DNA from: a virus
IMG/VR virus record: IMGVR_UViG_3300032296_002111
Span: 1 to 64,000 of that record
Reading direction: 5' to 3' (one strand)
Length of the DNA stretch: 64,000 nt
Positions 1 through 64,000 of this stretch are shown piece by piece. The notes under the pieces were generated by a model. The model had not been told where the DNA came from. It saw only the letters and a list, made by a program, of their open reading frames with translations, and did not search any database. The translations under genes were made by a program, and so were the position numbers. Within the stretch, counting starts at the first letter, position 1. Each line of letters begins with the position of its first letter.

Positions 1-2
1 AC

Positions 3-155
3 AAGCCCCTCTCCCTCATTCAGCTTGAAACGGGACAATTCGCCCTGTTGCCGAACAATTACGTCCTTTATGAAGAGAAACACTTCGTGAGCAAGGAGGC
101 AAGGGAACACCTCAAGCATTACAGGAGGGGAGAGGAAATATTTTGGGAAAAATAA
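3..155 (+). CDS. C-terminal fragment of an unidentified protein
   Basis: An open frame enters from the left edge and stops at TAA 153-155, giving about 50 residues that end in RRGEEIFWEK. The fragment is charged and has no recognisable domain. It lies directly upstream of the promoter of the structured RNA, so it is the last gene of a preceding unit. The 5' end is outside the window and function cannot be assigned. Confidence 0.6.
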   Translation, partial: KPLSLIQLETGQFALLPNNYVLYEEKHFVSKEAREHLKHYRRGEEIFWEK

Positions 156-189
156 TTTTGCAATTGTGAAATAAGGTTTCGTAACTTTG
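156..189 (+). promoter_or_regulatory. Bacteroidota-type promoter for the structured RNA
   Basis: A -7 box TAACTTTG lies at 182-189, with TTTTG at 156-160 (21-nt spacer) or TTG at 164-166 (15 nt) as candidate -33 elements. This matches the TTTG/TAnnTTTG architecture known for Bacteroidota sigma factors. The start should fall just before the GCCGAAAGGC hairpin at 194. A TTGTGAAA string overlapping it recurs near the promoters at 5388 and (minus strand) 54131. Confidence 0.7.
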
Positions 190-193
190 CAGA

Positions 194-296
194 GCCGAAA
201 GGCCGCTGGGTAGGAGCAGCGTTCTTAGATACTTAATTGCCCTTTGTCCGCTTAGTAGAGACTCCTACCTCGAACGGCGAACAAAGGGCTTTTTAT
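194..296 (+). ncRNA. Structured small RNA / leader with kissing-loop pseudoknot and intrinsic terminator
   Basis: No convincing ORF lies between the promoter at 182-189 and the gene at 320. The sequence gives a GNRA hairpin GCC-GAAA-GGC (194-203), a hairpin GCTG/CAGC (205-208/217-220) with the 8-nt loop GGTAGGAG, and a 9-bp stem GCCCTTTGT/ACAAAGGGC (239-247/281-289) followed by TTTTTATTTT. The loop of hairpin 2 (209-216) is perfectly complementary to CTCCTACC at 262-269 inside the loop of hairpin 3, so the pairs interleave as a pseudoknot or kissing complex. It may be a free RNA of about 100 nt or an attenuator leader for the next genes. I do not recognise it as a known family. Confidence 0.65.
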
Positions 297-298
297 TT
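239..298 (+). terminator. Intrinsic terminator at end of the structured RNA
   Basis: Nine perfect base pairs, GCCCTTTGT with ACAAAGGGC, enclose a 33-nt loop and are followed directly by TTTTTATTTT. The large loop contains the CTCCTACC strand of the pseudoknot, so folding upstream could modulate termination. Confidence 0.65.
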
Positions 299-319
299 TA
301 AAAATTTAAACAAAAAAAT

Positions 320-541
320 ATGGTAACAGTAAAATTTAAGTCTGAAATAAGGAATAGTGATGACGAGGTGACCCATCAAATAAGAATCGAAAAGGAAGAA
401 AGGTCAATGTCCGTTAAGTTTTATATTGACAAGATTAACGAGGACAAAGAGGCTAAGCAAGTTTTTGAATTTCAAATTTATTGGACCTATTTATTTAAAT
501 TCGTAAAAAGCTGCCTTGGCTCACACGTTAAAACATTTTAA
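320..541 (+). CDS. Small hypothetical protein, 73 aa
   Basis: The ATG follows the A-rich leader AAACAAAAAAAT, the usual start context of this phage. The protein is charged, with alternating beta-type segments, and has no recognised family. It is the first gene after the structured RNA terminator and would depend on readthrough of that terminator or on an unseen promoter. The next gene starts 24 bases downstream with a similar leader, suggesting one transcript. Confidence 0.55.
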   Translation: MVTVKFKSEIRNSDDEVTHQIRIEKEERSMSVKFYIDKINEDKEAKQVFEFQIYWTYLFKFVKSCLGSHVKTF

Positions 542-565
542 TTATTTATTATAAACAAAAAAATT

Positions 566-772
566 ATGTCAATTACAACAGTATTTAGAGTAAGAAGCCT
601 TGCCAATGAAAATGGAGTTGAAATGGAGCATTTTCGTGATGATGGAATTTATCAAATTAGAATCCTTGAATTAAGGGCAGGATATGAGTGGGGCGTAAGG
701 GCTTCTATTGAGTTACAAGAAATTGAAGCTGCTCAATTATTAGAATTTTTGCGACTTACAATAGAAAAATAA
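566..772 (+). CDS. Small hypothetical protein, 68 aa
   Basis: The start is preceded by ATAAACAAAAAAATT, almost the same leader as the gene before it. The product is acidic, mixed beta then alpha, and ends in an amphipathic helix (EIEAAQLLEFLRLTIEK). No family recognised. The stop is followed at once by a promoter box (TAACTTTG at 774), so it closes the first early unit. Confidence 0.6.
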   Translation: MSITTVFRVRSLANENGVEMEHFRDDGIYQIRILELRAGYEWGVRASIELQEIEAAQLLEFLRLTIEK

Positions 773-781
773 ATAACTTTG
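748..781 (+). promoter_or_regulatory. Promoter for the replication operon
   Basis: The -7 box TAACTTTG at 774-781 has TTTG at 748-751 22 nt upstream. Four bases after the box the transcript would fold GGC-GAAA-GCC (786-795), a GNRA hairpin near its 5' end, the same arrangement as at the promoter at 182. Confidence 0.6.
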
Positions 782-822
782 TTTTGGCGAAAGCCCCCGC
801 TTGGAACCGGGAAAAAATTATT

Positions 823-927
823 ATGGAAAACCTTAAACAAGCCCCTCTCGGCGTACCTGTGCAGTTTGTAATTTCTGCGTTCCAAACAGGGAAACCGGGA
901 GGGTTTTTGTTTTATGAAAGAGCGTGA
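823..927 (+). CDS. Short upstream ORF, 34 aa
   Basis: ATG 823 opens a 34-residue frame (starts MENLKQAPLG, ends FYERA) that stops inside the next gene, overlapping it by 14 bases. Its first codons, encoding KQAPL, resemble the left edge of the window. It is Gly/Pro rich and has no family. Start context is AATTATT. It could be a leader peptide coupling translation to the next gene. Coding status is uncertain. Confidence 0.4.
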   Translation: MENLKQAPLGVPVQFVISAFQTGKPGGFLFYERA

Positions 928-1672
928 TTCTATGATTTTGTACAGAAGTTTTTATGAGGCAATTATTGAGTTGCCAGAATCCAATCAGTTGGAGATTATG
1001 AAAGCTATTTTTGAGTATGGCTTTGATGGTGTTGAGCCTAATCTTTCTGGGTTATCAAAGACTATTTGGATATTAATAAAACCAAATTTGGAAGCTAATA
1101 GAAGGAAGTGGGAGAATGGATGCCAACCAAAACAGAAGCAAAGCGGAAGCAAAACAGAAGCAAAGCCGAAGCAAGGTAAAAGCAAAACCGAAGGCAATGT
1201 AGATGTAGATGTAGATGTAGATAAGGATTTAGAAGAAGATGAAAATGAAAATGAAAATGACAATACTGGTAATAATGAACCACCAAATAAAAGATTTGTT
1301 CCTCCGACCATCGAAGAAGTTGCGGAATATGTTAAATCAAAACACCCATTAGCAACAAATGATAAAGTCCTTGCCTTTGCTGAAAAGTTCTGGTCGCATT
1401 ACGAAAACAAAAGCTGGAGCTATAACGGGAATAAAAAAATGAAAAGCTGGCATCTTGCAATGCCTCAATGGAAAGAAACGATTGAAAAAACGCTTTACCA
1501 AAACAATAACGGTTATAAAGCACCAGCCTCCCCTCCAAAGAAAAACAAGGTGGAGTACTACAACACTCGTTGGCCTGATAGAATCTACATCTGCACGGAA
1601 GAGCAGTTCCAGCAGATTTGTGAAGGCAATCCCGAAGAATCCTATGTCATAAAGCGTAAATATTCTGCATGA
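914..1672 (+). CDS. DUF6291-type protein, possible replication initiator or helicase loader
   Basis: The N-terminal 70 residues (YRSFYEAIIELPESNQLEIM then IFEYGFDGVEP) match the DUF6291-like module common in Bacteroidota mobile elements. A low-complexity linker follows (Lys/Gln-rich, then VDVDVDVDKDLEEDENENEN, residues about 70-120). The C-terminal part, about 130-215, has a conserved helical block ending in SWHLAMPQW, like DnaD/helicase-loader proteins. Its stop overlaps the start of the primase-helicase, which supports a role in loading it. An alternative ATG is at 932. The exact role is inferred. Confidence 0.65.
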   Translation: MKERDSMILYRSFYEAIIELPESNQLEIMKAIFEYGFDGVEPNLSGLSKTIWILIKPNLEANRRKWENGCQPKQKQSGSKTEAKPKQGKSKTEGNVDVDVDVDKDLEEDENENENDNTGNNEPPNKRFVPPTIEEVAEYVKSKHPLATNDKVLAFAEKFWSHYENKSWSYNGNKKMKSWHLAMPQWKETIEKTLYQNNNGYKAPASPPKKNKVEYYNTRWPDRIYICTEEQFQQICEGNPEESYVIKRKYSA

Positions 1673-3534
1673 TGGAAATTAACGGATTTGAAATTGACGA
1701 GTACAATGTCTACAAGATTAAGCAAGGAGCAAGGTCATGGACCTGCCCAAAGTGCAGCCACGACCGAACCGTTAATAAAACTCAAAGATGCTTGTCGGTT
1801 TTTTGGGACACTGGCCTTGGCCAATGCAATCACTGTAAAGCCACGATTCAACTGCACACTTACAAGAAAAAATCGGCCATGAATACGCAAAAGGTTTATA
1901 AAGTACCCGCCCCAAGGCAAGAAGAAAAGACCGCATCCGATGCTTTGGCCGAATATGTTTTGAAAGATAGGGGAATTGGGCGTGAAGCCTTGGACAAACT
2001 AAAAATCGTTCAGGGGAAGCGTAAGATGCCAAAGGCCCAAAAGGAGGTTAGTGTAATCGAGTTCCCATACTTTGTGAACGGACAATGCGTAAATGTCAAA
2101 TATCGTGGCCCAAATAAGGACTTTATGTTTGAAAAGGACTGCGAGCTTGTTATGTACAACCTTGATAACGTAATGCACGAATCAGAGTGCATCATCGTAG
2201 AGGGGGAATGGGATGCCGCAGCTTTTGTGGATGCTGGATTTTTAAACGTAACGAGCGTTCCGAATGGATTTACGCCCCCTAAGCCCGATGGGTCAAGCAG
2301 CATTAAACTTTCCTACCTCGACAACTACTATCAATTTTTCGAGAACAAGGAGCGCATCTATCTTGCTGTGGATAATGACGAGCCAGGCAATCACGGAAGG
2401 GCAGAACTGATAAGAAGGTTTGGAGCCGAGAAGTGTTGGAACGTAGATTTTGCGGACTGTAAGGATGCTAATGACTACTTGAGGAAATACGGAAAAGAGG
2501 CTTTGGCCGCTACGATAGCAAACGCAAGGCAGATTCCTCTCGAAAACGTGGAAAGCGTTTACGACTTCCGTTCCGACCTTGAAAACTTCTACATCAATGG
2601 CGCACCGAGGGGATTCACCACGGGGATGGAAGGGCTTGACAAAATGTACAGCATCGAGCCGGGGCAGTACACGATAGTCACCGGACCTCCGCAAAGTGGC
2701 AAAAGTGAGTTTGTGGATTCGATATGCTTAGGGTATGCTTTGAGATATGGAATGAAAACTGCCTTCGCTTCTGCCGAGAATAAGCCGAACTATCTTCATG
2801 CTGATAAAATCTTGCGGAAGATAAACGGGTTTAGGCCATCCAGCACCGACTATCTCAAGTCTAAAAAATGGAATAGGGCGATAGATTTTTATTCAGAACA
2901 TTTTTTCCATGTTGAGTTTAGGGATGGGTATAACCTGCAAAAGATATTGGCCAAGTTTGAGGAACTTGTGCATAGAAAGGGCGTAAGAGTTTTTGTGATT
3001 GACCCATTCAACAAAGCGAAGCTGAAGGAAAGCGCAAGCAAAAACATAAACGACTACACTGCCGACTATCTGATGGAGATTGATACCTTCTGTCGTAAGA
3101 CCAATAGCATCGTGTATCTGGTTGCCCATCCGACCAAGATGAAAAAGATAGACGGGACTAACACCTATCCGATGCCAGATGCCTATGACATTAAGGGCGG
3201 AGGAGAAATGTTTGACATGGCCTATCACATTCTTGGCCTCACCCGAAACATGGAGGGCGAGTATGTTTCCGTAAGAACCCTGAAGGTAAAGTTTCAGCAC
3301 TTAGGAAACTATGGGGAAGAGGGATATTTCAAGTGGAACATAAATAACGGCAGATACGAAACAATAGATTTTGAGCCGAAAGAGGGAGGAACCATCCCGA
3401 TGCCAGTTTGGAATAACAGATATTGGCTTGAGGAGGAAAAGGACAATGAGGAAAAACCACATGAGTTCAGGATTGACAGTTTTGAGAAAGAAAAGTTTTT
3501 AACAGCCCTTGAAACCAATGAAGCCCCATTCTAA
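1669..3534 (+). CDS. Primase-helicase (zinc finger, Toprim and DnaB-type ATPase)
   Basis: The 621-residue protein has the layout of T7 gp4/Twinkle-like bifunctional enzymes. A Cys4 zinc site (C26, C29, C53, C56) is followed by a Toprim core with IVEGEWDA near residue 178 and LAVDNDEPG near 233. A RecA-like helicase domain carries the Walker A motif GPPQSGKS near 339-346 and a Walker B-type strand VFVIDPFN near 440. It should prime and unwind DNA at the phage fork. It overlaps the preceding gene by 4 bases (ATGATG) and leads into a hypothetical gene. Confidence 0.9.
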   Translation: MMEINGFEIDEYNVYKIKQGARSWTCPKCSHDRTVNKTQRCLSVFWDTGLGQCNHCKATIQLHTYKKKSAMNTQKVYKVPAPRQEEKTASDALAEYVLKDRGIGREALDKLKIVQGKRKMPKAQKEVSVIEFPYFVNGQCVNVKYRGPNKDFMFEKDCELVMYNLDNVMHESECIIVEGEWDAAAFVDAGFLNVTSVPNGFTPPKPDGSSSIKLSYLDNYYQFFENKERIYLAVDNDEPGNHGRAELIRRFGAEKCWNVDFADCKDANDYLRKYGKEALAATIANARQIPLENVESVYDFRSDLENFYINGAPRGFTTGMEGLDKMYSIEPGQYTIVTGPPQSGKSEFVDSICLGYALRYGMKTAFASAENKPNYLHADKILRKINGFRPSSTDYLKSKKWNRAIDFYSEHFFHVEFRDGYNLQKILAKFEELVHRKGVRVFVIDPFNKAKLKESASKNINDYTADYLMEIDTFCRKTNSIVYLVAHPTKMKKIDGTNTYPMPDAYDIKGGGEMFDMAYHILGLTRNMEGEYVSVRTLKVKFQHLGNYGEEGYFKWNINNGRYETIDFEPKEGGTIPMPVWNNRYWLEEEKDNEEKPHEFRIDSFEKEKFLTALETNEAPF

Positions 3535-3961
3535 TCCAGCCCAACGGAAATGGGAGATAGTGGAAACCTTCTGTTTCTCCTACATCTGCCAACCGCACCC
3601 AGAATACTGGGAAGACGATGAGTTCATGGCGGAACGTGAATTTCTCCTGAAAGCCATAGGAAATAACGTCCACGTTACGAACTGGAAACAGATATTCAAG
3701 GAATATTCCGAAATGAGGCCCGTAACATTGAGCATAAAACACGCAAAGGAATTTTATGAAGCGGAAGTCCAAAATAGGAAAACAGACGCTTATAAAGCGA
3801 TTGAGGGCTATTTCTCAAAAGTGGACAACCAGAGGGAAATTATACGCAACACACCCGATTGCGACATAGCCATTGTAACCACTTACATGAAAGAGGGAGA
3901 TTCTTATTTCTCCTGCAAGGGAGCAGATGTTTCACATTTAAAGAAAAATAAAAAGAAATGA
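3518..3961 (+). CDS. Hypothetical protein, 147 aa
   Basis: The start is ATG 3518, overlapping the end of the helicase gene by 17 bases. An earlier TTG at 3509 is possible but less likely. The product is helical, with aromatic-rich YICQPHPEYWEDDEF near the N-terminus and a Lys-rich tail. No family recognised. It overlaps the next gene by 4 bases, so it belongs to the replication operon and probably has a replication or recombination accessory role. Confidence 0.7.
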   Translation: MKPHSNPAQRKWEIVETFCFSYICQPHPEYWEDDEFMAEREFLLKAIGNNVHVTNWKQIFKEYSEMRPVTLSIKHAKEFYEAEVQNRKTDAYKAIEGYFSKVDNQREIIRNTPDCDIAIVTTYMKEGDSYFSCKGADVSHLKKNKKK

Positions 3962-4356
3962 TAGACTTAGTAATTGATTTTGACTCACAGGAGGACAAAG
4001 CCAAGCTGTTCGGCCTCCTGAAGCACCTTAAAGGACGCCACGCGGTAGGGATAAAGAAAGACCGAAGAGGGCGTTCAAGCAATCAATCAAAATACTACTG
4101 GGGAGTTGTGCTTGGATATTTTGGGGAAGAGACTGGATATTCAAAGGAAGAGAGTCATCAAATTTTGGGCAGAATGTTCCTCCGTTACGACAAACAAATG
4201 CCCGATGGGACAACCGAATCATTTGTGCGTTCCACAACGTCCCTGAACACGCTGGAATTTGAAGAGTATTTGGAAAAGATACGCATATTTGCCCTTTCGG
4301 AACTGGCAACGTACATTCCGCTTCCGAACGAGATAGTATATGAAGCGAACCGCTAA
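3958..4356 (+). CDS. NinB-like recombination accessory protein
   Basis: A 132-residue protein with the pattern of phage NinB/YbcN proteins: an N-terminal alpha/beta part with KKDRRGRSSNQSKYYWG, a central helix pair, and SFVRSTTSLNTLEFEEYL followed by a helix and IPLPNE near the C-terminus. NinB proteins of lambdoid phages bind DNA and assist homologous recombination. It sits between replication genes and an HNH nuclease, the usual context. Confidence 0.75.
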   Translation: MIDLVIDFDSQEDKAKLFGLLKHLKGRHAVGIKKDRRGRSSNQSKYYWGVVLGYFGEETGYSKEESHQILGRMFLRYDKQMPDGTTESFVRSTTSLNTLEFEEYLEKIRIFALSELATYIPLPNEIVYEANR

Positions 4357-4735
4357 GAAACCTGTAAAGCCCCGTGTGGAACGCACCCGAAACGCTGGGA
4401 GCGAAACAACCAGCCAACACATGGGAAAGATACGTTCCGCTTTACGGAATATTTCCAGATGGTGGAAGCCCTTTGCCATTGCCCTGAAGGCCGCCTCCCA
4501 CACCTCCTATGTCGGCAGGTCGAAAAGGGTGCTATACTTGTGTGCCGCCTGCAATAAGTTTTACGGAAGAAAGAACGTGGAGGTGAACCACATCATTCCG
4601 GCAGGCAGCCTAAAGTCCTACGATGACCTTCCTGATTTCTGCCGTAGGCTTTTTGTCGAGGACGTAAGCCAGCTTGAAGTGCTGTGCAAGGAGTGCCACA
4701 AGGAAGAAACGAAGCAACAAAGAGAGAATAAATGA
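4340..4735 (+). CDS. HNH endonuclease-like protein
   Basis: After a basic, poorly structured N-terminus of about 55 residues, the protein has CAACNKFYG, then VNHIIPAGS and LCKECHKEE. This is a zinc-bound HNH nuclease core with CxxC/CxxC pairs and the catalytic NHI(I)P segment. It resembles phage HNH proteins that sit next to NinB. It overlaps the gene before by 17 bases and ThyX by 4. A role in DNA processing is inferred from family and neighbours. Confidence 0.8.
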   Translation: MKRTAKKPVKPRVERTRNAGSETTSQHMGKIRSALRNISRWWKPFAIALKAASHTSYVGRSKRVLYLCAACNKFYGRKNVEVNHIIPAGSLKSYDDLPDFCRRLFVEDVSQLEVLCKECHKEETKQQRENK

Positions 4736-5370
4736 ATATAGAACTTATTGGCCACTACGGGTCTGATGAAATTATTGCCTTGTCTGCTTGGACAAGTACG
4801 TCAAGGAATCTTTCCGATGAAAAGCGTTCTCGAATCCAACAAATGATTGAGCGCCTTTGGATGGATGGGCATGAAACGCCATTTGAAAAAGGCATTGTAC
4901 ACTTTCTTGTTGATAGCGACATAGCATCTCACATTCATTTGCTAAAACATCGCATAAGCAGTTTAAATGCCGAATCTGCACGTTACAAAGAACTAAAAGA
5001 GGATAGGTATATCATCCCCAAAGACTGGGAGGGAAATGAAGTTCTGGAGTATTGGGCTAAAAAACTAAATGAATCATCTGTGTACATGAATGATATGTAT
5101 CATAAGTGCATAGATGAAATCACGCCAATAATCGGCAGGAAGAGGGCAAAAGAGTCTGCAAGGTATTTTAAGATGTACAACTCTGTGATTAGCTGTGACG
5201 TTATGTTTAACATGAGGTCCTTTGCCAACTTTCAAAAACTCAGAAACTCAGAACACGCACAGAAAGAAATCAGAGATATTGCAGCCGCAATGTGGAGCCT
5301 TGTAGAGCAAATAGAAGGCAATCCATTCGAGCATACAATGGCTGCCATTCGGGCAAAAAACATCATTTAG
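4732..5370 (+). CDS. thyX: Flavin-dependent thymidylate synthase ThyX
   Basis: A 212-residue ThyX homologue, near the usual size. The signature appears as KHRISSLNAESARY (residues about 72-85), where the family has RHRxxSxNxxSxRY: the first Arg is Lys and the usual Glu after Asn is Ala, while the active-site Ser and following Arg-Tyr remain. The C-terminal block MFNMRSFANFQKLR and HAQKEIRDIA is also typical. The enzyme makes dTMP from dUMP with FAD and methylene-tetrahydrofolate, supporting phage DNA synthesis. It is the last gene before a new promoter at 5405. Confidence 0.92.
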   Translation: MNIELIGHYGSDEIIALSAWTSTSRNLSDEKRSRIQQMIERLWMDGHETPFEKGIVHFLVDSDIASHIHLLKHRISSLNAESARYKELKEDRYIIPKDWEGNEVLEYWAKKLNESSVYMNDMYHKCIDEITPIIGRKRAKESARYFKMYNSVISCDVMFNMRSFANFQKLRNSEHAQKEIRDIAAAMWSLVEQIEGNPFEHTMAAIRAKNII

Positions 5371-5387
5371 AATAAAAAAGTTTCGTG

Positions 5388-5412
5388 TTGTGAAAAAACT
5401 CCTATACATTTG
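5388..5412 (+). promoter_or_regulatory. Promoter for the co-chaperonin operon
   Basis: The -7 box TACATTTG is at 5405-5412 and TTG at 5388-5390 (14-nt spacer), inside TTGTGAAA, a string shared with the promoter at 164. It lies in the 53-base gap between thyX and the next gene, whose ATG is 11 bases below the box. Confidence 0.6.
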
Positions 5413-5423
5413 CGCCCTAAGCA

Positions 5424-5675
5424 ATGTATATGGAAGAAGAACAGAAACAATTTCTAAAGGCCGTTAAATACCACGCTATTGCGTTTTTTGCGGCCTTTCT
5501 CGGCTTGTACATTATAGCCGCATTCGTAGCATGGGAATGGAGAATGAAAGAATGGTGGTGGAGCATCCGCTTCTTCAACCTGGCCTTTTCCGTCTATTTG
5601 TCATATATGTATGCCCCTTTGTTTTATAAAAAAGAAGAAGAAATTTTAAATGACGAATATTATGGAACACCCTAA
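5424..5675 (+). CDS. Small membrane protein, 83 aa
   Basis: Two hydrophobic stretches, residues about 17-36 (IAFFAAFLGLYIIAAFVAW) and about 48-66, are separated by a Trp-rich basic segment (RMKEWWWSIR). The tail is acidic. ATG codons are at 5424 and 5430. It is probably an inner-membrane protein of unknown role. The next gene starts inside its last codons, so the two are translationally coupled. Confidence 0.65.
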   Translation: MYMEEEQKQFLKAVKYHAIAFFAAFLGLYIIAAFVAWEWRMKEWWWSIRFFNLAFSVYLSYMYAPLFYKKEEEILNDEYYGTP

Positions 5676-5934
5676 TGTAACAATGATTGAGAACCGGGTG
5701 CTTGTCCTTGCTGACAAAGCTGCCGAGTTCCTTGATGAGAATGGCCTTATTGCTATTCCTGATTCTATAAAGGAAACCCCTCCACAAGGCACTGTAATTG
5801 CCGTTGGCAACAAGGTGGAAGTGGTTAAGAAGGACGACAGGGTTCTTTACACTAAGAACGTAGGCGTAAAGGCTGAGTTCAATAAAGTGGAATACCTCAT
5901 CCTTCGGGAACACGACATTCATTGCATCCTTTAA
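5650..5934 (+). CDS. GroES-like co-chaperonin
   Basis: 94 residues with the Cpn10 layout: NRVLVLAD strand, a mobile-loop-like segment NGLIAIPDSIKETPPQG, GTVIAVGNKVEVVKKDDRVLY, and the C-terminal YLILREHDIHCIL, close to GroES 'EYLILREDDILAIL'. It should cap host GroEL, as T4 gp31 does for capsid folding. ATG codons at 5650, 5662 and 5683 are possible; 5650 overlaps the preceding gene by 26 bases. The gene next to it also looks GroES-derived. Confidence 0.85.
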   Translation: MTNIMEHPNVTMIENRVLVLADKAAEFLDENGLIAIPDSIKETPPQGTVIAVGNKVEVVKKDDRVLYTKNVGVKAEFNKVEYLILREHDIHCIL

Positions 5935-5935
5935 T

Positions 5936-6580
5936 ATGGCATTCGTAGCCCAATATACACACTCACTCAAGCCCGTAAGGGAGTACCTTGTCAAAATTGA
6001 CGGCATCTACAAAGAGGTCGAACAATACGGCACACTTCTTCTCCACAGACCTTCTAACGTATATAACGAAACGAGTGGACTATGTGAAGAAGGCGTTGTG
6101 GTCAAGGCTCCCTTACAGGGCGAGCTTGAGGAGGACATTATAGGAAAGAAGGTGCGCTTTTGGTTTAGCGATGCCCATGCGACATACAAAGGGAATATGC
6201 CGAAGATTGACGAGCATTTGCTTGTTATGCCCACAAGCATTATTTCCGTTGATGGACAAATGGCTGGCGAGTACATTTATTGTAAGCCAATAGAGACCTT
6301 CCGCTCTGCCTCTGGCCTCATTATTCCCAACATTGAATATGTCAGTTACGACACTATGCAGAAGCCCGTTCAGAACATTCGGGAGTTCTACACAGACAGA
6401 GGCCGTGTTGTTGGCAAGAATAATCACTTCCCTGAAGGCACGGTGCTGTGGTGGGGAGATGAGTCCAATGTCCGTTTAGGGTGGGACTCAGGTTTCCTTG
6501 TAAGGAAACGAATGGTGATTCTTAGTGGCCCTGATGCTGAAAGAATGAGTTACGTTAAGAGGGCTACAAGAAAAGTATAG
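5936..6580 (+). CDS. Probable tandem (double) GroES-like protein
   Basis: The 214 residues look like two Cpn10-type modules. The first, about 30-110, has YGTLLLHRPSN, ETSGLCEEGVVV and HLLVMPTSIISV. The second, about 115-205, has GEYIYCKPIETFRSASGLIIPN, where SGLIIP is the GroES mobile-loop core, then GRVVGKNNHFPEGTVLWW and RMVILSG. It follows the single-domain GroES gene by one base. A co-chaperonin function is inferred. It might make a hetero-oligomeric cap with the preceding protein. Confidence 0.55.
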   Translation: MAFVAQYTHSLKPVREYLVKIDGIYKEVEQYGTLLLHRPSNVYNETSGLCEEGVVVKAPLQGELEEDIIGKKVRFWFSDAHATYKGNMPKIDEHLLVMPTSIISVDGQMAGEYIYCKPIETFRSASGLIIPNIEYVSYDTMQKPVQNIREFYTDRGRVVGKNNHFPEGTVLWWGDESNVRLGWDSGFLVRKRMVILSGPDAERMSYVKRATRKV

Positions 6581-6582
6581 CA

Positions 6583-6918
6583 ATGGCAATAACTAAAAAG
6601 GAGGTAAAACTTTTCAAGGAAAAGAAACGAAAGGGAAGACCCATCAAATATGACTTTACGGCGTTTAAAAAGACGGGTACTAAGTTTTTGGTATTCGAGG
6701 GTATTGGGCTTAAAGAGTACGATTCCATTCGCTCCACTTTTGCGAGATGGAGAAGAAGGTATGGCGTTGAGGGCCGTTTTGAGTACGATATCGTCCCGGC
6801 AACAGATATGTTCCCCTCCTACATTGCCATCTGGCGACAAAAGCCAAGAACCCAAGACATGATAAGGGAGCAGCTATTGAGGCAACAAGAAGGCTATGGC
6901 ATACAAGATAGAGAATGA
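6583..6918 (+). CDS. Hypothetical basic protein, 111 aa
   Basis: The N-terminus is Lys/Arg-rich (KKEVKLFKEKKRKGRPIKY) with an AT-hook-like GRP core. A helix with RSTFARWRRRYG follows, then a beta-rich part and a Gln-rich tail. DNA or RNA binding is plausible from composition only. It starts two bases after the double GroES gene and overlaps the next frame by 23 bases. Confidence 0.65.
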   Translation: MAITKKEVKLFKEKKRKGRPIKYDFTAFKKTGTKFLVFEGIGLKEYDSIRSTFARWRRRYGVEGRFEYDIVPATDMFPSYIAIWRQKPRTQDMIREQLLRQQEGYGIQDRE

Positions 6919-7219
6919 ACGGATATGGACCTCATACACGATTTACAGAAGAGGCCGCTTCCGTTTCTTCCATTTTGACGAGTTCCTTGAGAAGGGGATT
7001 CAGTTCTTTCCTTATGGCACAATACCTGAAATAAGCAGAGCATGGAACATAACAAAGAAGCTTCTGAAAACAAGGTCAAGGCCGAAGGCTCAAAGTGGGA
7101 ATTGCAATGGGGTGGAGGGGATATATGTCTTCCGCCTTCCAAGGATATATGGCGAAGAGTATTTAACAAAAACCTTAGATGCTATGAGGTTTACATCCGA
7201 AAAACCAACATACTTGTAG
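6896..7219 (+). CDS. Hypothetical protein, 107 aa, overlapped in another frame
   Basis: The first 50 residues are protein-like (TSYTIYRRGRFRFFHFDEFL) and the frame stays open to TAG 7219. The last 178 bases are shared with the ORF at 7042 in a different frame, so one of two things holds: real dual coding or a frameshift joining the two. I cannot decide which. No family recognised. Confidence 0.5.
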   Translation: MAYKIENERIWTSYTIYRRGRFRFFHFDEFLEKGIQFFPYGTIPEISRAWNITKKLLKTRSRPKAQSGNCNGVEGIYVFRLPRIYGEEYLTKTLDAMRFTSEKPTYL

Positions 7220-7491
7220 CCACTGGCATTGGGAACACGGCTGACAGCTTCCTCATAGGGAGCCTTCCTGTCATTGTCGAAATGATGTCGAAAATTATAA
7301 ATGAAATAGAAAATGGCGAAGTTGACGAAAAAACATTCCGAGGACTTAAACACATCATCAACACCTTCAAGAAAAATATCCGAAAGGGAGAGACAATGGA
7401 TAGAAATGGTGTATTCGGATGGGATAGCCCTGAGTTACACTTGGGAGGGGAGGATGGCGGAAACATCACGGAGGTTGGGCTATACGATTGA
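7042..7491 (+). CDS. Hypothetical protein, 149 aa, overlapping both neighbours
   Basis: The frame has an ordinary globular look in the middle (CYEVYIRKTNILVATGIGNT) followed by a helix and a charged region. It shares 178 bases with the gene before it and 179 with the gene after it, both in another frame. No family recognised. The context just upstream of the terminase suggests a packaging or head-related role, but this is only positional. Confidence 0.55.
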   Translation: MEHNKEASENKVKAEGSKWELQWGGGDICLPPSKDIWRRVFNKNLRCYEVYIRKTNILVATGIGNTADSFLIGSLPVIVEMMSKIINEIENGEVDEKTFRGLKHIINTFKKNIRKGETMDRNGVFGWDSPELHLGGEDGGNITEVGLYD

Positions 7492-7873
7492 TGCCCACGC
7501 CTTACGAGAAGGCAGCAGACTTTATTTCCAGAACAACATAAAGGCCGAAGCCTATTGGAGTATGGTGGTGATGTATCACAATGTCTGTGAATCTATTCGT
7601 GTACCCGAAACTTCCGGGGAGGGAAAGGGAGCAAATGAGAACTCCTCCTACAAGGTGAAGATAGAAAATTCTCTTAAATTGAAGCCTGTAATGGACGAGA
7701 TAAAGAGATTGGCAGAGGATTTGTTTAAGAAAAATGAAAAGGCCGAAACTGACTTCAATGCTGGAAAACTTGAAAGTGATTTCGGGGAGGGAGCATTGGA
7801 GGCCGCACTTCGTGAGGTGAATGAAAATGAAAGTAACAATATCAAAACCCGCAGGAAGAAGGAAGCAGTATGA
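7313..7873 (+). CDS. Hypothetical protein, candidate small terminase subunit
   Basis: A helical N-terminal region with SERERQWIEMVYSDGIALSY and RMAETSRRLGYTIDAHALREG could be a helix-turn-helix module. A central helix and an acidic/basic C-terminus (ESNNIKTRRKKEAV) follow. Its position three genes above the terminase large subunit and its size of 186 aa fit a small terminase subunit, but no diagnostic motif is visible. Starts at 7313 or in-frame ATG 7406 are possible; the later one would remove most of the overlap. Confidence 0.5.
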   Translation: MAKLTKKHSEDLNTSSTPSRKISERERQWIEMVYSDGIALSYTWEGRMAETSRRLGYTIDAHALREGSRLYFQNNIKAEAYWSMVVMYHNVCESIRVPETSGEGKGANENSSYKVKIENSLKLKPVMDEIKRLAEDLFKKNEKAETDFNAGKLESDFGEGALEAALREVNENESNNIKTRRKKEAV

Positions 7874-8183
7874 TGGGCGTTATGCCAATCTTAAACGGGC
7901 CGAGTATGTTATTAACAGCAAGAGGGTGTGCAAAACTCAGCCAGGCCACCTTGCCACCATTTCCAAAACGCAGCTTGCTGAAAATGTTGGAATGGACATC
8001 AGGCCATACCTTCGGAAAGCATACGGAGGCAACTTCGTCCTACTAACAGAATCCAAAAGAGAGTATATTATAAAGAGAAAAGAAGATGGCACAAAGACGT
8101 TACAAGAAAACTGCTACATTGGAGAAAGGCTCTATTATATTCCTAAAAGGAAAGCACGTAATCGCAAAGTGGGAGGTGAGTGA
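7821..8183 (+). CDS. Hypothetical basic protein, 120 aa
   Basis: The start is 7821, or 7827 by a second ATG, inside the end of the preceding gene (53-base overlap). The protein is strongly basic throughout (GRRKQYDGRYANLKRAEY, IIKRKEDGTK, PKRKARNRK), suggesting nucleic-acid binding. Its last 98 bases overlap the next gene. No family recognised. Confidence 0.5.
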   Translation: MKMKVTISKPAGRRKQYDGRYANLKRAEYVINSKRVCKTQPGHLATISKTQLAENVGMDIRPYLRKAYGGNFVLLTESKREYIIKRKEDGTKTLQENCYIGERLYYIPKRKARNRKVGGE

Positions 8184-8502
8184 TGTGATAGATGGGAAGG
8201 CTTTTATGTTCATGCACGGAGATGTCCGCAAGGAATATGTCCATCCCATAACGGAATATGTAATCAGCGAGCCTTTATTCAGGAAGGGACTCAGGGCCTA
8301 TCCGTACAGCGTTGGCCATGAGAATAGATGGAAGGCGTTTGAGGCAAGGAAGGAGTTATTGATTCTTTTCAAGAGAATGGACGCTCTTAGAGCAAGAATC
8401 CCCAACTTACGACACGAAGCAAAAATATTGAACTCTGTGGCGCTCCTAAAGCGTTTCATTGAGGAAATGAAGCAAGCGCTCAAAAGAAAGGACAAGATAT
8501 GA
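8086..8502 (+). CDS. Hypothetical protein, 138 aa
   Basis: The N-terminal 60 residues look like a small beta-barrel (GSIIFLKGKHVIAKWEV, VRKEYVHPITEYVI) and the C-terminal 70 are helical and Lys/Arg-rich (LLKRFIEEMKQALKRKDKI). It overlaps the terminase start by 4 bases (ATGA type), so it is coupled to packaging. It could be a head or terminase accessory protein; not recognised. Confidence 0.6.
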   Translation: MAQRRYKKTATLEKGSIIFLKGKHVIAKWEVSDVIDGKAFMFMHGDVRKEYVHPITEYVISEPLFRKGLRAYPYSVGHENRWKAFEARKELLILFKRMDALRARIPNLRHEAKILNSVALLKRFIEEMKQALKRKDKI

Positions 8503-10736
8503 ATAGCGAATACTTGCGTGAGGGATGGAAGGTAGAGAAGAACTACCTCCGTGAGGACATTTGGACGCTTTCGTGCAGAACGCCTCCTATGCCCGAAGAC
8601 TTAACGCAAGTGCAAGGCTATGGCGACCCAAAGGCCAAGTTTACGAGAACGCCCATTCCTGACTACATGGCTATCGAGAAAAGCCAATTGCAGGCGGACG
8701 GCTCAATTCGTTACACGCCCATTCAGCAAGACTTTATCCGCAAGGAGGTGAAGAAGATATTCCACGAGGGCCATTGGTGTTTCATTCGTGGAAAGCTCAC
8801 ATGGCTCACTCCTTGGATGTACCTTGGACTAAACTATTGGCGACCCTCCGTAGAAACCAATGATGGCTTTTTAGAGTACAGAGAACGTCAGCGCAAAATC
8901 CTCCATTTCTGTTGGAACGTCCACCAGTATCAAAAGGAACTTGGCGTTGTCTATCTAAAAGGCCGTCAGGAGGGCTTGTCAACATGGGGCCACCTAATAA
9001 TGTTTTGGCTTGCCATTCGTGCTGAACGGCAGAACATAGGACTTTCATCTTCCGACCAGAAACTCGCAGACGAGAACTTTGACGAGCTGATTGCAAAGCC
9101 TGTAAACTCTTTGCCGATATGGCTGATTCCTGTTCACAGGATGAACAAGAACGAGCTGTTGCTTACAGAGCCACCAGAAAGGCAGTCGAAAACTAAGAAA
9201 ACCGCCAGCGTTTCCAAGGCTCTCGGAGGCTCCATCAGGCTTCGTGCTTTGACCAAACGAGGATGGGATGGTAAGCGTTTGAACGGGTTGTTTGCCGATG
9301 AAGGCGGTAAGTGGGTGCAGGTGCAAATCACAAAGTGGTGGGCAAAGCAGGTGAGGGCGCTGATGGTAAATGGCCGTAAGCGTGGCTTTGCGTTCTTCCC
9401 GACAACAACGGAAGAGGGCGACCAAGGAGGAGCGGAGTTCCAAAAGTTCTACTCACAGGCCGACATTGAAACACGGCAGAACGGCAAATATCCCACCACC
9501 ACAAATAAGCTCATAAGCTTGTTCCTTCCGGCCTTCATGGGACTTCCGGGATGGACAGACGAGTACGGGAATGACATTGTGGATATGCCCGATGAGGAGC
9601 AGTGGGAGTGGATGCAACAGAACGGCCACGATGAGCGAATAGGGGCCAAGGAGAAGTTAATGCGTGACAGGCAGCAGCTATTGGATGCGGGGCTTGATGA
9701 CCTCTATGCGGAGGAAATGAGGCAGAACCCATTCACTCCTGCCGATGCGTTCAATTCCATGAACGAGCATTGCCCGTTTGACGTGACGATTCTCCAAGCA
9801 CTTAAGCGTGTAGTTGACACTCCCGAAGTTCAGGCCCAAGTGAGGAAAGGGTATTTCTATTGGATGGATTCCAAGGAGCGCACGGTGGTGGGATGGAGAG
9901 AAGACCCAAGCGGCCCTGTTGAGCGTACATGGGAGCCTCCCGGCAACCTTATCAATAAGACACAAATCAGGCGTGGCATTAAAGCCCCCACAAACGGCAA
10001 GCTAGGCGCTTTCGGGGTTGACCCATACCTAAAGGCATCCACTAAGAAGAAAGGCTCTCGTATGGCCGTTACGGGCAAGCTTTACTATAATCGCTATTAC
10101 GAGGAACAGAACAGAAGGGAGAGAGAAACGGCAGGTCGCAATATGCCCGGCTATTTCCCTACGCCTTCCATATTCCTTTCCTATGCACATAGGTCGGCAG
10201 ATAGCAATTACGACATGGAGCAGCTTCTTATGGCCGCTGTGTATTATTCCATGCCTATTGTCATTGAGAATAACGCTTCCATAAGCGTGGAGAACTTCTT
10301 TAACATGAGGGGCTACGGAGGCTTCTTATTGCGGGAGGCTGAAATCCTTAACGAAACAAGCCCTACGCAGTCGCAATGGGACATCATAGGCATCCACACT
10401 GGCGTAGAGGGCGCAGGAAGCGATGTGGTGAGGAGAGGGGCTACATACATGAATGACTTCCTCAGAGGCGATGCGCTCTATTTGGATAACCACACGTACA
10501 ACATTACGGAGGAGCCAATACGCTATCCATTTGTGAACAGCATAAACGACAATATGCAGTTTGACATAACGGACAGAACAAAGAGCGATGCCACGATGTC
10601 TGCCCTTATGGTTCACTTCTATGAGTACAATGTGAACGAGTACAACAATCCGTTTATTAGTTCCGCATTGCCGCAGTCGGACGCCAAGAGATTATTCCCA
10701 AGAGGCACGTTTTTGAGGCGTGTGAGGCAGGTTTGA
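8499..10736 (+). CDS. terL: Terminase large subunit
   Basis: 745 residues with an ATPase and a nuclease half. The P-loop region is YLKGRQEGLSTWG (GRQEGLST at 155-162), where the usual Lys before Ser/Thr is Leu. Walker B is LFADEGG near 264-269. The RNase H-like nuclease begins with AFGVDPYLKA (D508) and continues with IVIENNASISVENFFN. The enzyme cuts and pumps DNA into the prohead. Such Lys-less P-loops also occur in other Bacteroidota phage terminases, as far as I recall. A promoter and a small gene follow. Confidence 0.88.
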   Translation: MNSEYLREGWKVEKNYLREDIWTLSCRTPPMPEDLTQVQGYGDPKAKFTRTPIPDYMAIEKSQLQADGSIRYTPIQQDFIRKEVKKIFHEGHWCFIRGKLTWLTPWMYLGLNYWRPSVETNDGFLEYRERQRKILHFCWNVHQYQKELGVVYLKGRQEGLSTWGHLIMFWLAIRAERQNIGLSSSDQKLADENFDELIAKPVNSLPIWLIPVHRMNKNELLLTEPPERQSKTKKTASVSKALGGSIRLRALTKRGWDGKRLNGLFADEGGKWVQVQITKWWAKQVRALMVNGRKRGFAFFPTTTEEGDQGGAEFQKFYSQADIETRQNGKYPTTTNKLISLFLPAFMGLPGWTDEYGNDIVDMPDEEQWEWMQQNGHDERIGAKEKLMRDRQQLLDAGLDDLYAEEMRQNPFTPADAFNSMNEHCPFDVTILQALKRVVDTPEVQAQVRKGYFYWMDSKERTVVGWREDPSGPVERTWEPPGNLINKTQIRRGIKAPTNGKLGAFGVDPYLKASTKKKGSRMAVTGKLYYNRYYEEQNRRERETAGRNMPGYFPTPSIFLSYAHRSADSNYDMEQLLMAAVYYSMPIVIENNASISVENFFNMRGYGGFLLREAEILNETSPTQSQWDIIGIHTGVEGAGSDVVRRGATYMNDFLRGDALYLDNHTYNITEEPIRYPFVNSINDNMQFDITDRTKSDATMSALMVHFYEYNVNEYNNPFISSALPQSDAKRLFPRGTFLRRVRQV

Positions 10737-10776
10737 AAAAAATGTTAGGGGCATAATTTAAGATTTCGTATTTTTG
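10732..10776 (+). promoter_or_regulatory. Promoter downstream of terL
   Basis: The -7 box TATTTTTG lies at 10769-10776, preceded by ATTTCG as at the promoter at 182 (TTTCG before TAACTTTG). TTTG at 10732-10735 is a distant -33 candidate. The transcript would start about 10782 and serve the 80-residue protein at 10804. This box is why the earlier in-frame ATG at 10774 is rejected. Confidence 0.55.
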
Positions 10777-10803
10777 GGCTTCACATTAAAAAAATTTATC
10801 TCA

Positions 10804-11046
10804 ATGGCACTTTTAAAAATGATGACCACTGTGAACCCTCAGACAGCAACATCTGTAGTGGGCGGTTCTGCTTTCTTCGTTTACAACACAGACCAAATGA
10901 ATTGGTTGACTTTGGCTTCCAAAGTTGGAACCACTGCTTCAAGCACTTTTGATTATCAACTTAACGGAGGTGGAGTTGGAAAGGCTTCTGTAAAGCACAG
11001 CGTAGCCAACATCATCACTGCTGGTGGAGCTTCCACAGTAAGCTAA
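10804..11046 (+). CDS. Small Ala/Thr/Gly-rich protein, 80 aa, possible decoration protein
   Basis: A single gene between its own promoter and its own terminator, which suggests high, independent expression. The product (ATSVVGGSAFFVYN, ASKVGTTASSTFDYQLN, NIITAGGASTVS) is small, uncharged and beta-prone, like head-decoration or capsid-cement proteins. No family recognised; the virion role is inferred from composition and isolated strong expression signals. Confidence 0.6.
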   Translation: MALLKMMTTVNPQTATSVVGGSAFFVYNTDQMNWLTLASKVGTTASSTFDYQLNGGGVGKASVKHSVANIITAGGASTVS

Positions 11047-11071
11047 TCAAGAGAGTCATTGAGACAATAAG

Positions 11072-11103
11072 GCCGCCTTTCAAAAGAGGGCGGCTATTTG
11101 TGT
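11072..11103. terminator. Intrinsic terminator, probably bidirectional
   Basis: GCCGCCTT (11072-11079) pairs with AGGGCGGC (11087-11094) around a 7-nt loop. It separates the rightward small gene from the convergent glycosyltransferase gene, whose stop is at 11105. The U-rich tail is imperfect in both directions. Confidence 0.6.
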
Positions 11104-11104
11104 T

Positions 11105-12142
11105 TTATTTGACATCTGCAAAATATCCCTCGTAGTTCTCTATGCTCATGTGGTGAGGCTTAGAGTGTTTGGATATTGCCATATAATTGCTTGTATTTCC
11201 CTCGGTACCAGCTTCAGTTACCCACTCGCTTCCGTGAGGAATGTGATAGCAAATGTTGTATGGTAGCTTGTTCTTAACTACGTCCGCCCAAAAATTATCC
11301 CATGCCGCCCTTCCAAGTTTTAGAGGGACATCAATAATCTCTGAAACACATGAGGCATTGGGGCGAAAAACAAAAAGGTCTATTCCTTCATAAACAGGCT
11401 TGTCTTTTATGTCGGAAAAATTGAGAAGGCTTTCTGTTATGACATCAACACGTTTAGCATAGCAAGCTTCAAGATTGTGCGTATCCATGTGCGCCCTAAT
11501 TATTCCTGTTGCCTCAGGAACAAGGCAAATGTCCCTATTCATAATAATAAGAAGGTCGTCAGGATGCGTAAAGCATTGTATGCCCTCTAATAGCATTTCA
11601 TTTAATAAAGGCCAATCCTCGGAAGAATGCAAAAGCACTGAGGCGTGAATATCAAAATTGCACAACTTACTCCATGAATAAGCTGCAAACCCATATCGCC
11701 CCATTGCGTGTATTTCTGTGGTTTGATATTCATTGACAAGAATGTATGTAGTGGCTCTATTGAGGTCGTGGTGCTGCCTTACAGGAACGTTCTTAGCGAT
11801 ACAGGCAATCATTTGAGAGGCATCGTGGCCTATAATTTCTTGACAGAATATTCCAATAGTGGATGGCTTTGGCGTAGCCTGCACCCAAGGATAGCTTCTT
11901 GATATTAAAATGTTAGGCTTTTCACACAAATGATACTGAAGGCTATCGTTTAGGATATACAACGTGTCCTCTTGGTTCATATCCTCCATTAGCTTTTTGA
12001 ACCCATCTGTGTGAGGCTTGTAAATCTCAAACGGAATGCCCAAAGAATTAAGGGCATACCTTGTGTTTATGAGAATGTTCTTGTCTGTTATTTTGCTTGA
12101 ATTGCCATCAAGGGCAACAATTGCTTTTTTAAACTTGTGCAT
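11105..12142 (-). CDS. Putative glycosyltransferase or sugar-modifying protein
   Basis: The start is taken at the ATG at 12142 (MHKFKKAIVALDGNSSK), giving 345 residues and a 14-base overlap with the upstream gene. Features include LLIIMNRDICLVPE (a DxD-like region near a strand end), a helix, and GIDLFVFRPNASC, reminiscent of GT-A enzymes. No definite family can be named. As last gene of the minus-strand glycan island it probably acts on a surface saccharide or phage-modified sugar. Confidence 0.5.
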   Translation of the reverse strand: MHKFKKAIVALDGNSSKITDKNILINTRYALNSLGIPFEIYKPHTDGFKKLMEDMNQEDTLYILNDSLQYHLCEKPNILISRSYPWVQATPKPSTIGIFCQEIIGHDASQMIACIAKNVPVRQHHDLNRATTYILVNEYQTTEIHAMGRYGFAAYSWSKLCNFDIHASVLLHSSEDWPLLNEMLLEGIQCFTHPDDLLIIMNRDICLVPEATGIIRAHMDTHNLEACYAKRVDVITESLLNFSDIKDKPVYEGIDLFVFRPNASCVSEIIDVPLKLGRAAWDNFWADVVKNKLPYNICYHIPHGSEWVTEAGTEGNTSNYMAISKHSKPHHMSIENYEGYFADVK

Positions 12143-13172
12143 AGTATTCTTGAAATGCTTGAAACCCCCTGAATGGAAGAACGAGTTTTGGGTCTTGTCC
12201 ATCTTGCTGACAAACCACAATTTTTTTATTTGGCCATTTTAATGTACACATCATAGCTGCTTTTACAGGCTCTCTTGCATATTCATTTTCTACTTCAAAA
12301 ACTTTGTGTTGAGGAAATAGCTCGTAAACAATTTGAGAAAACTTTGACAAGCAGCAAATGATTGATGGTTGCTTTAGCTTTTTACACACCATGTAAATGT
12401 CTCCGAAGCGGCCAAGGATGACATAAACAGGCCACTCTGTTTCTAATAATGAAAGCGTTTGCTCCCAGTATTCTATTGGGCCGTCTGGGTCTACTAATCC
12501 AGAAGCTACAAGCCCAGGCCATGCCCTTCCTCTGTGCGTTCCTCCGTTCTCTCCGCAATTGTAGGCACGAGAAATAGATGGAAGTATTTCCACCCTATCT
12601 CCTAAATGACTGCTTACAATAACGTCCCATGAAGTGTCGTGCTTGTCGTCACCTGTAGTCCATGTGGCAAACATTTCTTCCCATCTGTCCCCCCAAGTTC
12701 CCCACCCCCAGCAAGTGAAATAGTTTTGGCGCATCACCTTCCCATGCTCCTTTTCTGTAAGCGTATTGTCAAGCGAATATCCTTTATCGTGACCCCATAA
12801 GCCAATGGTGCGAACAGAATGGTCGTCCTTGTACTTCTCGGAAGCCCATTCGATATACTCGAGAGCATCGTCAGAAATAATAATGTCATCCTCAATAATA
12901 AGAACGAAATCGGGGTTGTCTTTCCAAGCAAGCTCCAATGCGGCTTTTATGGTGTAGTTGCATCCATATTTTGAAGGAACGATGAAGGGATTGATGCCGA
13001 ACTCTTGGAACACATTTAGAACATCTGTGTTGAAGGAATCGCCATGCCTATCCATTGCGGCAAATATCTTATAGCGTTCCTTACTAAATCCTTTTGCTCC
13101 AAATATGGCAGCAAGACTTCTTTGTGTGTATTCTGGCCTATTGTAGGCGGATATGGCAATGTTTATTTTCAT
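12129..13172 (-). CDS. Glycosyltransferase, GT-A domain fused to a GT9-like segment
   Basis: The N-terminal 235 residues form a GT-A fold: INIAISAYNRPEYTQRSL, then the metal-binding LIIEDDI (E94-D96) and CWGWGTWGDRW, similar to GnT-I/GT2-type enzymes. Residues about 248-347 (VYVILGRFGDIYMVCKKLKQ) look like the first half of an ADP-heptose-type GT9 transferase, which normally needs a second domain. It overlaps the methyltransferase gene by 4 bases. Probably modifies host LPS or virion glycans; the substrate is unknown. Confidence 0.75.
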   Translation of the reverse strand: MKINIAISAYNRPEYTQRSLAAIFGAKGFSKERYKIFAAMDRHGDSFNTDVLNVFQEFGINPFIVPSKYGCNYTIKAALELAWKDNPDFVLIIEDDIIISDDALEYIEWASEKYKDDHSVRTIGLWGHDKGYSLDNTLTEKEHGKVMRQNYFTCWGWGTWGDRWEEMFATWTTGDDKHDTSWDVIVSSHLGDRVEILPSISRAYNCGENGGTHRGRAWPGLVASGLVDPDGPIEYWEQTLSLLETEWPVYVILGRFGDIYMVCKKLKQPSIICCLSKFSQIVYELFPQHKVFEVENEYAREPVKAAMMCTLKWPNKKIVVCQQDGQDPKLVLPFRGFQAFQEYYAQV

Positions 13173-13825
13173 ATTATATCTTTTCTAACCCAAATTGAAT
13201 ACCCATTCCGTAAGGTGAGATTGCAGAACAAACACTCGTAGTATTCATTTTTTCTTAAAGCCTGATGCGAGTGATAGTGTTTAATGTCAAGAATGTCATC
13301 AAGGATGATAATCTTGGCTCCGATAACTTTCAGGTATTCGGCATATCCGCAAAACGGAGACCCATCAAGAAGCGCCATGTCGGGCTTTATTCCTTCCATT
13401 ACTCCAGTTTGGATACCCCACTCATCAATTGAAGATAGTTCGTCTTGATACCAAGACAAAACATTATCTAATGAATATTCATTAAGTTGTGTTGTGGTGA
13501 GTTTATAAAAAAGCTCTACAGAGTCCTTTGACATATATTCTTCAACAGGAACAGAAGAGCCGTTTATTGGCTTCACCCAGTCAAGGCCATTGTATCTATT
13601 CACAAGATTTGTATATCTCAACGGGTTCACCTCTATCGTGTATAGGGTCTTGTCTGCCAAGTTACTCATGCCAATTGTAAGCGCCTCTGTGCTTCCATCC
13701 CCACTTGAAGCTCCCACTTCAAGCACTGTGTTTATTTCAGAGGGAAACATATAAATCGTCTGAATTATGCGCTCGTAAAGCTCATCGTTTTTTATTTCAG
13801 CGGGGATTGCTATTCCGTTTTCCAT
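13169..13825 (-). CDS. SAM-dependent methyltransferase
   Basis: 218 residues with motif I VLEVGASSGDGSTEAL (34-49), an acidic end of strand 2 (YTIEVNPLRY), MALLDGSPF and IIILDDILDIKHYHSH, consistent with class I methyltransferases of the sugar-modifying type often beside glycosyltransferases. It is the first gene of the leftward island, starting 5 bases below a TACATTTG box, so the message is nearly leaderless. The acceptor is unknown. Confidence 0.75.
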   Translation of the reverse strand: MENGIAIPAEIKNDELYERIIQTIYMFPSEINTVLEVGASSGDGSTEALTIGMSNLADKTLYTIEVNPLRYTNLVNRYNGLDWVKPINGSSVPVEEYMSKDSVELFYKLTTTQLNEYSLDNVLSWYQDELSSIDEWGIQTGVMEGIKPDMALLDGSPFCGYAEYLKVIGAKIIILDDILDIKHYHSHQALRKNEYYECLFCNLTLRNGYSIWVRKDII

Positions 13826-13829
13826 GCCC

Positions 13830-13856
13830 CAAATGTAAAACTAATATTGGGCAAAA
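13830..13856 (-). promoter_or_regulatory. Promoter of the glycan-modification island
   Basis: Reading the minus strand, TTTTG (13856-13852) is followed 14 nt later by TACATTTG (13837-13830), then GGGGC and the ATG at 13825. It is the only visible promoter for the three minus-strand genes. Confidence 0.6.
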
Positions 13857-13918
13857 TTGCGCTGCGTGAAAAAAAATGAAATGAATATTTCTTTCAAAAT
13901 TAGTAACTTGCGCCTATT

Positions 13919-14632
13919 ATGCTTGAGCAGCTAATCACCACCGTAATCACCTACCTTAACGCTTCGGGCTACTACAAGACAGCCGAGGAAATCAAGAATG
14001 CCATTAACGTGGCCCAGCTTGACCTTTATAAGCGACTGAGGGGCAACCTTGTACAATATGCCCCAGGAAGGCCGCAGGCTGCCATTAACCCCGAACAGAC
14101 AAACGTAACGGCTGATGCCATTTCGGAATTGTATTACACAATGGCGTTACAAGGAGGAAGATATGCCGACCTGAATGTAGCAGCCACAACATACAACAGA
14201 ACCATTGACCTCGTAATGTCATTGGAGGTGGCATATAAAGACAGCCCGAATACGCTATATCCCGTGAACATTGTTCCGGATAATCAGTTTTTAATGCTGT
14301 CTAAGAACCCCGTTGTGCCTCCTGTAAAGGAACGGCCATTGGGAAGACTTAGTAGGTCGTTGGTGTATGAAGTGTTGCCCTATCAGAACGCAAGCAATCA
14401 AATCATTATTGATAGCTTTGAGACAAGGGTGCTTACGCTTCCCAACCCCGTAGATTTTGTATTTACAGAAAGCAATGGCCCGATACCTAACATCATTATT
14501 ACTTCTCCGATTGATTGGTCTGATGACAAATTGGATAACATGGTGTATGGCACGGTGGCAAACCTTGGTTTCAATCTTTCAAATGGTGTCTTAGTTCAAA
14601 GCGGAAACGCAATGAACAATTCCGTACTCTAA
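13919..14632 (+). CDS. Putative head-tail connector/neck protein
   Basis: 237 residues, helical N-terminus (TAEEIKNAINVAQLDLYKRLRG) followed by a beta-rich C-terminus. It is the first of three similarly sized genes placed after the terminase block in an operon. Size and order fit the ring/neck proteins of Bacteroidota podoviruses. A weak box TAACTTG lies at 13903-13909. Function is inferred from position. Confidence 0.55.
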   Translation: MLEQLITTVITYLNASGYYKTAEEIKNAINVAQLDLYKRLRGNLVQYAPGRPQAAINPEQTNVTADAISELYYTMALQGGRYADLNVAATTYNRTIDLVMSLEVAYKDSPNTLYPVNIVPDNQFLMLSKNPVVPPVKERPLGRLSRSLVYEVLPYQNASNQIIIDSFETRVLTLPNPVDFVFTESNGPIPNIIITSPIDWSDDKLDNMVYGTVANLGFNLSNGVLVQSGNAMNNSVL

Positions 14633-14633
14633 T

Positions 14634-15275
14634 ATGGACTATAACTACATTGCGAACCAAATCGTTCTCCTTTACACAGGAGGAAGGCCGACAACAGAGG
14701 GCATAGATGTCCGTGAGGTGGAGGCTTGGGTGAGAGAAGCCCATGCCACTATAGGACGGAGTGACTACTTTGAAAACTACAAGGCGGAAAACCAGTCCAC
14801 AGTGAATGGACAATGGCTCGTCAATTATCAGATTCCGTTGCTCACCAATCCTAATGGAACAATAGCCATTGATGCCGCTACGGGATATGCCTCTGCGCCT
14901 CTTATTGATAGCTACATAGCACTTCCTAAGAACAGAGGCGTTGTGAGGGTGAGCATTGCCGACCCCGACTACAAGAAGAAGCGCCAAGTGGCCTTCATTA
15001 GCTTTGAGAACTACGAGAACATTCGTGGAGGAAGCGCCATTAAGTTCGCAGGGGATTATTTCTATTCCTTGGTGGCTAAGACGATATTCCTGCTCCCTGC
15101 TTGTAACAATCCAATAAAGGTGAAGCAGCTTACGGTGACGCAGGCGGTGGCTAACGATGCCACATTGAACGACAGCCACATTATGCTCATTGTTAATCAA
15201 GTGATGCCTTTAATGAACCTGCGTTATTCTCGCAAGGCCGATATGGTGACAGACGCAAACCCCAATAGCATTTAA
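14634..15275 (+). CDS. Putative virion structural protein (neck/ring), 213 aa
   Basis: Starts two bases after the preceding stop. The N-terminal helix (VREVEAWVREAHATIGRSDYFENY) is followed by beta-rich sequence and a hydrophobic-strand C-terminus (LNDSHIMLIVNQVMPLMNLR). No named family recognised by eye. Its place between two similar genes suggests a connector ring component. Confidence 0.55.
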   Translation: MDYNYIANQIVLLYTGGRPTTEGIDVREVEAWVREAHATIGRSDYFENYKAENQSTVNGQWLVNYQIPLLTNPNGTIAIDAATGYASAPLIDSYIALPKNRGVVRVSIADPDYKKKRQVAFISFENYENIRGGSAIKFAGDYFYSLVAKTIFLLPACNNPIKVKQLTVTQAVANDATLNDSHIMLIVNQVMPLMNLRYSRKADMVTDANPNSI

Positions 15276-15280
15276 TAATT

Positions 15281-16021
15281 ATGTTAGCAGATAAGGTAGA
15301 TAGCATCGTAGGCGTTGTAATGGAAGAGCTTGGGGCTACGGCCAACCAACAGTTCGTGTTTATGAACTGGGCCTTGGACTTTGTTCGTTCCATGCAGAAG
15401 GACGTGGCCACCATGATTCCTGATAGGAACAAGGAAATATTCTACGAGTTCGACAAATATGGCTACAATGTGGCCAAGCTGCCGGGCGACTACTATGACT
15501 ACATAAGCGTAGGGGCGCAAATAGGACGCTACGTTAAGGGCCTTGCTATCAATAACCGCCTCACCACCCACAAGAGGCAGCCTGAGATATTCCCGCTTCT
15601 CCAAGAGAGCAACCAAAACATTTGGTATTGGGGCGGCTTGTACGGCTACGGAATGGGCTACGTTGGGGGCGGTCCTGTGGATGCTTACGGAAACGGAGGC
15701 GACTATGGAGATGTGGAAATTGACTACGAAAGGAAGCTGCTCATCACCTCTCCTACGTTCCGCTTTAAGAACGTAATTCTGAACTATTACACGAATTGCA
15801 TCACTCCTTCGGAGGAAACTGTGATTCACCCTTGGTTCATTGAGGCCATGAAAAACTATTTGTATTACAAATATTATTTCTTCAGGGGCGATGCAAGATG
15901 GCAAGTGAGTAAAATGGAATACGAAAAACTTTATTTATTTGCCGTCCAAAGTAAGTATAGGATGAAAATCCCCACTATTGTTAAAATTGTTGAACGCATT
16001 AGAGGCTATAGACACGGCTAA
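15281..16021 (+). CDS. Putative virion structural protein (neck/ring), 246 aa
   Basis: A helical N-terminus (NWALDFVRSMQKDVATMIPD) and a Gly/Tyr-rich loop (LYGYGMGYVGGGPVDAYGNG, residues about 120-140) precede a beta segment and a basic helical C-terminus. Part of the tight structural operon, 5 bases after the previous gene. Role inferred from context; tail tubular or neck protein is the best guess. Confidence 0.55.
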   Translation: MLADKVDSIVGVVMEELGATANQQFVFMNWALDFVRSMQKDVATMIPDRNKEIFYEFDKYGYNVAKLPGDYYDYISVGAQIGRYVKGLAINNRLTTHKRQPEIFPLLQESNQNIWYWGGLYGYGMGYVGGGPVDAYGNGGDYGDVEIDYERKLLITSPTFRFKNVILNYYTNCITPSEETVIHPWFIEAMKNYLYYKYYFFRGDARWQVSKMEYEKLYLFAVQSKYRMKIPTIVKIVERIRGYRHG

Positions 16022-16024
16022 AAT

Positions 16025-17536
16025 ATGGCACAGGAAACAGCAGGAACCATTGGCATTCCGGTAATAAAGAACGAGGTACTTCCGTATGTTGTTGATTACG
16101 CCAAAAGAAGACAAAGGGCAGAGGAATTAGACGCTCGTAGGAAACAACAAGAAGCCTTAGCTGCCGCCAAGAAAGAAGAACAGCTTGCCTCTGCTTTCAA
16201 GATGCAGACTGGTCGTGGACGCCTTTTTGGCCACTTGGATGATGCCGAGAATACAAAGGACATTCAAGAGGGTGTTAATATATTTAAAAGTGGTGCTGGA
16301 AGTGCTGCCGATAGAATTATGACTGCCAACGTACTTCAGAATAGACTCAATCAACGCAAGAGTTTATCTGAGGGATTGGATAAAGATTATGAACAAACGC
16401 TGAAAGGACTTGAAAACTCCTATGTGAGGATGGACTACCCAACTATGCAGGCATGGGCTTCACAGCAGACATCGTATAAGCCTGCCCAAGAGTTTTCCGA
16501 GTCTGTAAAGAATGACCCACGCTTTGTCAATCTTGACAAAATAGGAGAGACGGCAAAGAACTATGGAACTTACGAATATAAGTTTCGTGATGCCAAGGGG
16601 AATGAAAGGTCTGTAACGCAAAGCCCATTGTTTGAATACAAGATGGAGAAAGACCCTGTATTGGGAATAGAAACTCCAAAAGTGGCGGGAGTGAAAGCAG
16701 ACGTTGCTCAGGCCATTATTGAAAGGGACCCTGAAATGCAAAGGGCCGCATCTGTATGGATAAAGCAGCGCAAACAAGATTTAACTAAACTTAATCCTAC
16801 TGCCGACCCTGTACAAATTGAAGATAGGGCAACGCAGGATTTTATGGACACAGCTTTCCGTAAGTTTGGCGAGATTAAATATGGCACAAGCGCCCCAATG
16901 CCAACTAGGGCGGGAGCGAAAGGAGGAAGAGCGCCTGGCGCTGCCGTTACGGCCACTGGACCATCTTCGGTTGTTGTTAAGACATATAAAACAGTTAAGC
17001 CACAAGGTACTTCTGACTACCCAGAATTTAGCACCCAGCAAGTTAAAATAGGAAGTGACAGTGACCGACAATATACTTTCAAGAAAGAATATACCTTAGA
17101 TAAAAATAAGGCGGTCGTGCTTTTGCAGCCTCAAGACGAAAGCTTTAACGACATAGTAGAAAGGAATCCTAATAATGGCAGGTTTACGCTTAAGCAAAAC
17201 ATAAGGTTTTCTAATGCTACAGAAAGAATAGTAAACACGCTTGATGAGGACTACATTAGCCAACAGGGTACTAAGAACGAACAGCTTATAAAAGCAGGAA
17301 CGCCTGTGTCTGATGATTTTTACAAAGCGGTGATGTCTGGAAGCTATAAGGGTGGAAGAAGGCCGAAAATGTCAAAGTCTTTTGGATATGAGATTGCGGG
17401 AACGGTATATGATGCAAAGAACAATCCTATTAAAAGCATAAGCATTTTTGTTCCAGAAAGTCAAGCAGGCACAATAAAGAACGCAATAGAGCTAGGAGAG
17501 GCAGAAGAGACAAGCGAAAATCCTTGGGATAAATAG
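16025..17536 (+). CDS. Large hypothetical virion-associated protein, 503 aa
   Basis: Begins with an Ala/Arg/Lys coiled coil (YAKRRQRAEELDARRKQQEA, residues about 20-55), then a helical mid-part, a Gly/Ala linker near 295-310, and a beta-rich C-terminal half. It lies between the neck-like genes and the first giant virion protein. An internal or ejected virion protein is plausible. No family recognised. Confidence 0.55.
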   Translation: MAQETAGTIGIPVIKNEVLPYVVDYAKRRQRAEELDARRKQQEALAAAKKEEQLASAFKMQTGRGRLFGHLDDAENTKDIQEGVNIFKSGAGSAADRIMTANVLQNRLNQRKSLSEGLDKDYEQTLKGLENSYVRMDYPTMQAWASQQTSYKPAQEFSESVKNDPRFVNLDKIGETAKNYGTYEYKFRDAKGNERSVTQSPLFEYKMEKDPVLGIETPKVAGVKADVAQAIIERDPEMQRAASVWIKQRKQDLTKLNPTADPVQIEDRATQDFMDTAFRKFGEIKYGTSAPMPTRAGAKGGRAPGAAVTATGPSSVVVKTYKTVKPQGTSDYPEFSTQQVKIGSDSDRQYTFKKEYTLDKNKAVVLLQPQDESFNDIVERNPNNGRFTLKQNIRFSNATERIVNTLDEDYISQQGTKNEQLIKAGTPVSDDFYKAVMSGSYKGGRRPKMSKSFGYEIAGTVYDAKNNPIKSISIFVPESQAGTIKNAIELGEAEETSENPWDK

Positions 17537-17549
17537 ATAATAAAGACCA

Positions 17550-20500
17550 ATGGCAATACAAGGCGAAGAATCAAGAAGGCAGCTATATCGTGACTTGCTT
17601 AATGACAAGTCGCTTGGATATGCCGATAAGATAAGGAAGTATTCTTTTAATAGCTTTCAGGACAAACTTCTTAATGACGACAAAGCTCAGGCAAGGCTAA
17701 CCTCTGACCTTATTGAGAAAGGAAAGGTGAAGGACGGCACAGAGTTCTACGAGAAGTACATTCTTGACGAAGTTAAGCCAGCCCCCGCCCCCAAGGCCGC
17801 CCCTGTCGCCCCAGTCCAACAGGTTGTTGAGCCGATGGCTATGGAGGAAGAGGCATACATTCCAGAACCTCAGCCTGCCGTAGGAACAACCGAATACGAC
17901 AAGCAACTTCAGAAGCAATACGGAGGAATGGCTCCTACATTAGGAGCGACATTCGGAGGTGCGCCTGCCGCCTTTGAAACGCCTGAACAGAAGAAACAGG
18001 AACAAATCAGTCCTGCTTTCAAAGCGCAGAAATTAGCCTTTGAGGAAGTTCCTATTGCCTCCGAACAACGGAGAGCGCAAAGGGAATTTGCTAAGGCCAC
18101 GAAGGAACAACAGAAGGCTGCCGTAATGGGAGGGACTGGGTTTGAGTTATCTCAAAATGTTGCAGATGAAAATAGGGCTGCTGCGCAAAAACTAAAAGAT
18201 TTTGGCTATTCTATTGGGGCGCTTTTTGATAATGTGATTGACAAATCAAAGGCTGCCGAGGCAATGTTTGGCGCTAAACAAAGAAGCCTATTAACCTTTG
18301 GAGATAAACGCAAGAAAGCAGAAGAGCAGGAGAAGAGGGTAAAGCAAGGCATTGTTGATTATGTTGACCAATTAGACCAAGAGTTTGCCGCAAAGCAAGC
18401 AGACTATAACATTAATGGAAACTTATTTGACGTTATAAGTAAAGGCCAATTGGATAGAATCCCAGAAGCATTTGCCTATAATTTAGCACAGATAGGAGTT
18501 CAGGCTCTTGCCGCATCACAAACAGGAGGGTATTCTATGTTTGCCCAAATATTCCCAGATTTGTATAAGTCGGGAGTAGAGGAAATAGCAAAGAAAACAA
18601 AAACCACTCCTGAGCAAGTAATTGCAAGCGGGAATGATAGGGAACTTCTTTCCTATCTTGGAGGCACTTTAAGCGGATATATTGAGAATTTGTCGGGAGG
18701 AATACTTGGCAAGGCAATGAAATCAAAAGGCGCTTACAAGTTTATTCGTGACAAGGCTCTTGACAAAATAGGAAAAACAAAATGGAAGCAAGCTGCTGCT
18801 TCTGGTATTGCTCTTACAGGAACAGCAGGACTTGAAGGAGCAACAGAAGGAACGCAAGGGTTGGTTGAAATAGCTGCTCCACAAATTGCCTCAGCCGAAT
18901 CATTCAAGGAGGCAAGAGAGAATATCTATGGCGAACTACAAAAGCCAAGCACACAAAAAAGACTTGCAGGCGATATTGTTGGAGGTGTTGCTGGAGGTGG
19001 TGGCATAGCTGCTGGAGGTCGTGCTTTAGATAGGATTCTTCAAGGAGATTATGGGTATGGAGATGTGCGGAAAGCTCCTGCTACGCAACGTGTCGATTAT
19101 GATATTATCCAAACGGACAAAAAGCTAGAAACTCGCAAAAAAGCCATTCAGGCAATGGAAGAAGCCGTTAAGGCCAATCCAGAAGCAGAAGGGCAAATCA
19201 GGCAGCAGTTTCAAAAGCAGATTGATGCCGCTGCTCCAACGAATGAGGAAGTCATTAATGCCTACGAAAGTACGGCACAGCTTCCTGAATCGGAAGAGAA
19301 GGCCAAGATACAGCAGAATCTTGAGGCTTACATGGCCGAGAAGGGCATACGGCCCGAAGCCGTTGGGCAGGAAGCCGGACTTGGTGAATTGATGCGTAGA
19401 GAAGCCCCCGAAGCTCCCGTTGCCGAAGAAGTGGTGGACGATAACGAATATGCCAATTTTATTGACAATGGAGTTGTTTCCGAAGAAAGGCTAAATGACA
19501 TTGCCGAAAAGGTTAGGAATAGAGAACAACTTACCGAAAGAGAAACCGCAATATTCACCGATAAGGCAGGCGAAATTAACGCAATAATTGAGAGCCAATC
19601 TACTGAAGTTGCTCCCGAAGAAACCATTCCCGTAGAGGAGGACGAAGACTTAGCGGCCCTGAACGAACAGATTGCCGCAATAGAGAACGCTCCTGCGGAA
19701 AGAGAAATGGTTCCTGCCGCTCCTAAGGTAAGATTTGAGTTACCAAAATTGAACGTGACTCTCCCAGAAGGATTTGCCCCTGCATTGCGTAAACTTGGGT
19801 ACACGGATGAAGAAATATCCGGAATGACCATTGACCAACAACAGGACATTGCTATAAACAAAACTGAACCAGCAAGGGCAGAAAGCAGTTCAAAGGTTGA
19901 TGTCGCAAAGGAGAATCAAAGAGTAGAAAGGATTGCGGAGGCTCAAAAGAAGTTAGATGAGGAGATTGCTGCCGAACAAGCCGCCCCCGTTGCTGCCGAG
20001 GAGGAAATAGTCGAGGCCGTTCCTGCCCCCGCTCCGAAAAAAGGGAAAGGAGTAACGGTTGAGTTTCCAACTGAACTTTCTGTTAGCGAAGTTAAGCCTT
20101 ATGCAGAAGTACCCGATAACTATTACCGCCCTGACCAGCAGTTAAAGTTCAATCAAGGCAACTACTACGAACCTGTTAGAGTGATTGCTCATCCCGATGT
20201 GATTAGGGCAATAACGATTGGAAGTAGATTAGGGGATGCTCAAAAAAGGAAAACGGTTTCTGATAGCGATATTGAGTTTGCAAATAAAATTGCCAAGCAA
20301 CTTGGGTACACCAATGATGCGGGTAATGGCAATGCAATTATGCTCCATAGAGCCGCAAAAGACCTTGCAAAAGAAAATAGGAGCAAGAATGAAGAGGTCT
20401 TTATGGTGATTGGCAACGAGGCAAAAGCCCCCAAACCAACGCCCGTAACGCCCACTGCCGCTCCGAAGGCACAGCCTGTGGCGGAGAAGAAGGAGGAGAA

Positions 20501-22502
20501 GCCCGCTCCGAAAAAAAGAGAACCAAAAAGTATTTATGAGGCAGAAGAGGCGGTAAGACAAACTTTATCAGAATCTCCATTAAAACAAGAAGCAGCAGAA
20601 CAAGCAAGAATAGAGAAGGAGGCTTTGCGAAAAGAAGATGCGGCAGAAACTTTGTCTGATTTTGTTGCTAAATCTCAAGACCCTGATTTGCAAAAAGGAT
20701 GGTATGATTTAAGGCAATTGGATTATCAGAAATTCAATCAATATACTCCAGCAAACAAGGCAAAGATACTTGTAGATAAAGCGATTTCTTTAGGATTTAT
20801 AACCGAAAACGAAGCAAAGCGTTTAACGGGCAAACCCGAAAAAGCCGAAACCACCCCCGCCACAGAAACCCCCCAAGAAGGCAGCGATGTGAGCCTTCCT
20901 CCGCAGTCCAAATACACCACAGAACCTCGCAAAATGGTGTTTAAGGATGGAGAGTGGAAGCAGAATGTCGGAGGGCAGTTCGTTTCCGTAGGCGAGTCCG
21001 TTCAGAAGCAGGCGCAGGAAGCGTTTTCAGGGAAGATGGAGGCAAAGGCAGAGGAAGTCCTTGCAGAACCATTAACGGAGCAAGAAAAGGAAATAACAAA
21101 AGAGATAAACATTACAGAAAATGAAGCAGCAGCAGCAAAACAATCGAGCCCAAAGCGTACACGAAAATCTAAATCTGTTACAGAGGCTATCGAGCGTGAA
21201 GCAACGAATGTTGAAAGTAGTGGAAGCGCAGAAAGGGCGGAAGAAGTCATTGAGGCCATCGAAGCAGCAGAAATCGCTATTTTAAATAATGCAGAAGTTG
21301 ATGAGTCTTTTGATGAAAAATATGGATTTAGCGCATTAAAATTTGCGGAGGACTACAACCTTGCGGGCAAAAGCGCAGACCTATATGACATATACAAATC
21401 CGTTACAGGAAAAGAATTAGACACCGAAGGTAATTCATATAGGCCATCCGAAAAGGCGATTCAATTTGCCCAAGACCTTCTTTCCGCACTTGGCAGAGAG
21501 GGAATAAAACTTAAAAACCCTCTTGGAATAGATGGCATAACAATAAATATAGCCCCATCCCCTGTTAAACCATTCTCAAAAACAGGAACAGATGCTTTGC
21601 AAGAATTAGTGGGCAAAGACGATATGCGGCCAAGTATGCAGGGCGTTTATTTTGATGGGGACAATATGGTGGCTACGAATGGGTTTATATTAACTGTTCA
21701 GAAAAAAACAGAATCGGATAGGGAAATCATAGAAAAGGCGGAGGCTTTATTGGTTAAATCTTTATCAAAAAACTTTGCTCCAAATGATGCAAGACAAATA
21801 GCATCAAAAACATACGAGGAAATAAAGAAAAATGGACTTAATGGTAAAATAATAAACCTAAAAACAGGAGAAGTTATTGACCAAAAATATCCGGACTATC
21901 AAAACGTAATACCGAAAAAAAACGAAACCAAAACAGGCAAGATGAGCATACAAGACCTCATAAATCTTGCCAATGGTGCAAATATTACGCTATCTAACAA
22001 CAATAAGGAAGTAAGGCCGATAGTATTTTCAATAAAAGGGGACGAGCAGTTTGAAATAGGTCTTGATGCAAAAGGGCTTAAAGACCTTCTTCAATCATTG
22101 CAAGGAAGTGGAGCAAAAAGCGTAACACTTGAACTTCAATCACCAAGCAAAGGGGTTTTAATAAAGGGAGATAATGGGAGCATTGGGCTTATAATGCCCG
22201 TAATGATAGGCGAGGAAATAAAAAATCGTTCCCAACCTATCCCATTAGAAACGAAGCCCGCTCCCAAAGCCCCCGAAACGAAGGGTGCTGAGGAAACGAT
22301 GCCAACGGCAGAATTCACCTCCAAACAAGAAGGCAACGCTTCCACAGAATTTGACGGCATAAAGAAACCATCAAAAATCAAAACGAAGTCCTTTGACAAC
22401 AAATACGGAAAGGGAGCCTTTGAGCGTATGCAGAACATCACGCAGAACTTTGAAGACATAATGGACGGCCTGTCCGAGAAAATAAAACAAGATTGTCTAT
22501 AA
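17550..22502 (+). CDS. Giant polyvalent virion protein with DnaN-like clamp module
   Basis: 1650 residues. Order: short helical head; Pro/Ala linker (about 75-110); Gly-rich hydrophobic stretches near 420-490 that may insert in membranes; repeated Ala/Glu/Pro linkers typical of phage polyvalent proteins; a conserved alpha/beta block near 840-940. Residues about 1320-1553 read like a DNA polymerase III beta clamp: DMRPSMQGVYFDG, NMVATNGFILTV, KYPDYQNVIP (about 1446), KGLKDLLQSL, LIMPVMIG. It lies among structural genes, so it is probably packaged and injected to act on DNA early in infection. Confidence 0.7.
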   Translation: MAIQGEESRRQLYRDLLNDKSLGYADKIRKYSFNSFQDKLLNDDKAQARLTSDLIEKGKVKDGTEFYEKYILDEVKPAPAPKAAPVAPVQQVVEPMAMEEEAYIPEPQPAVGTTEYDKQLQKQYGGMAPTLGATFGGAPAAFETPEQKKQEQISPAFKAQKLAFEEVPIASEQRRAQREFAKATKEQQKAAVMGGTGFELSQNVADENRAAAQKLKDFGYSIGALFDNVIDKSKAAEAMFGAKQRSLLTFGDKRKKAEEQEKRVKQGIVDYVDQLDQEFAAKQADYNINGNLFDVISKGQLDRIPEAFAYNLAQIGVQALAASQTGGYSMFAQIFPDLYKSGVEEIAKKTKTTPEQVIASGNDRELLSYLGGTLSGYIENLSGGILGKAMKSKGAYKFIRDKALDKIGKTKWKQAAASGIALTGTAGLEGATEGTQGLVEIAAPQIASAESFKEARENIYGELQKPSTQKRLAGDIVGGVAGGGGIAAGGRALDRILQGDYGYGDVRKAPATQRVDYDIIQTDKKLETRKKAIQAMEEAVKANPEAEGQIRQQFQKQIDAAAPTNEEVINAYESTAQLPESEEKAKIQQNLEAYMAEKGIRPEAVGQEAGLGELMRREAPEAPVAEEVVDDNEYANFIDNGVVSEERLNDIAEKVRNREQLTERETAIFTDKAGEINAIIESQSTEVAPEETIPVEEDEDLAALNEQIAAIENAPAEREMVPAAPKVRFELPKLNVTLPEGFAPALRKLGYTDEEISGMTIDQQQDIAINKTEPARAESSSKVDVAKENQRVERIAEAQKKLDEEIAAEQAAPVAAEEEIVEAVPAPAPKKGKGVTVEFPTELSVSEVKPYAEVPDNYYRPDQQLKFNQGNYYEPVRVIAHPDVIRAITIGSRLGDAQKRKTVSDSDIEFANKIAKQLGYTNDAGNGNAIMLHRAAKDLAKENRSKNEEVFMVIGNEAKAPKPTPVTPTAAPKAQPVAEKKEEKPAPKKREPKSIYEAEEAVRQTLSESPLKQEAAEQARIEKEALRKEDAAETLSDFVAKSQDPDLQKGWYDLRQLDYQKFNQYTPANKAKILVDKAISLGFITENEAKRLTGKPEKAETTPATETPQEGSDVSLPPQSKYTTEPRKMVFKDGEWKQNVGGQFVSVGESVQKQAQEAFSGKMEAKAEEVLAEPLTEQEKEITKEINITENEAAAAKQSSPKRTRKSKSVTEAIEREATNVESSGSAERAEEVIEAIEAAEIAILNNAEVDESFDEKYGFSALKFAEDYNLAGKSADLYDIYKSVTGKELDTEGNSYRPSEKAIQFAQDLLSALGREGIKLKNPLGIDGITINIAPSPVKPFSKTGTDALQELVGKDDMRPSMQGVYFDGDNMVATNGFILTVQKKTESDREIIEKAEALLVKSLSKNFAPNDARQIASKTYEEIKKNGLNGKIINLKTGEVIDQKYPDYQNVIPKKNETKTGKMSIQDLINLANGANITLSNNNKEVRPIVFSIKGDEQFEIGLDAKGLKDLLQSLQGSGAKSVTLELQSPSKGVLIKGDNGSIGLIMPVMIGEEIKNRSQPIPLETKPAPKAPETKGAEETMPTAEFTSKQEGNASTEFDGIKKPSKIKTKSFDNKYGKGAFERMQNITQNFEDIMDGLSEKIKQDCL

Positions 22503-22993
22503 TGAAAGAATCACTATTAAAAGCCAGCGACAAGAAGCTGCTGAACGAAGCCGTAGGACACGAACTCTACGCTTCCAACTTTTACAAGTATGCCGCCTCC
22601 TGCTGTCAGAAGCAGGGCCTATTCGGAGCGCAGAAGTTCTTTGAAGCGGAATCCGCTGATGAACTGAAACATTACTATAAGCTCCGTGACTTCTTTAACG
22701 ACAGAGGGGACGAAGCCGATATGCCTCAAGTGGACGAGGTGGACTTCAAGGAAGGCATTGACCTCATGGGCATCCTTGATGCTGCGTACAACCTTGAGAA
22801 GGACTTGGGAGAGTTCTATAACGACTTCTATTTCTCCACAAAGGATGCCACAGTGCAGGTGAGGATTCACAAGTTCGTGAAGATACAGACGAAGGCGGTA
22901 GGTGAATACGGAGACCTCCTTGCTCGTCTTTCCCTCGTTTCGGAATGTCCCGGAGGATTGTTAATTTTCGACCAAGAATTAGGCAATAAATAA
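22502..22993 (+). CDS. Phage-encoded ferritin (FTN family)
   Basis: 163 residues from ATG 22502, whose first base is the last base of the preceding stop. The whole length aligns with bacterial FtnA. The di-iron ferroxidase residues are all present: E21, E54, H57, E99 and Q129, with Tyr28; the third-site Glu equivalent (FtnA E130) is Ala132. The C-terminus (ARLSLVSE...LLIFDQEL) matches FtnA's end. It should oxidise and store iron as a cage. Placement between two injected-protein genes is unusual; it may be a virion component or an iron-managing accessory gene. Confidence 0.85.
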   Translation: MKESLLKASDKKLLNEAVGHELYASNFYKYAASCCQKQGLFGAQKFFEAESADELKHYYKLRDFFNDRGDEADMPQVDEVDFKEGIDLMGILDAAYNLEKDLGEFYNDFYFSTKDATVQVRIHKFVKIQTKAVGEYGDLLARLSLVSECPGGLLIFDQELGNK

Positions 22994-22995
22994 AC

Positions 22996-25900
22996 ATGGC
23001 TAAACTTCCTTGCGTTCCTGAATCCCGAATGTTCACTTTGAAGGACACGGGAGAAACAATGTCCTACGACCAGGTGCGTCAGTACCTGATGGAGAACCCA
23101 GACATTTGGCTTGGGGCGAAGGAGGGCAAGGAAGTGGCTATGCCGAAGGGAGAAACGAAGCCATTGTCTGCCGAGCAAGAACTCTCCCAAGCATTCAAAA
23201 AGTGGAAGGAAAGTTTTGGCAAAATGGGTATCATATTCGACCCAGCAAAACCGCCAAAAGATGATATTGAATTTTTTAATGCCATCCGTGCTTACGTTGT
23301 TAGGAAGTTTAACGAGGGGGCGTATTCGGTTAAGCAGTTTATTAAAGACTTAATTGAAGAAGGCATTCCCGATGTTAAGGAACAACAGAAGGTTTGGGAA
23401 AGGTTTTATGATGAGAGCATTCCATCTGAAAAATCCGAAGGAAAGAAAGAAGCTCCGAAACCTCCAAAGCCCCCGGTAACGCCTCCTCCAACTCAAGGCA
23501 AGGAAATGCCAGAGGGAGAGAAAATGGAGCGTGGATTCGTCACCTCAATAAAGGAGGCAACGGATATTCGTGAGGATGTAAAGGAGGCTTTGATAGGAGG
23601 CCGCTCAACATATACAAGGCTTCCAAATATAGTTAGTGTAAGAGAGGCCAATGCCATCTTAAACGCAATCGGAATAGAGGAGGCTAAAAAACTCATAACT
23701 GCCGTTAGTAGCGACATTCCATTTGCGTTCAGAACTACTCTTGGCCAAGTATTGATAAAGAGGCTGAATGAAGAAGAAAAGTTTAAAGAGGCCGTTAATG
23801 TAGTTGAAGATGTCGCAGAACTTTCCACAGGACTTGCTCAAGGACTTCAAGCATTATCATTGCTTCAATATTTAACACCAGCAGGGCAATTATTGGCAGC
23901 ACAAAGAGATATTAACAAAATTCGCCAAAAGAAGTTCAGCGAACACGAAGACCAAATAAAAAAGCTAAAGGCGCAGCTTGAGGCTCTTAATAAACAAATC
24001 GTTGAGCAAGCCATTAATAATGTTTCTGACAAAACACAAGACGTTGCTACTCCTGAATCTCAACCAAAAGGGTATGGAGAGTCTAACAAGATAGTAACTA
24101 AAAGTGCGTTTAATAAAGCCCTTGAAAGACTGCGCCAAGCCAAGTTCTTTACTGGCGTTCCTCCTGAACTTATTGAGATTGCCATTTATCACATAGAGGC
24201 AGGCTCAAGGGAGTTTGGGGAGTTCAGCAGAAAAATGGTTCAAACTGTTGGCAAAAAAGTTAAGCCATATTTAAAAAGTGCATATAGAGCAGCTCAAAAA
24301 CGATTGGGCGGAGAGGGATATTCTTCGGATGCCGACATTGCCACCTATATGACTAAGGATATTGACAAGGATATTGTAAGCGTTCTTAGGCAATCGGGAG
24401 AAAAGATTCAAGAAATTATTCGACAACACTACACCGTAGCCGAAGAAGTTAAACAAACTCTTTCAGAAAAGCTCCAAAAGAAACTTGGCCTATCTAAAAA
24501 GGATGCGGATGCAATTCAAAAAGCTGTAAGCACGGAGTTTGACAAACTTGCTACGGAAAAGAAAGAGAAGGCTGTTGGTTCAATATATAAAAGGCTTGCT
24601 CGCAAGAAGCCAATAAGCAAAACAGCTTCTCAGAGATTGATAGAGTTTTCCAACCTTGGGGCATTTGATGAAAAGACCTTTAAGGAGGAATACGCAAAAG
24701 CAATGGGCTTCCCTGAATTGACAGAGGCAGATGCTAAAAAAATCAAGGAACTTGCTGATAAAGTTCAAAACGCCCCAGAAGGCGCTCCGAAGCAAAAAGC
24801 GATAACTGATTTGCTTAACTACCGCCAAACAATAGGAGGCGTTTCTCTATTAGAAAAATCATCAAGCCTTTTCGTTGCTGCCCTTCTTTCTGGAGCAGAA
24901 ACGCAATCTCGAAACTTATTTGGTAATGCATTTAACTTGGGGTTGAGTGTGTTAAATATTGGCCTACAATCACTTGAAAATCCAAAGCAATTGCCATTTT
25001 TATTGCAAGGGCTAACCTATGGAATAGCACAAGGAGCATTAGAGGGAACATACACTTTGACAACGGGCTATCCTCCATTCAAGGGGAAAGAAGATGTTTC
25101 GGCAATTCTTGAGCTTGTTAATTTTTATGGAGGTCGTAAGAATCCATTTAATTATTACAAATATGTAAATAGGATGCAACTTGCTGTTGATGCTTTATTT
25201 TATGAGCCTCTAAAAGAAATGAGGGCAAGACAATTTGCTCTTACGCAAGCACGCAATGAGTTTCCCGACCAAAACGCCATACAAAAGGCTATAGAACTTG
25301 TTAACGAGGGAGATGATGCCTATAAACTAGCGCAACAACAGGCGAAAGAAGAATATGAGGCTGAGATAAAAAAGATTGAGTCCGACAAGTCTTTAAAAGG
25401 AAATAAAAAGAGAGTACAAATATTTAACGCCAAATTAGAGCGTGTTAAAAGGGTTCGCAATATTCTTGAGCAATCAAGGGGCGAGCAGCTTGTTTCGGAG
25501 GCCACTGACTTTGGGTTAAGAAACACATTCAATAATCCTCCAGAAGGTTTATTAGGTGTGTTGGCTCAGGCAATGAATTTTGTTACAAACAGACTGCCAT
25601 TGGTGAAGTTTGAAATCCCATTTGTAAATGTGATAACAAATGCCGCCAATATGGCTCTTGATTATACGCCAGTTGGCCTTGTAAGAATGATGAGGGGCGG
25701 GTCTATTACAGGAAATTTAAAGAAGCCTTTATCTGAACAAGAAAAAGCAAATTTGCGAGTTAGGGCAATGACTGGTTTGACCGTAATGTTTGCAGCATTT
25801 TTATTAAGTGAGCCAATAGGAGATGATGACGAACCGATTATTGAAATCACCGCAGATGGATATAATGATTATCAAAAAAATGAGGACCTTGAGAAAACAG

Positions 25901-27201
25901 GATGGAGGCCATATTCAATTAAAATAGGAGATAAATGGTGGAGCTATAAACTTACTCCTCTTATAGGGGTTCTTGGTTTAGTTGGGGCCTATCGTGACCA
26001 ACAAAAATATCACAAGGCAAAAATTGACCAAACAACTTCACAGCGTTTAGGAATTGCTGCGGCAATTTCTATGTCAACTATATTAGAAACATCATTCTTA
26101 TCATCAGCTGAAACCTTCCTGAGCGGACTTATGGGTTTTGCCCTTAAAAATGATAAAGGCGAAAAGATGAAAGAATGGGCTACAAAGAAAGCAACAGCAT
26201 TTGTCCCTGTTTTAGGCACAAACTTTTATCAGCAGATAGCAAAAGCTGTTCAGCAGCAATTTGATATTCCTGACAAAGAGTATAAAGGAACATATTGGGG
26301 CCGATTCTTACGATTCATTCCTGTTGCAAGGGATATGTATGAAAACTCTGTCAATGGACTTGGCGAAGAGCTTCCTCCAAAGAAAGCAGGGATTCTGTAT
26401 TCTGTAGAGAACAAAGGGCCATACGCAAAGCTATGGAATCTCCTTGCCGAAAAGAACTCAAACACAGGCAAACCAGACCGCAGAGGGGCTTCTTATATTG
26501 ACAAAGATGGCAATCAGAAGGCAATGAATGATGAGCAATTCTATTTCTTCAGCAAGCAACGTGGAGAATACCTTCGCACTCTTATGATGGTCAATTATGA
26601 TAATTTGAAAAACATGGATGTAAAAGAGTTTGCCGATTGGATGGAGAACGCTCGCAAAGGGGCAAATAGCTATGCCAATGGAGAACTTGCGCTTCGTGAT
26701 GAAAAGCAGATATACGAAAAGAGCCTTCAGAAATATGAAGGGGAGTCCAATCACGAAAAGTCAAAAGTTATTTATGCCATAGAGGCGAATGATGTTAAGT
26801 CTGGGAGGTCTGCCTACAAGAAATATCTATCCCTTACTACAAAGGACGAGGATGATGCAAGCAAGGATATATTCACAAAGATTGTGAGCGATTCTGATAT
26901 TCTTCCGAAGGGCATTTCTGCGGACGACAAGCAAAGTTTCTACGAGGGACTTTTTGAGGGAAATGACGAGGCTGAAATCACAATTAAGAAAGAGAACGCT
27001 GAAGGCCAGGTGGAAGAAACAACTGCTACCTTTAAGGAAGTGTTCTCGCCTGCACAAAGAGAAAAACTCATCAATCTTTATAAGCAAAAGGCGGCATCCG
27101 TTGCTCCAAAGCTGAAGAAGATGGACGAGATTATGGGAACGGAATATTCCGAAGACTATAGTGGCCCTGCTATATGGAGGCAATACATTACCGAGGAATA
27201 G
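22996..27201 (+). CDS. Giant polyvalent virion protein, 1401 aa
   Basis: Starts two bases after the ferritin gene. N-terminus (FFNAIRAYVVRKFNEGAYSV) precedes a Pro-rich linker near 155-180. The middle contains long coiled coils, and around 630-650 AALLSGAETQSRNLFGNAFN, the signature I associate with large polyvalent protein-associated (LPD38-like) regions. Hydrophobic helices near 910-940 and 995-1010 suggest membrane contact. Probably packaged and ejected with DNA. The C-terminus is charged. Enzymatic activity not recognised. Confidence 0.65.
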   Translation: MAKLPCVPESRMFTLKDTGETMSYDQVRQYLMENPDIWLGAKEGKEVAMPKGETKPLSAEQELSQAFKKWKESFGKMGIIFDPAKPPKDDIEFFNAIRAYVVRKFNEGAYSVKQFIKDLIEEGIPDVKEQQKVWERFYDESIPSEKSEGKKEAPKPPKPPVTPPPTQGKEMPEGEKMERGFVTSIKEATDIREDVKEALIGGRSTYTRLPNIVSVREANAILNAIGIEEAKKLITAVSSDIPFAFRTTLGQVLIKRLNEEEKFKEAVNVVEDVAELSTGLAQGLQALSLLQYLTPAGQLLAAQRDINKIRQKKFSEHEDQIKKLKAQLEALNKQIVEQAINNVSDKTQDVATPESQPKGYGESNKIVTKSAFNKALERLRQAKFFTGVPPELIEIAIYHIEAGSREFGEFSRKMVQTVGKKVKPYLKSAYRAAQKRLGGEGYSSDADIATYMTKDIDKDIVSVLRQSGEKIQEIIRQHYTVAEEVKQTLSEKLQKKLGLSKKDADAIQKAVSTEFDKLATEKKEKAVGSIYKRLARKKPISKTASQRLIEFSNLGAFDEKTFKEEYAKAMGFPELTEADAKKIKELADKVQNAPEGAPKQKAITDLLNYRQTIGGVSLLEKSSSLFVAALLSGAETQSRNLFGNAFNLGLSVLNIGLQSLENPKQLPFLLQGLTYGIAQGALEGTYTLTTGYPPFKGKEDVSAILELVNFYGGRKNPFNYYKYVNRMQLAVDALFYEPLKEMRARQFALTQARNEFPDQNAIQKAIELVNEGDDAYKLAQQQAKEEYEAEIKKIESDKSLKGNKKRVQIFNAKLERVKRVRNILEQSRGEQLVSEATDFGLRNTFNNPPEGLLGVLAQAMNFVTNRLPLVKFEIPFVNVITNAANMALDYTPVGLVRMMRGGSITGNLKKPLSEQEKANLRVRAMTGLTVMFAAFLLSEPIGDDDEPIIEITADGYNDYQKNEDLEKTGWRPYSIKIGDKWWSYKLTPLIGVLGLVGAYRDQQKYHKAKIDQTTSQRLGIAAAISMSTILETSFLSSAETFLSGLMGFALKNDKGEKMKEWATKKATAFVPVLGTNFYQQIAKAVQQQFDIPDKEYKGTYWGRFLRFIPVARDMYENSVNGLGEELPPKKAGILYSVENKGPYAKLWNLLAEKNSNTGKPDRRGASYIDKDGNQKAMNDEQFYFFSKQRGEYLRTLMMVNYDNLKNMDVKEFADWMENARKGANSYANGELALRDEKQIYEKSLQKYEGESNHEKSKVIYAIEANDVKSGRSAYKKYLSLTTKDEDDASKDIFTKIVSDSDILPKGISADDKQSFYEGLFEGNDEAEITIKKENAEGQVEETTATFKEVFSPAQREKLINLYKQKAASVAPKLKKMDEIMGTEYSEDYSGPAIWRQYITEE

Positions 27202-27204
27202 TCG

Positions 27205-27212
27205 TAACTTTG
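27205..27212 (+). promoter_or_regulatory. -7 promoter box giving a nearly leaderless message
   Basis: TAACTTTG sits between the stop of the previous gene and the ATG at 27217, 4 bases away. The surrounding GAATAGTCGTAnnTTTG is shared with the promoter at 48785. No clear -33 element is visible. Confidence 0.55.
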
Positions 27213-27216
27213 TGAT

Positions 27217-30200
27217 ATGATACACAGAATTGACCGGGTGAACCCCGATGTGGACGACAGGGTGATTAAGCCTAACGAGGCACGTTTCGCAGAGAACCTG
27301 CGTTTCGGTGCTTCTACGGAGGACACGAACCTTTCGGGCGGAACGCTCATTCTGGGTAATACGCAGCTTGATTTCGTTCCTCCTGCGGGAGTGAATAAGG
27401 TGGTGGGTACGCTCAGTGACCTTGAGAACCGTGTCGTTTACTTTGCTATGTATAATGACAACGGAACGGAAGACGGGAAGCAGCATGGCATCTATCGTAT
27501 CAATAGCGGAACTGATGATTCTGTTGATACCATAGCGCAAGGGAATTGGCTGAACTTTCAATCGGACGACACATACAACGTATCTATGGCCACCATTCGT
27601 GGCCTCCTTTATTGGACGGACAATGTGAACGAGCCTCGGGTGATAAACATCGAGAAGGGCATCAGAACGCAAACGGGAGCCACAGAGGACATCTATCCAT
27701 TCCCAATAGAGGATTGGCACTATACGCAAATCAAGAGGCCGCCAGGTCAGGCGTTGTTAGTTAACCCGCAATTAGAGAATGACCTTCCTGGGGTTAGTCT
27801 TACAAAACAGAATAGGGCGCTCACCCAAACGGGATTCCAATATTCGTATTATTATGTGTATGATAACAATGAGGAAAGCCGTCTTGCCCCATACTCTATT
27901 GACACATTCTCAAACTATAATGTAACCCTTACGATTCCTGAAGCCGAGTTTAACGCTTATGCTTCCAATGCTCAAATCATAAAGGCTTTTGTGATTGTCA
28001 TAAGGAATGGCAATGATGGAGTTTGGAGGGAGTTAAGGTACATAAAAAACGATGGGGCTACGAGGACATTCTTGTTTAGAGATATTCTTTCTACAAGTTT
28101 ATCGCTAGTATCCTCTGACATAGTGGATGCACGGTATGATTCTGTTCCATTGGTGAGCAAAACAAACGAGATTGCTCAAAATAGGCTCAATCACGCAAAC
28201 TATGTAGTTGATTATCCTAGAATAGATGGAATTGAGTTTAAGGCTTCTATTACCAGAATAACTTCTTTAGAAGACGAAAATATATACAATGACCGCACAG
28301 ACCGTTCTTTTGTGCCTTGGGGTAGGTATAATATAGGAGTGGAGTTTGTTGATAAATATGGAAGAACGCAGCCAGTATCAAACGTATCGGAAGCTATAGC
28401 AGGAGTTTGGCTTTCTGATTATACTACATCAGACGGAAGTGGATATGGCAACTCAATACCCTTAGAGAATGTAAATTCCTATATTGGTGTTACTCCTACG
28501 ATTACAGACCAAAAGTATTATAGACGAGTTGCTGAATATTCAATAAAGGGGGACATTCCTGATTGGGTGGATAGGGTGAATATTGTACGAAGCAAGGCTA
28601 AGAACATTATTCAGTTCAATCAGTCAATGGGTCGTATTTATTTGTGGTATCAAAAAAATGCAGGAGGCGACTATTTCTTTACATGGGTTCCATACGCCAT
28701 AAACCCATACATAGTTAATCAGCCACAGAATAAGTGGAATATGAATGAAATATATGATGGAGGCGATACGAACACTAAATATACATTCATAGGCTATGTG
28801 GTGGAGTTTGCTGCAAACGAGGGGTTTGTAGCCTCAGAAAATCAATATATTTATTTCAATACAGACTTTTCAGCAGGAGGCGACCCAACTCCAAACAATG
28901 AGGTTTACGCAACAATATCAAAGTTTAAAGTAAACAACATTATTGGCAATAGGATATATGTAAAAGCCTCGGATGGAGTTCAAATCAATCCAAATTTTGA
29001 AGGATATGAAACGTCTCAGGAGGATAGGACAATAACTCCATACACGCTACCAGTGGCCTGTTTCAATACAGAGATTACTGAGTTCGGGCAAATGAGTAAT
29101 ATAAATAACTACATACCACTATTTTACAATTTTACCTTAACGCAAGAGGGAAATTTTGATGAGCAAATATTATATACTACAGAGGCAACATACACGGCTA
29201 AAGAGTATAAAGATGCAATTGCTATTAATGGAGAAGTTAAGGGATATTTGTTTGGAGATGCAAGAATTTCTCTGTCGCTAAAAACTACTATAGCTCAATC
29301 ATATAATATAAAGATTTTTAACCCAGGCCAAATCAACGGACAGCCAGTCATAAAAGATGCTGTTCAGAATATTAACGCTCAAGGATGGTATGGGTTCTTT
29401 ATCTCAATGTCCCCAATAGACATTTTCAATCAGAAATGGAACCAGAATATTGGACAGGTTAACACAACAAGCTATCTTGACTCCCAAAATTTAAGACAGG
29501 ACAATCAAATCTGTTTCTCCAATCCAACAGTGGGGTCAACGCAAGTGAATGGACTAAACAAGTTCAACTCTGCCGACTTCCGTTCCGCTCCTGTGGAGAA
29601 TGGGCCAATTACGGCACTCATTAACACAAACGCCACACAAAGGGAGCCGGGCGTACTTCTTGCCGTAGGGGCATACGGAGTGAGTTCGTTCTATTACGAT
29701 GCCGTTCAGCTTACGAATGTTGACGGAACATCAAACGTAACGACAACCAATTCCTACCTTGCCTCTCAAAGGCCGCTGCTTGGGCAGTTCGGAACGTCAA
29801 GGCCAATGTCCATCACCAAAACGCCACTGTCCACTGTTTATTGGTGGAGCGATGTGGTGAACGACTTGGTTCGTTATAGCAACGCAGGGCTTGAGCGCCT
29901 TGGCTTAACGTATTCGTTCAGCAACTATCTTCGGCAGACATACGGAGGGAACGCCCTCATCACTACTTGGTACGACCAAGTGACAGATGAAATCAATCTT
30001 GTCGGGAAGGGACTCGCCACTGCTACGTTCAGTGAGCGCTACAAAACCTTCCAAGGGACAAGAAGCTACATCAACGGGGACATCTCTCCAGAACGCTCCA
30101 TAGGGGCCGCTACGAAGTTCTATAACTTCCTTGGAGGTGAGATATGGAAAACGGATGTGAACAACACAGCGGCCAACGATAGCCAGTTATTTGGCGAATA

Positions 30201-30549
30201 TAAAATGCCAAAGGTGGCCATCATTACAAACGAGCAGCCTGCTGTAATGAAAACGTGGAATCAAATAAAAATGTTTGGCCCACATCCCACAACGACAGAA
30301 CTTGTTGCCGTAGCTAATAGCACAGTGAGTAGCGGAAACCTGCTTTCAACCATTGATTACAATTGGTGGATAGAAAGAAAGAATGTGTGGGAGGCCGCCA
30401 TCAGGCGTTCTATTACATCACAAGGTGGGGTTCTTGCAGGAAAAATAATGGAAAGTAGAATATTATATTCTATTTTTGCATTCGACCCTCAGTCTTTTGA
30501 TAAAATCAACTTTATTGAGGTGAAGAGCAATTCATCGATAGTACAATAG
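27217..30549 (+). CDS. Large virion protein, 1110 aa (stabilisation/tail-hub-like)
   Basis: The N-terminus reads as a beta-propeller-like virion protein: DRVIKPNEARFAENLRFG, then LSGGTLILGNTQ and VYFAMYNDNGTE with later LLYWTDNVNEPRVINI. This pattern is frequent in the large 'stabilization' proteins of crAss-like and related Bacteroidota podoviruses. The rest is beta-rich and Asn/Tyr-rich, without membrane segments. It has its own promoter and precedes internal virion protein and portal. Assignment is by pattern memory only. Confidence 0.6.
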   Translation: MIHRIDRVNPDVDDRVIKPNEARFAENLRFGASTEDTNLSGGTLILGNTQLDFVPPAGVNKVVGTLSDLENRVVYFAMYNDNGTEDGKQHGIYRINSGTDDSVDTIAQGNWLNFQSDDTYNVSMATIRGLLYWTDNVNEPRVINIEKGIRTQTGATEDIYPFPIEDWHYTQIKRPPGQALLVNPQLENDLPGVSLTKQNRALTQTGFQYSYYYVYDNNEESRLAPYSIDTFSNYNVTLTIPEAEFNAYASNAQIIKAFVIVIRNGNDGVWRELRYIKNDGATRTFLFRDILSTSLSLVSSDIVDARYDSVPLVSKTNEIAQNRLNHANYVVDYPRIDGIEFKASITRITSLEDENIYNDRTDRSFVPWGRYNIGVEFVDKYGRTQPVSNVSEAIAGVWLSDYTTSDGSGYGNSIPLENVNSYIGVTPTITDQKYYRRVAEYSIKGDIPDWVDRVNIVRSKAKNIIQFNQSMGRIYLWYQKNAGGDYFFTWVPYAINPYIVNQPQNKWNMNEIYDGGDTNTKYTFIGYVVEFAANEGFVASENQYIYFNTDFSAGGDPTPNNEVYATISKFKVNNIIGNRIYVKASDGVQINPNFEGYETSQEDRTITPYTLPVACFNTEITEFGQMSNINNYIPLFYNFTLTQEGNFDEQILYTTEATYTAKEYKDAIAINGEVKGYLFGDARISLSLKTTIAQSYNIKIFNPGQINGQPVIKDAVQNINAQGWYGFFISMSPIDIFNQKWNQNIGQVNTTSYLDSQNLRQDNQICFSNPTVGSTQVNGLNKFNSADFRSAPVENGPITALINTNATQREPGVLLAVGAYGVSSFYYDAVQLTNVDGTSNVTTTNSYLASQRPLLGQFGTSRPMSITKTPLSTVYWWSDVVNDLVRYSNAGLERLGLTYSFSNYLRQTYGGNALITTWYDQVTDEINLVGKGLATATFSERYKTFQGTRSYINGDISPERSIGAATKFYNFLGGEIWKTDVNNTAANDSQLFGEYKMPKVAIITNEQPAVMKTWNQIKMFGPHPTTTELVAVANSTVSSGNLLSTIDYNWWIERKNVWEAAIRRSITSQGGVLAGKIMESRILYSIFAFDPQSFDKINFIEVKSNSSIVQ

Positions 30550-30555
30550 GAATGT

Positions 30556-31332
30556 ATGGCAGAGTTTGATTACAACCAACTTATTCAGCCCGCAGTAGGA
30601 GCAGGACTTTCATTTGCAGGGTCTATTCCTCAAATGATTGAGGCAAGAAGGCTTCGAAAAGAACGTGAACGTCTTTTGCAAGAGGGCGCTCCTGGCCTTT
30701 CTCCTATGGAGCAGGAACAGCTTGCTGCTGCTCGTGCAAGGGCCGCTTCTTCTCTCGCTCCGGGGTATGCTCAGGAGATGGAAGGAATTGCTCAGACACA
30801 AGGAGATGTTCTTGGTGCTGCCAAGAGGGCTGGAATCTCAGGGTCGAATCTGCTGAACACGTTAAGCCGTTTGAATATGCAGGGACAAGCCGCAAGGCGC
30901 AATCTTGCTGTTCGTGGCGCACAGGCTCAGAGGGCTTCTCAGGAGGACTTGCAGAACCTCGCTATGGCTGCTGATGCAAGAAGGCAGGGAAGGGTTCAGA
31001 ATTGGGAGGCTAAACTGGCGGCAATGGATGCGGCTCGCAGGCAGTACAACGCTGCTGCTGCACAAAGTCCGCTACAAGGAGCTTTAGCATTCATGCCAAG
31101 AGAAGGATTTAAGTTTGGGACAAAAGATGTATCCACTGGAGGGGCAAGTCCATATAAATCATTTACTGAAATCCCAACTCAATTTGCAGAAAAGGAGCCA
31201 ATGTTTAATCCTTATGCCGCACAGAATGCAGCAGGAATGAAAATGACAACTCCAACAGGACCGGGCGCAACTCCTCCTATTGGGACTTTATATGATAGTC
31301 CTGTAAGGCTAAATCCATATTACAGATTCTAA
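30556..31332 (+). CDS. Internal virion protein (gp14-like), 258 aa
   Basis: After a hydrophobic N-terminal stretch (VGAGLSFAGSIPQMIEA) the protein is a long Ala/Arg/Gln-rich helix (residues about 35-180, e.g. LAAARARAASSLAPGYAQEM), then a Pro/Gly tail. This composition resembles T7 gp14-type core proteins that are ejected to form the DNA-injection channel. It abuts the portal gene with no gap, which fits. Confidence 0.6.
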   Translation: MAEFDYNQLIQPAVGAGLSFAGSIPQMIEARRLRKERERLLQEGAPGLSPMEQEQLAAARARAASSLAPGYAQEMEGIAQTQGDVLGAAKRAGISGSNLLNTLSRLNMQGQAARRNLAVRGAQAQRASQEDLQNLAMAADARRQGRVQNWEAKLAAMDAARRQYNAAAAQSPLQGALAFMPREGFKFGTKDVSTGGASPYKSFTEIPTQFAEKEPMFNPYAAQNAAGMKMTTPTGPGATPPIGTLYDSPVRLNPYYRF

Positions 31333-33615
31333 ATGTTCGCACCAGACCTATCCCTTCCGTTTGAGAAAAAGAAGTCCAAGGAGTTCGGGAAGGACTTTGC
31401 TTCAGGGCTTGAAACATGGCACTTGATGCAAATTGAGAGTCCGAACTTCCCTAAGCGGAAATGGGCGGAGAACTATCAATATGCGTTAGGCAACCAATCC
31501 TATTTGCGTACCATTCAGCCCATAGATAACCTAGGGGCCAATGATAGCCAAACGCTCATAGCTGCTGATTTGCGGAACATGAAGCTCACTTCCACGATAC
31601 TTGAGAGTATTGTAGGCAAGTTGAACCGCCAGAAGTTCCGCCCAACGGTGAGCATGATTGACAGCCTTGCAATGGGGCAGCGTGAGGACATGAAGGCCAA
31701 AATGGAGCTTGCCATGTATCTCAAGCAGCAGAACGCTGAGATGGGGCAGATATTGCAGCAGCTTGGCCTTACGCCCGATGAAGTTCCAATGGACACAACG
31801 GAGCTTCAAATTATGCTTGATTGTATGCCTCAGTTTGTTGAGGAAATGAACATTGAGCTGGCCTTGTCGAAAATAGGACACGAAAACAATTTGGAAACCC
31901 TTGCGAGGATGACGGACTATGATGACGCCATCACTTCCGTAAGGGGCCATTATATCAATAGAGTAAATGGAAAGCGGCAAATTGAATGGCTTGACCCTCT
32001 TAATAGCGGTCATAGTATGTCCTTTTATCCTGATGGCCGTGATATTGTTTGGTCTTATAGGATTCGGCCTGTACCTGTTGAACAGGTGCGTATCGAGGCA
32101 CAGGAATTTCTTACGGACAACGAACTTAATAACCTTAGAGGAGGCCAATTTAGTGTCCTCTACAACTGGCTCTACTGGTGGGCAGCCCCAGGAGCGAACA
32201 ACTACCTCGCAACTTTTAACAACACTTACACCGATTATGTTCTCGTCATGGACTTTGAGTTCGTCTCCACAGACGTGCTTTACACCAACATTAAGAACGG
32301 ACGGGCGTACAATGGATATTCCAAAAAGACTCCCGGAAAAGATGGTGATGTCTATACTGCCAAGGTGCAAAACCTTTTCGGGGGTAAGTACATTTGCGGA
32401 AGCGGGTATGTCTATGACTACGGTGTCAAGCCTGGAATACGGCAACCTATCGTAACTCGTAATGAGGATGCGTTCAAGGTAAATGCCTCGAAGGTATATG
32501 GCTCATTCGTGTGGCATCACTCTTCAATGATAAGGGGCGAATCTACGTCCATCCTTGATAGAGCCAAGCCGCACATTGACGCTATTGAAGACACCTTCAA
32601 GAAGTTTAAGACATACGTTAAGGAGTTTCTTCCTTGGATGATAAGGGTGGACCAAGATGCCTTGGCCGACCTTGCCATGAAGGAAGGCGACAATGTCACT
32701 GCCGAGGACTTAATGACTACGCTATTGGAGCGTGGCCTTGGCGTTGTTTCTTCCTCCGCCTATAAGGGCTTCCACAACGCAAGCGTTAAGGATGCCATTT
32801 CCATTATGGAGAATGCAGGGGGAGGAAACCTCCAAGTGCTGTGGAGCTTATTGCTTCAGCAAATCAACCTCCTGCACGATGTAGTGGGCGTTCCAAAGGT
32901 GGACACAGGAGGAGGCGTAAGTCCTGAGCAAGGAAAAGCCGTTACGCAAATGCTTCTTCAGGGAAGCGACAATGTTCTCTCTGGACTCATGGAGGCTAAA
33001 ATACGTTTGTATAGCAGCCTTTGGGAGAACTTGATGTACGACATTATGCAAACCGGAGAATCGGGAGTGGCTAACAATAGGGCTTTCTCCATTCCTCCGG
33101 GCAATCCTGACGAGAGGATTCCAAATCTCGTTGTTGAGCCTTTGCCAACGGACACTGACTGGCAGGACCTGTTTGCAAAAGCACAGCAAGCTCTCGCAGC
33201 GGGGACGCTGACAATAGACCAATATGCCTACCTGAAAATCATAGACAATATGAAGCAGGCGTGGGGCTATTTGGCCGTTCAGCAGAAGCGCACAGAAATA
33301 AAGAAGGCACAGATGCAGCAAATGGCCGACCAAGCCAACACGGAGCGTCAGATGCTTTCCAATCAGCAGGCGCAAGAGGGGAAAGAAAGACTTGAACAAA
33401 TTAAAATTTTTGGCAACATATTACAGGAGTATGCGAAGGCTGCCTTTGCCGACCCTATGAATAATGAGAGCCAAAATGTAATTTTGCAAAAAATACAAAT
33501 AGAGTTAGAAAAATTGTATGGAACAGGAGGTAATCAACCAAGTGGCGGAGCAGCTGGACAACAGCCAGCAGAGCTTGCCGGAGGGTCAGCCGCAGTTAGC
33601 GGAGAACCCGTTTAA
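31333..33615 (+). CDS. Portal protein
   Basis: 760 residues with a portal-like course: an N-terminal region with KLTSTILESIVGKLNRQKFRP, a beta-rich stem region, long helices (LLHDVVGVPKVDTGGG, VTQMLLQGSDNVLSGLMEAK), a crown-like helix QMQQMADQANTERQMLSNQQ, and a Gly/Ala tail. It sits between the internal virion gene and the scaffold. The portal forms the dodecameric DNA entry ring. The last 98 bases are also read in another frame by the scaffold gene. Confidence 0.8.
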   Translation: MFAPDLSLPFEKKKSKEFGKDFASGLETWHLMQIESPNFPKRKWAENYQYALGNQSYLRTIQPIDNLGANDSQTLIAADLRNMKLTSTILESIVGKLNRQKFRPTVSMIDSLAMGQREDMKAKMELAMYLKQQNAEMGQILQQLGLTPDEVPMDTTELQIMLDCMPQFVEEMNIELALSKIGHENNLETLARMTDYDDAITSVRGHYINRVNGKRQIEWLDPLNSGHSMSFYPDGRDIVWSYRIRPVPVEQVRIEAQEFLTDNELNNLRGGQFSVLYNWLYWWAAPGANNYLATFNNTYTDYVLVMDFEFVSTDVLYTNIKNGRAYNGYSKKTPGKDGDVYTAKVQNLFGGKYICGSGYVYDYGVKPGIRQPIVTRNEDAFKVNASKVYGSFVWHHSSMIRGESTSILDRAKPHIDAIEDTFKKFKTYVKEFLPWMIRVDQDALADLAMKEGDNVTAEDLMTTLLERGLGVVSSSAYKGFHNASVKDAISIMENAGGGNLQVLWSLLLQQINLLHDVVGVPKVDTGGGVSPEQGKAVTQMLLQGSDNVLSGLMEAKIRLYSSLWENLMYDIMQTGESGVANNRAFSIPPGNPDERIPNLVVEPLPTDTDWQDLFAKAQQALAAGTLTIDQYAYLKIIDNMKQAWGYLAVQQKRTEIKKAQMQQMADQANTERQMLSNQQAQEGKERLEQIKIFGNILQEYAKAAFADPMNNESQNVILQKIQIELEKLYGTGGNQPSGGAAGQQPAELAGGSAAVSGEPV

Positions 33616-34585
33616 AGTAACAAGCGTTAAGCCTGCCGATGCAGACGCTCCCTTAAACTATATAGAGGGGAACGAGCCGCAGGAGGAAGCTCCTATTCAG
33701 GAGGAAGCGCAAGAAGAAGTTCAGCAGGAAACACAACAGGCCGTAGAGGATATAGATGCCCTTCGTGCTAAACTTGCTGAACTAGAAGCGAAGCTTTCCG
33801 AGTCCCCTAAGACAAAGGTGGAATATCGGATGCCAGACGAAGTGAGGGAATTATTAGAGAATCCCGCAACGCTTCAAATTCTTAATCAGGACTACGAAAA
33901 TATGCCAGTCCTTGAGCTGATTAAGAACGCCTTTAAGGAAGCAAATCCTTGGGCAAAAACGGACAGGCACATTGAAACGCACTTGAGAAGGCAATATCCC
34001 GATATTGACTTTGACATACCTGAGAATCTTGGACTCTCTGAAGAGGATTATGATGCGATAGCTTGGCAAGCCGAGGGCATACGCCAGAATCTCATCAATC
34101 AACAGAACGAGGTTAAAGGGAAGTTAGAAGCCGCAAAGGCTCCTGTTACCACTCAAGCCGACCTTGATGCGTACCAAAATGCGTTTCAAGGATTGGTGGA
34201 AGAAGGTATCAAGAGTTTGAAGCCTGAGCCACTGTCCTTGGACATTCCAGGGTATAAGATGCCTCAGGTGGACTTTGAAAAGATTCGGGATATTGTTTAT
34301 AGTGACGCTGTTCCGCTGTCTTTGGATTCCGAAGGCAATGTGTGGCCTAACATGAAGGCTGCATCAGCTATGGCTGAATTGGAATTGCTCAAGAGTCAGA
34401 TTCCGGCGATGCTGGAAGCGGCCCGTAGAGCGGCTCCGAAGGAGGCTGTGGAAGCCATCAGTAGAACGCTGAACAATCAAGTGCCACAAAATAACGTCGC
34501 ACCAATCAATCCACAACAAGTGGCGCAGGCTAAGTCGGCAACGCTTGGAGGGTTGAGGATAGTGGGCGTTCAGTCTAATTTTTAA
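33518..34585 (+). CDS. Capsid scaffold protein
   Basis: 355 residues, acidic, with Glu/Gln repeats (EEAPIQEEAQEEVQQETQQA), a coiled coil (ALRAKLAELEAKLSE) and helical remainder; a short basic or neutral C-terminus contacts capsid in such proteins. It lies directly before the major capsid gene, the usual scaffold position. The 98-base overlap with the portal C-terminus is long. Function inferred from composition and position. Confidence 0.75.
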   Translation: MEQEVINQVAEQLDNSQQSLPEGQPQLAENPFKVTSVKPADADAPLNYIEGNEPQEEAPIQEEAQEEVQQETQQAVEDIDALRAKLAELEAKLSESPKTKVEYRMPDEVRELLENPATLQILNQDYENMPVLELIKNAFKEANPWAKTDRHIETHLRRQYPDIDFDIPENLGLSEEDYDAIAWQAEGIRQNLINQQNEVKGKLEAAKAPVTTQADLDAYQNAFQGLVEEGIKSLKPEPLSLDIPGYKMPQVDFEKIRDIVYSDAVPLSLDSEGNVWPNMKAASAMAELELLKSQIPAMLEAARRAAPKEAVEAISRTLNNQVPQNNVAPINPQQVAQAKSATLGGLRIVGVQSNF

Positions 34586-34605
34586 TCTTTTAGAAAAACA
34601 AAAAA

Positions 34606-36063
34606 ATGGCAAATCCATTGTATGGCGTACAAGGCTCATCAGCCAACAGCCCACAAAACGTAGCGGATGCCGCTACCCTCTCCGGACTTGCGGACACCGT
34701 GTCCTTCGTTCGTGAATTTTGGCCTACACTTCTTGACCGCTACCCTGACAGGCAGCTCATCGAGAACGGACTTATGGCTCACCTCGTAGACAACAAAGCT
34801 TTTGTTGGCGTTCAAACCAACACTACGCAAGTTTTCCACGCTGAACAAGATTCTGTTCTTGCTACTTTGACAGTTCAAAGCGCTCCTACCTCTTTGGGTG
34901 GTAATGCTTACAGAATCATTGTAGATGCTACACAGTATAGTGGAACTCAAGGCCCAGCTGGATTTTACAACTACGCCACCGTAGGTCAGAACTTCCAATT
35001 GGCAAACAACCCAGGCGTTATTTGTAATGTGTACGATGTAGTGTTCCCCGACACCACTGGTGGCGCCACTCACTACATTGACGTATATAGCAACGGAACT
35101 GTGAATCTTGCCACTGCTATTTCTGCTGGTGACACTCTGCTTCCACAGGATGCTGTAAACGACGTAAACGGAGACTTCCCTAACGGTTCTGTTCGTGGAT
35201 GGGCTCGTTATGGCGTTAGCTTCCAATATATGTCCACTGGCTCTGCCATCGTTGGTCAGGACACCTACAACCAGTCATTCATGTTCCAATTGGAAGGCGG
35301 TCAGTCTATTCTTGCTCCTCGCATTTTTGCTGACGCTATGATGACCGCTATGCTTCGTAAGTCTGCTGCCATCACTGTTGGTAAGGGCGATACTTATGGC
35401 GGTAAGCAAACCACCGTTGGTTTCGTTTCTGCTGCTCAGGCTTTCGGCTTGACAGATGACTATGCTGCTGGTGGTGTTCAAATGTCTGACCTTGAGGACA
35501 TCGGAATCCGTCTTCAGAATCGTGGTGCTGGTACTGAGCTTGACCTGTGGGGTGGATATAACTTCATGCAGTCAATTCAGCGTAACGCTCTGTCTCCTTT
35601 GACAGGTGGAGCTGTTCAGTACATCAGCGGTGAAATGAACGATGGTTCTGCAAGTTCTCGTCCAGGCTTGAAGAAATCTCTTGGTCACTTCATCCTTGGT
35701 AAATTCAAGGTGAACTTGAACGAGGCTTCTGAGTGGGCGCACAAGGCTATGTACTCTCCTGATTTAGGTGGTACTTCCCTCACCTCTGGTTATTGGGCTA
35801 ATGCTTTCTGCATCATCCCTAAAGAAGACGTTGCTGTTCCTCGTGAACTCACCAACACTTCTTACACTGTTACCGCTCCTATGTTCCGGGTTCTTCAGTT
35901 GAAGGCTCCTGTAACCACTGGCGGAACTCCTGTGATGAACCAGATTGTAAAGCGTGACCCTGCACACTTTGGCGCTATGAAGTACCAAATCATTAACAAT
36001 GAATACTTCGCTGCCCAGACCATGCTGGCTTCTAAGCTGTACTTCGGAGGAACTATCATCTAA
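34606..36063 (+). CDS. Major capsid protein
   Basis: 485 residues, HK97-fold-like length, starting after the leader AAAAACAAAAAA. The protein is neutral and beta-rich with DTVSFVREFWPTLLDRYPDR at the N-arm, SFQYMSTGSAIVGQDTYN, LNEASEWAHKAMYSPD and a compact C-terminus. Codons differ slightly from neighbours (more T-ending Gly, Ala and Thr), typical of a highly expressed gene. A strong terminator follows directly. Portal and scaffold precede it. Confidence 0.82.
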   Translation: MANPLYGVQGSSANSPQNVADAATLSGLADTVSFVREFWPTLLDRYPDRQLIENGLMAHLVDNKAFVGVQTNTTQVFHAEQDSVLATLTVQSAPTSLGGNAYRIIVDATQYSGTQGPAGFYNYATVGQNFQLANNPGVICNVYDVVFPDTTGGATHYIDVYSNGTVNLATAISAGDTLLPQDAVNDVNGDFPNGSVRGWARYGVSFQYMSTGSAIVGQDTYNQSFMFQLEGGQSILAPRIFADAMMTAMLRKSAAITVGKGDTYGGKQTTVGFVSAAQAFGLTDDYAAGGVQMSDLEDIGIRLQNRGAGTELDLWGGYNFMQSIQRNALSPLTGGAVQYISGEMNDGSASSRPGLKKSLGHFILGKFKVNLNEASEWAHKAMYSPDLGGTSLTSGYWANAFCIIPKEDVAVPRELTNTSYTVTAPMFRVLQLKAPVTTGGTPVMNQIVKRDPAHFGAMKYQIINNEYFAAQTMLASKLYFGGTII

Positions 36064-36081
36064 TAGAAACTTCGCAATAAA

Positions 36082-36114
36082 AAGAGGGCCGCTGAAAAGT
36101 TGGCCCTTTTTTTG
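36082..36114 (+). terminator. Intrinsic terminator after the capsid gene
   Basis: AGGGCC (36085-36090) pairs with GGCCCT (36102-36107) around an 11-nt loop, extended by A-T pairs, and is followed by TTTTTTT. It ends the structural operon after the major capsid gene. Confidence 0.85.
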
Positions 36115-36147
36115 TTTATTTGCGTAATAAATAAAACATAAACAATT

Positions 36148-37119
36148 ATGATAGTATCAGACAGCCGTGCAGGCATCAATGAAATTAACACATGGCCTGC
36201 CGAAGTAGAAGAGAAATTGATTTCGCTTGAGCCAGGCGACCTCGTAAAAGTTAGGCTGAATCCAAACCTTTGGTTCACTGTATTTGAACAGAGGGGAACA
36301 AGCCAAGATATGAATCGTCCTGTTTCAAGTGGAATGGTAAAAAAGATAGGGCAGCATGGCATTCCGTCTCCTTGGACTATTCGTTGGGAAAGAAGGCCAT
36401 ATCAAATTGGCTTCCTTGAGGGGTATGACGTTAATGGTAATGCTCGCTATCACCACCCTTTATTCTCTGAAACTGGAGAGATGACATTCAATGGCGACAA
36501 GGGGGGCGACAGAGAGCGTTTCTTTGCTTTGCAACTCCATCCTCAAATGCGTATCGACCCTCTTACAGGAATTGAGCGCAAGACATGGAAGTTTGAAATT
36601 GTTGACGAGGAGAAGGATAGTGGCGGAATTACAAGGGACTTTGAAGTTAAGCTGGCCCTCTTGAACAAAATCAAGGACCTTGATGATGCAAGTCTGAACA
36701 TCTTAATGAAGCCATCTATGTATGAGCGTTCATTCTTCAACAAGCCAGACCTTATAGGCAAGCCAAAGGCTTCCCGGGCCATTCTTGTAAAGAAAGTGGA
36801 AGGAGGAGAGTACAAGAACGTGGACGCTGCTTTCAAGGCATTGGACGAGGTGAACAAGATAGGAATCATTTACGATGCCCTCACTTCCCGTAAGCTCATC
36901 TGCACGGAGACAAAATTGATGCGTTACGATGGCATGGAAATTTGTACCTTTGCAGAGGAGATTTCAATTCCTAACATGGAAACGGCTGCCATCAATATCT
37001 TCCGTTATGCGGCTCACGTGCCGAACTTTGACGAGAAGGTGATTGAGTTCTTCCGTGAAGGGTTTGAGGCTGCCAAAACTACTGCTCACAAGGGCCGTAG
37101 GGGAACAAATAATGCCTAA
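36148..37119 (+). CDS. Hypothetical protein, 323 aa
   Basis: Starts after AAACATAAACAATT. The sequence is alpha/beta with LEPGDLVKVRLNPN near the N-terminus and a helical C-terminal third ending in a basic tail (TTAHKGRRGTNNA). No family recognised. It lies between the capsid terminator and a small gene, so it may be a head-completion or decoration factor; this is position only. Confidence 0.65.
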   Translation: MIVSDSRAGINEINTWPAEVEEKLISLEPGDLVKVRLNPNLWFTVFEQRGTSQDMNRPVSSGMVKKIGQHGIPSPWTIRWERRPYQIGFLEGYDVNGNARYHHPLFSETGEMTFNGDKGGDRERFFALQLHPQMRIDPLTGIERKTWKFEIVDEEKDSGGITRDFEVKLALLNKIKDLDDASLNILMKPSMYERSFFNKPDLIGKPKASRAILVKKVEGGEYKNVDAAFKALDEVNKIGIIYDALTSRKLICTETKLMRYDGMEICTFAEEISIPNMETAAINIFRYAAHVPNFDEKVIEFFREGFEAAKTTAHKGRRGTNNA

Positions 37120-37124
37120 TTGAC

Positions 37125-37325
37125 ATGGACACCTTAGCAACTTTAACGGCCAAATATCAAACCTCCCTGGCTTTTGACATTCAGGGAGGCTGCGTGGCTG
37201 CCTCTCAGCGTACACAAATACTGCTTGCTTTTGTGCAGGAAGTGACGTATAGACAGAGTGCGGCAGTGAACGATGAAGTGACGGCCAATCAGTTGCTAAC
37301 TTTTACATATCAAAACTATCCTTAG
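37125..37325 (+). CDS. Small hypothetical protein, 66 aa
   Basis: Starts 5 bases after the previous stop and ends just before a terminator. Thr/Ala/Gln-rich helix-type sequence (ASQRTQILLAFVQEVTYRQS). No family recognised. Confidence 0.6.
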   Translation: MDTLATLTAKYQTSLAFDIQGGCVAASQRTQILLAFVQEVTYRQSAAVNDEVTANQLLTFTYQNYP

Positions 37326-37361
37326 TGTTTTTCATAAAATTGAACAATTGGTTATGAGAAT

Positions 37362-37390
37362 AGGGGGAATTTTGTTCCCCTTTTTCTTTT
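37362..37390 (+). terminator. Intrinsic terminator
   Basis: GGGGAA (37364-37369) pairs with TTCCCC (37375-37380) around a short TTTTG loop, followed by TTTTTCTTTT. The T-tract runs into the next promoter's -7 box. Confidence 0.85.
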
Positions 37391-37397
37391 ATATTTG
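37390..37397 (+). promoter_or_regulatory. -7 promoter box TATATTTG, nearly leaderless gene follows
   Basis: TATATTTG lies directly after the terminator T-tract and 6 bases before the ATG at 37404. A start within the box (TTG 37395) was rejected for this reason. Confidence 0.6.
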
Positions 37398-37403
37398 ACC
37401 CCC

Positions 37404-37799
37404 ATGAACACAAGGCTTGGAGTTCACGTTGCAACAAAGGACAAGATTCCTCAGAATGATTTTGAGAAGCGTTGTCTTATTGCCTCTTGTTTAACATGGC
37501 AAGAGTATAACGGGCCTATTGTAATTGTCCTTGACGAGGCTTTTTACATTTGGCTTCATTATAGTGGCCTTGAGGTTCTCTATCAGGACATCATTCCAAT
37601 AGACATTGAATACCAAACGGAGGAGGACGTGAGGGCGCACTTCAAGGAACATATTCCGTATGACCTTTTCTTTGTTGGCCTTAACGAAGTGAGCGACCCA
37701 AACGGGGGTGGTAAAACTTATTTTATTAAAGGAAAAAAAGATTTTGTAGATTTGCAAGTAGAACTTTTACCTGAAGAGTATAAGAAATTATGGCAGTAA
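37404..37799 (+). CDS. Hypothetical protein, 131 aa
   Basis: ATG 37404 chosen because the TATATTTG box at 37390-37397 covers the earlier TTG. Alpha/beta protein with VHVATKDKIPQNDFEKRC and IVIVLDEAFYIWL. No family recognised. It is the first gene of the tail-module transcript and overlaps the next by 10 bases. Confidence 0.65.
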   Translation: MNTRLGVHVATKDKIPQNDFEKRCLIASCLTWQEYNGPIVIVLDEAFYIWLHYSGLEVLYQDIIPIDIEYQTEEDVRAHFKEHIPYDLFFVGLNEVSDPNGGGKTYFIKGKKDFVDLQVELLPEEYKKLWQ

Positions 37800-38701
37800 C
37801 ACCCGTAGGGGCCACTATACCAGCACCAAATCCGAACAATATAGTTGCAACAAATTATGCTGTTCCGGGTATTGTATTTGCAAAGGTTACGGAGGCCAAT
37901 CTTGCAGTGGCAAATTCACAGAGTGGTGGAGATGCTAATAGTCTTAGTGACATTATTGAGCCTGTTACGCTTGCTACGGGCAAAATTACATCAGACGATA
38001 CAACTGCGGTTGTATTTGGATATGACACAAGGTTTCTCACTGACTTTTCAAATGGGGACTATTTGTTTTATTACAATAATGATGCCTCTCCTATTTTATT
38101 AGGAAAGATTCAAAATAGAGATAGTGATACACAAATCACACTTACGGCCTTTAGTAGTGTTACTTTAACAAATCAAACTTTTTGTGGCGGGTCAAATTCT
38201 GTAATCCCAAGAGGCGAGAACCTTCTTGTCAGATTCCCTGTTATTCCGCAAGGCTCTGGAATTATTATTCCTAATTGGAATCAATTCAGGCAAGCCCCGG
38301 TTTCTCAAAGTAGTTTTAACAAAACCTCATTGAGTAGCATAACCACATATAGTGCTGTTGGAGACCCTACCATTTACGACCCATCTGGGGCTAATGTTCA
38401 ATTCACCATTACTCCAATATTTCCATACACCCAAACTCAGTATTCAAATGGGTATAAATATATTTGGACAACGGCCTCTGCCTTTCCTAATTTTATTTAT
38501 GCTATCATTAATCCTTATGGAGCTGGTTCTGCAAAACTCCCAGCAAATACATTGTATAAATTATTTGCCAATCAAAACTCAAGTGGGGTTGTAGCTTCCA
38601 TAATATATCCTGTTTTGTTTATGCAGACAATAGGATATGCCGCTTTTGATATGGCTCCTCCAGTAGTTAATCCAAACTCCACGCCTGGTGGGGAAAATTA
38701 A
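37790..38701 (+). CDS. Virion protein, paralogue A, 303 aa
   Basis: Thr/Ser/Asn/Pro-rich beta protein. Shared with the next gene are IIPNWNQF versus IPNFASPYW, a TSLSSITTYS versus ASLTQFSSTG segment, an FPNFIYAIINP versus FPNYIWIRITP segment, and LYKLF versus LYRLS, in the same order. It looks like a tail or fibre-base protein. The tandem pair implies gene duplication. Confidence 0.6.
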   Translation: MAVTPVGATIPAPNPNNIVATNYAVPGIVFAKVTEANLAVANSQSGGDANSLSDIIEPVTLATGKITSDDTTAVVFGYDTRFLTDFSNGDYLFYYNNDASPILLGKIQNRDSDTQITLTAFSSVTLTNQTFCGGSNSVIPRGENLLVRFPVIPQGSGIIIPNWNQFRQAPVSQSSFNKTSLSSITTYSAVGDPTIYDPSGANVQFTITPIFPYTQTQYSNGYKYIWTTASAFPNFIYAIINPYGAGSAKLPANTLYKLFANQNSSGVVASIIYPVLFMQTIGYAAFDMAPPVVNPNSTPGGEN

Positions 38702-38724
38702 AAAAAAATAACATTTAAAATAAT

Positions 38725-39534
38725 ATGGCAACATATAATATTCCATCAATCAATTACTACAGGGTGAATGCCACAAACACTGCTATTGCTACAAGTGCAA
38801 GCGGAGACGGAAGCCCAACAGAAGAAATACTTGCTCCTTCGCCTGAGGGATTGTTTCAAAGCAACTCTGGGGCCATTATCACTGGAGATGGAAGTGGCGA
38901 CTTTGCCAATTGGAATGAGGGGATGTATCTGTATTATACAGAATCCTTAACGGGCCAATATGTTTTAATGGGGCAAATAGAAACAATTGATAGCTCAACT
39001 CAGCTTACATTAGTTGATACTCCTCTTTCAACAGAAGCTAATGCTGTACTTTCCGCATCTTTTTCGCTCATCACCATTAATGAGAGTCTTTATATAAGGA
39101 TAGCAACAAGCACTTCTGGAGCGCCAAATGGAGGGATGAATATTCCAAACTTTGCTTCTCCATATTGGAGAACTGGGGCTGGAGTAACCGCTAACAACAA
39201 TAGCAACCAAGCCTCATTGACGCAATTTAGTTCCACAGGAACCCCTATTAGCACTTTGTCGCCAACTGTAAACATCCCGTTTACGTTCCAAACAATGAAT
39301 GTGTTTTCGGTAAGTTCTTCAAGCACCCGTACACAAATATTTTATTGGAACTCATCGACAGAGTTCCCTAATTATATTTGGATAAGAATAACGCCAAGAA
39401 CATCTGCAACAAGTAGTTCACTCAATAGCCAAACGCTTTATAGATTGAGCGTGGAGGAGGTATCAGAGGCATTGGTTATTACAGCAAACTTTGCTCAGCA
39501 ATCACTTGCAAATGCAGGATATAGTTTGGCGTAA
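38725..39534 (+). CDS. Virion protein, paralogue B, 269 aa
   Basis: Starts after an A-rich leader. Same order of blocks as the preceding gene with diverged sequence, including INESLYIRIATSTSG, NIPFTFQTMNVFSV and EFPNYIWIRITPR. Probably a tail, appendage or baseplate-like component. The C-terminus differs from paralogue A. Confidence 0.6.
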   Translation: MATYNIPSINYYRVNATNTAIATSASGDGSPTEEILAPSPEGLFQSNSGAIITGDGSGDFANWNEGMYLYYTESLTGQYVLMGQIETIDSSTQLTLVDTPLSTEANAVLSASFSLITINESLYIRIATSTSGAPNGGMNIPNFASPYWRTGAGVTANNNSNQASLTQFSSTGTPISTLSPTVNIPFTFQTMNVFSVSSSSTRTQIFYWNSSTEFPNYIWIRITPRTSATSSSLNSQTLYRLSVEEVSEALVITANFAQQSLANAGYSLA

Positions 39535-39556
39535 AATATCCATTAAGCACGACTAA

Positions 39557-40474
39557 ATGGCAAGCATTGATGTTTTCTTCAGGACAGCAGGGGCTAAGAA
39601 AGCTTTCGTTTCAACGACAGACAGCTCCTCCTTTGCTCGTTCCTCGTCTATATTCAATGCTTTAACGACAACAACAAGCAACACGCAGGTCTTTGGAACG
39701 CCAAATTCTACAAGTGCTTTCTTTTTAACGTCAGGTTTCTACCAAATATTCAAATCGTCTTCTGTGGCTTCTGTGTTTCTAACAACACCCACAGCCAACC
39801 CCACAAAAGAACTTGTTCTTAAAATAGGAACACTTGGGCCTAACACAGACTGCACTTATGTGGAGGTTCCTGACGCCACAGGAGAATACGATGCCACTAC
39901 AAATCCAGGAGGCTACAATCCCGTAGGAGACCCCTTCAATCCATATCGCCCATATAGAGGGTCTGTAAAGCTATGGACCGTTTATAAAGTGTGGAATACG
40001 CCAATTGGAACTGGAAATATAGGCGACACGCAAACGCCTTCCACGCAAGCAGAACAGAATGATGTAGATTATACATACACTCTCTATTTCCCTACAGAAA
40101 CAATAGAGAATGAAGCCATTGTTATTAAGGGAATTTACGAAATCATTCTAATTGCCGCTCCTTCTTCAGAGAACTATGAAGAATATATAGGCAATGTAAA
40201 TCTTTATAGCATTGCTAATGAGCTTGATGATTGGTATGTCACATCTGTTGGCATAATGGTGGATTGCGAGGTGATTAATTGCCTTAACAGAAGGCGGTAT
40301 GAGTTCCTTCAAGGCGTTATGTGCGGGAGATGCGATGATGATTATCTTTTGTTCTATTCCGATTATATAGGTATGCTATCGGCAATGGAAATACAAGACT
40401 GGCCCACAGCCGTAGAGTTTTATAATAAGCTTAAAACCCAATGCAGCACAGTTGAACCTAGCTGCGGATGTTAA
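39557..40474 (+). CDS. Virion-associated protein with Cys-rich C-terminus, 305 aa
   Basis: Ser/Thr-rich N-terminal half followed by a compact domain. The C-terminal third has eight cysteines: VDCEVINCLNRRR, VMCGRCDDDYLL and then TQCSTVEPSCGC at the very end, giving possible metal-binding or disulfide pairs. It lies directly before the giant fibre gene, so it may be an adaptor for it. No family recognised. Confidence 0.55.
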   Translation: MASIDVFFRTAGAKKAFVSTTDSSSFARSSSIFNALTTTTSNTQVFGTPNSTSAFFLTSGFYQIFKSSSVASVFLTTPTANPTKELVLKIGTLGPNTDCTYVEVPDATGEYDATTNPGGYNPVGDPFNPYRPYRGSVKLWTVYKVWNTPIGTGNIGDTQTPSTQAEQNDVDYTYTLYFPTETIENEAIVIKGIYEIILIAAPSSENYEEYIGNVNLYSIANELDDWYVTSVGIMVDCEVINCLNRRRYEFLQGVMCGRCDDDYLLFYSDYIGMLSAMEIQDWPTAVEFYNKLKTQCSTVEPSCGC

Positions 40475-40477
40475 TGT

Positions 40478-43400
40478 ATGGCTAACTTTCTTGATGATAT
40501 TACCTCCTATAACGCAAAGGCTTCACTTGCTATTGCGTTAGCCGTTAAGGAATGTCGTAATGATACGGCAAACCTAATGTCTTCCTTAAAGACAACTGCA
40601 AACGATACATCGCTATCGGAGCCAGTTAGGCTACAAGCATTAACAGCTCTTATAAATGTAGGAGGACTACTTGACATTCCGCTTCCTCCATATTTCCCTG
40701 TCACCACCACTTATGCTACCACACAGTCTTATGTTGGCATACACAATGACCTATCTGGTCTTCAGGGAGGAGCGGCAGGAGAGTATTATCACTTAACTGC
40801 TGCCGAAAGGACCTCCATCTTAAATAAAGCGGGACTGAGTGATATTACATTCGCAAATCTTCAGGGAGTTTACACTCAGAACAATAGCCTTAACACGGCA
40901 ATAAACAGCAAGCAAGACCAACTTAATGCGCCAGTAGGCAATTATTTTGTCAAGATAAGTGGCACTACAATTTCCTACGACAATAGCACATATTTAACGA
41001 GTGCTACGCTTGCCTCTACCCCCGCTACGGGTCAGTTATCAGGCACATTTGGGAACCCCATTCTCAGTAATGCTGCTGTAATTGCGAAAGTGCTTACGGG
41101 GTGGAACGGGAGCGTGTCTCCTGCCTCCATCACTTCTTCTGATTCGATTCTTACGGCACTTCAAAAACTGAATGCCAATATAAACGATGTAATAGCAAAT
41201 CCTGCGGGTGTAAGTACGGTGGCCCTAACAATGCCATCTTCTGTATTTACATACACATCCACGCCTTCAAGCGGGGCTGTAATGCTGAGCGCTTCGTTTA
41301 ACACGCAAACTGCGAATAGATTTTTTGCAGGACCAACAACGGGGGCGGCAGCTATTCCCACATTCCGTGCGCTTGTGGCTGCCGATTTGCCTTCGGGTGT
41401 GGTAACTCCAGGAACTTATGGCTCTGGCGCTGCGATTCCAGTTATTACAGTGGACACTTATGGAAGAGTGACGGGCATAACCACTGCTCCAAGTGCTTCT
41501 GGCGGACAAGTGAATACGGTGATGCTAACGGGAAGTGGTATTTTCAGTTTAACGCAGCCTGGCAGCACTCCTACGGATGTTGTATGGAATATAGGACTTG
41601 CTACGCAAACTCCAAATTTTGTGTTCGCTGGCCCCGCCACAGGAAGTACGCCACTTGCACCGGGATTTCGTGCCTTGGTGGCTGCTGACATTCCTTCTCT
41701 TACCATTAGTAAAATATCGGGTCTTCAGAGTGCGCTTGACTCCAAGATGACATATAGCCTCAATGATGGGGAGATATGGATAGGAAATAAAGCAAACGCC
41801 CCTATAAATCATAGTCTCACGGGGGATGTTTTAATGACTCGTGAGGGGGTTGTTACTATACAGCCAGAGGCGGTAACATTTGCCAAGATGCAAAATATCA
41901 CTTCAGGCAATTTGCTTGGAAGGTATGATGCATCAAGTCCTGGCTCTATTCAGCAAATAAGTCTTGACCCGCTTTCATTTAATTTGGACGCTTTTGGAGT
42001 GCTTTCTCTTGCCACTCCCGTTGCTCCCGTTATTAACACAAAGGGAAGCCTTATTACATATAGGCAAAGCATAGGAGACCAAGTTCAATTATATGCAGGA
42101 ACGAATGGTCAAATTCTAATCCCTAACAATAATTTAGATGATGGATTGGAATGGGTGGATGTAACAGGTGATATTACGCTTGATACAGCTAATCCAAGCG
42201 GGGCAGCAACAATATCAGCAGGAGCCGTTACGCTTGCTAAGATGGCCAATCTTGCAGCCAATTCTTTCATAGGCAACAACACGGGCAGTTCAGCTACGCC
42301 TATTGCGCTTACGACAGCGCAAGCAACGGCTATGCTTAACGTGTTCGACACTGCCTCTACAACTAAAGGGCTTGTGCCTGGAAGCAATAGCCTTGGAAGC
42401 ACCTATTTCCTTTGTGCTGACGGAACGTGGCAGCCCGTAACGGGAACAGGAACTGTGACCACCGTAAGCGTTGTTTCGGCTAATGGTTTTGCAGGAACTG
42501 TGGCAAACGCTACAACAACACCTGCCATTACGCTTTCCACTACCATAACGGGAGTGCTTAAGGGAAATGGAACGGCTATTTCCACAGCTATAGCAGGAAC
42601 AGATGTTGTTACTCCAGGAACAATTACGCAAACATCAGGAGCGGGAAGTGGTCTTGAAATGGCTACTGCTCGCATACTTGGTCGCACAACGGCTGGAACA
42701 GGGCCAATTGAGGCCATTTCTGCTGGGGCTACACTAACGCTTTCAGGAGGCAGCCTTGGCATCAACTTAGGCAATCTTAACACGTGGACAGCCAAGCAGA
42801 CTTTCTCCGCAGGCATTCAGCTTAACGGAGCCACTTCTGGATATGTTCAAATAAACGCTCCTGCCGTTGCTGGGACGCAGACATACACGCTGCCAACAGG
42901 AACGCCATCAGGAAGCAATCAGTTCCTCACGGCCACAACAGGAGGTGTTCTTTCATGGGCCTCTCCTGTGGGGACCACCACTAACGCTGTTACGTTTAAC
43001 AATAGCGGAAGCGGAGCAGCCTCAGGAACGACATTTGACGGCTCTGTTGCTCGTACAATAAGCTACAACACAATAGGGGCGCAGGCATTGAACGCCAACC
43101 TCACAGGACTTTCTGCTCTGTCTTATTCAAGCGGAACGCCATTTGTGAAAATGACGGCAGCAGGAACATTCGCCCTTGACACAAACACGTATGTAACGAA
43201 TGTGTCCTTCACAGGAGGTCTTATTTCTGTGGCCACTCCTTCCACTACGCCTGCCTTCACTGTCGCAGGAACGCAAGGAGGAATTGTGTATTTCACAAGT
43301 GGGTCAACATGGGCCTCCACTTCAGCCTTAGACCAAGGAGAACTCCTTGTCGGAGGAGGAACGGGGTCGCCTTCCACTATTAACACAGGAGCAACTGACA

Positions 43401-46400
43401 CTATTCTTATAAGCAATGGGCCTGGGTTCTCTCCAAGTTGGAGTACGGCTACATATCTTGTAACGACAAGTGCGAACAGACTTCTTTATAGTTCAGCCAA
43501 TAATGTCATCGACGAAATCGTTGCCCCATCATCGGCGAACACCTATCTGAAGTGGGATGGTTCTTCATTCACATGGGATGTAGCAGGTGGCGGAGGTGGA
43601 AGTGGAACAGTGAGTACAGGCACAATAGGTCAGCTTGCTTATTACACCGGGACCACCACCGTGGCAAGTTTCTCTGCCGCCAATAGTATCATCTACGGCA
43701 ATAATTCCAATAATGTCGCAGCATTACCTTACGGCACAGAAGCTAATAAATATCTAAGGGTTAATGCCACTGGCACAGCACTTATCTGGGACACTGCTGG
43801 AACTGGCACTGTAACAAGCGTAGGGCTAACAATGCCAGCAGCATTTAATGTAAGCATCCCAACGATTACTACATCAGGCACATTTGCCGTAACGGCAGCA
43901 GGAACAGCGGCCCAATATATTCGTGGAGATGGACAACTTGCTTTATTGCCTACATCAGGAGGTGGCGGTGGAACTTCTGTTAGTTATTACCTGAACGGCT
44001 CTGTTTCTCAGGGAATCAATAACTATAAGCAGATGAGCAAAGTTCCTGTAATTGGTTTAGGAACAGACTTCACGCTTACAAATACTACAGGGGCGCAGGT
44101 AATGGCCGAGTTCCTTACAGATGCCAATGACCCATCTTTGTTGAACATCCCCGCTGGAGCATGGACAATAAATCTGTTCTTTTCTGTTAACAATGCTAAT
44201 GCGGCTCCATCGTTTTATGTTGAACTCTTAAAATACGATGGAGCCACATTTACACCAATAGCGACAAGTCCTTCAGAAGATATTTCAAATGGAACAGCTA
44301 TTAACTATTACAGCACATCCATTGCTCTTTCTTCTACGGCTCTTTCCGTAACAGATAGGCTTGCAATTCGTGTATATGTAAACACGAATGGAAACAGAAC
44401 CGTTACGCTTCACACAGAGGATAGCCACTTGGCTCAGGTGGTTACAACATTTTCCACTGGCATCACTTCTTTAAACGGGTTGAATACTCCGGTGCAGTTC
44501 TTTGCCAATGGCTCTTCAGGACTTGCTCCGGCTTTTGTTAGTTCAACATCAACACACACGCTGAACATTCCTCTTGCTTCAACAGCAAGCGTTACGGCGG
44601 GTCTTATAAGCAACACTGACTACACCAATTTCTCTAATAAAATATCCAATCCAATGACAGCATTGGGGGATATTATTTACGGAGGAGCATTGGGAGCCCC
44701 TACGGCACTTGGAATAGGAAGCGTAAATCAAGTGCTTACTGTCTCTGCTGGCGGTATTCCTACATGGACAAATGCTGGGACAGGTGATGTAATAGGACCG
44801 TCCTCCTCTCTTGATGGGAACTTTGCTGTGTTTAGCGGACTTGGAGGCAAGACAATTGCTGAACCTGCTGCGGCTTCTTTGACAACAGGAGGAAGGGCAA
44901 CATTTAATGATGGAGTAGATGTAGGAGTAAGCAATAGTGCTACAGGAACGCTTGTGTTCCGCAACAACACAACATCAGCAACAACGACATTCCAGTCTTC
45001 TACATCACAATCATCAAATGCCTCTTATGTTTGGCCTCAAGCACAAGCCACTTCTTCTGGATTGGTGCTTACTAATGATGGGGCGGGGAATTTGTCTTGG
45101 ACGGCAACAGGTACTGGGAATGTAACCTTGGCAGGAACAAATCCTTTTACAGGAGCTAATTCATTTTCAAGTTCGGTAACAGTCCTTTCTACGGGTACTT
45201 TTACGCTTACAACTCCCGGAACTACTGGAACAACAAGGTTGGTAAGTAGTGCTACGGTTGCTTTAAATCAAATTATTACATTTCCAAATGCAACAGGAAC
45301 GGTTGCGCTAATTAATACAGCTCAAACATTTACTGGTAATCAAAATTTTCAATCTGGAAATATAACAATTGGAGGCAACGGCACTTCGGGCGTTTTTAGA
45401 ATTGGAAACAACTCTTCTACTGGAGTAACAATTTTAGCAAGTGCCGCCACTACTGCGGCGCAGCATATTGTTACATTACCAAATGCAGCAGGAACAGTTG
45501 CTCTTGCTGATGTTTCACAAACTTTTTCCGCAGCTCAATTTTTTAATGCCCAATTAACAATTAACGGCAACGGGGTTGGAGGCAGTTTTAGAATTCAAAG
45601 CCCTTCCTCTACCGGATATACATCTTTAACAACTAATGCCACTACTGCGGCACAGCATACTGTTACATTTCCAAATGCAGCAGGAACTGTGCCATTACTT
45701 GGTCTTGCTCAAAACTGGAGTGCATTACAGACATTTCAAAACGGCATATCACTAACAACTGCTGGTACATTCACTACAGCCGCTTCGGTGGCCTCTACAT
45801 TTAGCGGCTCGGCAGCATTTAACTCATCAACAACATTTACTTCGTCAGCAACATTTAACAGCGGTGTAGCAAGATTTGGAAACACTTCTAATACATTTTT
45901 TTACACAATTGTTGGAAGTGCAATTGGCGCAGGAAGACAATTAACTCTTCCGCTTATTACAACAAACGATACATTTGCTGTCCTTGGTCTTGCTCAAAGT
46001 TTTTCTGCCGCTCAAACATTTAATGGCGGGATTACAATGGGAGCAGCAATAACCGGAGCCGCATCTCAAGATGTTTTTAATACAACGTCCACCACCATAA
46101 ACTTTGCAGGCGCAGCCACAACACTTGCAATAGGCAACACTGCCACCGCTGCTCAAACCGTTAATATGTTTACCGCCTCAACAGGGGCATCAACATATAA
46201 CTTTGCAACGGGAGCAACAGCTAACGCCACCACAAAGACCATAAATATTGGTACGGGTGGTGCAGCTGGTTCTACTACTAATATTACATTTGGGACATCA
46301 GCAACCACAAATCTTCGCTTCTTTGGCTCTGCAAACACATCCGGCAAGCCAACAGTAACTGGCAGTAGAGGAGGAAATGCGGCACTTGCATCTTTCTTAA

Positions 46401-46447
46401 CGGCATTGTCAAACCTTGGATTGATTACAGATAGCACAACAGCATAA
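40478..46447 (+). CDS. Giant tail fibre / receptor-binding protein, 1989 aa
   Basis: N-terminal 100 residues helical, then IHNDLSGLQGGAAGEYYHLT, a motif common in phage tail fibres and appendages. The rest is Gly/Ser/Thr/Ala/Asn-rich with repeated short beta units. Near residues 1607, 1671, 1736 and 1831 the units GTVALINTAQTF, GTVALADVSQTF, GTVPLLGLAQNW and DTFAVLGLAQSF recur about every 60-95 residues. The C-terminus lacks an obvious chaperone. It probably trimerises and binds the host surface. Confidence 0.85.
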   Translation: MANFLDDITSYNAKASLAIALAVKECRNDTANLMSSLKTTANDTSLSEPVRLQALTALINVGGLLDIPLPPYFPVTTTYATTQSYVGIHNDLSGLQGGAAGEYYHLTAAERTSILNKAGLSDITFANLQGVYTQNNSLNTAINSKQDQLNAPVGNYFVKISGTTISYDNSTYLTSATLASTPATGQLSGTFGNPILSNAAVIAKVLTGWNGSVSPASITSSDSILTALQKLNANINDVIANPAGVSTVALTMPSSVFTYTSTPSSGAVMLSASFNTQTANRFFAGPTTGAAAIPTFRALVAADLPSGVVTPGTYGSGAAIPVITVDTYGRVTGITTAPSASGGQVNTVMLTGSGIFSLTQPGSTPTDVVWNIGLATQTPNFVFAGPATGSTPLAPGFRALVAADIPSLTISKISGLQSALDSKMTYSLNDGEIWIGNKANAPINHSLTGDVLMTREGVVTIQPEAVTFAKMQNITSGNLLGRYDASSPGSIQQISLDPLSFNLDAFGVLSLATPVAPVINTKGSLITYRQSIGDQVQLYAGTNGQILIPNNNLDDGLEWVDVTGDITLDTANPSGAATISAGAVTLAKMANLAANSFIGNNTGSSATPIALTTAQATAMLNVFDTASTTKGLVPGSNSLGSTYFLCADGTWQPVTGTGTVTTVSVVSANGFAGTVANATTTPAITLSTTITGVLKGNGTAISTAIAGTDVVTPGTITQTSGAGSGLEMATARILGRTTAGTGPIEAISAGATLTLSGGSLGINLGNLNTWTAKQTFSAGIQLNGATSGYVQINAPAVAGTQTYTLPTGTPSGSNQFLTATTGGVLSWASPVGTTTNAVTFNNSGSGAASGTTFDGSVARTISYNTIGAQALNANLTGLSALSYSSGTPFVKMTAAGTFALDTNTYVTNVSFTGGLISVATPSTTPAFTVAGTQGGIVYFTSGSTWASTSALDQGELLVGGGTGSPSTINTGATDTILISNGPGFSPSWSTATYLVTTSANRLLYSSANNVIDEIVAPSSANTYLKWDGSSFTWDVAGGGGGSGTVSTGTIGQLAYYTGTTTVASFSAANSIIYGNNSNNVAALPYGTEANKYLRVNATGTALIWDTAGTGTVTSVGLTMPAAFNVSIPTITTSGTFAVTAAGTAAQYIRGDGQLALLPTSGGGGGTSVSYYLNGSVSQGINNYKQMSKVPVIGLGTDFTLTNTTGAQVMAEFLTDANDPSLLNIPAGAWTINLFFSVNNANAAPSFYVELLKYDGATFTPIATSPSEDISNGTAINYYSTSIALSSTALSVTDRLAIRVYVNTNGNRTVTLHTEDSHLAQVVTTFSTGITSLNGLNTPVQFFANGSSGLAPAFVSSTSTHTLNIPLASTASVTAGLISNTDYTNFSNKISNPMTALGDIIYGGALGAPTALGIGSVNQVLTVSAGGIPTWTNAGTGDVIGPSSSLDGNFAVFSGLGGKTIAEPAAASLTTGGRATFNDGVDVGVSNSATGTLVFRNNTTSATTTFQSSTSQSSNASYVWPQAQATSSGLVLTNDGAGNLSWTATGTGNVTLAGTNPFTGANSFSSSVTVLSTGTFTLTTPGTTGTTRLVSSATVALNQIITFPNATGTVALINTAQTFTGNQNFQSGNITIGGNGTSGVFRIGNNSSTGVTILASAATTAAQHIVTLPNAAGTVALADVSQTFSAAQFFNAQLTINGNGVGGSFRIQSPSSTGYTSLTTNATTAAQHTVTFPNAAGTVPLLGLAQNWSALQTFQNGISLTTAGTFTTAASVASTFSGSAAFNSSTTFTSSATFNSGVARFGNTSNTFFYTIVGSAIGAGRQLTLPLITTNDTFAVLGLAQSFSAAQTFNGGITMGAAITGAASQDVFNTTSTTINFAGAATTLAIGNTATAAQTVNMFTASTGASTYNFATGATANATTKTINIGTGGAAGSTTNITFGTSATTNLRFFGSANTSGKPTVTGSRGGNAALASFLTALSNLGLITDSTTA

Positions 46448-46451
46448 TAAC

Positions 46452-46829
46452 ATGAGCAACAACTTAATCATCGTACCAATCAGCAATGAGCCTGTATATG
46501 GCTTCAAGCGGACAGTAACAATGGCTGGGCTTATTATAGGGGCTTTGTCATCATTTACTGGCGAAAACGTCAATCTTGTCTGCCAAGTGGACTACTTTGA
46601 GCCGACAACAGATGCTCCAATAAATATCATCCCGCCAAAGATAGTAAGCCTCATTGCCGACAAATCAACTTGCGTGGACAGCAAGGGCGTTATCGTTCCT
46701 TGCGGCTCTCCTGATGCCGTGATGACAGAATACGAATACTATATGCAGATGTTGTTCGTCCCTGTTGTGATAGCGGATGCAGTTACGCAAAAGATATTGT
46801 GGGCCGATTCAGAAGGTAGATTCAACTAA
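46452..46829 (+). CDS. Hypothetical protein, 125 aa
   Basis: Starts 4 bases after the fibre stop. Beta-rich with a hydrophobic N-terminal half and CVDSKGVIVPCGSP, a Cys pair. No family recognised. The context suggests a fibre accessory, capping or assembly factor. Confidence 0.6.
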   Translation: MSNNLIIVPISNEPVYGFKRTVTMAGLIIGALSSFTGENVNLVCQVDYFEPTTDAPINIIPPKIVSLIADKSTCVDSKGVIVPCGSPDAVMTEYEYYMQMLFVPVVIADAVTQKILWADSEGRFN

Positions 46830-46836
46830 TAAAGCC

Positions 46837-47070
46837 ATGAAAGGAGATAAGAAGTACACGGCCACCATTGGCGGCAAGACCAGAAGTTTCGGGGCTAAGG
46901 GCTATTCCATTGCTCCCGGAACAGCTAAGGGCGACAACTATTGCGCCCGTTCTTCAGGCATAAAGAAATGTGCCAATCCTCCGTGCGCCAATGACCTCTC
47001 AAGAAAGGCATGGGGATGCGTGGGCAAGAAGTCTTATGCTTCCAAGGCCGTCAAGTACACACGGAAATGA
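46837..47070 (+). CDS. Small basic Cys-rich protein, 77 aa
   Basis: The start is the internal ATG at 46837. Cysteines occur in YCARSSG, IKKCANPPCAND and WGCVGKK, with many Lys/Arg. Similar small proteins with this pattern occur in other Bacteroidota phages, as far as I recall. It could bind metal or nucleic acid. It overlaps the next gene by 4 bases. Confidence 0.6.
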   Translation: MKGDKKYTATIGGKTRSFGAKGYSIAPGTAKGDNYCARSSGIKKCANPPCANDLSRKAWGCVGKKSYASKAVKYTRK

Positions 47071-47300
47071 CCTTTGACAAGGACGATGTAGTGTTCTTAA
47101 TGATAGCCATAGGGTATATGGCATGGAACAGCTATCAAAACTACACGTTTACAAAGGAAGTAAATAGGAAGATGGAGGAAGTGGTGGACTACAATTACAC
47201 GCTTCTTCTGAGGCAAGCAAGAATTTCTTCAAGATTGGACGAAATTGAAGCGTCGCAAGACAGTATTCGTTATTATATTTGCCAACAGAAGAATAAATAA
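47067..47300 (+). CDS. Small membrane-anchored protein, 77 aa
   Basis: Start ATG 47067, ATGA overlap with the previous stop. One transmembrane segment near residues 8-24 (VVFLMIAIGYMAWNSYQ) is followed by a charged helix (RISSRLDEIEASQDSIRYYI). This single-TM plus coiled-coil form is seen in spanin- or holin-related proteins, but nothing more specific can be said. Confidence 0.6.
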   Translation: MTFDKDDVVFLMIAIGYMAWNSYQNYTFTKEVNRKMEEVVDYNYTLLLRQARISSRLDEIEASQDSIRYYICQQKNK

Positions 47301-47304
47301 ATTT

Positions 47305-47730
47305 ATGATTACTTACAAAAACCTTCTTACGTTGCGGTCATTCAGTGACCTCATTGGGCGTTCTGTTGAGAGCGCTTCTGACCTTATGCCTGTTTACCAG
47401 CTTAGCCGTTTGGTAAAGAAGTTCTCCTCTCAATATGAAGAATATGATGAAGCATTGGAGGACCTTCGCCTTGACAATTGCTACAAAGATGGAAGCAAGA
47501 TTGTCCGTGACGAAAAGGGTAACTATCAGTGGACTGCCGAGGGCGAGAAAGCCTTCCGCAAAGGCGTAAAAGAGCTTGTGAATAAAGAAGTGAACGTAGT
47601 TTCTTTCTCTCCTCTTTCCTATGCCGAACTTTGTGCTGTAATGCCTGAGGGATTCGCAAAAGCCAATCCTTGGGACATGATGGCCGAGGCTCTTTCTCCG
47701 TTCTACATTAGCGGCATTCAAGCTGATTAA
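47305..47730 (+). CDS. Hypothetical helical protein, 141 aa
   Basis: Start ATG 47305 after AATAAATTT. Mostly helical with a QLSRLVKKFSSQYEEYDEAL coiled stretch. No family recognised. It lies inside the small-membrane-protein cluster before the lysis genes. Confidence 0.6.
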   Translation: MITYKNLLTLRSFSDLIGRSVESASDLMPVYQLSRLVKKFSSQYEEYDEALEDLRLDNCYKDGSKIVRDEKGNYQWTAEGEKAFRKGVKELVNKEVNVVSFSPLSYAELCAVMPEGFAKANPWDMMAEALSPFYISGIQAD

Positions 47731-47733
47731 GCC

Positions 47734-47931
47734 ATGAAAATATTCGGCAGCGAGGTACACGACACAGCATTGGTCTTTATAGGGGCTGTGATATTGCAGT
47801 GCTTCGTTGGCGGTGTGGTGATGGGGAGTCAGCCTAGTCAATCCTTTAGCAAGCTCATTGTGTTCATAGCGTCAATAGCTGCTTTTGTATATTGGTTTTT
47901 CACTTACTACCCACTACATTTTAAAAAATGA
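47734..47931 (+). CDS. Small two-TM membrane protein, holin candidate
   Basis: 65 residues with two hydrophobic segments, about 12-30 (LVFIGAVILQCFVGGVVMG) and about 40-58 (LIVFIASIAAFVYWFFTYY), and a basic tail LHFKK. Size and topology fit a class II holin. A second holin-like gene is at 50032. It overlaps the next gene by 4 bases. Confidence 0.5.
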   Translation: MKIFGSEVHDTALVFIGAVILQCFVGGVVMGSQPSQSFSKLIVFIASIAAFVYWFFTYYPLHFKK

Positions 47932-48188
47932 AATCCTACACTATTGACAGCATTCTTCACGCTAAGAACTTCGCTGCCGAATTTGTAAAAGACTCTCCCC
48001 TATTGTTATACTTTGCCTTCTACGAACCCTTCCACTCCTGGCTCATACAAACTGCCGATGATTGGAATCCCATATTGAAGTTCTTCTTCAACATCTTGAT
48101 GCTTGCCTACGGACTATTCAGATTCGTACACATTCTAAAGGACTACTTCAGCGGCAAGAAGCCTGACGATAAAGGAATAAGTATATGA
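47928..48188 (+). CDS. Small membrane protein, 86 aa
   Basis: Two hydrophobic stretches around 20-35 and 46-62 (ILKFFFNILMLAYGLFRFV), with a charged C-terminus (YFSGKKPDDKGISI). It overlaps both neighbours by 4 bases, so it is translationally coupled to the holin-like and spanin-like genes. Confidence 0.55.
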   Translation: MKSYTIDSILHAKNFAAEFVKDSPLLLYFAFYEPFHSWLIQTADDWNPILKFFFNILMLAYGLFRFVHILKDYFSGKKPDDKGISI

Positions 48189-48781
48189 ACGTAAAGACAT
48201 TTGATGTGGCCTTCAAATTAACATTTGTGGGCCTTTTTCTTTTATTGCTGTTCCTAGCCAACGGCATTAGGAAGGACAATAGAACGCTCCGTAATGACCT
48301 CGATGGACTGAACGTAGCTATCAATAACCAGATGGACACCACACGCAACAAGCTAGGCCAGATGAAGGCTGAAGTGAAGACCGTGGTGCTTAGTGAGGAA
48401 TCTTCACGTAAGCTTCTGTCTGAAGACCTTTCCAACCTACGGAAGGACTTTGGCTTTAAGGTGAGCGGCCTGAAGACATACATTGAGATGCAGAGCGAGC
48501 ATAGGATTCCTGTCATTATTGAGGGCCGTGATACAATAATAGAACGCAACACAGAGAAAGTGTTCTACATGAACGATGGAATATATAAGGGCGTTCTCCA
48601 CACGAAAGGGGACAGCTTGATTGGAAATCTTTCCATTTCCGACACAGTGAGGATAGTGGTGAGCAAGGGTAAGCGTGAGCACTGGTGGAAGATATGGAAG
48701 AAGCGCCCATATGTTACGAATGCTTTTCTTTCCAATAAAGACGGAAGCGTGACAGCTCTTAAAAGCGTTATAACAGAATAG
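48185..48781 (+). CDS. Membrane-anchored coiled-coil protein, spanin candidate
   Basis: 198 residues. An N-terminal transmembrane helix (TFVGLFLLLLFLANGI, residues about 12-28) precedes a long coiled coil (about 30-110) and a beta-type periplasmic-looking domain with RIVVSKGKREHWWKIWKKR near the end. The N-in, C-out topology resembles an i-spanin that links membranes at lysis. Family not confirmed. A promoter lies in its last codons and just after. Confidence 0.5.
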   Translation: MNVKTFDVAFKLTFVGLFLLLLFLANGIRKDNRTLRNDLDGLNVAINNQMDTTRNKLGQMKAEVKTVVLSEESSRKLLSEDLSNLRKDFGFKVSGLKTYIEMQSEHRIPVIIEGRDTIIERNTEKVFYMNDGIYKGVLHTKGDSLIGNLSISDTVRIVVSKGKREHWWKIWKKRPYVTNAFLSNKDGSVTALKSVITE

Positions 48782-48784
48782 TCG

Positions 48785-48792
48785 TATATTTG
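48785..48792 (+). promoter_or_regulatory. -7 promoter box TATATTTG, nearly leaderless gene follows
   Basis: TATATTTG is 4 bases before the ATG at 48797. The flank GAATAGTCGTA is identical to that at the 27205 box, the second example of this compact promoter/start arrangement. Confidence 0.6.
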
Positions 48793-48796
48793 CGTT

Positions 48797-49744
48797 ATGA
48801 GAATTGCCTCCATTACAGAAAGAATCTCCCCCATTCCTATGGGGAATGGCTATGGTGGAGGCAAATGGGAGGTGGTGAAGGAATTTAATGGGCGTTCCCA
48901 TAAGGACGGAGGCATTGATATAGAAGTGTCTGAAGGATTTGTGAGGCACATTAACGCTCCCTATGAGAAGCCCGATGAAATAGCTAAGAACGGAAGGGTT
49001 TGGAAAAGTATTGGAGCTGGCCTCTATGGAGCAGGCGAAGGACTTCTCGACACCATTACGCTTGGGGCGACAGACAAACTTACAGACTTAGGCTACGAGG
49101 GCTTACAGAAGCTTGGCGGTTCTACGGCTGATGAAATAAGGGAGCAGAACTCCATTCGTGGCTACGGAACTACAGCAGGGGCTATAACAGGCGGCATCCT
49201 ATCAGGAGGGGCTGCCACAGGCAGTGCCATTCAGCAAGGGGCAAAGGGATTAGGGGCAGGAATTAGTCAGGGAAGTCCTGAGAGTAAAGCTGCACAAGCC
49301 ATAGGCACATATTTGCCTCTTGCCGGAAGCATTGCAGGAATGGCTACAGGAAACGCAGGCTATTCGGGAGCGACAGGAGCTGCTGCCTCAATGGGCAAAG
49401 TGGCTTCCGCTACGCAGGGCCTCGGGAAGTATAGCCCTTACATTAACATGGCAAGTGGCCTTCTCAATCAGCCTACAACGCCTATGGAAGGCGTGGGGAT
49501 GGTGAGTAATCAGATAAACGCAATGATGCCCATGATGTCCTCAAGAACGCCTTCTCGTCAAGCGGAGCGTGAATTGGGAATGTCTGGCAAGAAGCCAGGC
49601 CAGAGTGGGTATGGAGACATGGACGGCTATGCTGTTACGCCCACAATAGGCCAGCCTTCAGAAGGCCCTATTCAATTCCGTATGCCTCCCGTTTATCAGG
49701 CAGAGTCAGCAAACTATTTAGGAAGATATGGAATCAACGTCTAA
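48797..49744 (+). CDS. Gly/Ala-rich virion-associated protein, 315 aa
   Basis: The N-terminal 60 residues are mixed (YGGGKWEVVKEFNGRSHKDG). Residues about 65-260 are Gly/Ala/Ser-rich with hydrophobic runs (TTAGAITGGILSGGAATGSA), as in membrane-inserting internal virion proteins. The C-terminus is Pro/Gln-rich. Own promoter, so it may be a late ejected protein. Not recognised further. Confidence 0.5.
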   Translation: MRIASITERISPIPMGNGYGGGKWEVVKEFNGRSHKDGGIDIEVSEGFVRHINAPYEKPDEIAKNGRVWKSIGAGLYGAGEGLLDTITLGATDKLTDLGYEGLQKLGGSTADEIREQNSIRGYGTTAGAITGGILSGGAATGSAIQQGAKGLGAGISQGSPESKAAQAIGTYLPLAGSIAGMATGNAGYSGATGAAASMGKVASATQGLGKYSPYINMASGLLNQPTTPMEGVGMVSNQINAMMPMMSSRTPSRQAERELGMSGKKPGQSGYGDMDGYAVTPTIGQPSEGPIQFRMPPVYQAESANYLGRYGINV

Positions 49745-49910
49745 GCACGTGGAAGTGGAAGATGGGGAACTCCTCATCCGTTCTTCCAATGGAACGATGG
49801 CCATTGTGCCAAAGAACATGGCTAAGTTTATTTCCGAACATATAAAGAGCGGGAATCACCATGTCGTTGACCATTATGTGAAATCATTACAGCCACTGAA
49901 AGAAAAATGA
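49728..49910 (+). CDS. Small hypothetical protein, 60 aa
   Basis: Overlaps the preceding gene by 17 bases and the next by 4 (ATGA). Contains NGTMAIVPKNMAKFISEHIK and DHYVKSLQPLKEK. It is coupled to a basic protein and the holin. No family recognised. Confidence 0.6.
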   Translation: MESTSKHVEVEDGELLIRSSNGTMAIVPKNMAKFISEHIKSGNHHVVDHYVKSLQPLKEK

Positions 49911-50035
49911 GCAAGGCAAAAGCCACTACGTCCTCCGTTAAAACCACATTCGGTAAAAGGAGAGAGGGAGAGCATAAGAAATCATACGGGCCGAAAGCAA
50001 ATAAGCCCAAGAAATATAAAGGACAAGGGAGATGA
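49907..50035 (+). CDS. Small basic protein, 42 aa
   Basis: Too short for the usual ORF cutoffs but supported by ATGA overlaps at both ends (start 49907, stop 50033-50035 overlapping the holin ATG at 50032). About a third Lys/Arg, ending KKYKGQGR. Similar tiny basic proteins with this end occur in Bacteroidota phages. Possible nucleic-acid or virion interaction; unknown. Confidence 0.6.
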   Translation: MSKAKATTSSVKTTFGKRREGEHKKSYGPKANKPKKYKGQGR

Positions 50036-50400
50036 ATAAATTAAAAGACCTTTGGGTGGAGTGGCATGAGGCCCTCCTAGCCCCCGTTTACTACTTCGGG
50101 TTTCTCCTGATTTACAATTACGTTAGCGTTTGGCTTCACGACGAGGCTGCCGCATTGTATCCCATAGGAAGGTATGTAGATATGTTGTCTGTTCCTTCCC
50201 GTTATTACATTGTTGTTCTCATAGGAACGCTCGGCTTCCGCATCAACACTCCCTCTTTATTCAAGGCTGTGTTCGGGGACAGAGCAAGCGGAAAGCTCCG
50301 TGACAATATTGTTAAGGACAATCATTTCCAAACGCTATGGCTCGCATTATTCTCCTATGGCTTGCATTTGCTTATAGCGGCTCTTGTGTCGCTCAAATAA
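50032..50400 (+). CDS. Holin-like membrane protein, 122 aa
   Basis: Three hydrophobic segments: about 16-33 (APVYYFGFLLIYNYVSVW), about 57-73 (YYIVVLIGTLGFRI) and about 100-121 (LWLALFSYGLHLLIAALVSL). Placed directly before the endolysin with a 64-base overlap, the standard lysis-cassette arrangement. It would open the inner membrane for the enzyme. Confidence 0.65.
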   Translation: MNKLKDLWVEWHEALLAPVYYFGFLLIYNYVSVWLHDEAAALYPIGRYVDMLSVPSRYYIVVLIGTLGFRINTPSLFKAVFGDRASGKLRDNIVKDNHFQTLWLALFSYGLHLLIAALVSLK

Positions 50401-50840
50401 GCTGCATAAAGGAACAAGCTAAACGTCTTATTGGAACACGGGAAGGCCCTGTAAACAACAGAGGTCCTCGTGTTGATAGCATTATACGTTACGCAGGAGG
50501 CACTCCCGGACAGGCGTGGTGTTCCTACACAATGATTTATTTATGGAAAAAGTGCAATATTCCGCACAAAGGCGTGAACGGAATGGCAATGTCGTGGGCT
50601 AAGGCCGACAAGGCTGTCAAAGGTCCTGTGAGAGAAACGGATTTGTTTACGGTGTTCAATAGGGCCTTGGGGCGCATAGGCCACGTGGGGATGGTGTACA
50701 GGGTGTTTCCAGAGGAACGCTTCTTCACGTCCTTTGAAGGCAACGTGAACGCAAGGGGCGACAGGGAAAGCAAGCGGTCAATGGCAGGATGCCTCATGAG
50801 AGAGTATTCTGTGGCCAATGGGTTTTATAGGTGGCTGTAG
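50337..50840 (+). CDS. CHAP/NlpC-like peptidoglycan hydrolase (endolysin)
   Basis: 167 residues with a signal peptide-like N-terminus (ARIILLWLAFAYSGSCVAQ, residues 2-20). The catalytic Cys is C62 in GQAWCSYT, the His is H116 in GRIGHVGMVY, and E134/N136 in SFEGNVN complete the usual triad region of CHAP or NlpC/P60-type amidases. It overlaps the holin gene. The enzyme should cleave peptidoglycan after export or holin opening. Confidence 0.85.
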   Translation: MARIILLWLAFAYSGSCVAQISCIKEQAKRLIGTREGPVNNRGPRVDSIIRYAGGTPGQAWCSYTMIYLWKKCNIPHKGVNGMAMSWAKADKAVKGPVRETDLFTVFNRALGRIGHVGMVYRVFPEERFFTSFEGNVNARGDRESKRSMAGCLMREYSVANGFYRWL

Positions 50841-50842
50841 CC

Positions 50843-51208
50843 CTATCCTTTATTTAGTTTGTCGTATCGGACCTGAGTCGCTCTTTCTTTTATATTGAGT
50901 TCTGACATCAATCTTTTAACCCTACGCTCGTTTTTCGGGACACTGGATTGCCCCTTCTTTTTTTTAGACTTCCTGCCTATTTTGGTTGTCTTGTGAATCG
51001 TAGTGTGGCAACTTTCGCATAGTGTAATAAGGGCGCTGCTTGGATATTGCCAAGGCTTCCTCCCTTCCAAATAATATTTATGATGGCAATTAAGATGAGA
51101 CTTTGAGCCGCATTTTTGACAGCAGAATAAGTCCCTCTTGTATATTGAGAGCCTTTTGTCGGCCCATTCTGGGGAGAGGAGTAGTTCTTTATATTCTTCT
51201 TTTGTCAT
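50843..51208 (-). CDS. HNH endonuclease
   Basis: Start taken at ATG 51208 (MTKEEYKELL), 121 residues. The order is ELLLSPEWADKRLSIYKRD, CCQKCGS, LNCHHKYYLEG and LCESCHTTIHK: a zinc-bound HNH core with two CxxC pairs and the HH nuclease centre. The C-terminus is basic. Convergent with the endolysin gene two bases away, and isolated by a terminator from the leftward arm, as a free-standing or homing-type nuclease might be. Confidence 0.85.
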   Translation of the reverse strand: MTKEEYKELLLSPEWADKRLSIYKRDLFCCQKCGSKSHLNCHHKYYLEGRKPWQYPSSALITLCESCHTTIHKTTKIGRKSKKKKGQSSVPKNERRVKRLMSELNIKERATQVRYDKLNKG

Positions 51209-51220
51209 AATAAATAAAGT

Positions 51221-51241
51221 AAAAAAAAGGCCCGAAGGCCC
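51221..51241 (-). terminator. Terminator with UUCG tetraloop (minus strand)
   Basis: On the minus strand GGCC-TTCG-GGCC is followed by eight Ts (51228-51221). It ends the leftward early/accessory transcripts after the DUF551 gene. Confidence 0.85.
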
Positions 51242-51251
51242 AATTTTAACT

Positions 51252-51500
51252 TTAAGACGGAAGCTCCGGTAACGGCATCCAATGTGTCGTTCGCTTCGGC
51301 CATCCGAATTCACCATAAGGTATAACGCCAATATTCTCATCATCTGTAAGGACATTATGCGCTCTGCACTCTAAATGACTTTTGTTGGTGGATGCGTTAA
51401 TCCAAAGTTCAAAACTACAGCACACGATGTTTTTGCCATCTGTCACTAACATAGGCGTGTTCAATGGAGGCTTCTGGTCTTTTACTGAAATCCAATTCAT
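51252..51500 (-). CDS. DUF551 protein, 82 aa
   Basis: Starts with NWISVKDQKPPLNTPMLVTD and ends with THWMPLPELP, the signature frame of DUF551 proteins found in phages and mobile elements. Contains Cys-rich VCCSFELW. Function unknown in the family. It is the last gene of the leftward arm before the UUCG terminator. Confidence 0.85.
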   Translation of the reverse strand: MNWISVKDQKPPLNTPMLVTDGKNIVCCSFELWINASTNKSHLECRAHNVLTDDENIGVIPYGEFGWPKRTTHWMPLPELPS

Positions 51501-51540
51501 ATATTTTTTTATTTATGATTTACGTATTCTTTTATTGAGG

Positions 51541-51566
51541 CAAAAAGGAAGGGCCGAATCAGCCCC
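51541..51566. terminator. Intrinsic terminator, best on the minus strand
   Basis: GGGC (51551-51554) pairs with GCCC (51562-51565); T-runs flank both sides (minus TTCCTTTTTG; plus CTCTTTTC). It separates the first AT-rich block from the DUF551 gene. Confidence 0.55.
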
Positions 51567-51628
51567 TCTTTTCGTCAAGCTATTAACCAAATTAACACTA
51601 TTTCAAAAAGCGTTTTTTGTTGTGAATG

Positions 51629-51670
51629 ATATATCACGCAATATTGCGTATATGGTGTAGTTATGTGCCA
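51629..51670. repeat. Block-end repeat, copy 1
   Basis: Contains the palindrome ACGCAATATTGCG followed by TATATGGTGTAGTTATGTGCC. It shares its central 25-30 bases with 55212-55251 and 56431-56475. All three copies lie just after the last gene of an AT-rich block (minus-strand sense). Confidence 0.75.
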
Positions 51671-51672
51671 TT

Positions 51673-51912
51673 TTACAGAAACCACCTGAAATTAATGAAA
51701 CATACGCTTAACCATAATCTTCTATCTTGTGGCTGCCAAAACACACCGAATAAACTTCTATCTATTTCGCAATTATCAAACGTAAGCACAGCAAATCCAA
51801 TGCTCATATATTTGTTCAGCCACAAGTCAAACAAGTGAATTTGATAATCAAAACGGCACATAACACAGTATTTGCGTAATGCCTTTCGTAATTCTAATAA
51901 TCTTTTCTGCAT
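51673..51912 (-). CDS. Hypothetical protein, 79 aa (block alpha)
   Basis: AT-rich gene. Composition is unusual: basic N-terminus (MQKRLLELRKALRKYC), then Trp/Phe-rich (LFGVFWQPQDRRLWL). Its stop is followed by repeat copy 1. The leader AAATACAAAATTTAAAAAT matches those of the other block genes. Coding status moderate. Confidence 0.45.
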   Translation of the reverse strand: MQKRLLELRKALRKYCVMCRFDYQIHLFDLWLNKYMSIGFAVLTFDNCEIDRSLFGVFWQPQDRRLWLSVCFINFRWFL

Positions 51913-51988
51913 ATTTTTAAATTTTGTATTTCAATTAAAATTCTGTATTGGCACTACGCAAATACTCGGCACGTTAGCAACAATGCCA

Positions 51989-52228
51989 CTAACCTTGTAT
52001 CTTATATTCAGTTGGTATTATGTGCATAGGTATTATCATTGCCCCACCGCACAAATTACACGTTTCTACTCCACTACTTATTGAAGTAGGCGAGCCGTAC
52101 CAATTTTGAACTAATACCTTACCATCGCCACCGCACTTTGGGCATAATTGATAAGGCACAGTTGCTAACACAGTATAACCGCAATTGGCGGGTTTCTGCG
52201 TTTTTGAAACTTTTGTTTTCTTTTCCAT
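51989..52228 (-). CDS. Small zinc-finger-like protein, 79 aa (block alpha)
   Basis: Two CxxC pairs, CPKCGGDGKV and CNLCGGAMI, form a DnaJ-type zinc ribbon, with a Lys-rich start. The start follows AAAATACAGATAAAA. The stop (TAG) is followed by TGGCATTGTTGCTAACG. Such tiny DnaJ-finger proteins are common accessory genes in phages and cassettes; partner unknown. Confidence 0.7.
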   Translation of the reverse strand: MEKKTKVSKTQKPANCGYTVLATVPYQLCPKCGGDGKVLVQNWYGSPTSISSGVETCNLCGGAMIIPMHIIPTEYKIQG

Positions 52229-52290
52229 TTTTATCTGTATTTTGAAAGTTATTACTACTTAATCCGCCAACTGACGGTTATACTCGACCG

Positions 52291-52518
52291 TTAGCGGTAA
52301 TTGATTGTACGGTGTTTAATCTGTTCAATACCTTTAAAGTTCCGCTTTGCTTCTGCAACAAGTTCATTCATTGTACAGCCACCTTCTCTTTTTCGTAGTT
52401 CCTCAATCATCCAAATAAGCGGAACTAAATCTCCGTTGTTGTCTTGTGGTGATTCACAACTACCGCTAACATCGGTTTTGCAAAAAAGCCGCTTTAGTGC
52501 TAATTTTAATCTTTTCAT
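52291..52518 (-). CDS. Hypothetical protein, 75 aa (block alpha)
   Basis: Basic N-terminus (MKRLKLALKRLFCK) and a helical middle (VPLIWMIEELRKREG). The stop codon sits inside CCGCTAACGG; the next bases to GTTGGCGG form a dyad that includes the stop. No family recognised. Confidence 0.5.
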   Translation of the reverse strand: MKRLKLALKRLFCKTDVSGSCESPQDNNGDLVPLIWMIEELRKREGGCTMNELVAEAKRNFKGIEQIKHRTINYR

Positions 52519-52602
52519 CTCTATTGTATTTTTAGTTGTTAATTAAACTTTTGTTTTTCAAATACGGCTTCATCGCAAAGCCATTTTCCGTTAGTGGCAA
52601 GC

Positions 52603-53046
52603 TTAACAAACGTTAGCGATAAACTGACCACTTTCTAATTCTATATGTTTACAACCTTTTTGATTTTTCAATTCATCAAGCCATAAATCCCAATTATTTG
52701 AAATAAGATTTATAAAAGCATCAGTAGAACCTCTTTCTTTATATCGTTTCAAATATTCTTCTTTCAATTCTTTTTTTGGATAAACTAACGTAAATTCTAA
52801 TCCATTTTCTACTAAAGCGTCTCTAACCTCTTTATGGCTTGAAATGAAAATTCTTGAATAACCTTCTGATATTTTTTCTTTGATATGCTCAATATAGTTT
52901 TGTGGAAAATTAGCCTTATCAAATTTACTACTATCGCTATCGGTTGCAAATCCTTGTGGCATATAATCAGCATCTCTGTAGCAATAAGATGTTTTACCAG
53001 TTCCAGGAAAGCCAGCCACTAACATCGGTTTGGCAAAATCTGCCAT
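52603..53046 (-). CDS. P-loop kinase-like protein, 147 aa (block alpha)
   Basis: Start taken at ATG 53046 (MADFAKPMLVAGFPGTGKTS). Walker A GFPGTGKTS begins at residue 11; later DSDSSKFD and IFISSHKEVRDAL fit a small nucleotide or polynucleotide-kinase-like fold. Phosphoryl transfer to a nucleotide or nucleic acid end is plausible; substrate unknown. AT-rich compared with the neighbours above and below. Confidence 0.75.
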   Translation of the reverse strand: MADFAKPMLVAGFPGTGKTSYCYRDADYMPQGFATDSDSSKFDKANFPQNYIEHIKEKISEGYSRIFISSHKEVRDALVENGLEFTLVYPKKELKEEYLKRYKERGSTDAFINLISNNWDLWLDELKNQKGCKHIELESGQFIANVC

Positions 53047-53116
53047 TGAAATTTGTGCGAAAATTGAACTTTCCGTTAGGCAGCCTTCGCCAACCTGCAA
53101 AACGTTAGAAACAACA

Positions 53117-53386
53117 TCACCCATTCACCCACTCCCAAACAAGGTCGTCCTCCTTTCCTTTCTCTATCTTCCCTTTCTTCTCCGTCACTACCCACTGACA
53201 GAAGGCAACGAGCTGTTCGCACCGTAGGCTCGTGTTGAATATCTGATTCTTCACAACGCCACAGAGGGCCTTCTGGTCTTCCATTGTTAGCCTGATGTCG
53301 CCCATGCCCACATGAGCGTCAGAGTTTCGTAGGGATTGGAACGCCTTCTCAAGGGTGGCTAAGTTCCTCACTGTTGGTCTTCTCAT
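53117..53386 (-). CDS. Hypothetical protein, 89 aa
   Basis: Normal phage composition. Helical, Arg/Gln-rich N-terminus, WVVTEKKGKIEKGKEDDLVW near the end. It overlaps the next upstream gene by 4 bases (ATGA). The upstream flank gene of block alpha. No family recognised. Confidence 0.65.
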   Translation of the reverse strand: MRRPTVRNLATLEKAFQSLRNSDAHVGMGDIRLTMEDQKALCGVVKNQIFNTSLRCEQLVAFCQWVVTEKKGKIEKGKEDDLVWEWVNG

Positions 53387-53823
53387 ATTTTGTCTTCTAT
53401 CTTATACTTCTCAATAACGTCCAACGGAACGAAAAGCTGCTTCTCAAATCCCTGGTCCTTGAAGTGGAGATATTGTCCTTGCTCCAGAACGACAGATTTC
53501 GGAAATTTATACGTGCCAACGTCATCCCGAAGTTCAATGTTGTCAAATAGCTTTCCCTCTCGTATCATGTATTCGTTAAAGCCATATGAATTGTTCTTCC
53601 GCATCAAGTGGCTCTCTCGTGTCCGTATCAATTCCAACGTGCGTTCCTTCAAGTCTACACGGCCTACATCCCGCCCGAAGTTCTCCGAGGCCAAGCGTAG
53701 CTGAATGTATAAATGGGAAGGGGTGCGGAACACATGGAACGCATCGCCCTCCTTGTTGAACACAGAGCCATCAGCCTTCTTTAGGCTACTTGGCTTCTTG
53801 TGTTGCGTTAGTGTCTTCTTCAT
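53383..53823 (-). CDS. Hypothetical protein, 146 aa
   Basis: Start at ATG 53823 rather than the longer frame to 53907, which would run far into the upstream gene. Basic N-terminus (KKTLTQHKKPSSLKK), then an alpha/beta core with LRLASENFGRDVGRVDLKER. Not recognised. Confidence 0.6.
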   Translation of the reverse strand: MKKTLTQHKKPSSLKKADGSVFNKEGDAFHVFRTPSHLYIQLRLASENFGRDVGRVDLKERTLELIRTRESHLMRKNNSYGFNEYMIREGKLFDNIELRDDVGTYKFPKSVVLEQGQYLHFKDQGFEKQLFVPLDVIEKYKIEDKI

Positions 53824-54115
53824 TTGTTTCGAAATTGTTGATGTGGTGGACGAACCGTTCTCTTTCCTTGGCATCAAGGTCGTAAATCTTCCACACGAGG
53901 CCAACAATAGCAGAATTGATGTCGTCCTCCGCCTGTGCTACTTCTTTACCGAGGCCCTTGTGTAAATAGCGCTCAAACTCCTCAGCGTGGTGCATGAGGC
54001 GATTGAAGTGCATCTTTGCTTCATTGTGGAGAACCTTGTCTCCGTTCTTTATCACCCATCCGGATTCGATTACGCCTCGGACGAAGCAGGTGAACTTGCT
54101 GAAATCGTTTTTCAT
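53786..54115 (-). CDS. Hypothetical protein, 109 aa
   Basis: Starts 8 bases below a TATATTTG box (minus strand). Helical, with HEAKMHFNRLMHHAEEFERYL. No family recognised. First gene of the short operon 54115-53117. Confidence 0.6.
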   Translation of the reverse strand: MKNDFSKFTCFVRGVIESGWVIKNGDKVLHNEAKMHFNRLMHHAEEFERYLHKGLGKEVAQAEDDINSAIVGLVWKIYDLDAKERERFVHHINNFETNEEDTNATQEAK

Positions 54116-54123
54116 AACAGGGG

Positions 54124-54150
54124 CAAATATATAATTATTTCACAATGCAA
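54124..54150 (-). promoter_or_regulatory. Minus-strand promoter for the 54115-53117 operon
   Basis: Minus strand: TTG (54150-54148), 16 nt, then TATATTTG (54131-54124). The string ATTGTGAAATAA lies within the spacer region, as it does at the promoter near 164 on the plus strand. Confidence 0.6.
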
Positions 54151-54161
54151 GAAAAATAAAT

Positions 54162-54189
54162 AAAAAAAGGGATGATTATAAACCACCCC
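54162..54189 (-). terminator. Minus-strand intrinsic terminator
   Basis: GGGGTG (54189-54184) pairs with CATCCC (54174-54169), one G-U pair, then seven Ts (54168-54162). It ends the pair of tiny basic genes above it and insulates the promoter below. Confidence 0.7.
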
Positions 54190-54227
54190 CTTTCGATTTT
54201 ACACCAAGTTCAAACCGAATAAAACTT

Positions 54228-54386
54228 TTATTTCTTCTTAGCCGTCTTGGCCGCAGCCTTGAACGCAGCAGCCGTAGGCGCTCCCTTCGTTCCGGGCTTT
54301 CTCATTTTCTCTCCACTTCCAGCAGCAATGCGCTTCCTTTTGGCATGGATGGCATCGTACAATCCTGGGTCTCCTGGCTTTTTCAT
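54228..54386 (-). CDS. Small basic protein, 52 aa
   Basis: Starts [20 protein letters not shown], then [20 protein letters not shown] and a Lys/Ala tail. This is a recognisable tiny phage protein type found near phage genes with the next one; function unknown, nucleic-acid or head association suspected. Start overlaps the next gene's stop by 4 bases (ATGA). Confidence 0.75.
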
Positions 54387-54553
54387 TTCTTCTTCATTGT
54401 TTGTTTAGCCATAGGCTTGGCCGCTGGCTTGTTTGACTTTCCTGCTTTGTTGAGGGCGATTGCTACACTTTGCTTCATTGGAACCTTCTCCTTTCGCATT
54501 GTCTTAATATTCTCGCCTATCACCTTTTGCGAACTTCCAGATTTTAATGGCAT
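54383..54553 (-). CDS. Small basic helical protein, 56 aa
   Basis: Starts [19 protein letters not shown], then [20 protein letters not shown] and a Lys/Pro tail. It belongs to the widespread tiny phage family reading like 'KSGSSKKVISENIK...QAVAIAL.KAG', often next to head or accessory genes. Function unknown. Too short for common gene-length cutoffs. Confidence 0.8.
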
Positions 54554-54592
54554 AACTTTAAAAGTTTAAAATGTTTGCGTAAATATAAACAA

Positions 54593-54973
54593 TTAGCCCC
54601 AAACCAAATCCTTTAGATTGGGGGGGCGATACCCTTCGGGTTTCATCACTTTGCCGTCCTCCCGAAGCAGGGGCTTCCCATCAACGAGCTTGCTCATGTT
54701 ACTTGCGTGTACCTCTGCGAATATCGCAGGCAGCTTGTGGGCAATCCCGAACTCCTGTGCCGTTCCGAACAGAATGTACAGGCAGTCTGCTATGCCATCA
54801 GCCACTTCCACGAGGTCGCCCTTTATAGAAGCCTTCAGAAGCTCCGTTACTTCCTCTTGGAGTAATGTATGCCTGAACGTAGAACGTGACGCTGAGAGCG
54901 TTTTTGGTGCGTCATGCACGGGATGCCCGAAGGCGTTGTGGAAGTCCTCCACCATTTTGATTTCCTTTTCCAT
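54593..54973 (-). CDS. MazG-like NTP pyrophosphohydrolase
   Basis: 126 residues with the all-alpha NTP-PPase signature: LLQEEVTELLKA (E40, E41, E44) and EVADGIADCLYILFG (E56, D59, D63), then HASNMSKLVDG. Enzymes of this family hydrolyse (d)NTPs to monophosphates and may tune nucleotide pools or ppGpp-like signals during phage infection. It overlaps no gene but is 1 base from the next. Confidence 0.8.
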   Translation of the reverse strand: MEKEIKMVEDFHNAFGHPVHDAPKTLSASRSTFRHTLLQEEVTELLKASIKGDLVEVADGIADCLYILFGTAQEFGIAHKLPAIFAEVHASNMSKLVDGKPLLREDGKVMKPEGYRPPNLKDLVWG

Positions 54974-54974
54974 A

Positions 54975-55181
54975 TTATGCCAAAGATAAGTTGTGTTCTT
55001 CTAATTTCTCAATAAGCCATGTACGGACATAATCCGTATCAAACTCCTTGTCATCCCATCCCTTGTCATGGGTTCGGAGCATGGATTGGAGTTCAAAAAT
55101 GATGTGCTTGTACTTCCATCCGTTGAGGGCATCCATATATGCCTCCTCATCATCAGGCGTGAATTTAAGTATCACTTCCAT
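54975..55181 (-). CDS. Hypothetical protein, 68 aa
   Basis: MEVILKFTPDDEEAYMDALN then FELQSMLRTHDKGWDDKEFD: the pattern of a small phage protein that commonly begins 'F.LP.E..E...A..G' with a C-terminal helix. Function unknown. It is the first ordinary gene below AT-rich block beta. Confidence 0.6.
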   Translation of the reverse strand: MEVILKFTPDDEEAYMDALNGWKYKHIIFELQSMLRTHDKGWDDKEFDTDYVRTWLIEKLEEHNLSLA

Positions 55182-55211
55182 AATTATATGAGGACAAACT
55201 GTCCCAAGGTA

Positions 55212-55251
55212 ATATGATGCAATATTGCGTATATGGTGTAGTTAGCTGCCA
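55212..55251. repeat. Block-end repeat, copy 2
   Basis: Contains GCAATATTGCGTATATGGTG followed by TAGTTAGCTGCC. It is closest to copy 1 at 51629; one arm of the palindrome carries TGATGC instead of TCACGC. The stop codon of the gene at 55242 lies inside it. Confidence 0.75.
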
Positions 55252-55454
55252 TTGTTTGACAACTTACTCAATACCCATTTAGCACCTTTTTCAAATGCTA
55301 ATATCTTATCAATGTTTTTACGCTGCTCATTTAAGTCTTTACCTTTGTAGGCATTTACTGCGGCAGTTTCAATATCCATATTAGATACAACGGCATCTAA
55401 CAAGCGGTTAGCGTCATTGCCGTTTTCGTGGTTAATTAAAGTTTTATTTTCCAT
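55242..55454 (-). CDS. Hypothetical protein, 70 aa (block beta)
   Basis: Start at ATG 55454 (MENKTLINHENGN), after an AACAAAATTTGAT leader. Helical, acidic, C-terminal AFEKGAKWVLSKLSNNGS. AT-rich. The stop is in the TAAC core of repeat copy 2. No family recognised. Confidence 0.55.
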   Translation of the reverse strand: MENKTLINHENGNDANRLLDAVVSNMDIETAAVNAYKGKDLNEQRKNIDKILAFEKGAKWVLSKLSNNGS

Positions 55455-55522
55455 ATCAAATTTTGTTTTTAAGTTAAAGTTTTGTGTTCCAAAGTCGGCA
55501 ACGAACGCCAACCGCCATACCG

Positions 55523-55870
55523 TTATAAGCAATATTTTTCACGCATTACCCTCCTAATTACATCATCCTTGTTTATTAACTGTAACCCCTTCAATGATGA
55601 ACTTATTGGCTTCATCACTTTGTCTGCTGTATATATTGATGAAATTGGATTAGAAATTTTCCCACATCTACATTTTTCAATCCTATAATCAACATATAAT
55701 CTATCACATTCGGTATATCTTTCTGCATCTAAAAAAATTTCTTTAGATGGTTGTTCATAATATAAGCCAATAAGTTTCCACCTGTGAATGTGAAAAAAAC
55801 GGCTTATAACAAGGCATATATTCAATGCCGAGTTTCGTAGTTTAATCAACTTTTGTTCTTCGTTTTTCAT
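55523..55870 (-). CDS. Hypothetical Cys/His protein, 115 aa (block beta)
   Basis: AT-rich. RFFHIHRWKLIGLYYEQ and later CDRLYVDYRIEKCRCGK suggest a small zinc-binding fold (His and three Cys). Start after ATAAACAGATAAA. Stop is inside CTTATAACGG. Function unknown; resembles small proteins carried in gene cassettes. Confidence 0.6.
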   Translation of the reverse strand: MKNEEQKLIKLRNSALNICLVISRFFHIHRWKLIGLYYEQPSKEIFLDAERYTECDRLYVDYRIEKCRCGKISNPISSIYTADKVMKPISSSLKGLQLINKDDVIRRVMREKYCL

Positions 55871-55930
55871 TTTATCTGTTTATTAATTTTTGTGTTTCAA
55901 ATTCCGCACCTGACCACAATCCAAGTGCCG

Positions 55931-56155
55931 TTATGCACCATAAGTCTTCTCATAATACTCCACACTCCTATCAAACCCTCTGAACGCAAGGTTCATGGCA
56001 ATGTAGGCTGCATCGTGAGCCTCAATTATATGGTCTCGCTCCATTTCAAGTGCTTGTTGGAATAGTCCTTCAAACTGAACCTTCTGCTCATGGGTTAGGT
56101 GAAGTCTTAATGCCTCTTGTAGCCAGATGACTGCCGTTTGGTTTTTATTCTCCAT
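55931..56155 (-). CDS. Hypothetical protein, 74 aa
   Basis: Start at ATG 56155 (MENKNQTAVIWLQEAL), 11-base overlap with the upstream gene. Helical (LQEALRLHLTHEQKVQFEGL) with a C-terminal segment ending YEKTYGA that resembles the upstream gene's end (FQKTYGE). Normal phage composition. Its stop lies inside GCATAACGG, the upper edge of block beta. Confidence 0.65.
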   Translation of the reverse strand: MENKNQTAVIWLQEALRLHLTHEQKVQFEGLFQQALEMERDHIIEAHDAAYIAMNLAFRGFDRSVEYYEKTYGA

Positions 56156-56390
56156 AGGTTTTCTGGAAATAAGTGTCAAAGTCATCCGGGATTCTATCAT
56201 CAGCCGGAGGCATATAGCCTTGTTCAATCATCCTGATGTAGTGGCATCGTTTGAATCCTTCTATGTAGGCTGCCTTTAGTTGCTCCTGGTACATTTCCTT
56301 GGCCTTATTGTAGGCATTCCAGAAACTTGCTGGATAGGACTCCGCATGAAGGCTATTCATGAAGAAGTCAATTGCGCTATTCTGTTTCAT
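56145..56390 (-). CDS. Hypothetical protein, 81 aa
   Basis: Helical protein with YNKAKEMYQEQLKAAYIEGF, GYMPPADD and the C-terminal TYFQKTYGE. Similar short phage proteins with 'AAYIEGF...KTYG' occur in Bacteroidota phages. It is the first ordinary gene below AT-rich block gamma. No function known. Confidence 0.65.
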   Translation of the reverse strand: MKQNSAIDFFMNSLHAESYPASFWNAYNKAKEMYQEQLKAAYIEGFKRCHYIRMIEQGYMPPADDRIPDDFDTYFQKTYGE

Positions 56391-56430
56391 ATTTCTACGG
56401 ATATTATTCTGATTTGCCGTTGATTAGTGC

Positions 56431-56475
56431 GTTATATATCACGCAATATTGCGTAAATATGGTAGTTATAAGCCA
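56431..56475. repeat. Block-end repeat, copy 3
   Basis: Contains TATATCACGCAATATTGCGT, the palindrome shared with copies 1 and 2, and ends GTAGTTATAAGCC. The downstream part differs (AAATATGGTAG for TATATGGTGTAG). Confidence 0.75.
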
Positions 56476-56477
56476 TT

Positions 56478-56786
56478 TTATGAAAACGATAACTCATCTT
56501 CGCAAATAGTTTGAATCATTGCAATTCTCATACCTGAACGTAAACCAAATTTCTCATCGTTGCAATCGACATCTTTAATTTTAGCATAAACTTGTTTCCA
56601 AAATTCTATGTCTTTTTTCATTTCGTCAATAATCAAATCAACCAAATTGCAAAACATATCCCACGCTTGACCATCAAATAAATCAAGGTTGTCTAAAACG
56701 AATTTTTGAAACTCATTTTTTGCTTCTTCGGAATTATATCTTTGATTTCCGAGTTGTATCATTTTTACTTTGTTATGCCATTCCAT
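56478..56786 (-). CDS. Hypothetical acidic protein, 102 aa (block gamma)
   Basis: Strongly AT-rich, using A/T-ending codons unlike the flanking phage genes. Helical with FQKFVLDNLDLFDGQAWDMF and a C-terminal GLRSGMRIAMIQTICEDE. No family recognised. Stop followed by repeat copy 3. Confidence 0.6.
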   Translation of the reverse strand: MEWHNKVKMIQLGNQRYNSEEAKNEFQKFVLDNLDLFDGQAWDMFCNLVDLIIDEMKKDIEFWKQVYAKIKDVDCNDEKFGLRSGMRIAMIQTICEDELSFS

Positions 56787-56831
56787 TTTTTTTTATAAAT
56801 TAAATTGTTAAGCCAAACATGAATAAAAACA

Positions 56832-56929
56832 GCTTATAACAGTAGTTTGGCAAAATACCGCCACAAGCCTTTGTACTAAATTTAAACATTCTGCAAGGCG
56901 GTACTTCGCCAAGCCACAAACCGTTAGAA
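56832..56929. repeat. attC-like imperfect dyad
   Basis: Plus strand: TTATAAC (56834-56840), a 17-nt arm at 56846-56862, about 34 nt of loop, a complementary 17-nt arm at 56897-56913 (three transition differences, tolerated as G-U in one strand), then GTTAGAA (56923-56929). Overall it resembles an integron attC: R''-like box, dyad arms, R'-like GTTRRR box. The two spacers (5 and 9 nt) are unequal, so it is not a canonical site. Confidence 0.5.
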
Positions 56930-56936
56930 AACATTG

Positions 56937-57140
56937 TTAATTAACCTCACCTATATCATATAGTTCCAAATGTGGAAAGTGTTTTTCAAAGTAAGGTTCT
57001 ACTTCATCAACATCTTTTACCCATACAATAATCTTTCCTTCGTTTCCACTTTTGTTTTCAGTGAAATATACCTCAAAACAACGTTTTCTAACAAAGTATA
57101 AACGTAATGTTTTCAGTTTTTCAATCAATCCTTTTATCAT
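56937..57140 (-). CDS. Hypothetical protein, 67 aa (block gamma)
   Basis: AT-rich. Basic N-terminus (KGLIEKLKTLRLYFVRKRCF), then KSGNEGKIIVWVKDVDEVEP, a small alpha/beta protein. Start preceded by AACACAAAACTTGAAATT. Stop is 13 bases above the TAAC box of the attC-like dyad (minus sense). No family recognised. Confidence 0.6.
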   Translation of the reverse strand: MIKGLIEKLKTLRLYFVRKRCFEVYFTENKSGNEGKIIVWVKDVDEVEPYFEKHFPHLELYDIGEVN

Positions 57141-57199
57141 AATTTCAAGTTTTGTGTTTCAATTTAAGTTCAGTTAAACACTACGTTTATACTCAACCG

Positions 57200-57520
57200 T
57201 TATGCATTCTTACCATTAATTAATGCATCCAGATTGCGAATGGAATCCTGCAAGTCTCTCCTTGCATCTTTAAGCACCTCCTCACGTTCCTCTCGTTCCT
57301 CAATCAGCATCTCAGCAAGGTCGCTAATGATGGCTGACAAGTCCGACCAATGGTCAAAGGTTGTAAGTTCGGACACAAGGTCTTCATTCTCTTTTAGGTC
57401 AATTCCTGGCATCATGGCCTTGAGAATCTCATCCCTTTCCTCCTCATACTTTTCGCTATTGGGCAGGATGATGAGGTCTCCACTTGCCCACTTCTCTAAT
57501 TGTTCCTTAGTGTATTTCAT
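57200..57520 (-). CDS. Hypothetical coiled-coil protein, 106 aa
   Basis: Normal phage composition. Helical, acidic C-terminal half (EEREEREEVLKDARRDLQDS). Its stop codon lies inside GCATAACGG, exactly as for the gene at 55931, marking the upper edge of block gamma. It overlaps the next upstream gene by 4 bases. Confidence 0.65.
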   Translation of the reverse strand: MKYTKEQLEKWASGDLIILPNSEKYEEERDEILKAMMPGIDLKENEDLVSELTTFDHWSDLSAIISDLAEMLIEEREEREEVLKDARRDLQDSIRNLDALINGKNA

Positions 57521-57753
57521 AACTTCTCAATTTCTTGTTTTACTTCTTCCCAATAACTAATTAAAGCATCTACACCTAACGCAATTGGTAATTTAATAAT
57601 CTCATCTACTGCAATTAATGCACAGGCTTTTGCCAAGCCATTTCTATCCTTAAATTTGTTATAGCAATCATTATTCCATTCACAATCTAATGGCATACCC
57701 ATTTGATTGTAGAAAATCCTTAACAACTCTTCTGCTTTTTCTTCAGGATTCAT
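57517..57753 (-). CDS. Hypothetical protein, 78 aa
   Basis: Start at ATG 57753 (MNPEEKAEELLRIF), ATGA overlap with the gene above and below. Helical with Cys residues (CEWNNDCYNKF) and ACALIAVDEIIKLPIALGV, a frequent small phage protein form. No function known. Confidence 0.65.
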   Translation of the reverse strand: MNPEEKAEELLRIFYNQMGMPLDCEWNNDCYNKFKDRNGLAKACALIAVDEIIKLPIALGVDALISYWEEVKQEIEKL

Positions 57754-58034
57754 AACTTCTCTATTGCTCTGTTTAAATACCACACGGCCTTCTCAAGGTC
57801 TTGCTTCATTGCTCCCTTCTTGCCTGCCCGAAGGATGTACTTCAAAGCGTTACCGAGGCAGAAGTCTTTTCCCCATCCCTGAGCCTCAATTATCTTGATG
57901 GCCTCGTAAGCGTTGTCCTCTCCCCCATAATGTTCGGGGTGATTAACCATTTCGGAAGGCTTGCTCTTCCTCACCCATTCTCCTTCCCTTCCTCTGTCGT
58001 GAATGATGTTGTCGTTGTTAATAATCGAACCCAT
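57750..58034 (-). CDS. DUF3310 protein, 94 aa
   Basis: The C-terminal 70 residues carry the DUF3310 signature: VNHPEHYGGEDNAYEAIKII, FCLGNALKYILRAGKKG, and DLEKAVWYLNRAIEKL. These proteins, sometimes called SaV-like nucleotide-kinase-related, occur widely in phages; activity is not settled. It belongs to the ATGA-linked small operon. Confidence 0.85.
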   Translation of the reverse strand: MGSIINNDNIIHDRGREGEWVRKSKPSEMVNHPEHYGGEDNAYEAIKIIEAQGWGKDFCLGNALKYILRAGKKGAMKQDLEKAVWYLNRAIEKL

Positions 58035-58278
58035 AATCGTTACAAAATATTGGTGTTTGTTCTCCCATGTACGCTCCTAATACGTTGTAGTCAAAGTATT
58101 CAATCGCCTCCTCCATTGTCATCTCGCTGTCCTTAACTAATATCTCAAGGCACTTTGTTGTGCTGTAAATAAGCCTGCCAGACATTTCGTCTATGCCTAT
58201 AACGGCCTCATCAAATCCATCGGCCTTTAGGAAGGTGTCGTCCGGATTGTTCTCAAGTATTATTTCGAGGATGTTCAT
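58018..58278 (-). CDS. Hypothetical protein, 86 aa
   Basis: DGFDEAVIGIDEMSGRLIYS, EEAIEYFDYNVLGAYMGEQT and PIFCNDYGFDY give the widespread phage small-protein pattern ending 'TPIFC.D'. Role unknown. Overlaps the gene on each side by a few bases. Confidence 0.75.
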   Translation of the reverse strand: MNILEIILENNPDDTFLKADGFDEAVIGIDEMSGRLIYSTTKCLEILVKDSEMTMEEAIEYFDYNVLGAYMGEQTPIFCNDYGFDY

Positions 58279-58760
58279 TTTATTTGCAGGCTAACATTGT
58301 CCTTCAAGAACGCTCCCGGAACTTCCTCTCCGGCCTTCAGAGCATTACCAATAGCCGTCTTGCTTGCCTCCTTCTTAACGACAAAGAAAGATTCGGGAAG
58401 TTCCGCCTCGTCCACTATTTCCACAGCCTGTGAACGCCTTGTGGACAACTTCATCAGGGGCGTTTCCCATTTCCCATTCTGTCCGTACAGCATAAGGGCA
58501 TGGAGAAGCGTTTCCTTCAAGCGAGCAACGGAGTTCTCCTTTGTCTTCTTGATGGCCTGAATGCGCTTGATTTCAGAGGCAGCAGCTTCGATTTCTGATT
58601 CCCATTTGAGAATCAACTTTGCGTACCCATCGGCCTTGTGGCTGAAGTTCTCACGATTGATGGCAAGTTCCTCCATCAGCTCGTCTGTGGCCTCACCCCC
58701 TGCCTCCTCAATAATGGAGGCGAGGGCAAGGAACTCTTGTGTGATTTCCCAGAGTGTCAT
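58275..58760 (-). CDS. Gp157-like phage protein
   Basis: 161 residues: EAGGEATDELMEELAINREN, a long coiled coil (ILKWESEIEAAASEIKRIQA, about 49-75), then the conserved beta C-terminus with RRSQAVEIVDEAELPESFF and VPGAFLKDNVSLQIK. Matches the Siphovirus Gp157 family, usually next to SSB- or recombination-type genes as here. The family has been linked to phage resistance interference and DNA metabolism. Confidence 0.85.
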   Translation of the reverse strand: MTLWEITQEFLALASIIEEAGGEATDELMEELAINRENFSHKADGYAKLILKWESEIEAAASEIKRIQAIKKTKENSVARLKETLLHALMLYGQNGKWETPLMKLSTRRSQAVEIVDEAELPESFFVVKKEASKTAIGNALKAGEEVPGAFLKDNVSLQIK

Positions 58761-58777
58761 TGTTTATATTTGTTTAG

Positions 58778-58874
58778 CAGTCGGGGCGAGAGTCGAACTC
58801 GCATTGCGCATGAAACATCTGAATGTGTAATACATTCATAGTTTCACGGTGCATTACCTTTATGCTACCCGACT
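58778..58874 (-). tRNA. tRNA-like cloverleaf with elongated anticodon arm
   Basis: Minus strand, 97 nt, no encoded CCA. A 7-bp acceptor AGTCGGG/CCCGACT, TA, a D-arm GCAT-AAAGGTA-ATGC, and a canonical T-arm GCGAG-TTCGACT-CTCGC are all present with discriminator G. The anticodon region is abnormal: the stem continues as CGTGAAAC/GTTTCATG, then an internal loop, then GAATG/CATTC around TATTACA. No U33 is found before a triplet, so no amino acid can be assigned. It may be a degenerate or intron-bearing tRNA or a mimic. Confidence 0.6.
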
Positions 58875-58927
58875 ATGTTCCGGTCTTTCCCGGATGTCAT
58901 TTATTTTATATTTTAACTTATTGAATA

Positions 58928-59587
58928 TTAGAAGGGCAATAAGTCCGCTTCATTATCACCATCTAACGACATCGGGGAAATGGCAGGAGCTGGAGCAGCC
59001 TTTGGTTTCGACATCATGGCCTTGTACTCATCAGAACCTTTTATCTTCTCCTGAAGGAACGCGGGCATTGATTCAAACTTAGCTTGGTCGAACTCATCAA
59101 GGCTGAACTCAAATGTAGGATTGATTTGCGGAGGGCAAGCCATTCCTTTCATCACAGGCGTAGCACTTGCGATTTCATCAAACACTTTAGAGGGGTCTTT
59201 ACGTCCCTGCTTGTGAATGATGTTAAGCAAGCAAGGAACACCAAGCAACTTGGTTACGTCAAAGGCAGCAGCCTCCTCGTCTGTAAATGCTTTGCCTCTC
59301 CATCCCGTCAGGAATGCCCGAAGGTTGGCCTTCTCATTCATGGATAGCGTGAACTCCTTGCTGATTACACAAGGCTGCTCTCCCTTCTCCTGACTGAATA
59401 CCTTCAGCTCTGTCGGGAGTTCAAATGTGATGCGTACCTTGTGAACCACTTTTTTCTGCCCCAGTATCTCCTCTTCACGAGTTCCGAGGTCAATCATCGA
59501 ATAACAACGGGCTACATAAGTGCCTGCTGGGATGGGAGTGTAAGCGACACCATCGCCTCCACCCACGTTTTTAGCTATTATTGCCAT
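58928..59587 (-). CDS. Putative single-stranded DNA-binding protein
   Basis: 219 residues, OB-fold-like N-terminal half (PAGTYVARCYSMIDLGT, then KVRITFELPTELKVF and LTGWRGKAFTDEEAA) and a flexible Pro/Ala linker. It ends in an acidic tip, GDNEADLLPF, like the DDDIPF tail of SSB proteins that recruits partners. Next to Gp157 and just below a strong promoter, it probably coats phage single-stranded DNA. Confidence 0.7.
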   Translation of the reverse strand: MAIIAKNVGGGDGVAYTPIPAGTYVARCYSMIDLGTREEEILGQKKVVHKVRITFELPTELKVFSQEKGEQPCVISKEFTLSMNEKANLRAFLTGWRGKAFTDEEAAAFDVTKLLGVPCLLNIIHKQGRKDPSKVFDEIASATPVMKGMACPPQINPTFEFSLDEFDQAKFESMPAFLQEKIKGSDEYKAMMSKPKAAPAPAISPMSLDGDNEADLLPF

Positions 59588-59630
59588 AATCGTGTGAATA
59601 AATTGTTTAATTGTTTTGCTTTAGTGGGAG

Positions 59631-59662
59631 CAAATGTATATTCCCTTATTGAATATTCCAAA
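59631..59662 (-). promoter_or_regulatory. Minus-strand promoter for the SSB/Gp157 transcript
   Basis: Minus strand: TTTG (59662-59659), 20 nt, TACATTTG (59638-59631), an almost ideal Bacteroidota promoter. The leader has ACAATTAAACA upstream of the ATG, also present at 61311 and 62588 genes. Confidence 0.75.
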
Positions 59663-59767
59663 TCTCCCTATAAAATATTGATACATAAATAGTTCTGTTG
59701 CGTTGCTGATGCTGACAATCACACGAAAAATGGCACGTGTTTGAAAGCATATTTCCAACTTTTCCGT

Positions 59768-59932
59768 TCATTTCAGAATTGTCAAACGAACAAAAACGTA
59801 AATTCCGAAGGCCAAAAACACCCCTAAATTGTCAAAAAAGGCTTTTTCGTTTCTTGACCGGAAGGAGCGGAAGGCATTCACGCCTGTCGTAAGCATGACG
59901 GCAGAGGTGAAAAGCAGGGCTGTCGTTGTCAT
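59768..59932 (-). CDS. Small membrane protein, 54 aa
   Basis: Start ATG 59932 overlaps the stop of the gene at 59929 (ATGA). The frame ends TGA 59768-59770. Two hydrophobic segments, residues 4-20 (TALLFTSAVMLTTGVNA) and 36-53 (LGVFLAFGIYVFVRLTIL), flank a basic loop (RSFRSRNEK). Possibly an inner-membrane accessory or superinfection-related protein; no family. Confidence 0.6.
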   Translation of the reverse strand: MTTTALLFTSAVMLTTGVNAFRSFRSRNEKAFFDNLGVFLAFGIYVFVRLTILK

Positions 59933-60111
59933 TGCTGTCCGAATATTTGCATAGCAAGGAATAACATTGCTATGAATGAAAGGAACAAATAAGTGTAGCC
60001 GAGGCGAACATTGTCCACATTGTCCGGCCTGCTGAAGTTAACGTGGCTGCGCCAGATGCAGAAGAACATGGCGAGTACGTTCGAGACGAATAGTAGGATT
60101 TCTGTAATCAT
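59929..60111 (-). CDS. Small membrane protein, 60 aa
   Basis: Two hydrophobic segments (ILLFVSNVLAMFFCIWR, about 4-21, and YLFLSFIAMLFLAMQIF, about 40-57) with a charged middle (NFSRPDNVDNVRLG). Coupled by ATGA overlap to the 54-residue membrane protein downstream, so the pair is probably one functional unit. Confidence 0.6.
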   Translation of the reverse strand: MITEILLFVSNVLAMFFCIWRSHVNFSRPDNVDNVRLGYTYLFLSFIAMLFLAMQIFGQQ

Positions 60112-60126
60112 TGGTAAATATAATTA

Positions 60127-60492
60127 TTATTCTTCTCCGTACTTATTGTTAAGCATATACTTGATGTGTTCACGCTCATAGAAATGATTCTCTATTTGCC
60201 GTGCCTTCTCCATTGGCCTCTTCTCATCCTTCCCCTCCCATCTGTAATAGGAATCAAGCGTGGGGAAGGCTGCGTATGTATGCCCGAAGGCGAGCATCCA
60301 AAACACTTCCAGTCCTTCGTTTGTGGAGTCATATCCACCATCAATGATAAGACCCATCCAATCGCTTTGTAACTCTCTACAAGTGTCGAAGAACTGTTCT
60401 GCCGTAGGCAGGCCATCGGAAGGCTCAGGGGCGTCGTATAACGAGGGAATTTCACCCTCGTAGTATAGCGTCATTGTTTCTCTAAATGTCAT
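60127..60492 (-). CDS. Hypothetical protein, 121 aa
   Basis: MTFRETMTLYYEGEIPSLYD, then LIIDGGYDSTNEGLEVFWM and a helical, charged C-terminus. Overlaps the gene above by 4 bases. No family recognised. Confidence 0.65.
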   Translation of the reverse strand: MTFRETMTLYYEGEIPSLYDAPEPSDGLPTAEQFFDTCRELQSDWMGLIIDGGYDSTNEGLEVFWMLAFGHTYAAFPTLDSYYRWEGKDEKRPMEKARQIENHFYEREHIKYMLNNKYGEE

Positions 60493-60689
60493 GTCCGTGA
60501 TGCTCTAATGTATTCAAATGATTTGTTCAATAACTCTTTCGCCTCCTCCTTGCCAGAGCCTGGAAGGCGTTCATTGAGGGCGTACATATTCTGCACTCCT
60601 TCTATTCCCTGAAAAGGCAGGGAGCGTTCCTGACAGGCTTCCCGAAGCCGTGCCATGCGTGTTTCCAGTTTGCGTAAATGAGGTGTCAT
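60489..60689 (-). CDS. Hypothetical basic protein, 66 aa
   Basis: Helical and Arg/Glu-rich (LRKLETRMARLREACQER) with GSGKEEAKELLNKSF near the end. ATGA overlaps on both sides put it in the small-gene operon. Function unknown. Confidence 0.6.
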   Translation of the reverse strand: MTPHLRKLETRMARLREACQERSLPFQGIEGVQNMYALNERLPGSGKEEAKELLNKSFEYIRASRT

Positions 60690-60982
60690 GATTGTACAGA
60701 GAAAACGAGTTCAGGTTTGTTTTTGGCGAAGTGGAATTTCACTCCTTGAAATTGTACGAGAACAACGTCTATAAATTCGCTCTCCCAAATTCTTACAGGC
60801 GTTTCGTGCCATAGCCCCATCACCTTATAGTTCCAGTTGTCGTACTTGACAATGATGCTGACATATTCTCGTCCATACTCGTCGGCAGGATGGTGCTTAA
60901 AGTCGTAGAATGTTGCGCCTAACAAATCGTTCATGTAGGCTGCTGTTTCCTCTAAGGAGGAAGGAAGTTTATGCTTGCTCAT
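60686..60982 (-). CDS. Hypothetical protein, 98 aa
   Basis: An N-terminal helix (SLEETAAYMNDLLGATFYDF) then beta-rich sequence (YVSIIVKYDNWNYKVMGLWH). 14-base overlap with the gene at 60969. No family recognised. Confidence 0.65.
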   Translation of the reverse strand: MSKHKLPSSLEETAAYMNDLLGATFYDFKHHPADEYGREYVSIIVKYDNWNYKVMGLWHETPVRIWESEFIDVVLVQFQGVKFHFAKNKPELVFSVQS

Positions 60983-61121
60983 AGTGTTGCTTGATTAGTT
61001 GTTGAATTTTCTTTTTGAGAATCGTTTTGTCTGATGTCCGTACACGGAATGACATTACGGACGTGGTGAAGGGAAGGGGTTTCCTCCCACGTTTGTTAGG
61101 CTTTGGCAGTATTGGCTTCAT
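60969..61121 (-). CDS. Small basic protein, 50 aa
   Basis: Start at ATG 61121 (MKPILPKPNKRGRKPLPF), since the longer frame would overlap its neighbour by 131 bases. Contains an AT-hook-like NKRGRKPLPF and SFRVRTSDKTILKKKIQQLI, a ribbon-helix-helix-like segment, so it may bind DNA and regulate the arm. No direct proof. Confidence 0.55.
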   Translation of the reverse strand: MKPILPKPNKRGRKPLPFTTSVMSFRVRTSDKTILKKKIQQLIKQHYEQA

Positions 61122-61311
61122 GTGTTTCTTTATTGATTTGATTATGTGCTTTCCATGCCCATTCGAGTGAGCGTCCGATGTAGTCCTCAGGGCTGTCATC
61201 ACGAATGACAATTCCTGGTTCTTCAATCAGCAAATGAGCTGCCGTGAGGAGTTGTAGTGCCTTGTCAAGCAATTCCTTTGCTTGCGTAGCGTCTGAAGGT
61301 GTGTAATACAT
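61096..61311 (-). CDS. Hypothetical protein, 71 aa
   Basis: Helical (DATQAKELLDKALQLLTAAH), acidic middle, ends KETHEANTAKA. Start preceded by the leader ACAATTAAACACAAACAAAT, shared with the other arm promoters' leaders, so this may be a transcript start region, although no TAnnTTTG box is evident. No family recognised. Confidence 0.6.
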   Translation of the reverse strand: MYYTPSDATQAKELLDKALQLLTAAHLLIEEPGIVIRDDSPEDYIGRSLEWAWKAHNQINKETHEANTAKA

Positions 61312-61360
61312 ATTTGTTTGTGTTTAATTGTTTATGCAAGATTTGTGAAATAAATTGACA

Positions 61361-61663
61361 TTACCAAATTCTGTTTTCAAAATTGTGAAGAAATTTCTCA
61401 GGCGTTAAGAGTTGTTCCGGCCTTTCGTTCATACGTTCCCAATAGAGACGTTCTGTGAGGCCTACAGAAGCCCTGAGAACGCTCCATATTCCGTCGCCTG
61501 TGTTTAGTTCGGCATGGAGGAAAAGCACGCTCAGGAGGCGTTCTTCTTTGTCGTTACGTATGTCCTCTGGTAGGTCATTCCAAAGCATTTCAGCTATTGG
61601 ACTTGGGGAGAGTTCCGCCACCCATTCGATGGCGGATAGGCGGATGAATGTAGTGCGTTTCAT
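61361..61663 (-). CDS. Hypothetical protein, 100 aa
   Basis: Helical with AIEWVAELSPSPIAEMLWND and RLLSVLFLHAELNTGDGIWS. No family recognised. Part of the leftward small-gene arm. Confidence 0.6.
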   Translation of the reverse strand: MKRTTFIRLSAIEWVAELSPSPIAEMLWNDLPEDIRNDKEERLLSVLFLHAELNTGDGIWSVLRASVGLTERLYWERMNERPEQLLTPEKFLHNFENRIW

Positions 61664-61668
61664 GTTCG

Positions 61669-61953
61669 TTATTGTTTAGGAGTTAGGTAAACTGACACTG
61701 TATTGTAAACCATGTGGTCTGCATGGTAATTTAAGGCAATGGAGGCAAGCGTTAGTAGTCCTTCGTTTTCCATTCCGTCAATAGCTTCCTGGATTTCCTC
61801 AATCCCGCAATATTTGCGGAAGTGTTCTGCCGAAAGGTTGATTTCTTGCTTGTCCTTTTCCGTTATTGTTTCGGGATGGCAGTAGTCTATTTGAACGGAA
61901 TAGTTCTTTATGTCTTTCACAATGGAAAGGACATTTTTTGCTGTTGTTTTCAT
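61669..61953 (-). CDS. Hypothetical protein, 94 aa
   Basis: Basic start (MKTTAKNVLSIVKDIKNYSV), then EHFRKYCGIEEIQEAIDGME and a helical end. Leader AACAAAACAGCAAA. No family recognised. Confidence 0.6.
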   Translation of the reverse strand: MKTTAKNVLSIVKDIKNYSVQIDYCHPETITEKDKQEINLSAEHFRKYCGIEEIQEAIDGMENEGLLTLASIALNYHADHMVYNTVSVYLTPKQ

Positions 61954-61975
61954 TTTGCTGTTTTGTTTTCAGTTA

Positions 61976-62203
61976 TTAAATATTTTCCCATCCTTCGAGG
62001 GCTTCCAAGGGCGTACCAATTGGCCGCAATCCGTAGGGTTCTGCATCAAGGTAGTAATCGAATGTAAAGCCTGCTGATTCCGTTTCTGTAAGCATTTCTG
62101 CCAGTTCTGAATAACTAAGGCCGTTTGCTAATTCGTAGCGGTTGAATATAGCCTGTAATGCTTCAGGCCATGTTTCAAAAGGTGTTTCGAATAAGTCTTT
62201 CAT
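61976..62203 (-). CDS. Hypothetical acidic protein, 75 aa
   Basis: Start at ATG 62203 (MKDLFETPFETWPEAL), because the longer frame would run through the tRNA-like element at 62251-62298. Acidic, helical (SYSELAEMLTETESAGF). No family recognised. Confidence 0.6.
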   Translation of the reverse strand: MKDLFETPFETWPEALQAIFNRYELANGLSYSELAEMLTETESAGFTFDYYLDAEPYGLRPIGTPLEALEGWENI

Positions 62204-62250
62204 GTTGCGTTCTGTTCGGCTTACTTCACCCGTTCCCGTGTTTAATTGTT

Positions 62251-62298
62251 TGGAGGCCGGAGGAAGTTGCGAACCTCCCAAAGTGCATATTTCCGGCC
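62251..62298 (-). ncRNA. 48-nt tRNA-like minihelix ending in CCA
   Basis: Minus strand: acceptor GGCCGGA (62298-62292), a 13-nt linker, T-arm GGAGG-TTCGCAA-CTTCC, acceptor TCCGGCC (62261-62255), discriminator T, then CCA (62253-62251). The acceptor is fully paired. D-arm and anticodon arm are absent; the linker contains GCA. U73 and a GCA triplet are tRNA-Cys hallmarks. It lies in the gap between two genes. No T-tract follows, so it is not a terminator. Confidence 0.55.
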
Positions 62299-62306
62299 TA
62301 GTGGAA

Positions 62307-62588
62307 TTAGTAGCTTAACGCTTCCTCAGCATCAAAGTATGTTTCATGAAATGTTTCTTCGCCGTCCTCAAAGTTTGTAGTAATGTACGTTACAGGACGT
62401 CCAAAGCAAGAAGCAATACAGATGCCGTTTTCAAGTTCTATACATACGTAGCCTGTTTGGTTATTGTAGCCAATGTGGGCTATTTCTTCGCCTCTCATAC
62501 TTGCGCTATTATTGTACGCTTGCAGGCAAAGGGTGAAAGAGTGAAGGTCTGACGTTCCCAACGTGTTGATAAATTGTGCTGTGTTCAT
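62307..62588 (-). CDS. Hypothetical protein, 93 aa
   Basis: First gene below the promoter at 62619. Mixed alpha/beta with TSDLHSFTLCLQAYNNSASM, YNNQTGYVCIELENGIC and an acidic C-terminus (EDGEETFHETYFDAEEALSY). No family recognised. Leader ACAATTAAACATTTACAAAC shared with other arm genes. Confidence 0.6.
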   Translation of the reverse strand: MNTAQFINTLGTSDLHSFTLCLQAYNNSASMRGEEIAHIGYNNQTGYVCIELENGICIASCFGRPVTYITTNFEDGEETFHETYFDAEEALSY

Positions 62589-62618
62589 GTTTGTAAATGT
62601 TTAATTGTTTTGTTGGGA

Positions 62619-62651
62619 CAAATGTAAGGGAATGGAATTAATGTAAACAAA
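62619..62651 (-). promoter_or_regulatory. Main promoter of the leftward accessory arm
   Basis: Minus strand: TTTG (62651-62648), 21 nt, TACATTTG (62626-62619). The leader down to the ATG at 62588 carries ACAATTAAACA. It faces away from the low-complexity region and the rightward promoter at 63662. Confidence 0.75.
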
Positions 62652-62659
62652 TTAATTTT

Positions 62660-63640
62660 TTCTAATTTGGCAAAAAGGGGCGTAACACTACGAAAAAGGC
62701 AGAAAAAAAGTTTACACTTTCGAAAGGTGCGTAAGGGAAAAGGAGTCAAATACCTGAAACGTTCTTTCGTGCGCATAGGTGCGGGAAAGGGTTTCCCGAA
62801 AGGAATGAAGGAAAGCGAAGGAAGGAAGGGAGGGAAGGCCGTCCCTTTGTTGCGTGGCTTTTCCCTTTTCGGGAAAGGGTTTCGTCCTTTCGTTCCGCCT
62901 TGTTGCGTTTCGGTTTCGTCCTTTCGTTCCGTTCCTTTCGTTTCGTTCCTTTCGTCCTTTCGTCCGTCCGTTTCGGTTTGGGTTTCGCTGGTGCTTCCGG
63001 TTACGTTCAGGATGCGTCCGAAAGGGGTTTCTGTTTCCGTCCTGTGTTGCCTTCCTTTCGCTACGTTACGTTACGCTCAGGGCAGCTCAGGAAACGACCC
63101 CACGGGGTTAAGGATAAACAGTTTCGGAAGAGGACACGAGGCGGGGGTGGGCAGGGGGGCCATCCCCACTTTGTCGTTTCGCATCACTTTCAGGGGGCCT
63201 ACTTTTCTTTCCGCTGTGCCTCCTTCCCTTCGCTACCTCATTTCATTCGTCCCTCGTTCCTTGTGCTTACAAAAGTGGCCTCGTTCCCTCCTTGCCTCCC
63301 TCGTTCCTCGTGTCGTTCCTGCCGTGTTCCTCGTGACGTTCCACAAAATGTGTTACGCAGAGTGTGGAATGTGGGACGTTATGGGAAGTTCCTGTGTAAA
63401 AAGTGGTAAAAAATTACCGAATTGGTAAAATATTTCCGTTCTGTGTGGTAGAGGGGGACGTTATGGTTTCGTTCCTCGTGTAACAAGAAGTGTACGTTAA
63501 AGGGGCGTTCTTGGGGCTTTACGCCTTGGGATATATATAAGGAGAGGATTTTTAAAAGTGCTATAATTAATTGATGTGTAGAGGGTTGAGGTGCTTCACT
63601 TACACACATTTATTGTGCTAAAATTGTCAAAAAATTACAA
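62660..63640. other. Low-complexity, strand-biased control region; candidate origin
   Basis: About 1 kb without a convincing gene. A purine-rich run (62784-62840, GAAAGGAATGAAGGAAAGCG and similar) is followed by a long pyrimidine-rich run of TTTCGT/CGTTCC units (62868-62960, later 63180-63340). Inverted segments GGGAAAGGGTTTCCC and CCCTTTTCGGGAAAGGG lie at the switch. Overlapping frames here are compositional artefacts. It sits between divergent promoters, beside a possible initiator gene, as expected of a replication origin or regulatory hub. Confidence 0.5.
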
Positions 63641-63642
63641 GA

Positions 63643-63669
63643 TTTGTTGAATGGATTGTGCTATATTTG
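63643..63669 (+). promoter_or_regulatory. Promoter for the gene at 63691
   Basis: TATATTTG (63662-63669) has TTTG (63643-63646) 15 nt upstream. The ATG follows 21 bases below. It points away from the leftward arm promoter at 62619. Confidence 0.65.
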
Positions 63670-63690
63670 CACTTTGTGAACAAAAGGGGC

Positions 63691-64000
63691 ATGAAAAGCG
63701 TAGGCAAAAAAGTGGCTATTGACAGCTCAAAGTTTGTCAATATTGAGACGGGGGAGTCCTTGGTGGATGTTTATGGAGGGGAAGTTTCGAGTGTGAACAT
63801 TCGGACAGAAATGGTGAAGATTGAATATCCAGAGTTCTTCTCCATGAACGTAAAGGCTTACGATTATTTGAGCAAAAAGTTTACGGAGACAGAAATGTCA
63901 AGAATAACGGATATGTGCTGCATGATAAATAGGACAGAGTACAATGTTCTGTATTCAAGAATTACAAGGAAGCCGCAAACAAAAAAGACGTTAATGGCAG
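63691..64000 (+). CDS. 5' part of a winged-helix/RepL-like regulator or initiator (incomplete)
   Basis: 103 residues visible, frame still open at the window edge. FFSMNVKAYDYLSKKFTETE then MSRITDMCCMINRTEYNVLY read like the N-terminal part of a helix-turn-helix plasmid replication (RepL) or MarR-type protein. A start next to the candidate origin fits an initiator. The family assignment is tentative because the C-terminus is missing. Confidence 0.5.
   Translation, partial: MKSVGKKVAIDSSKFVNIETGESLVDVYGGEVSSVNIRTEMVKIEYPEFFSMNVKAYDYLSKKFTETEMSRITDMCCMINRTEYNVLYSRITRKPQTKKTLMA

What the first reader, a model, noticed from the sequence alone, without database searches (positions are those of the whole stretch)
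62251..62298. 48-nt tRNA-Cys-like minihelix with encoded CCA
Acceptor and T-arm are perfect, the discriminator is T, and CCA is encoded, but D- and anticodon arms are missing. A GCA triplet in the linker and U73 are tRNA-Cys identity elements. Such a minimal tRNA mimic could be aminoacylated, bind CysRS or EF-Tu, act as a decoy, or be an attachment-site relic.
Basis: partly seen in the sequence, partly recalled or inferred. Interest (0 to 1): 0.68.

Follow-up and report, generated by a model that had tools for sequence, protein, structure and literature searches.

The report
tRNA-like minihelix between phage genes
A short RNA shaped like the top half of a tRNA sits between two early genes of a probable Bacteroidota phage, is conserved in its relatives with matched stem changes, and may mark where the long viral message is cut, though no experiment yet shows this.

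Summary
On the minus strand, 62298-62251 reads as a 7-bp acceptor stem, a 13-nt linker, a 5-bp T-stem, a 7-nt TTCGCAA loop, U73 and CCA. It is the only such structure in the window (0.017 expected).

It is a conserved structured RNA. Six related phage contigs carry it with an invariant outer stem and linker and a covarying inner stem. It lies on the sense strand of the early operon, mostly 7-9 nt after a stop codon, although the flanking genes change.

The Cys reading fails. Five of the six relatives keep U73, GCA and CCA, but the T-loop is lost in all six and L018's copy lacks U73 and CCA. L018 also has a paralogue with the same outer stem and downstream leader, a canonical TTCGAGT loop and CCCA, plus further tRNA-like intercistronic structures. 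The window has a second tRNA-like RNA at 58874-58778 with its anticodon arm replaced by a long hairpin (Rfam tRNA, 41 bits).

Most likely it works like the AT1 model substrate: a tRNA-top-half mimic cut by RNase P and a 3' nuclease to separate early cistrons (confidence 0.42; processing not shown). Rivals: trans-acting tRNA mimic, nut/put-like or SAS-like regulator, degraded tRNA.

The parts
62251..62298 (-). whole tRNA-like minihelix with encoded CCA
   Evidence: conserved in L004, L005, L006, L008, L016, L018
62292..62298 (-). acceptor stem, 5' strand GGCCGGA
   Evidence: pairs 7/7 with 62255-62261; invariant in all members
62279..62291 (-). single-stranded linker AATATGCACTTTG in place of the D and anticodon arms; identical in all six relatives; holds an ATG at +10 (possible small ORF MHFG...)
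62262..62278 (-). inner (T-arm-like) hairpin GGAGG-TTCGCAA-CTTCC; stem covaries among relatives, loop does not stay T-loop-like
62255..62261 (-). acceptor stem, 3' strand TCCGGCC
62251..62254 (-). U73 plus encoded CCA
   Evidence: TCCA kept in five of six relatives, ACAA in L018 copy 1
62239..62251 (-). leader motif AAACAATTAAACA, starting at the A of CCA; four copies in the window (0.3 expected), two of them just downstream of TTTG-TACATTTG promoters
62214..62239 (-). conserved leader ACGGGAACGGG..GCCGAAC before the next start codon; also follows two other tRNA-like elements in L018
62619..62651 (-). Bacteroidota-type promoter (TTTG-N21-TACATTTG) of the leftward early operon
62307..62588 (-). 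upstream early gene, 93 aa, no known domain; its stop lies 8 nt before the element
61976..62203 (-). downstream early gene, 75 aa; its ATG lies 47 nt after CCA; replaced by unrelated genes in relatives
58778..58874 (-). second tRNA-like RNA in the same leftward gene cluster: acceptor, D- and T-arms canonical, anticodon arm replaced by a long hairpin, no CCA
   Evidence: Rfam RF00005 41.4 bits, E 6.9e-8; folding z -4.9
58880..58893 (-). small hairpin CCGGGAAAGACCGG 5 nt before the second tRNA-like RNA; a similar GCCCGGAAAGACGGGC precedes tRNA-like RNAs in L035, L041 and Bacteroides phage BS-TP2

Best explanation
It is a cis-acting RNA element in the early polycistronic mRNA that imitates the acceptor/T-arm half of a tRNA, and it works as a processing ('punctuation') site. 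Host RNase P would cut just 5' of GGCCGGA, leaving the upstream message with a 7-9 nt tail after its stop codon. A tRNA 3'-end nuclease would cut after the helix or CCA, leaving the downstream message with the standard 5' leader that the phage otherwise places just behind its promoters. Shown: the structure, its conservation with covariation, the strand, the intercistronic position, the near-constant stop-codon spacing, the shared leader, and related tRNA-like elements in the same operons. Inferred: transcription through it, recognition by RNase P or 3' nucleases, and any effect on expression.
For: (1) The outer stem and linker are invariant in the six relatives while, with the L018 paralogue added, four of six inner-stem pairs change on both sides (0 of 500 shuffles reach the covariation score), across phages whose proteins are only 54-66% identical (window vs L018). 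(2) Always sense strand; 7-9 nt after a stop codon in the window, L004, L008 and four sites of L018, 13 nt in L005 (in L016 the stop 7 nt upstream ends a remnant of the 149-aa gene), while the flanking genes differ. (3) L018 has a paralogue with the same 7-bp acceptor, a canonical TTCGAGT loop, CCCA and the same leader, and a third element TCCCATA..TCCGG-TTCGATT-CCGGA-TATGGGA-GCCA followed by the same leader type. [quoted passage not shown] (5) The leader right after CCA (AAACAATTAAACA) also lies just after two TTTG-TACATTTG promoters, and the CGGGAACGGG..GCCGAAC leader lies just after a TATATTTG promoter in L126: sequences normally at mRNA 5' ends follow the helix.
Against: The T-loop is lost in all six relatives (6-nt GTCRTA loop), and L018 copy 1 has no CCA. 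Replacing the T-loop with tetraloops reduces RNase P cleavage and shifts its site (PMC11143913), and the described RNase P contact uses RCCA (PMC12710915) where this has U or C before CCA. The invariant linker sequence is not needed for RNase P recognition and suggests another partner. Only four distinct hairpins plus one paralogue are known. No RNA-seq or biochemistry exists, and the host is inferred only from promoter motifs.
Confidence: 0.42

Rival explanations
1. It is a trans-acting, non-decoding tRNA mimic. After excision the RNA engages a tRNA-handling host protein (synthetase, EF-Tu, CCA-adding enzyme, or a tRNA-targeting defence nuclease or toxin) as substrate or decoy.
For: The phage group carries several unrelated tRNA-like RNAs that keep the acceptor/T elbow but lose or replace the anticodon arm: window 58874-58778, G003/G004/L047 with a 4-nt ATGA loop whose stem covaries, L055 and BS-TP2. 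CCA is encoded in several. No ordinary decoding tRNA was found in the sequences searched from these phages.
Against: The near-fixed spacing to the upstream stop codon and the shared leader point to a cis role. T-loop, discriminator and CCA vary between members, which a specific tRNA-binding target should not tolerate.
Confidence: 0.24
2. It is a cis-regulatory RNA not read as a tRNA: an antitermination element like lambda nut or HK022 put, or a translation-linked start-associated element like the ESAS of cluster K mycobacteriophages.
For: Early in the operon, sense strand, invariant single-stranded linker (UGCACUUUG resembles boxA UGCUCUUUA at 7 of 9 positions, by eye), gene-independent, followed by a leader repeated at several starts.
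Against: The canonical T-loop and CCA of the L018 paralogue and its other tRNA-like elements are not explained. The boxA likeness is weak and was not tested against Bacteroidota boxA.
Confidence: 0.2
3. It is a decaying tRNA gene that lost its D and anticodon arms.
For: Odd tRNAs and T-arm fragments occur in relatives (G003).
Against: Stem pairing is kept by compensatory changes and the linker is identical across all six relatives; decay would not do this.
Confidence: 0.06
4. The conserved thing is a small ORF starting at the ATG in the linker (MHFG...), with the hairpin as a by-product.
For: ATG and MHFG conserved; in the window a 1-nt loop deletion is offset by a later 1-nt insertion so the ORF still ends at the same TGA.
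Against: Residues 5-13 are not conserved, all codon changes in L018 are non-synonymous, while base pairing is kept.
Confidence: 0.05

Closest known systems
AT1 and pMini model substrates of RNase P (acceptor stem + T-stem/loop + CCA hairpins)
   Same: Same architecture: 7-bp acceptor stacked on a T-stem/loop, single-stranded join on the 5' side, 3' CCA.
   Different: Those are synthetic; this is natural, intercistronic, has a conserved 13-nt linker, pyrimidine at 73, and its relatives lose the T-loop. Cleavage not shown.
tRNA punctuation of mitochondrial polycistronic transcripts
   Same: tRNA-shaped RNAs between genes of one transcript, abutting the coding sequences.
   Different: Mitochondrial ones are mostly decoding tRNAs; here there is no anticodon arm.
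Viral tRNA-like structures (TYMV and TMV 3' ends)
   Same: Viral RNA imitating the acceptor/T half of a tRNA, ending in CCA; these are RNase P substrates (PMC12710915).
   Different: Not a genome 3' end, DNA phage, no acceptor pseudoknot of that type.
Extended start-associated sequences (ESAS) of cluster K mycobacteriophages
   Same: Phage intergenic inverted repeat followed by a conserved leader next to gene starts (PMC3203893).
   Different: ESAS are 17-bp imperfect repeats with a 13-bp SAS in many copies and no tRNA geometry; here one copy in the window and several different tRNA-like forms in L018.
HK022 put and lambda nut antitermination RNAs
   Same: Hairpin RNA early in an early operon, gene-independent.
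   Different: No sequence or structural match tested; tRNA features not expected.

Membership tests
tRNA (decoding) | anticodon and D arms (full cloverleaf) | tested here: not met
   13-nt linker only; ARAGORN 0, Rfam below threshold
tRNA-like structure / tRNA-top-half mimic | 7-bp acceptor stacked on 5-bp T-stem with 7-nt TTC loop and NCCA 3' end | tested here: met
   for the window copy; L018 copy 2 also, with one T-stem bulge
tRNA-like structure / tRNA-top-half mimic | these features conserved across the family | tested here: inconclusive
   stems conserved with covariation; T-loop lost in all six relatives, CCA lost in one
tRNA-Cys mimic | U73 and GCA identity elements conserved | tested here: not met
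   kept in window, L004, L005, L006, L008, L016 together with the whole linker; A73 in L018 copy 1; C73 or G73 and no GCA in its paralogues
RNase P substrate | cleavage 5' of the acceptor stem by RNase P | not testable with these tools
   architecture only; needs an assay
Attachment site at a tRNA 3' end | integrase in the phage and identity to a host tRNA 3' end | tested here: not met
   no PF00589 in five records; 20-nt 5' core absent from 84,980 genomes (host tRNA-Cys 3' end itself not searched)
ESAS/SAS of cluster K mycobacteriophages | 17-bp inverted repeat plus 13-bp GGGATAGGAGCCC-type SAS | tested here: not met
   different sequence and architecture; analogy only
nut/put antitermination RNA | boxA/boxB or put double hairpin and terminator read-through | not tested
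   only a visual likeness of the linker to boxA

The most novel reading that the evidence does not exclude
A group of Bacteroidota phages uses a whole set of non-decoding tRNA-like RNAs (minihelices in early operons, cloverleafs with a deleted or rebuilt anticodon arm) as natural tRNA-scaffold modules, either to have host tRNA-processing enzymes cut their polycistronic messages or as stable decoys. Ordinary tRNA finders miss or mislabel most of them.
Probability: 0.33. Interest if true: 0.76.

Novelty: new variant of a known kind. Interest (0 to 1): 0.57.

Why it matters
Natural RNAs that match the classic minimal RNase P substrate are, to my knowledge, rare. If these are cut, phages use host tRNA maturation enzymes to divide early messages, a bacterial-virus counterpart of mitochondrial tRNA punctuation. 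If they act in trans, they are candidate decoys for tRNA-targeting enzymes. Either way they form a class of phage RNA that ARAGORN and default Rfam thresholds mostly miss, testable in an isolate: Bacteroides phage BS-TP2 carries a related unannotated cloverleaf.

Tried and rejected
Rfam at gathering and relaxed thresholds for the element: only chance-level hits. A generic stem-linker-hairpin scan of relatives without the element: nothing conserved in the same place. Covariance model R1 over 88 loci: only the element-bearing group. Loosened DNA patterns: no new members. INPHARED blastn for the locus and for the L018 region: no match. Exact genome scan with the 20-nt core: none. Leader scan: one further relevant case, L126; the other new hits look like chance matches inside unrelated sequence. 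Neighbouring proteins: no informative domains. Attachment-site idea: no integrase domain found. Literature searches for phage tRNA mimics, tRNA punctuation in phages and tRNA-scaffold RNAs: no paper describing this. I first read the loss of the T-loop as ending the tRNA reading; the L018 paralogues reversed that.

Full report
Observation. On the minus strand 62298-62251 reads GGCCGGA-AATATGCACTTTG-GGAGG-TTCGCAA-CTTCC-TCCGGCC-T-CCA. The T-stem has one G-U pair and the T-loop has C where tRNAs have A58. A scan for a perfect 7-bp acceptor, 5-bp T-stem, TTC loop and CCA finds this site only, against 0.017 expected per window in simulated sequence. The folding z-score is modest (-2.6). In real phage DNA a looser form occurs about 0.16 times per 100 kb (2 in 1.27 Mb), against 3 in 134 kb of this phage and relative G001. 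So the geometry alone is unusual but not conclusive.

Setting. The window is part of a 67,879-bp IMG/VR virus record. The element lies in a leftward early operon whose promoter, TTTG-N21-TACATTTG at 62651-62619, is of the Bacteroidota type (six such sites in the window, 1.6 expected). The Bacteroidota host is an inference from these motifs. The element starts 8 nt after the stop of a 93-aa gene and ends 47 nt before the ATG of a 75-aa gene. Neither protein has an informative known domain.

Conservation. The upstream gene's relative L002/L004 led to the first homologue. An exact scan with AATATGCACTTTGGGA then gave L005, L006, L008, L016 and L018. The outer stem and linker are identical in all. 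The inner stem is GGAATT/AATTCC, GGAGCC/GGTTCC or GGAGGT/ACTTCC. With the L018 paralogue added, four of six inner pairs change on both sides and no shuffle of 500 reaches the covariation score. Sequences are few and related, so this is strong but not overwhelming. A covariance model built from four of them finds no further members in 88 related loci; even phages 60-67% identical in the nearby SSB-like protein lack it. In L018 the protein identity to the window is about 54-66%, yet the first 23 nt of the element are identical.

Position. In every case the element is on the sense strand near the start of the early operon. Upstream and downstream genes differ from phage to phage: the same 149-aa gene lies upstream in L008 and downstream in L018. 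The distance from the stop codon to the first acceptor base is 7-9 nt at the window, L004, L008 and four L018 sites, and 13 nt in L005. In L016 the stop 7 nt upstream ends a 24-codon remnant of that 149-aa gene (read from the gap printed). This places the helix near the edge of a ribosome stopping on the upstream gene (inference).

Is it tRNA-like? The six relatives argue against a T-loop: their loop is GTCRTA with a 6-bp stem, and L018 copy 1 ends in ACAA rather than TCCA. But L018 has a second copy 540 nt on with the same acceptor GGCCGGA/TCCGGCC, linker AAAGGAAAGAG, a canonical TTCGAGT loop, CCCA, and the same downstream leader ACGGGAACGGGTG..GCCGAAC. A third, TCCCATA..TCCGG-TTCGATT-CCGGA-TATGGGA-GCCA, is again followed by that leader type, and a fourth minihelix follows 1.5 kb on. 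The folding z-scores of copies 2 and 3 are unremarkable (-0.6 and -0.8), so for those two the argument rests on tRNA-specific geometry, loop and CCA, not on stability. The window itself has a second tRNA-like RNA at 58874-58778 that Rfam's tRNA model accepts (41.4 bits, cut-off 29, when the stretch is searched alone) with canonical acceptor, D- and T-arms but a long hairpin region instead of the anticodon arm and no CCA. Relatives G003, G004 and L047 have cloverleafs with a 4-nt ATGA loop where the anticodon loop should be; the stem differs compatibly (CTGGG/CCCGG against CCAAG/CTTGG). No ordinary decoding tRNA was found (ARAGORN reports only 'tRNA-???' for three of the odd ones). So a tRNA acceptor/T elbow without a usable anticodon recurs in these phages.

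How it most likely works. The minihelix has the architecture of AT1, the acceptor/T-stem/T-loop hairpin that RNase P RNA cuts at the canonical site (PMC11143913). Natural tRNA-like structures with CCA are RNase P substrates too (PMC12710915). The sequence after CCA is a leader (AAACAATTAAACA) that elsewhere in the window lies just behind two promoters. In L126 the CGGGAACGGG..GCCGAAC leader follows a TATATTTG promoter directly. The simplest reading is that the element creates new mRNA ends: RNase P on its 5' side, a 3' nuclease after the helix. The main weaknesses are the lost T-loop in relatives, U or C at 73, and an invariant linker that RNase P would not need. Hence 0.42, with a trans-acting mimic at 0.24 and a nut/put- or ESAS-like regulator at 0.20.

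The Cys idea. U73 and GCA are kept in the copies that are nearly identical anyway, but L018 copy 1 has A73 and the other L018 elements have C73 or G73 without GCA. There is no evidence for Cys identity. No tyrosine integrase domain was found in five records, which speaks against an attachment-site relic.

Limits. No expression data; small number of distinct sequences; incomplete contigs; metagenome collection not scanned; viral scans used exact patterns; the host tRNA-Cys 3' end was not compared directly.

Noticed in passing
window 58778-58874 (-): Unannotated tRNA-like RNA (Rfam tRNA 41.4 bits) between the SSB-like and Gp157 genes, with its anticodon arm replaced by a long hairpin and preceded by a CCGGGAAAGACCGG hairpin; missed by ARAGORN.
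   Followed up: partly
L114:3269-3314, 3983-4047, 5470-5516 (G001): Three further tRNA-like intercistronic structures in one early operon of the relative phage; the first two encode CCA, the third does not.
   Followed up: partly
L117:16762-16832, L119:16779-16849, L047:16478-16548: Cloverleaf tRNAs with a 4-nt ATGA loop in place of the anticodon loop; ARAGORN calls them tRNA-???.
   Followed up: partly
L142:2001-2160 (Bacteroides phage BS-TP2, PQ571275): Unannotated Leu-like cloverleaf with an enlarged anticodon/variable region, preceded by GCCCGGAAAGACGGGC, between the DUF2303 and NinG genes.
   Followed up: partly
L141:1066-1570 (crAss-like phage cr50_1, MT774375): Record annotates a tmRNA whose 3' part is a tRNA-like cloverleaf with a 6-nt anticodon loop; the tmRNA call may be spurious.
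   Followed up: no
window 62230-62289 (-): ATG in the linker opens a 20-codon ORF (MHFG..TIKHGNG); in the window a 1-nt deletion in the hairpin is offset by a later 1-nt insertion so the ORF ends at the same stop; in L005 and L016 it runs in frame into the next gene.
   Followed up: partly
window 59604, 61321, 62239, 62598 (-): Start-associated repeat AAACAATTAAACA, four copies against 0.3 expected, two of them just downstream of TTTG-TACATTTG promoters.
   Followed up: partly
window 62750-63350: About 600 bp of low-complexity, pyrimidine-rich non-coding sequence with many TTTCGTCC/TTCCTTTCG repeats between the divergent early genes.
   Followed up: no
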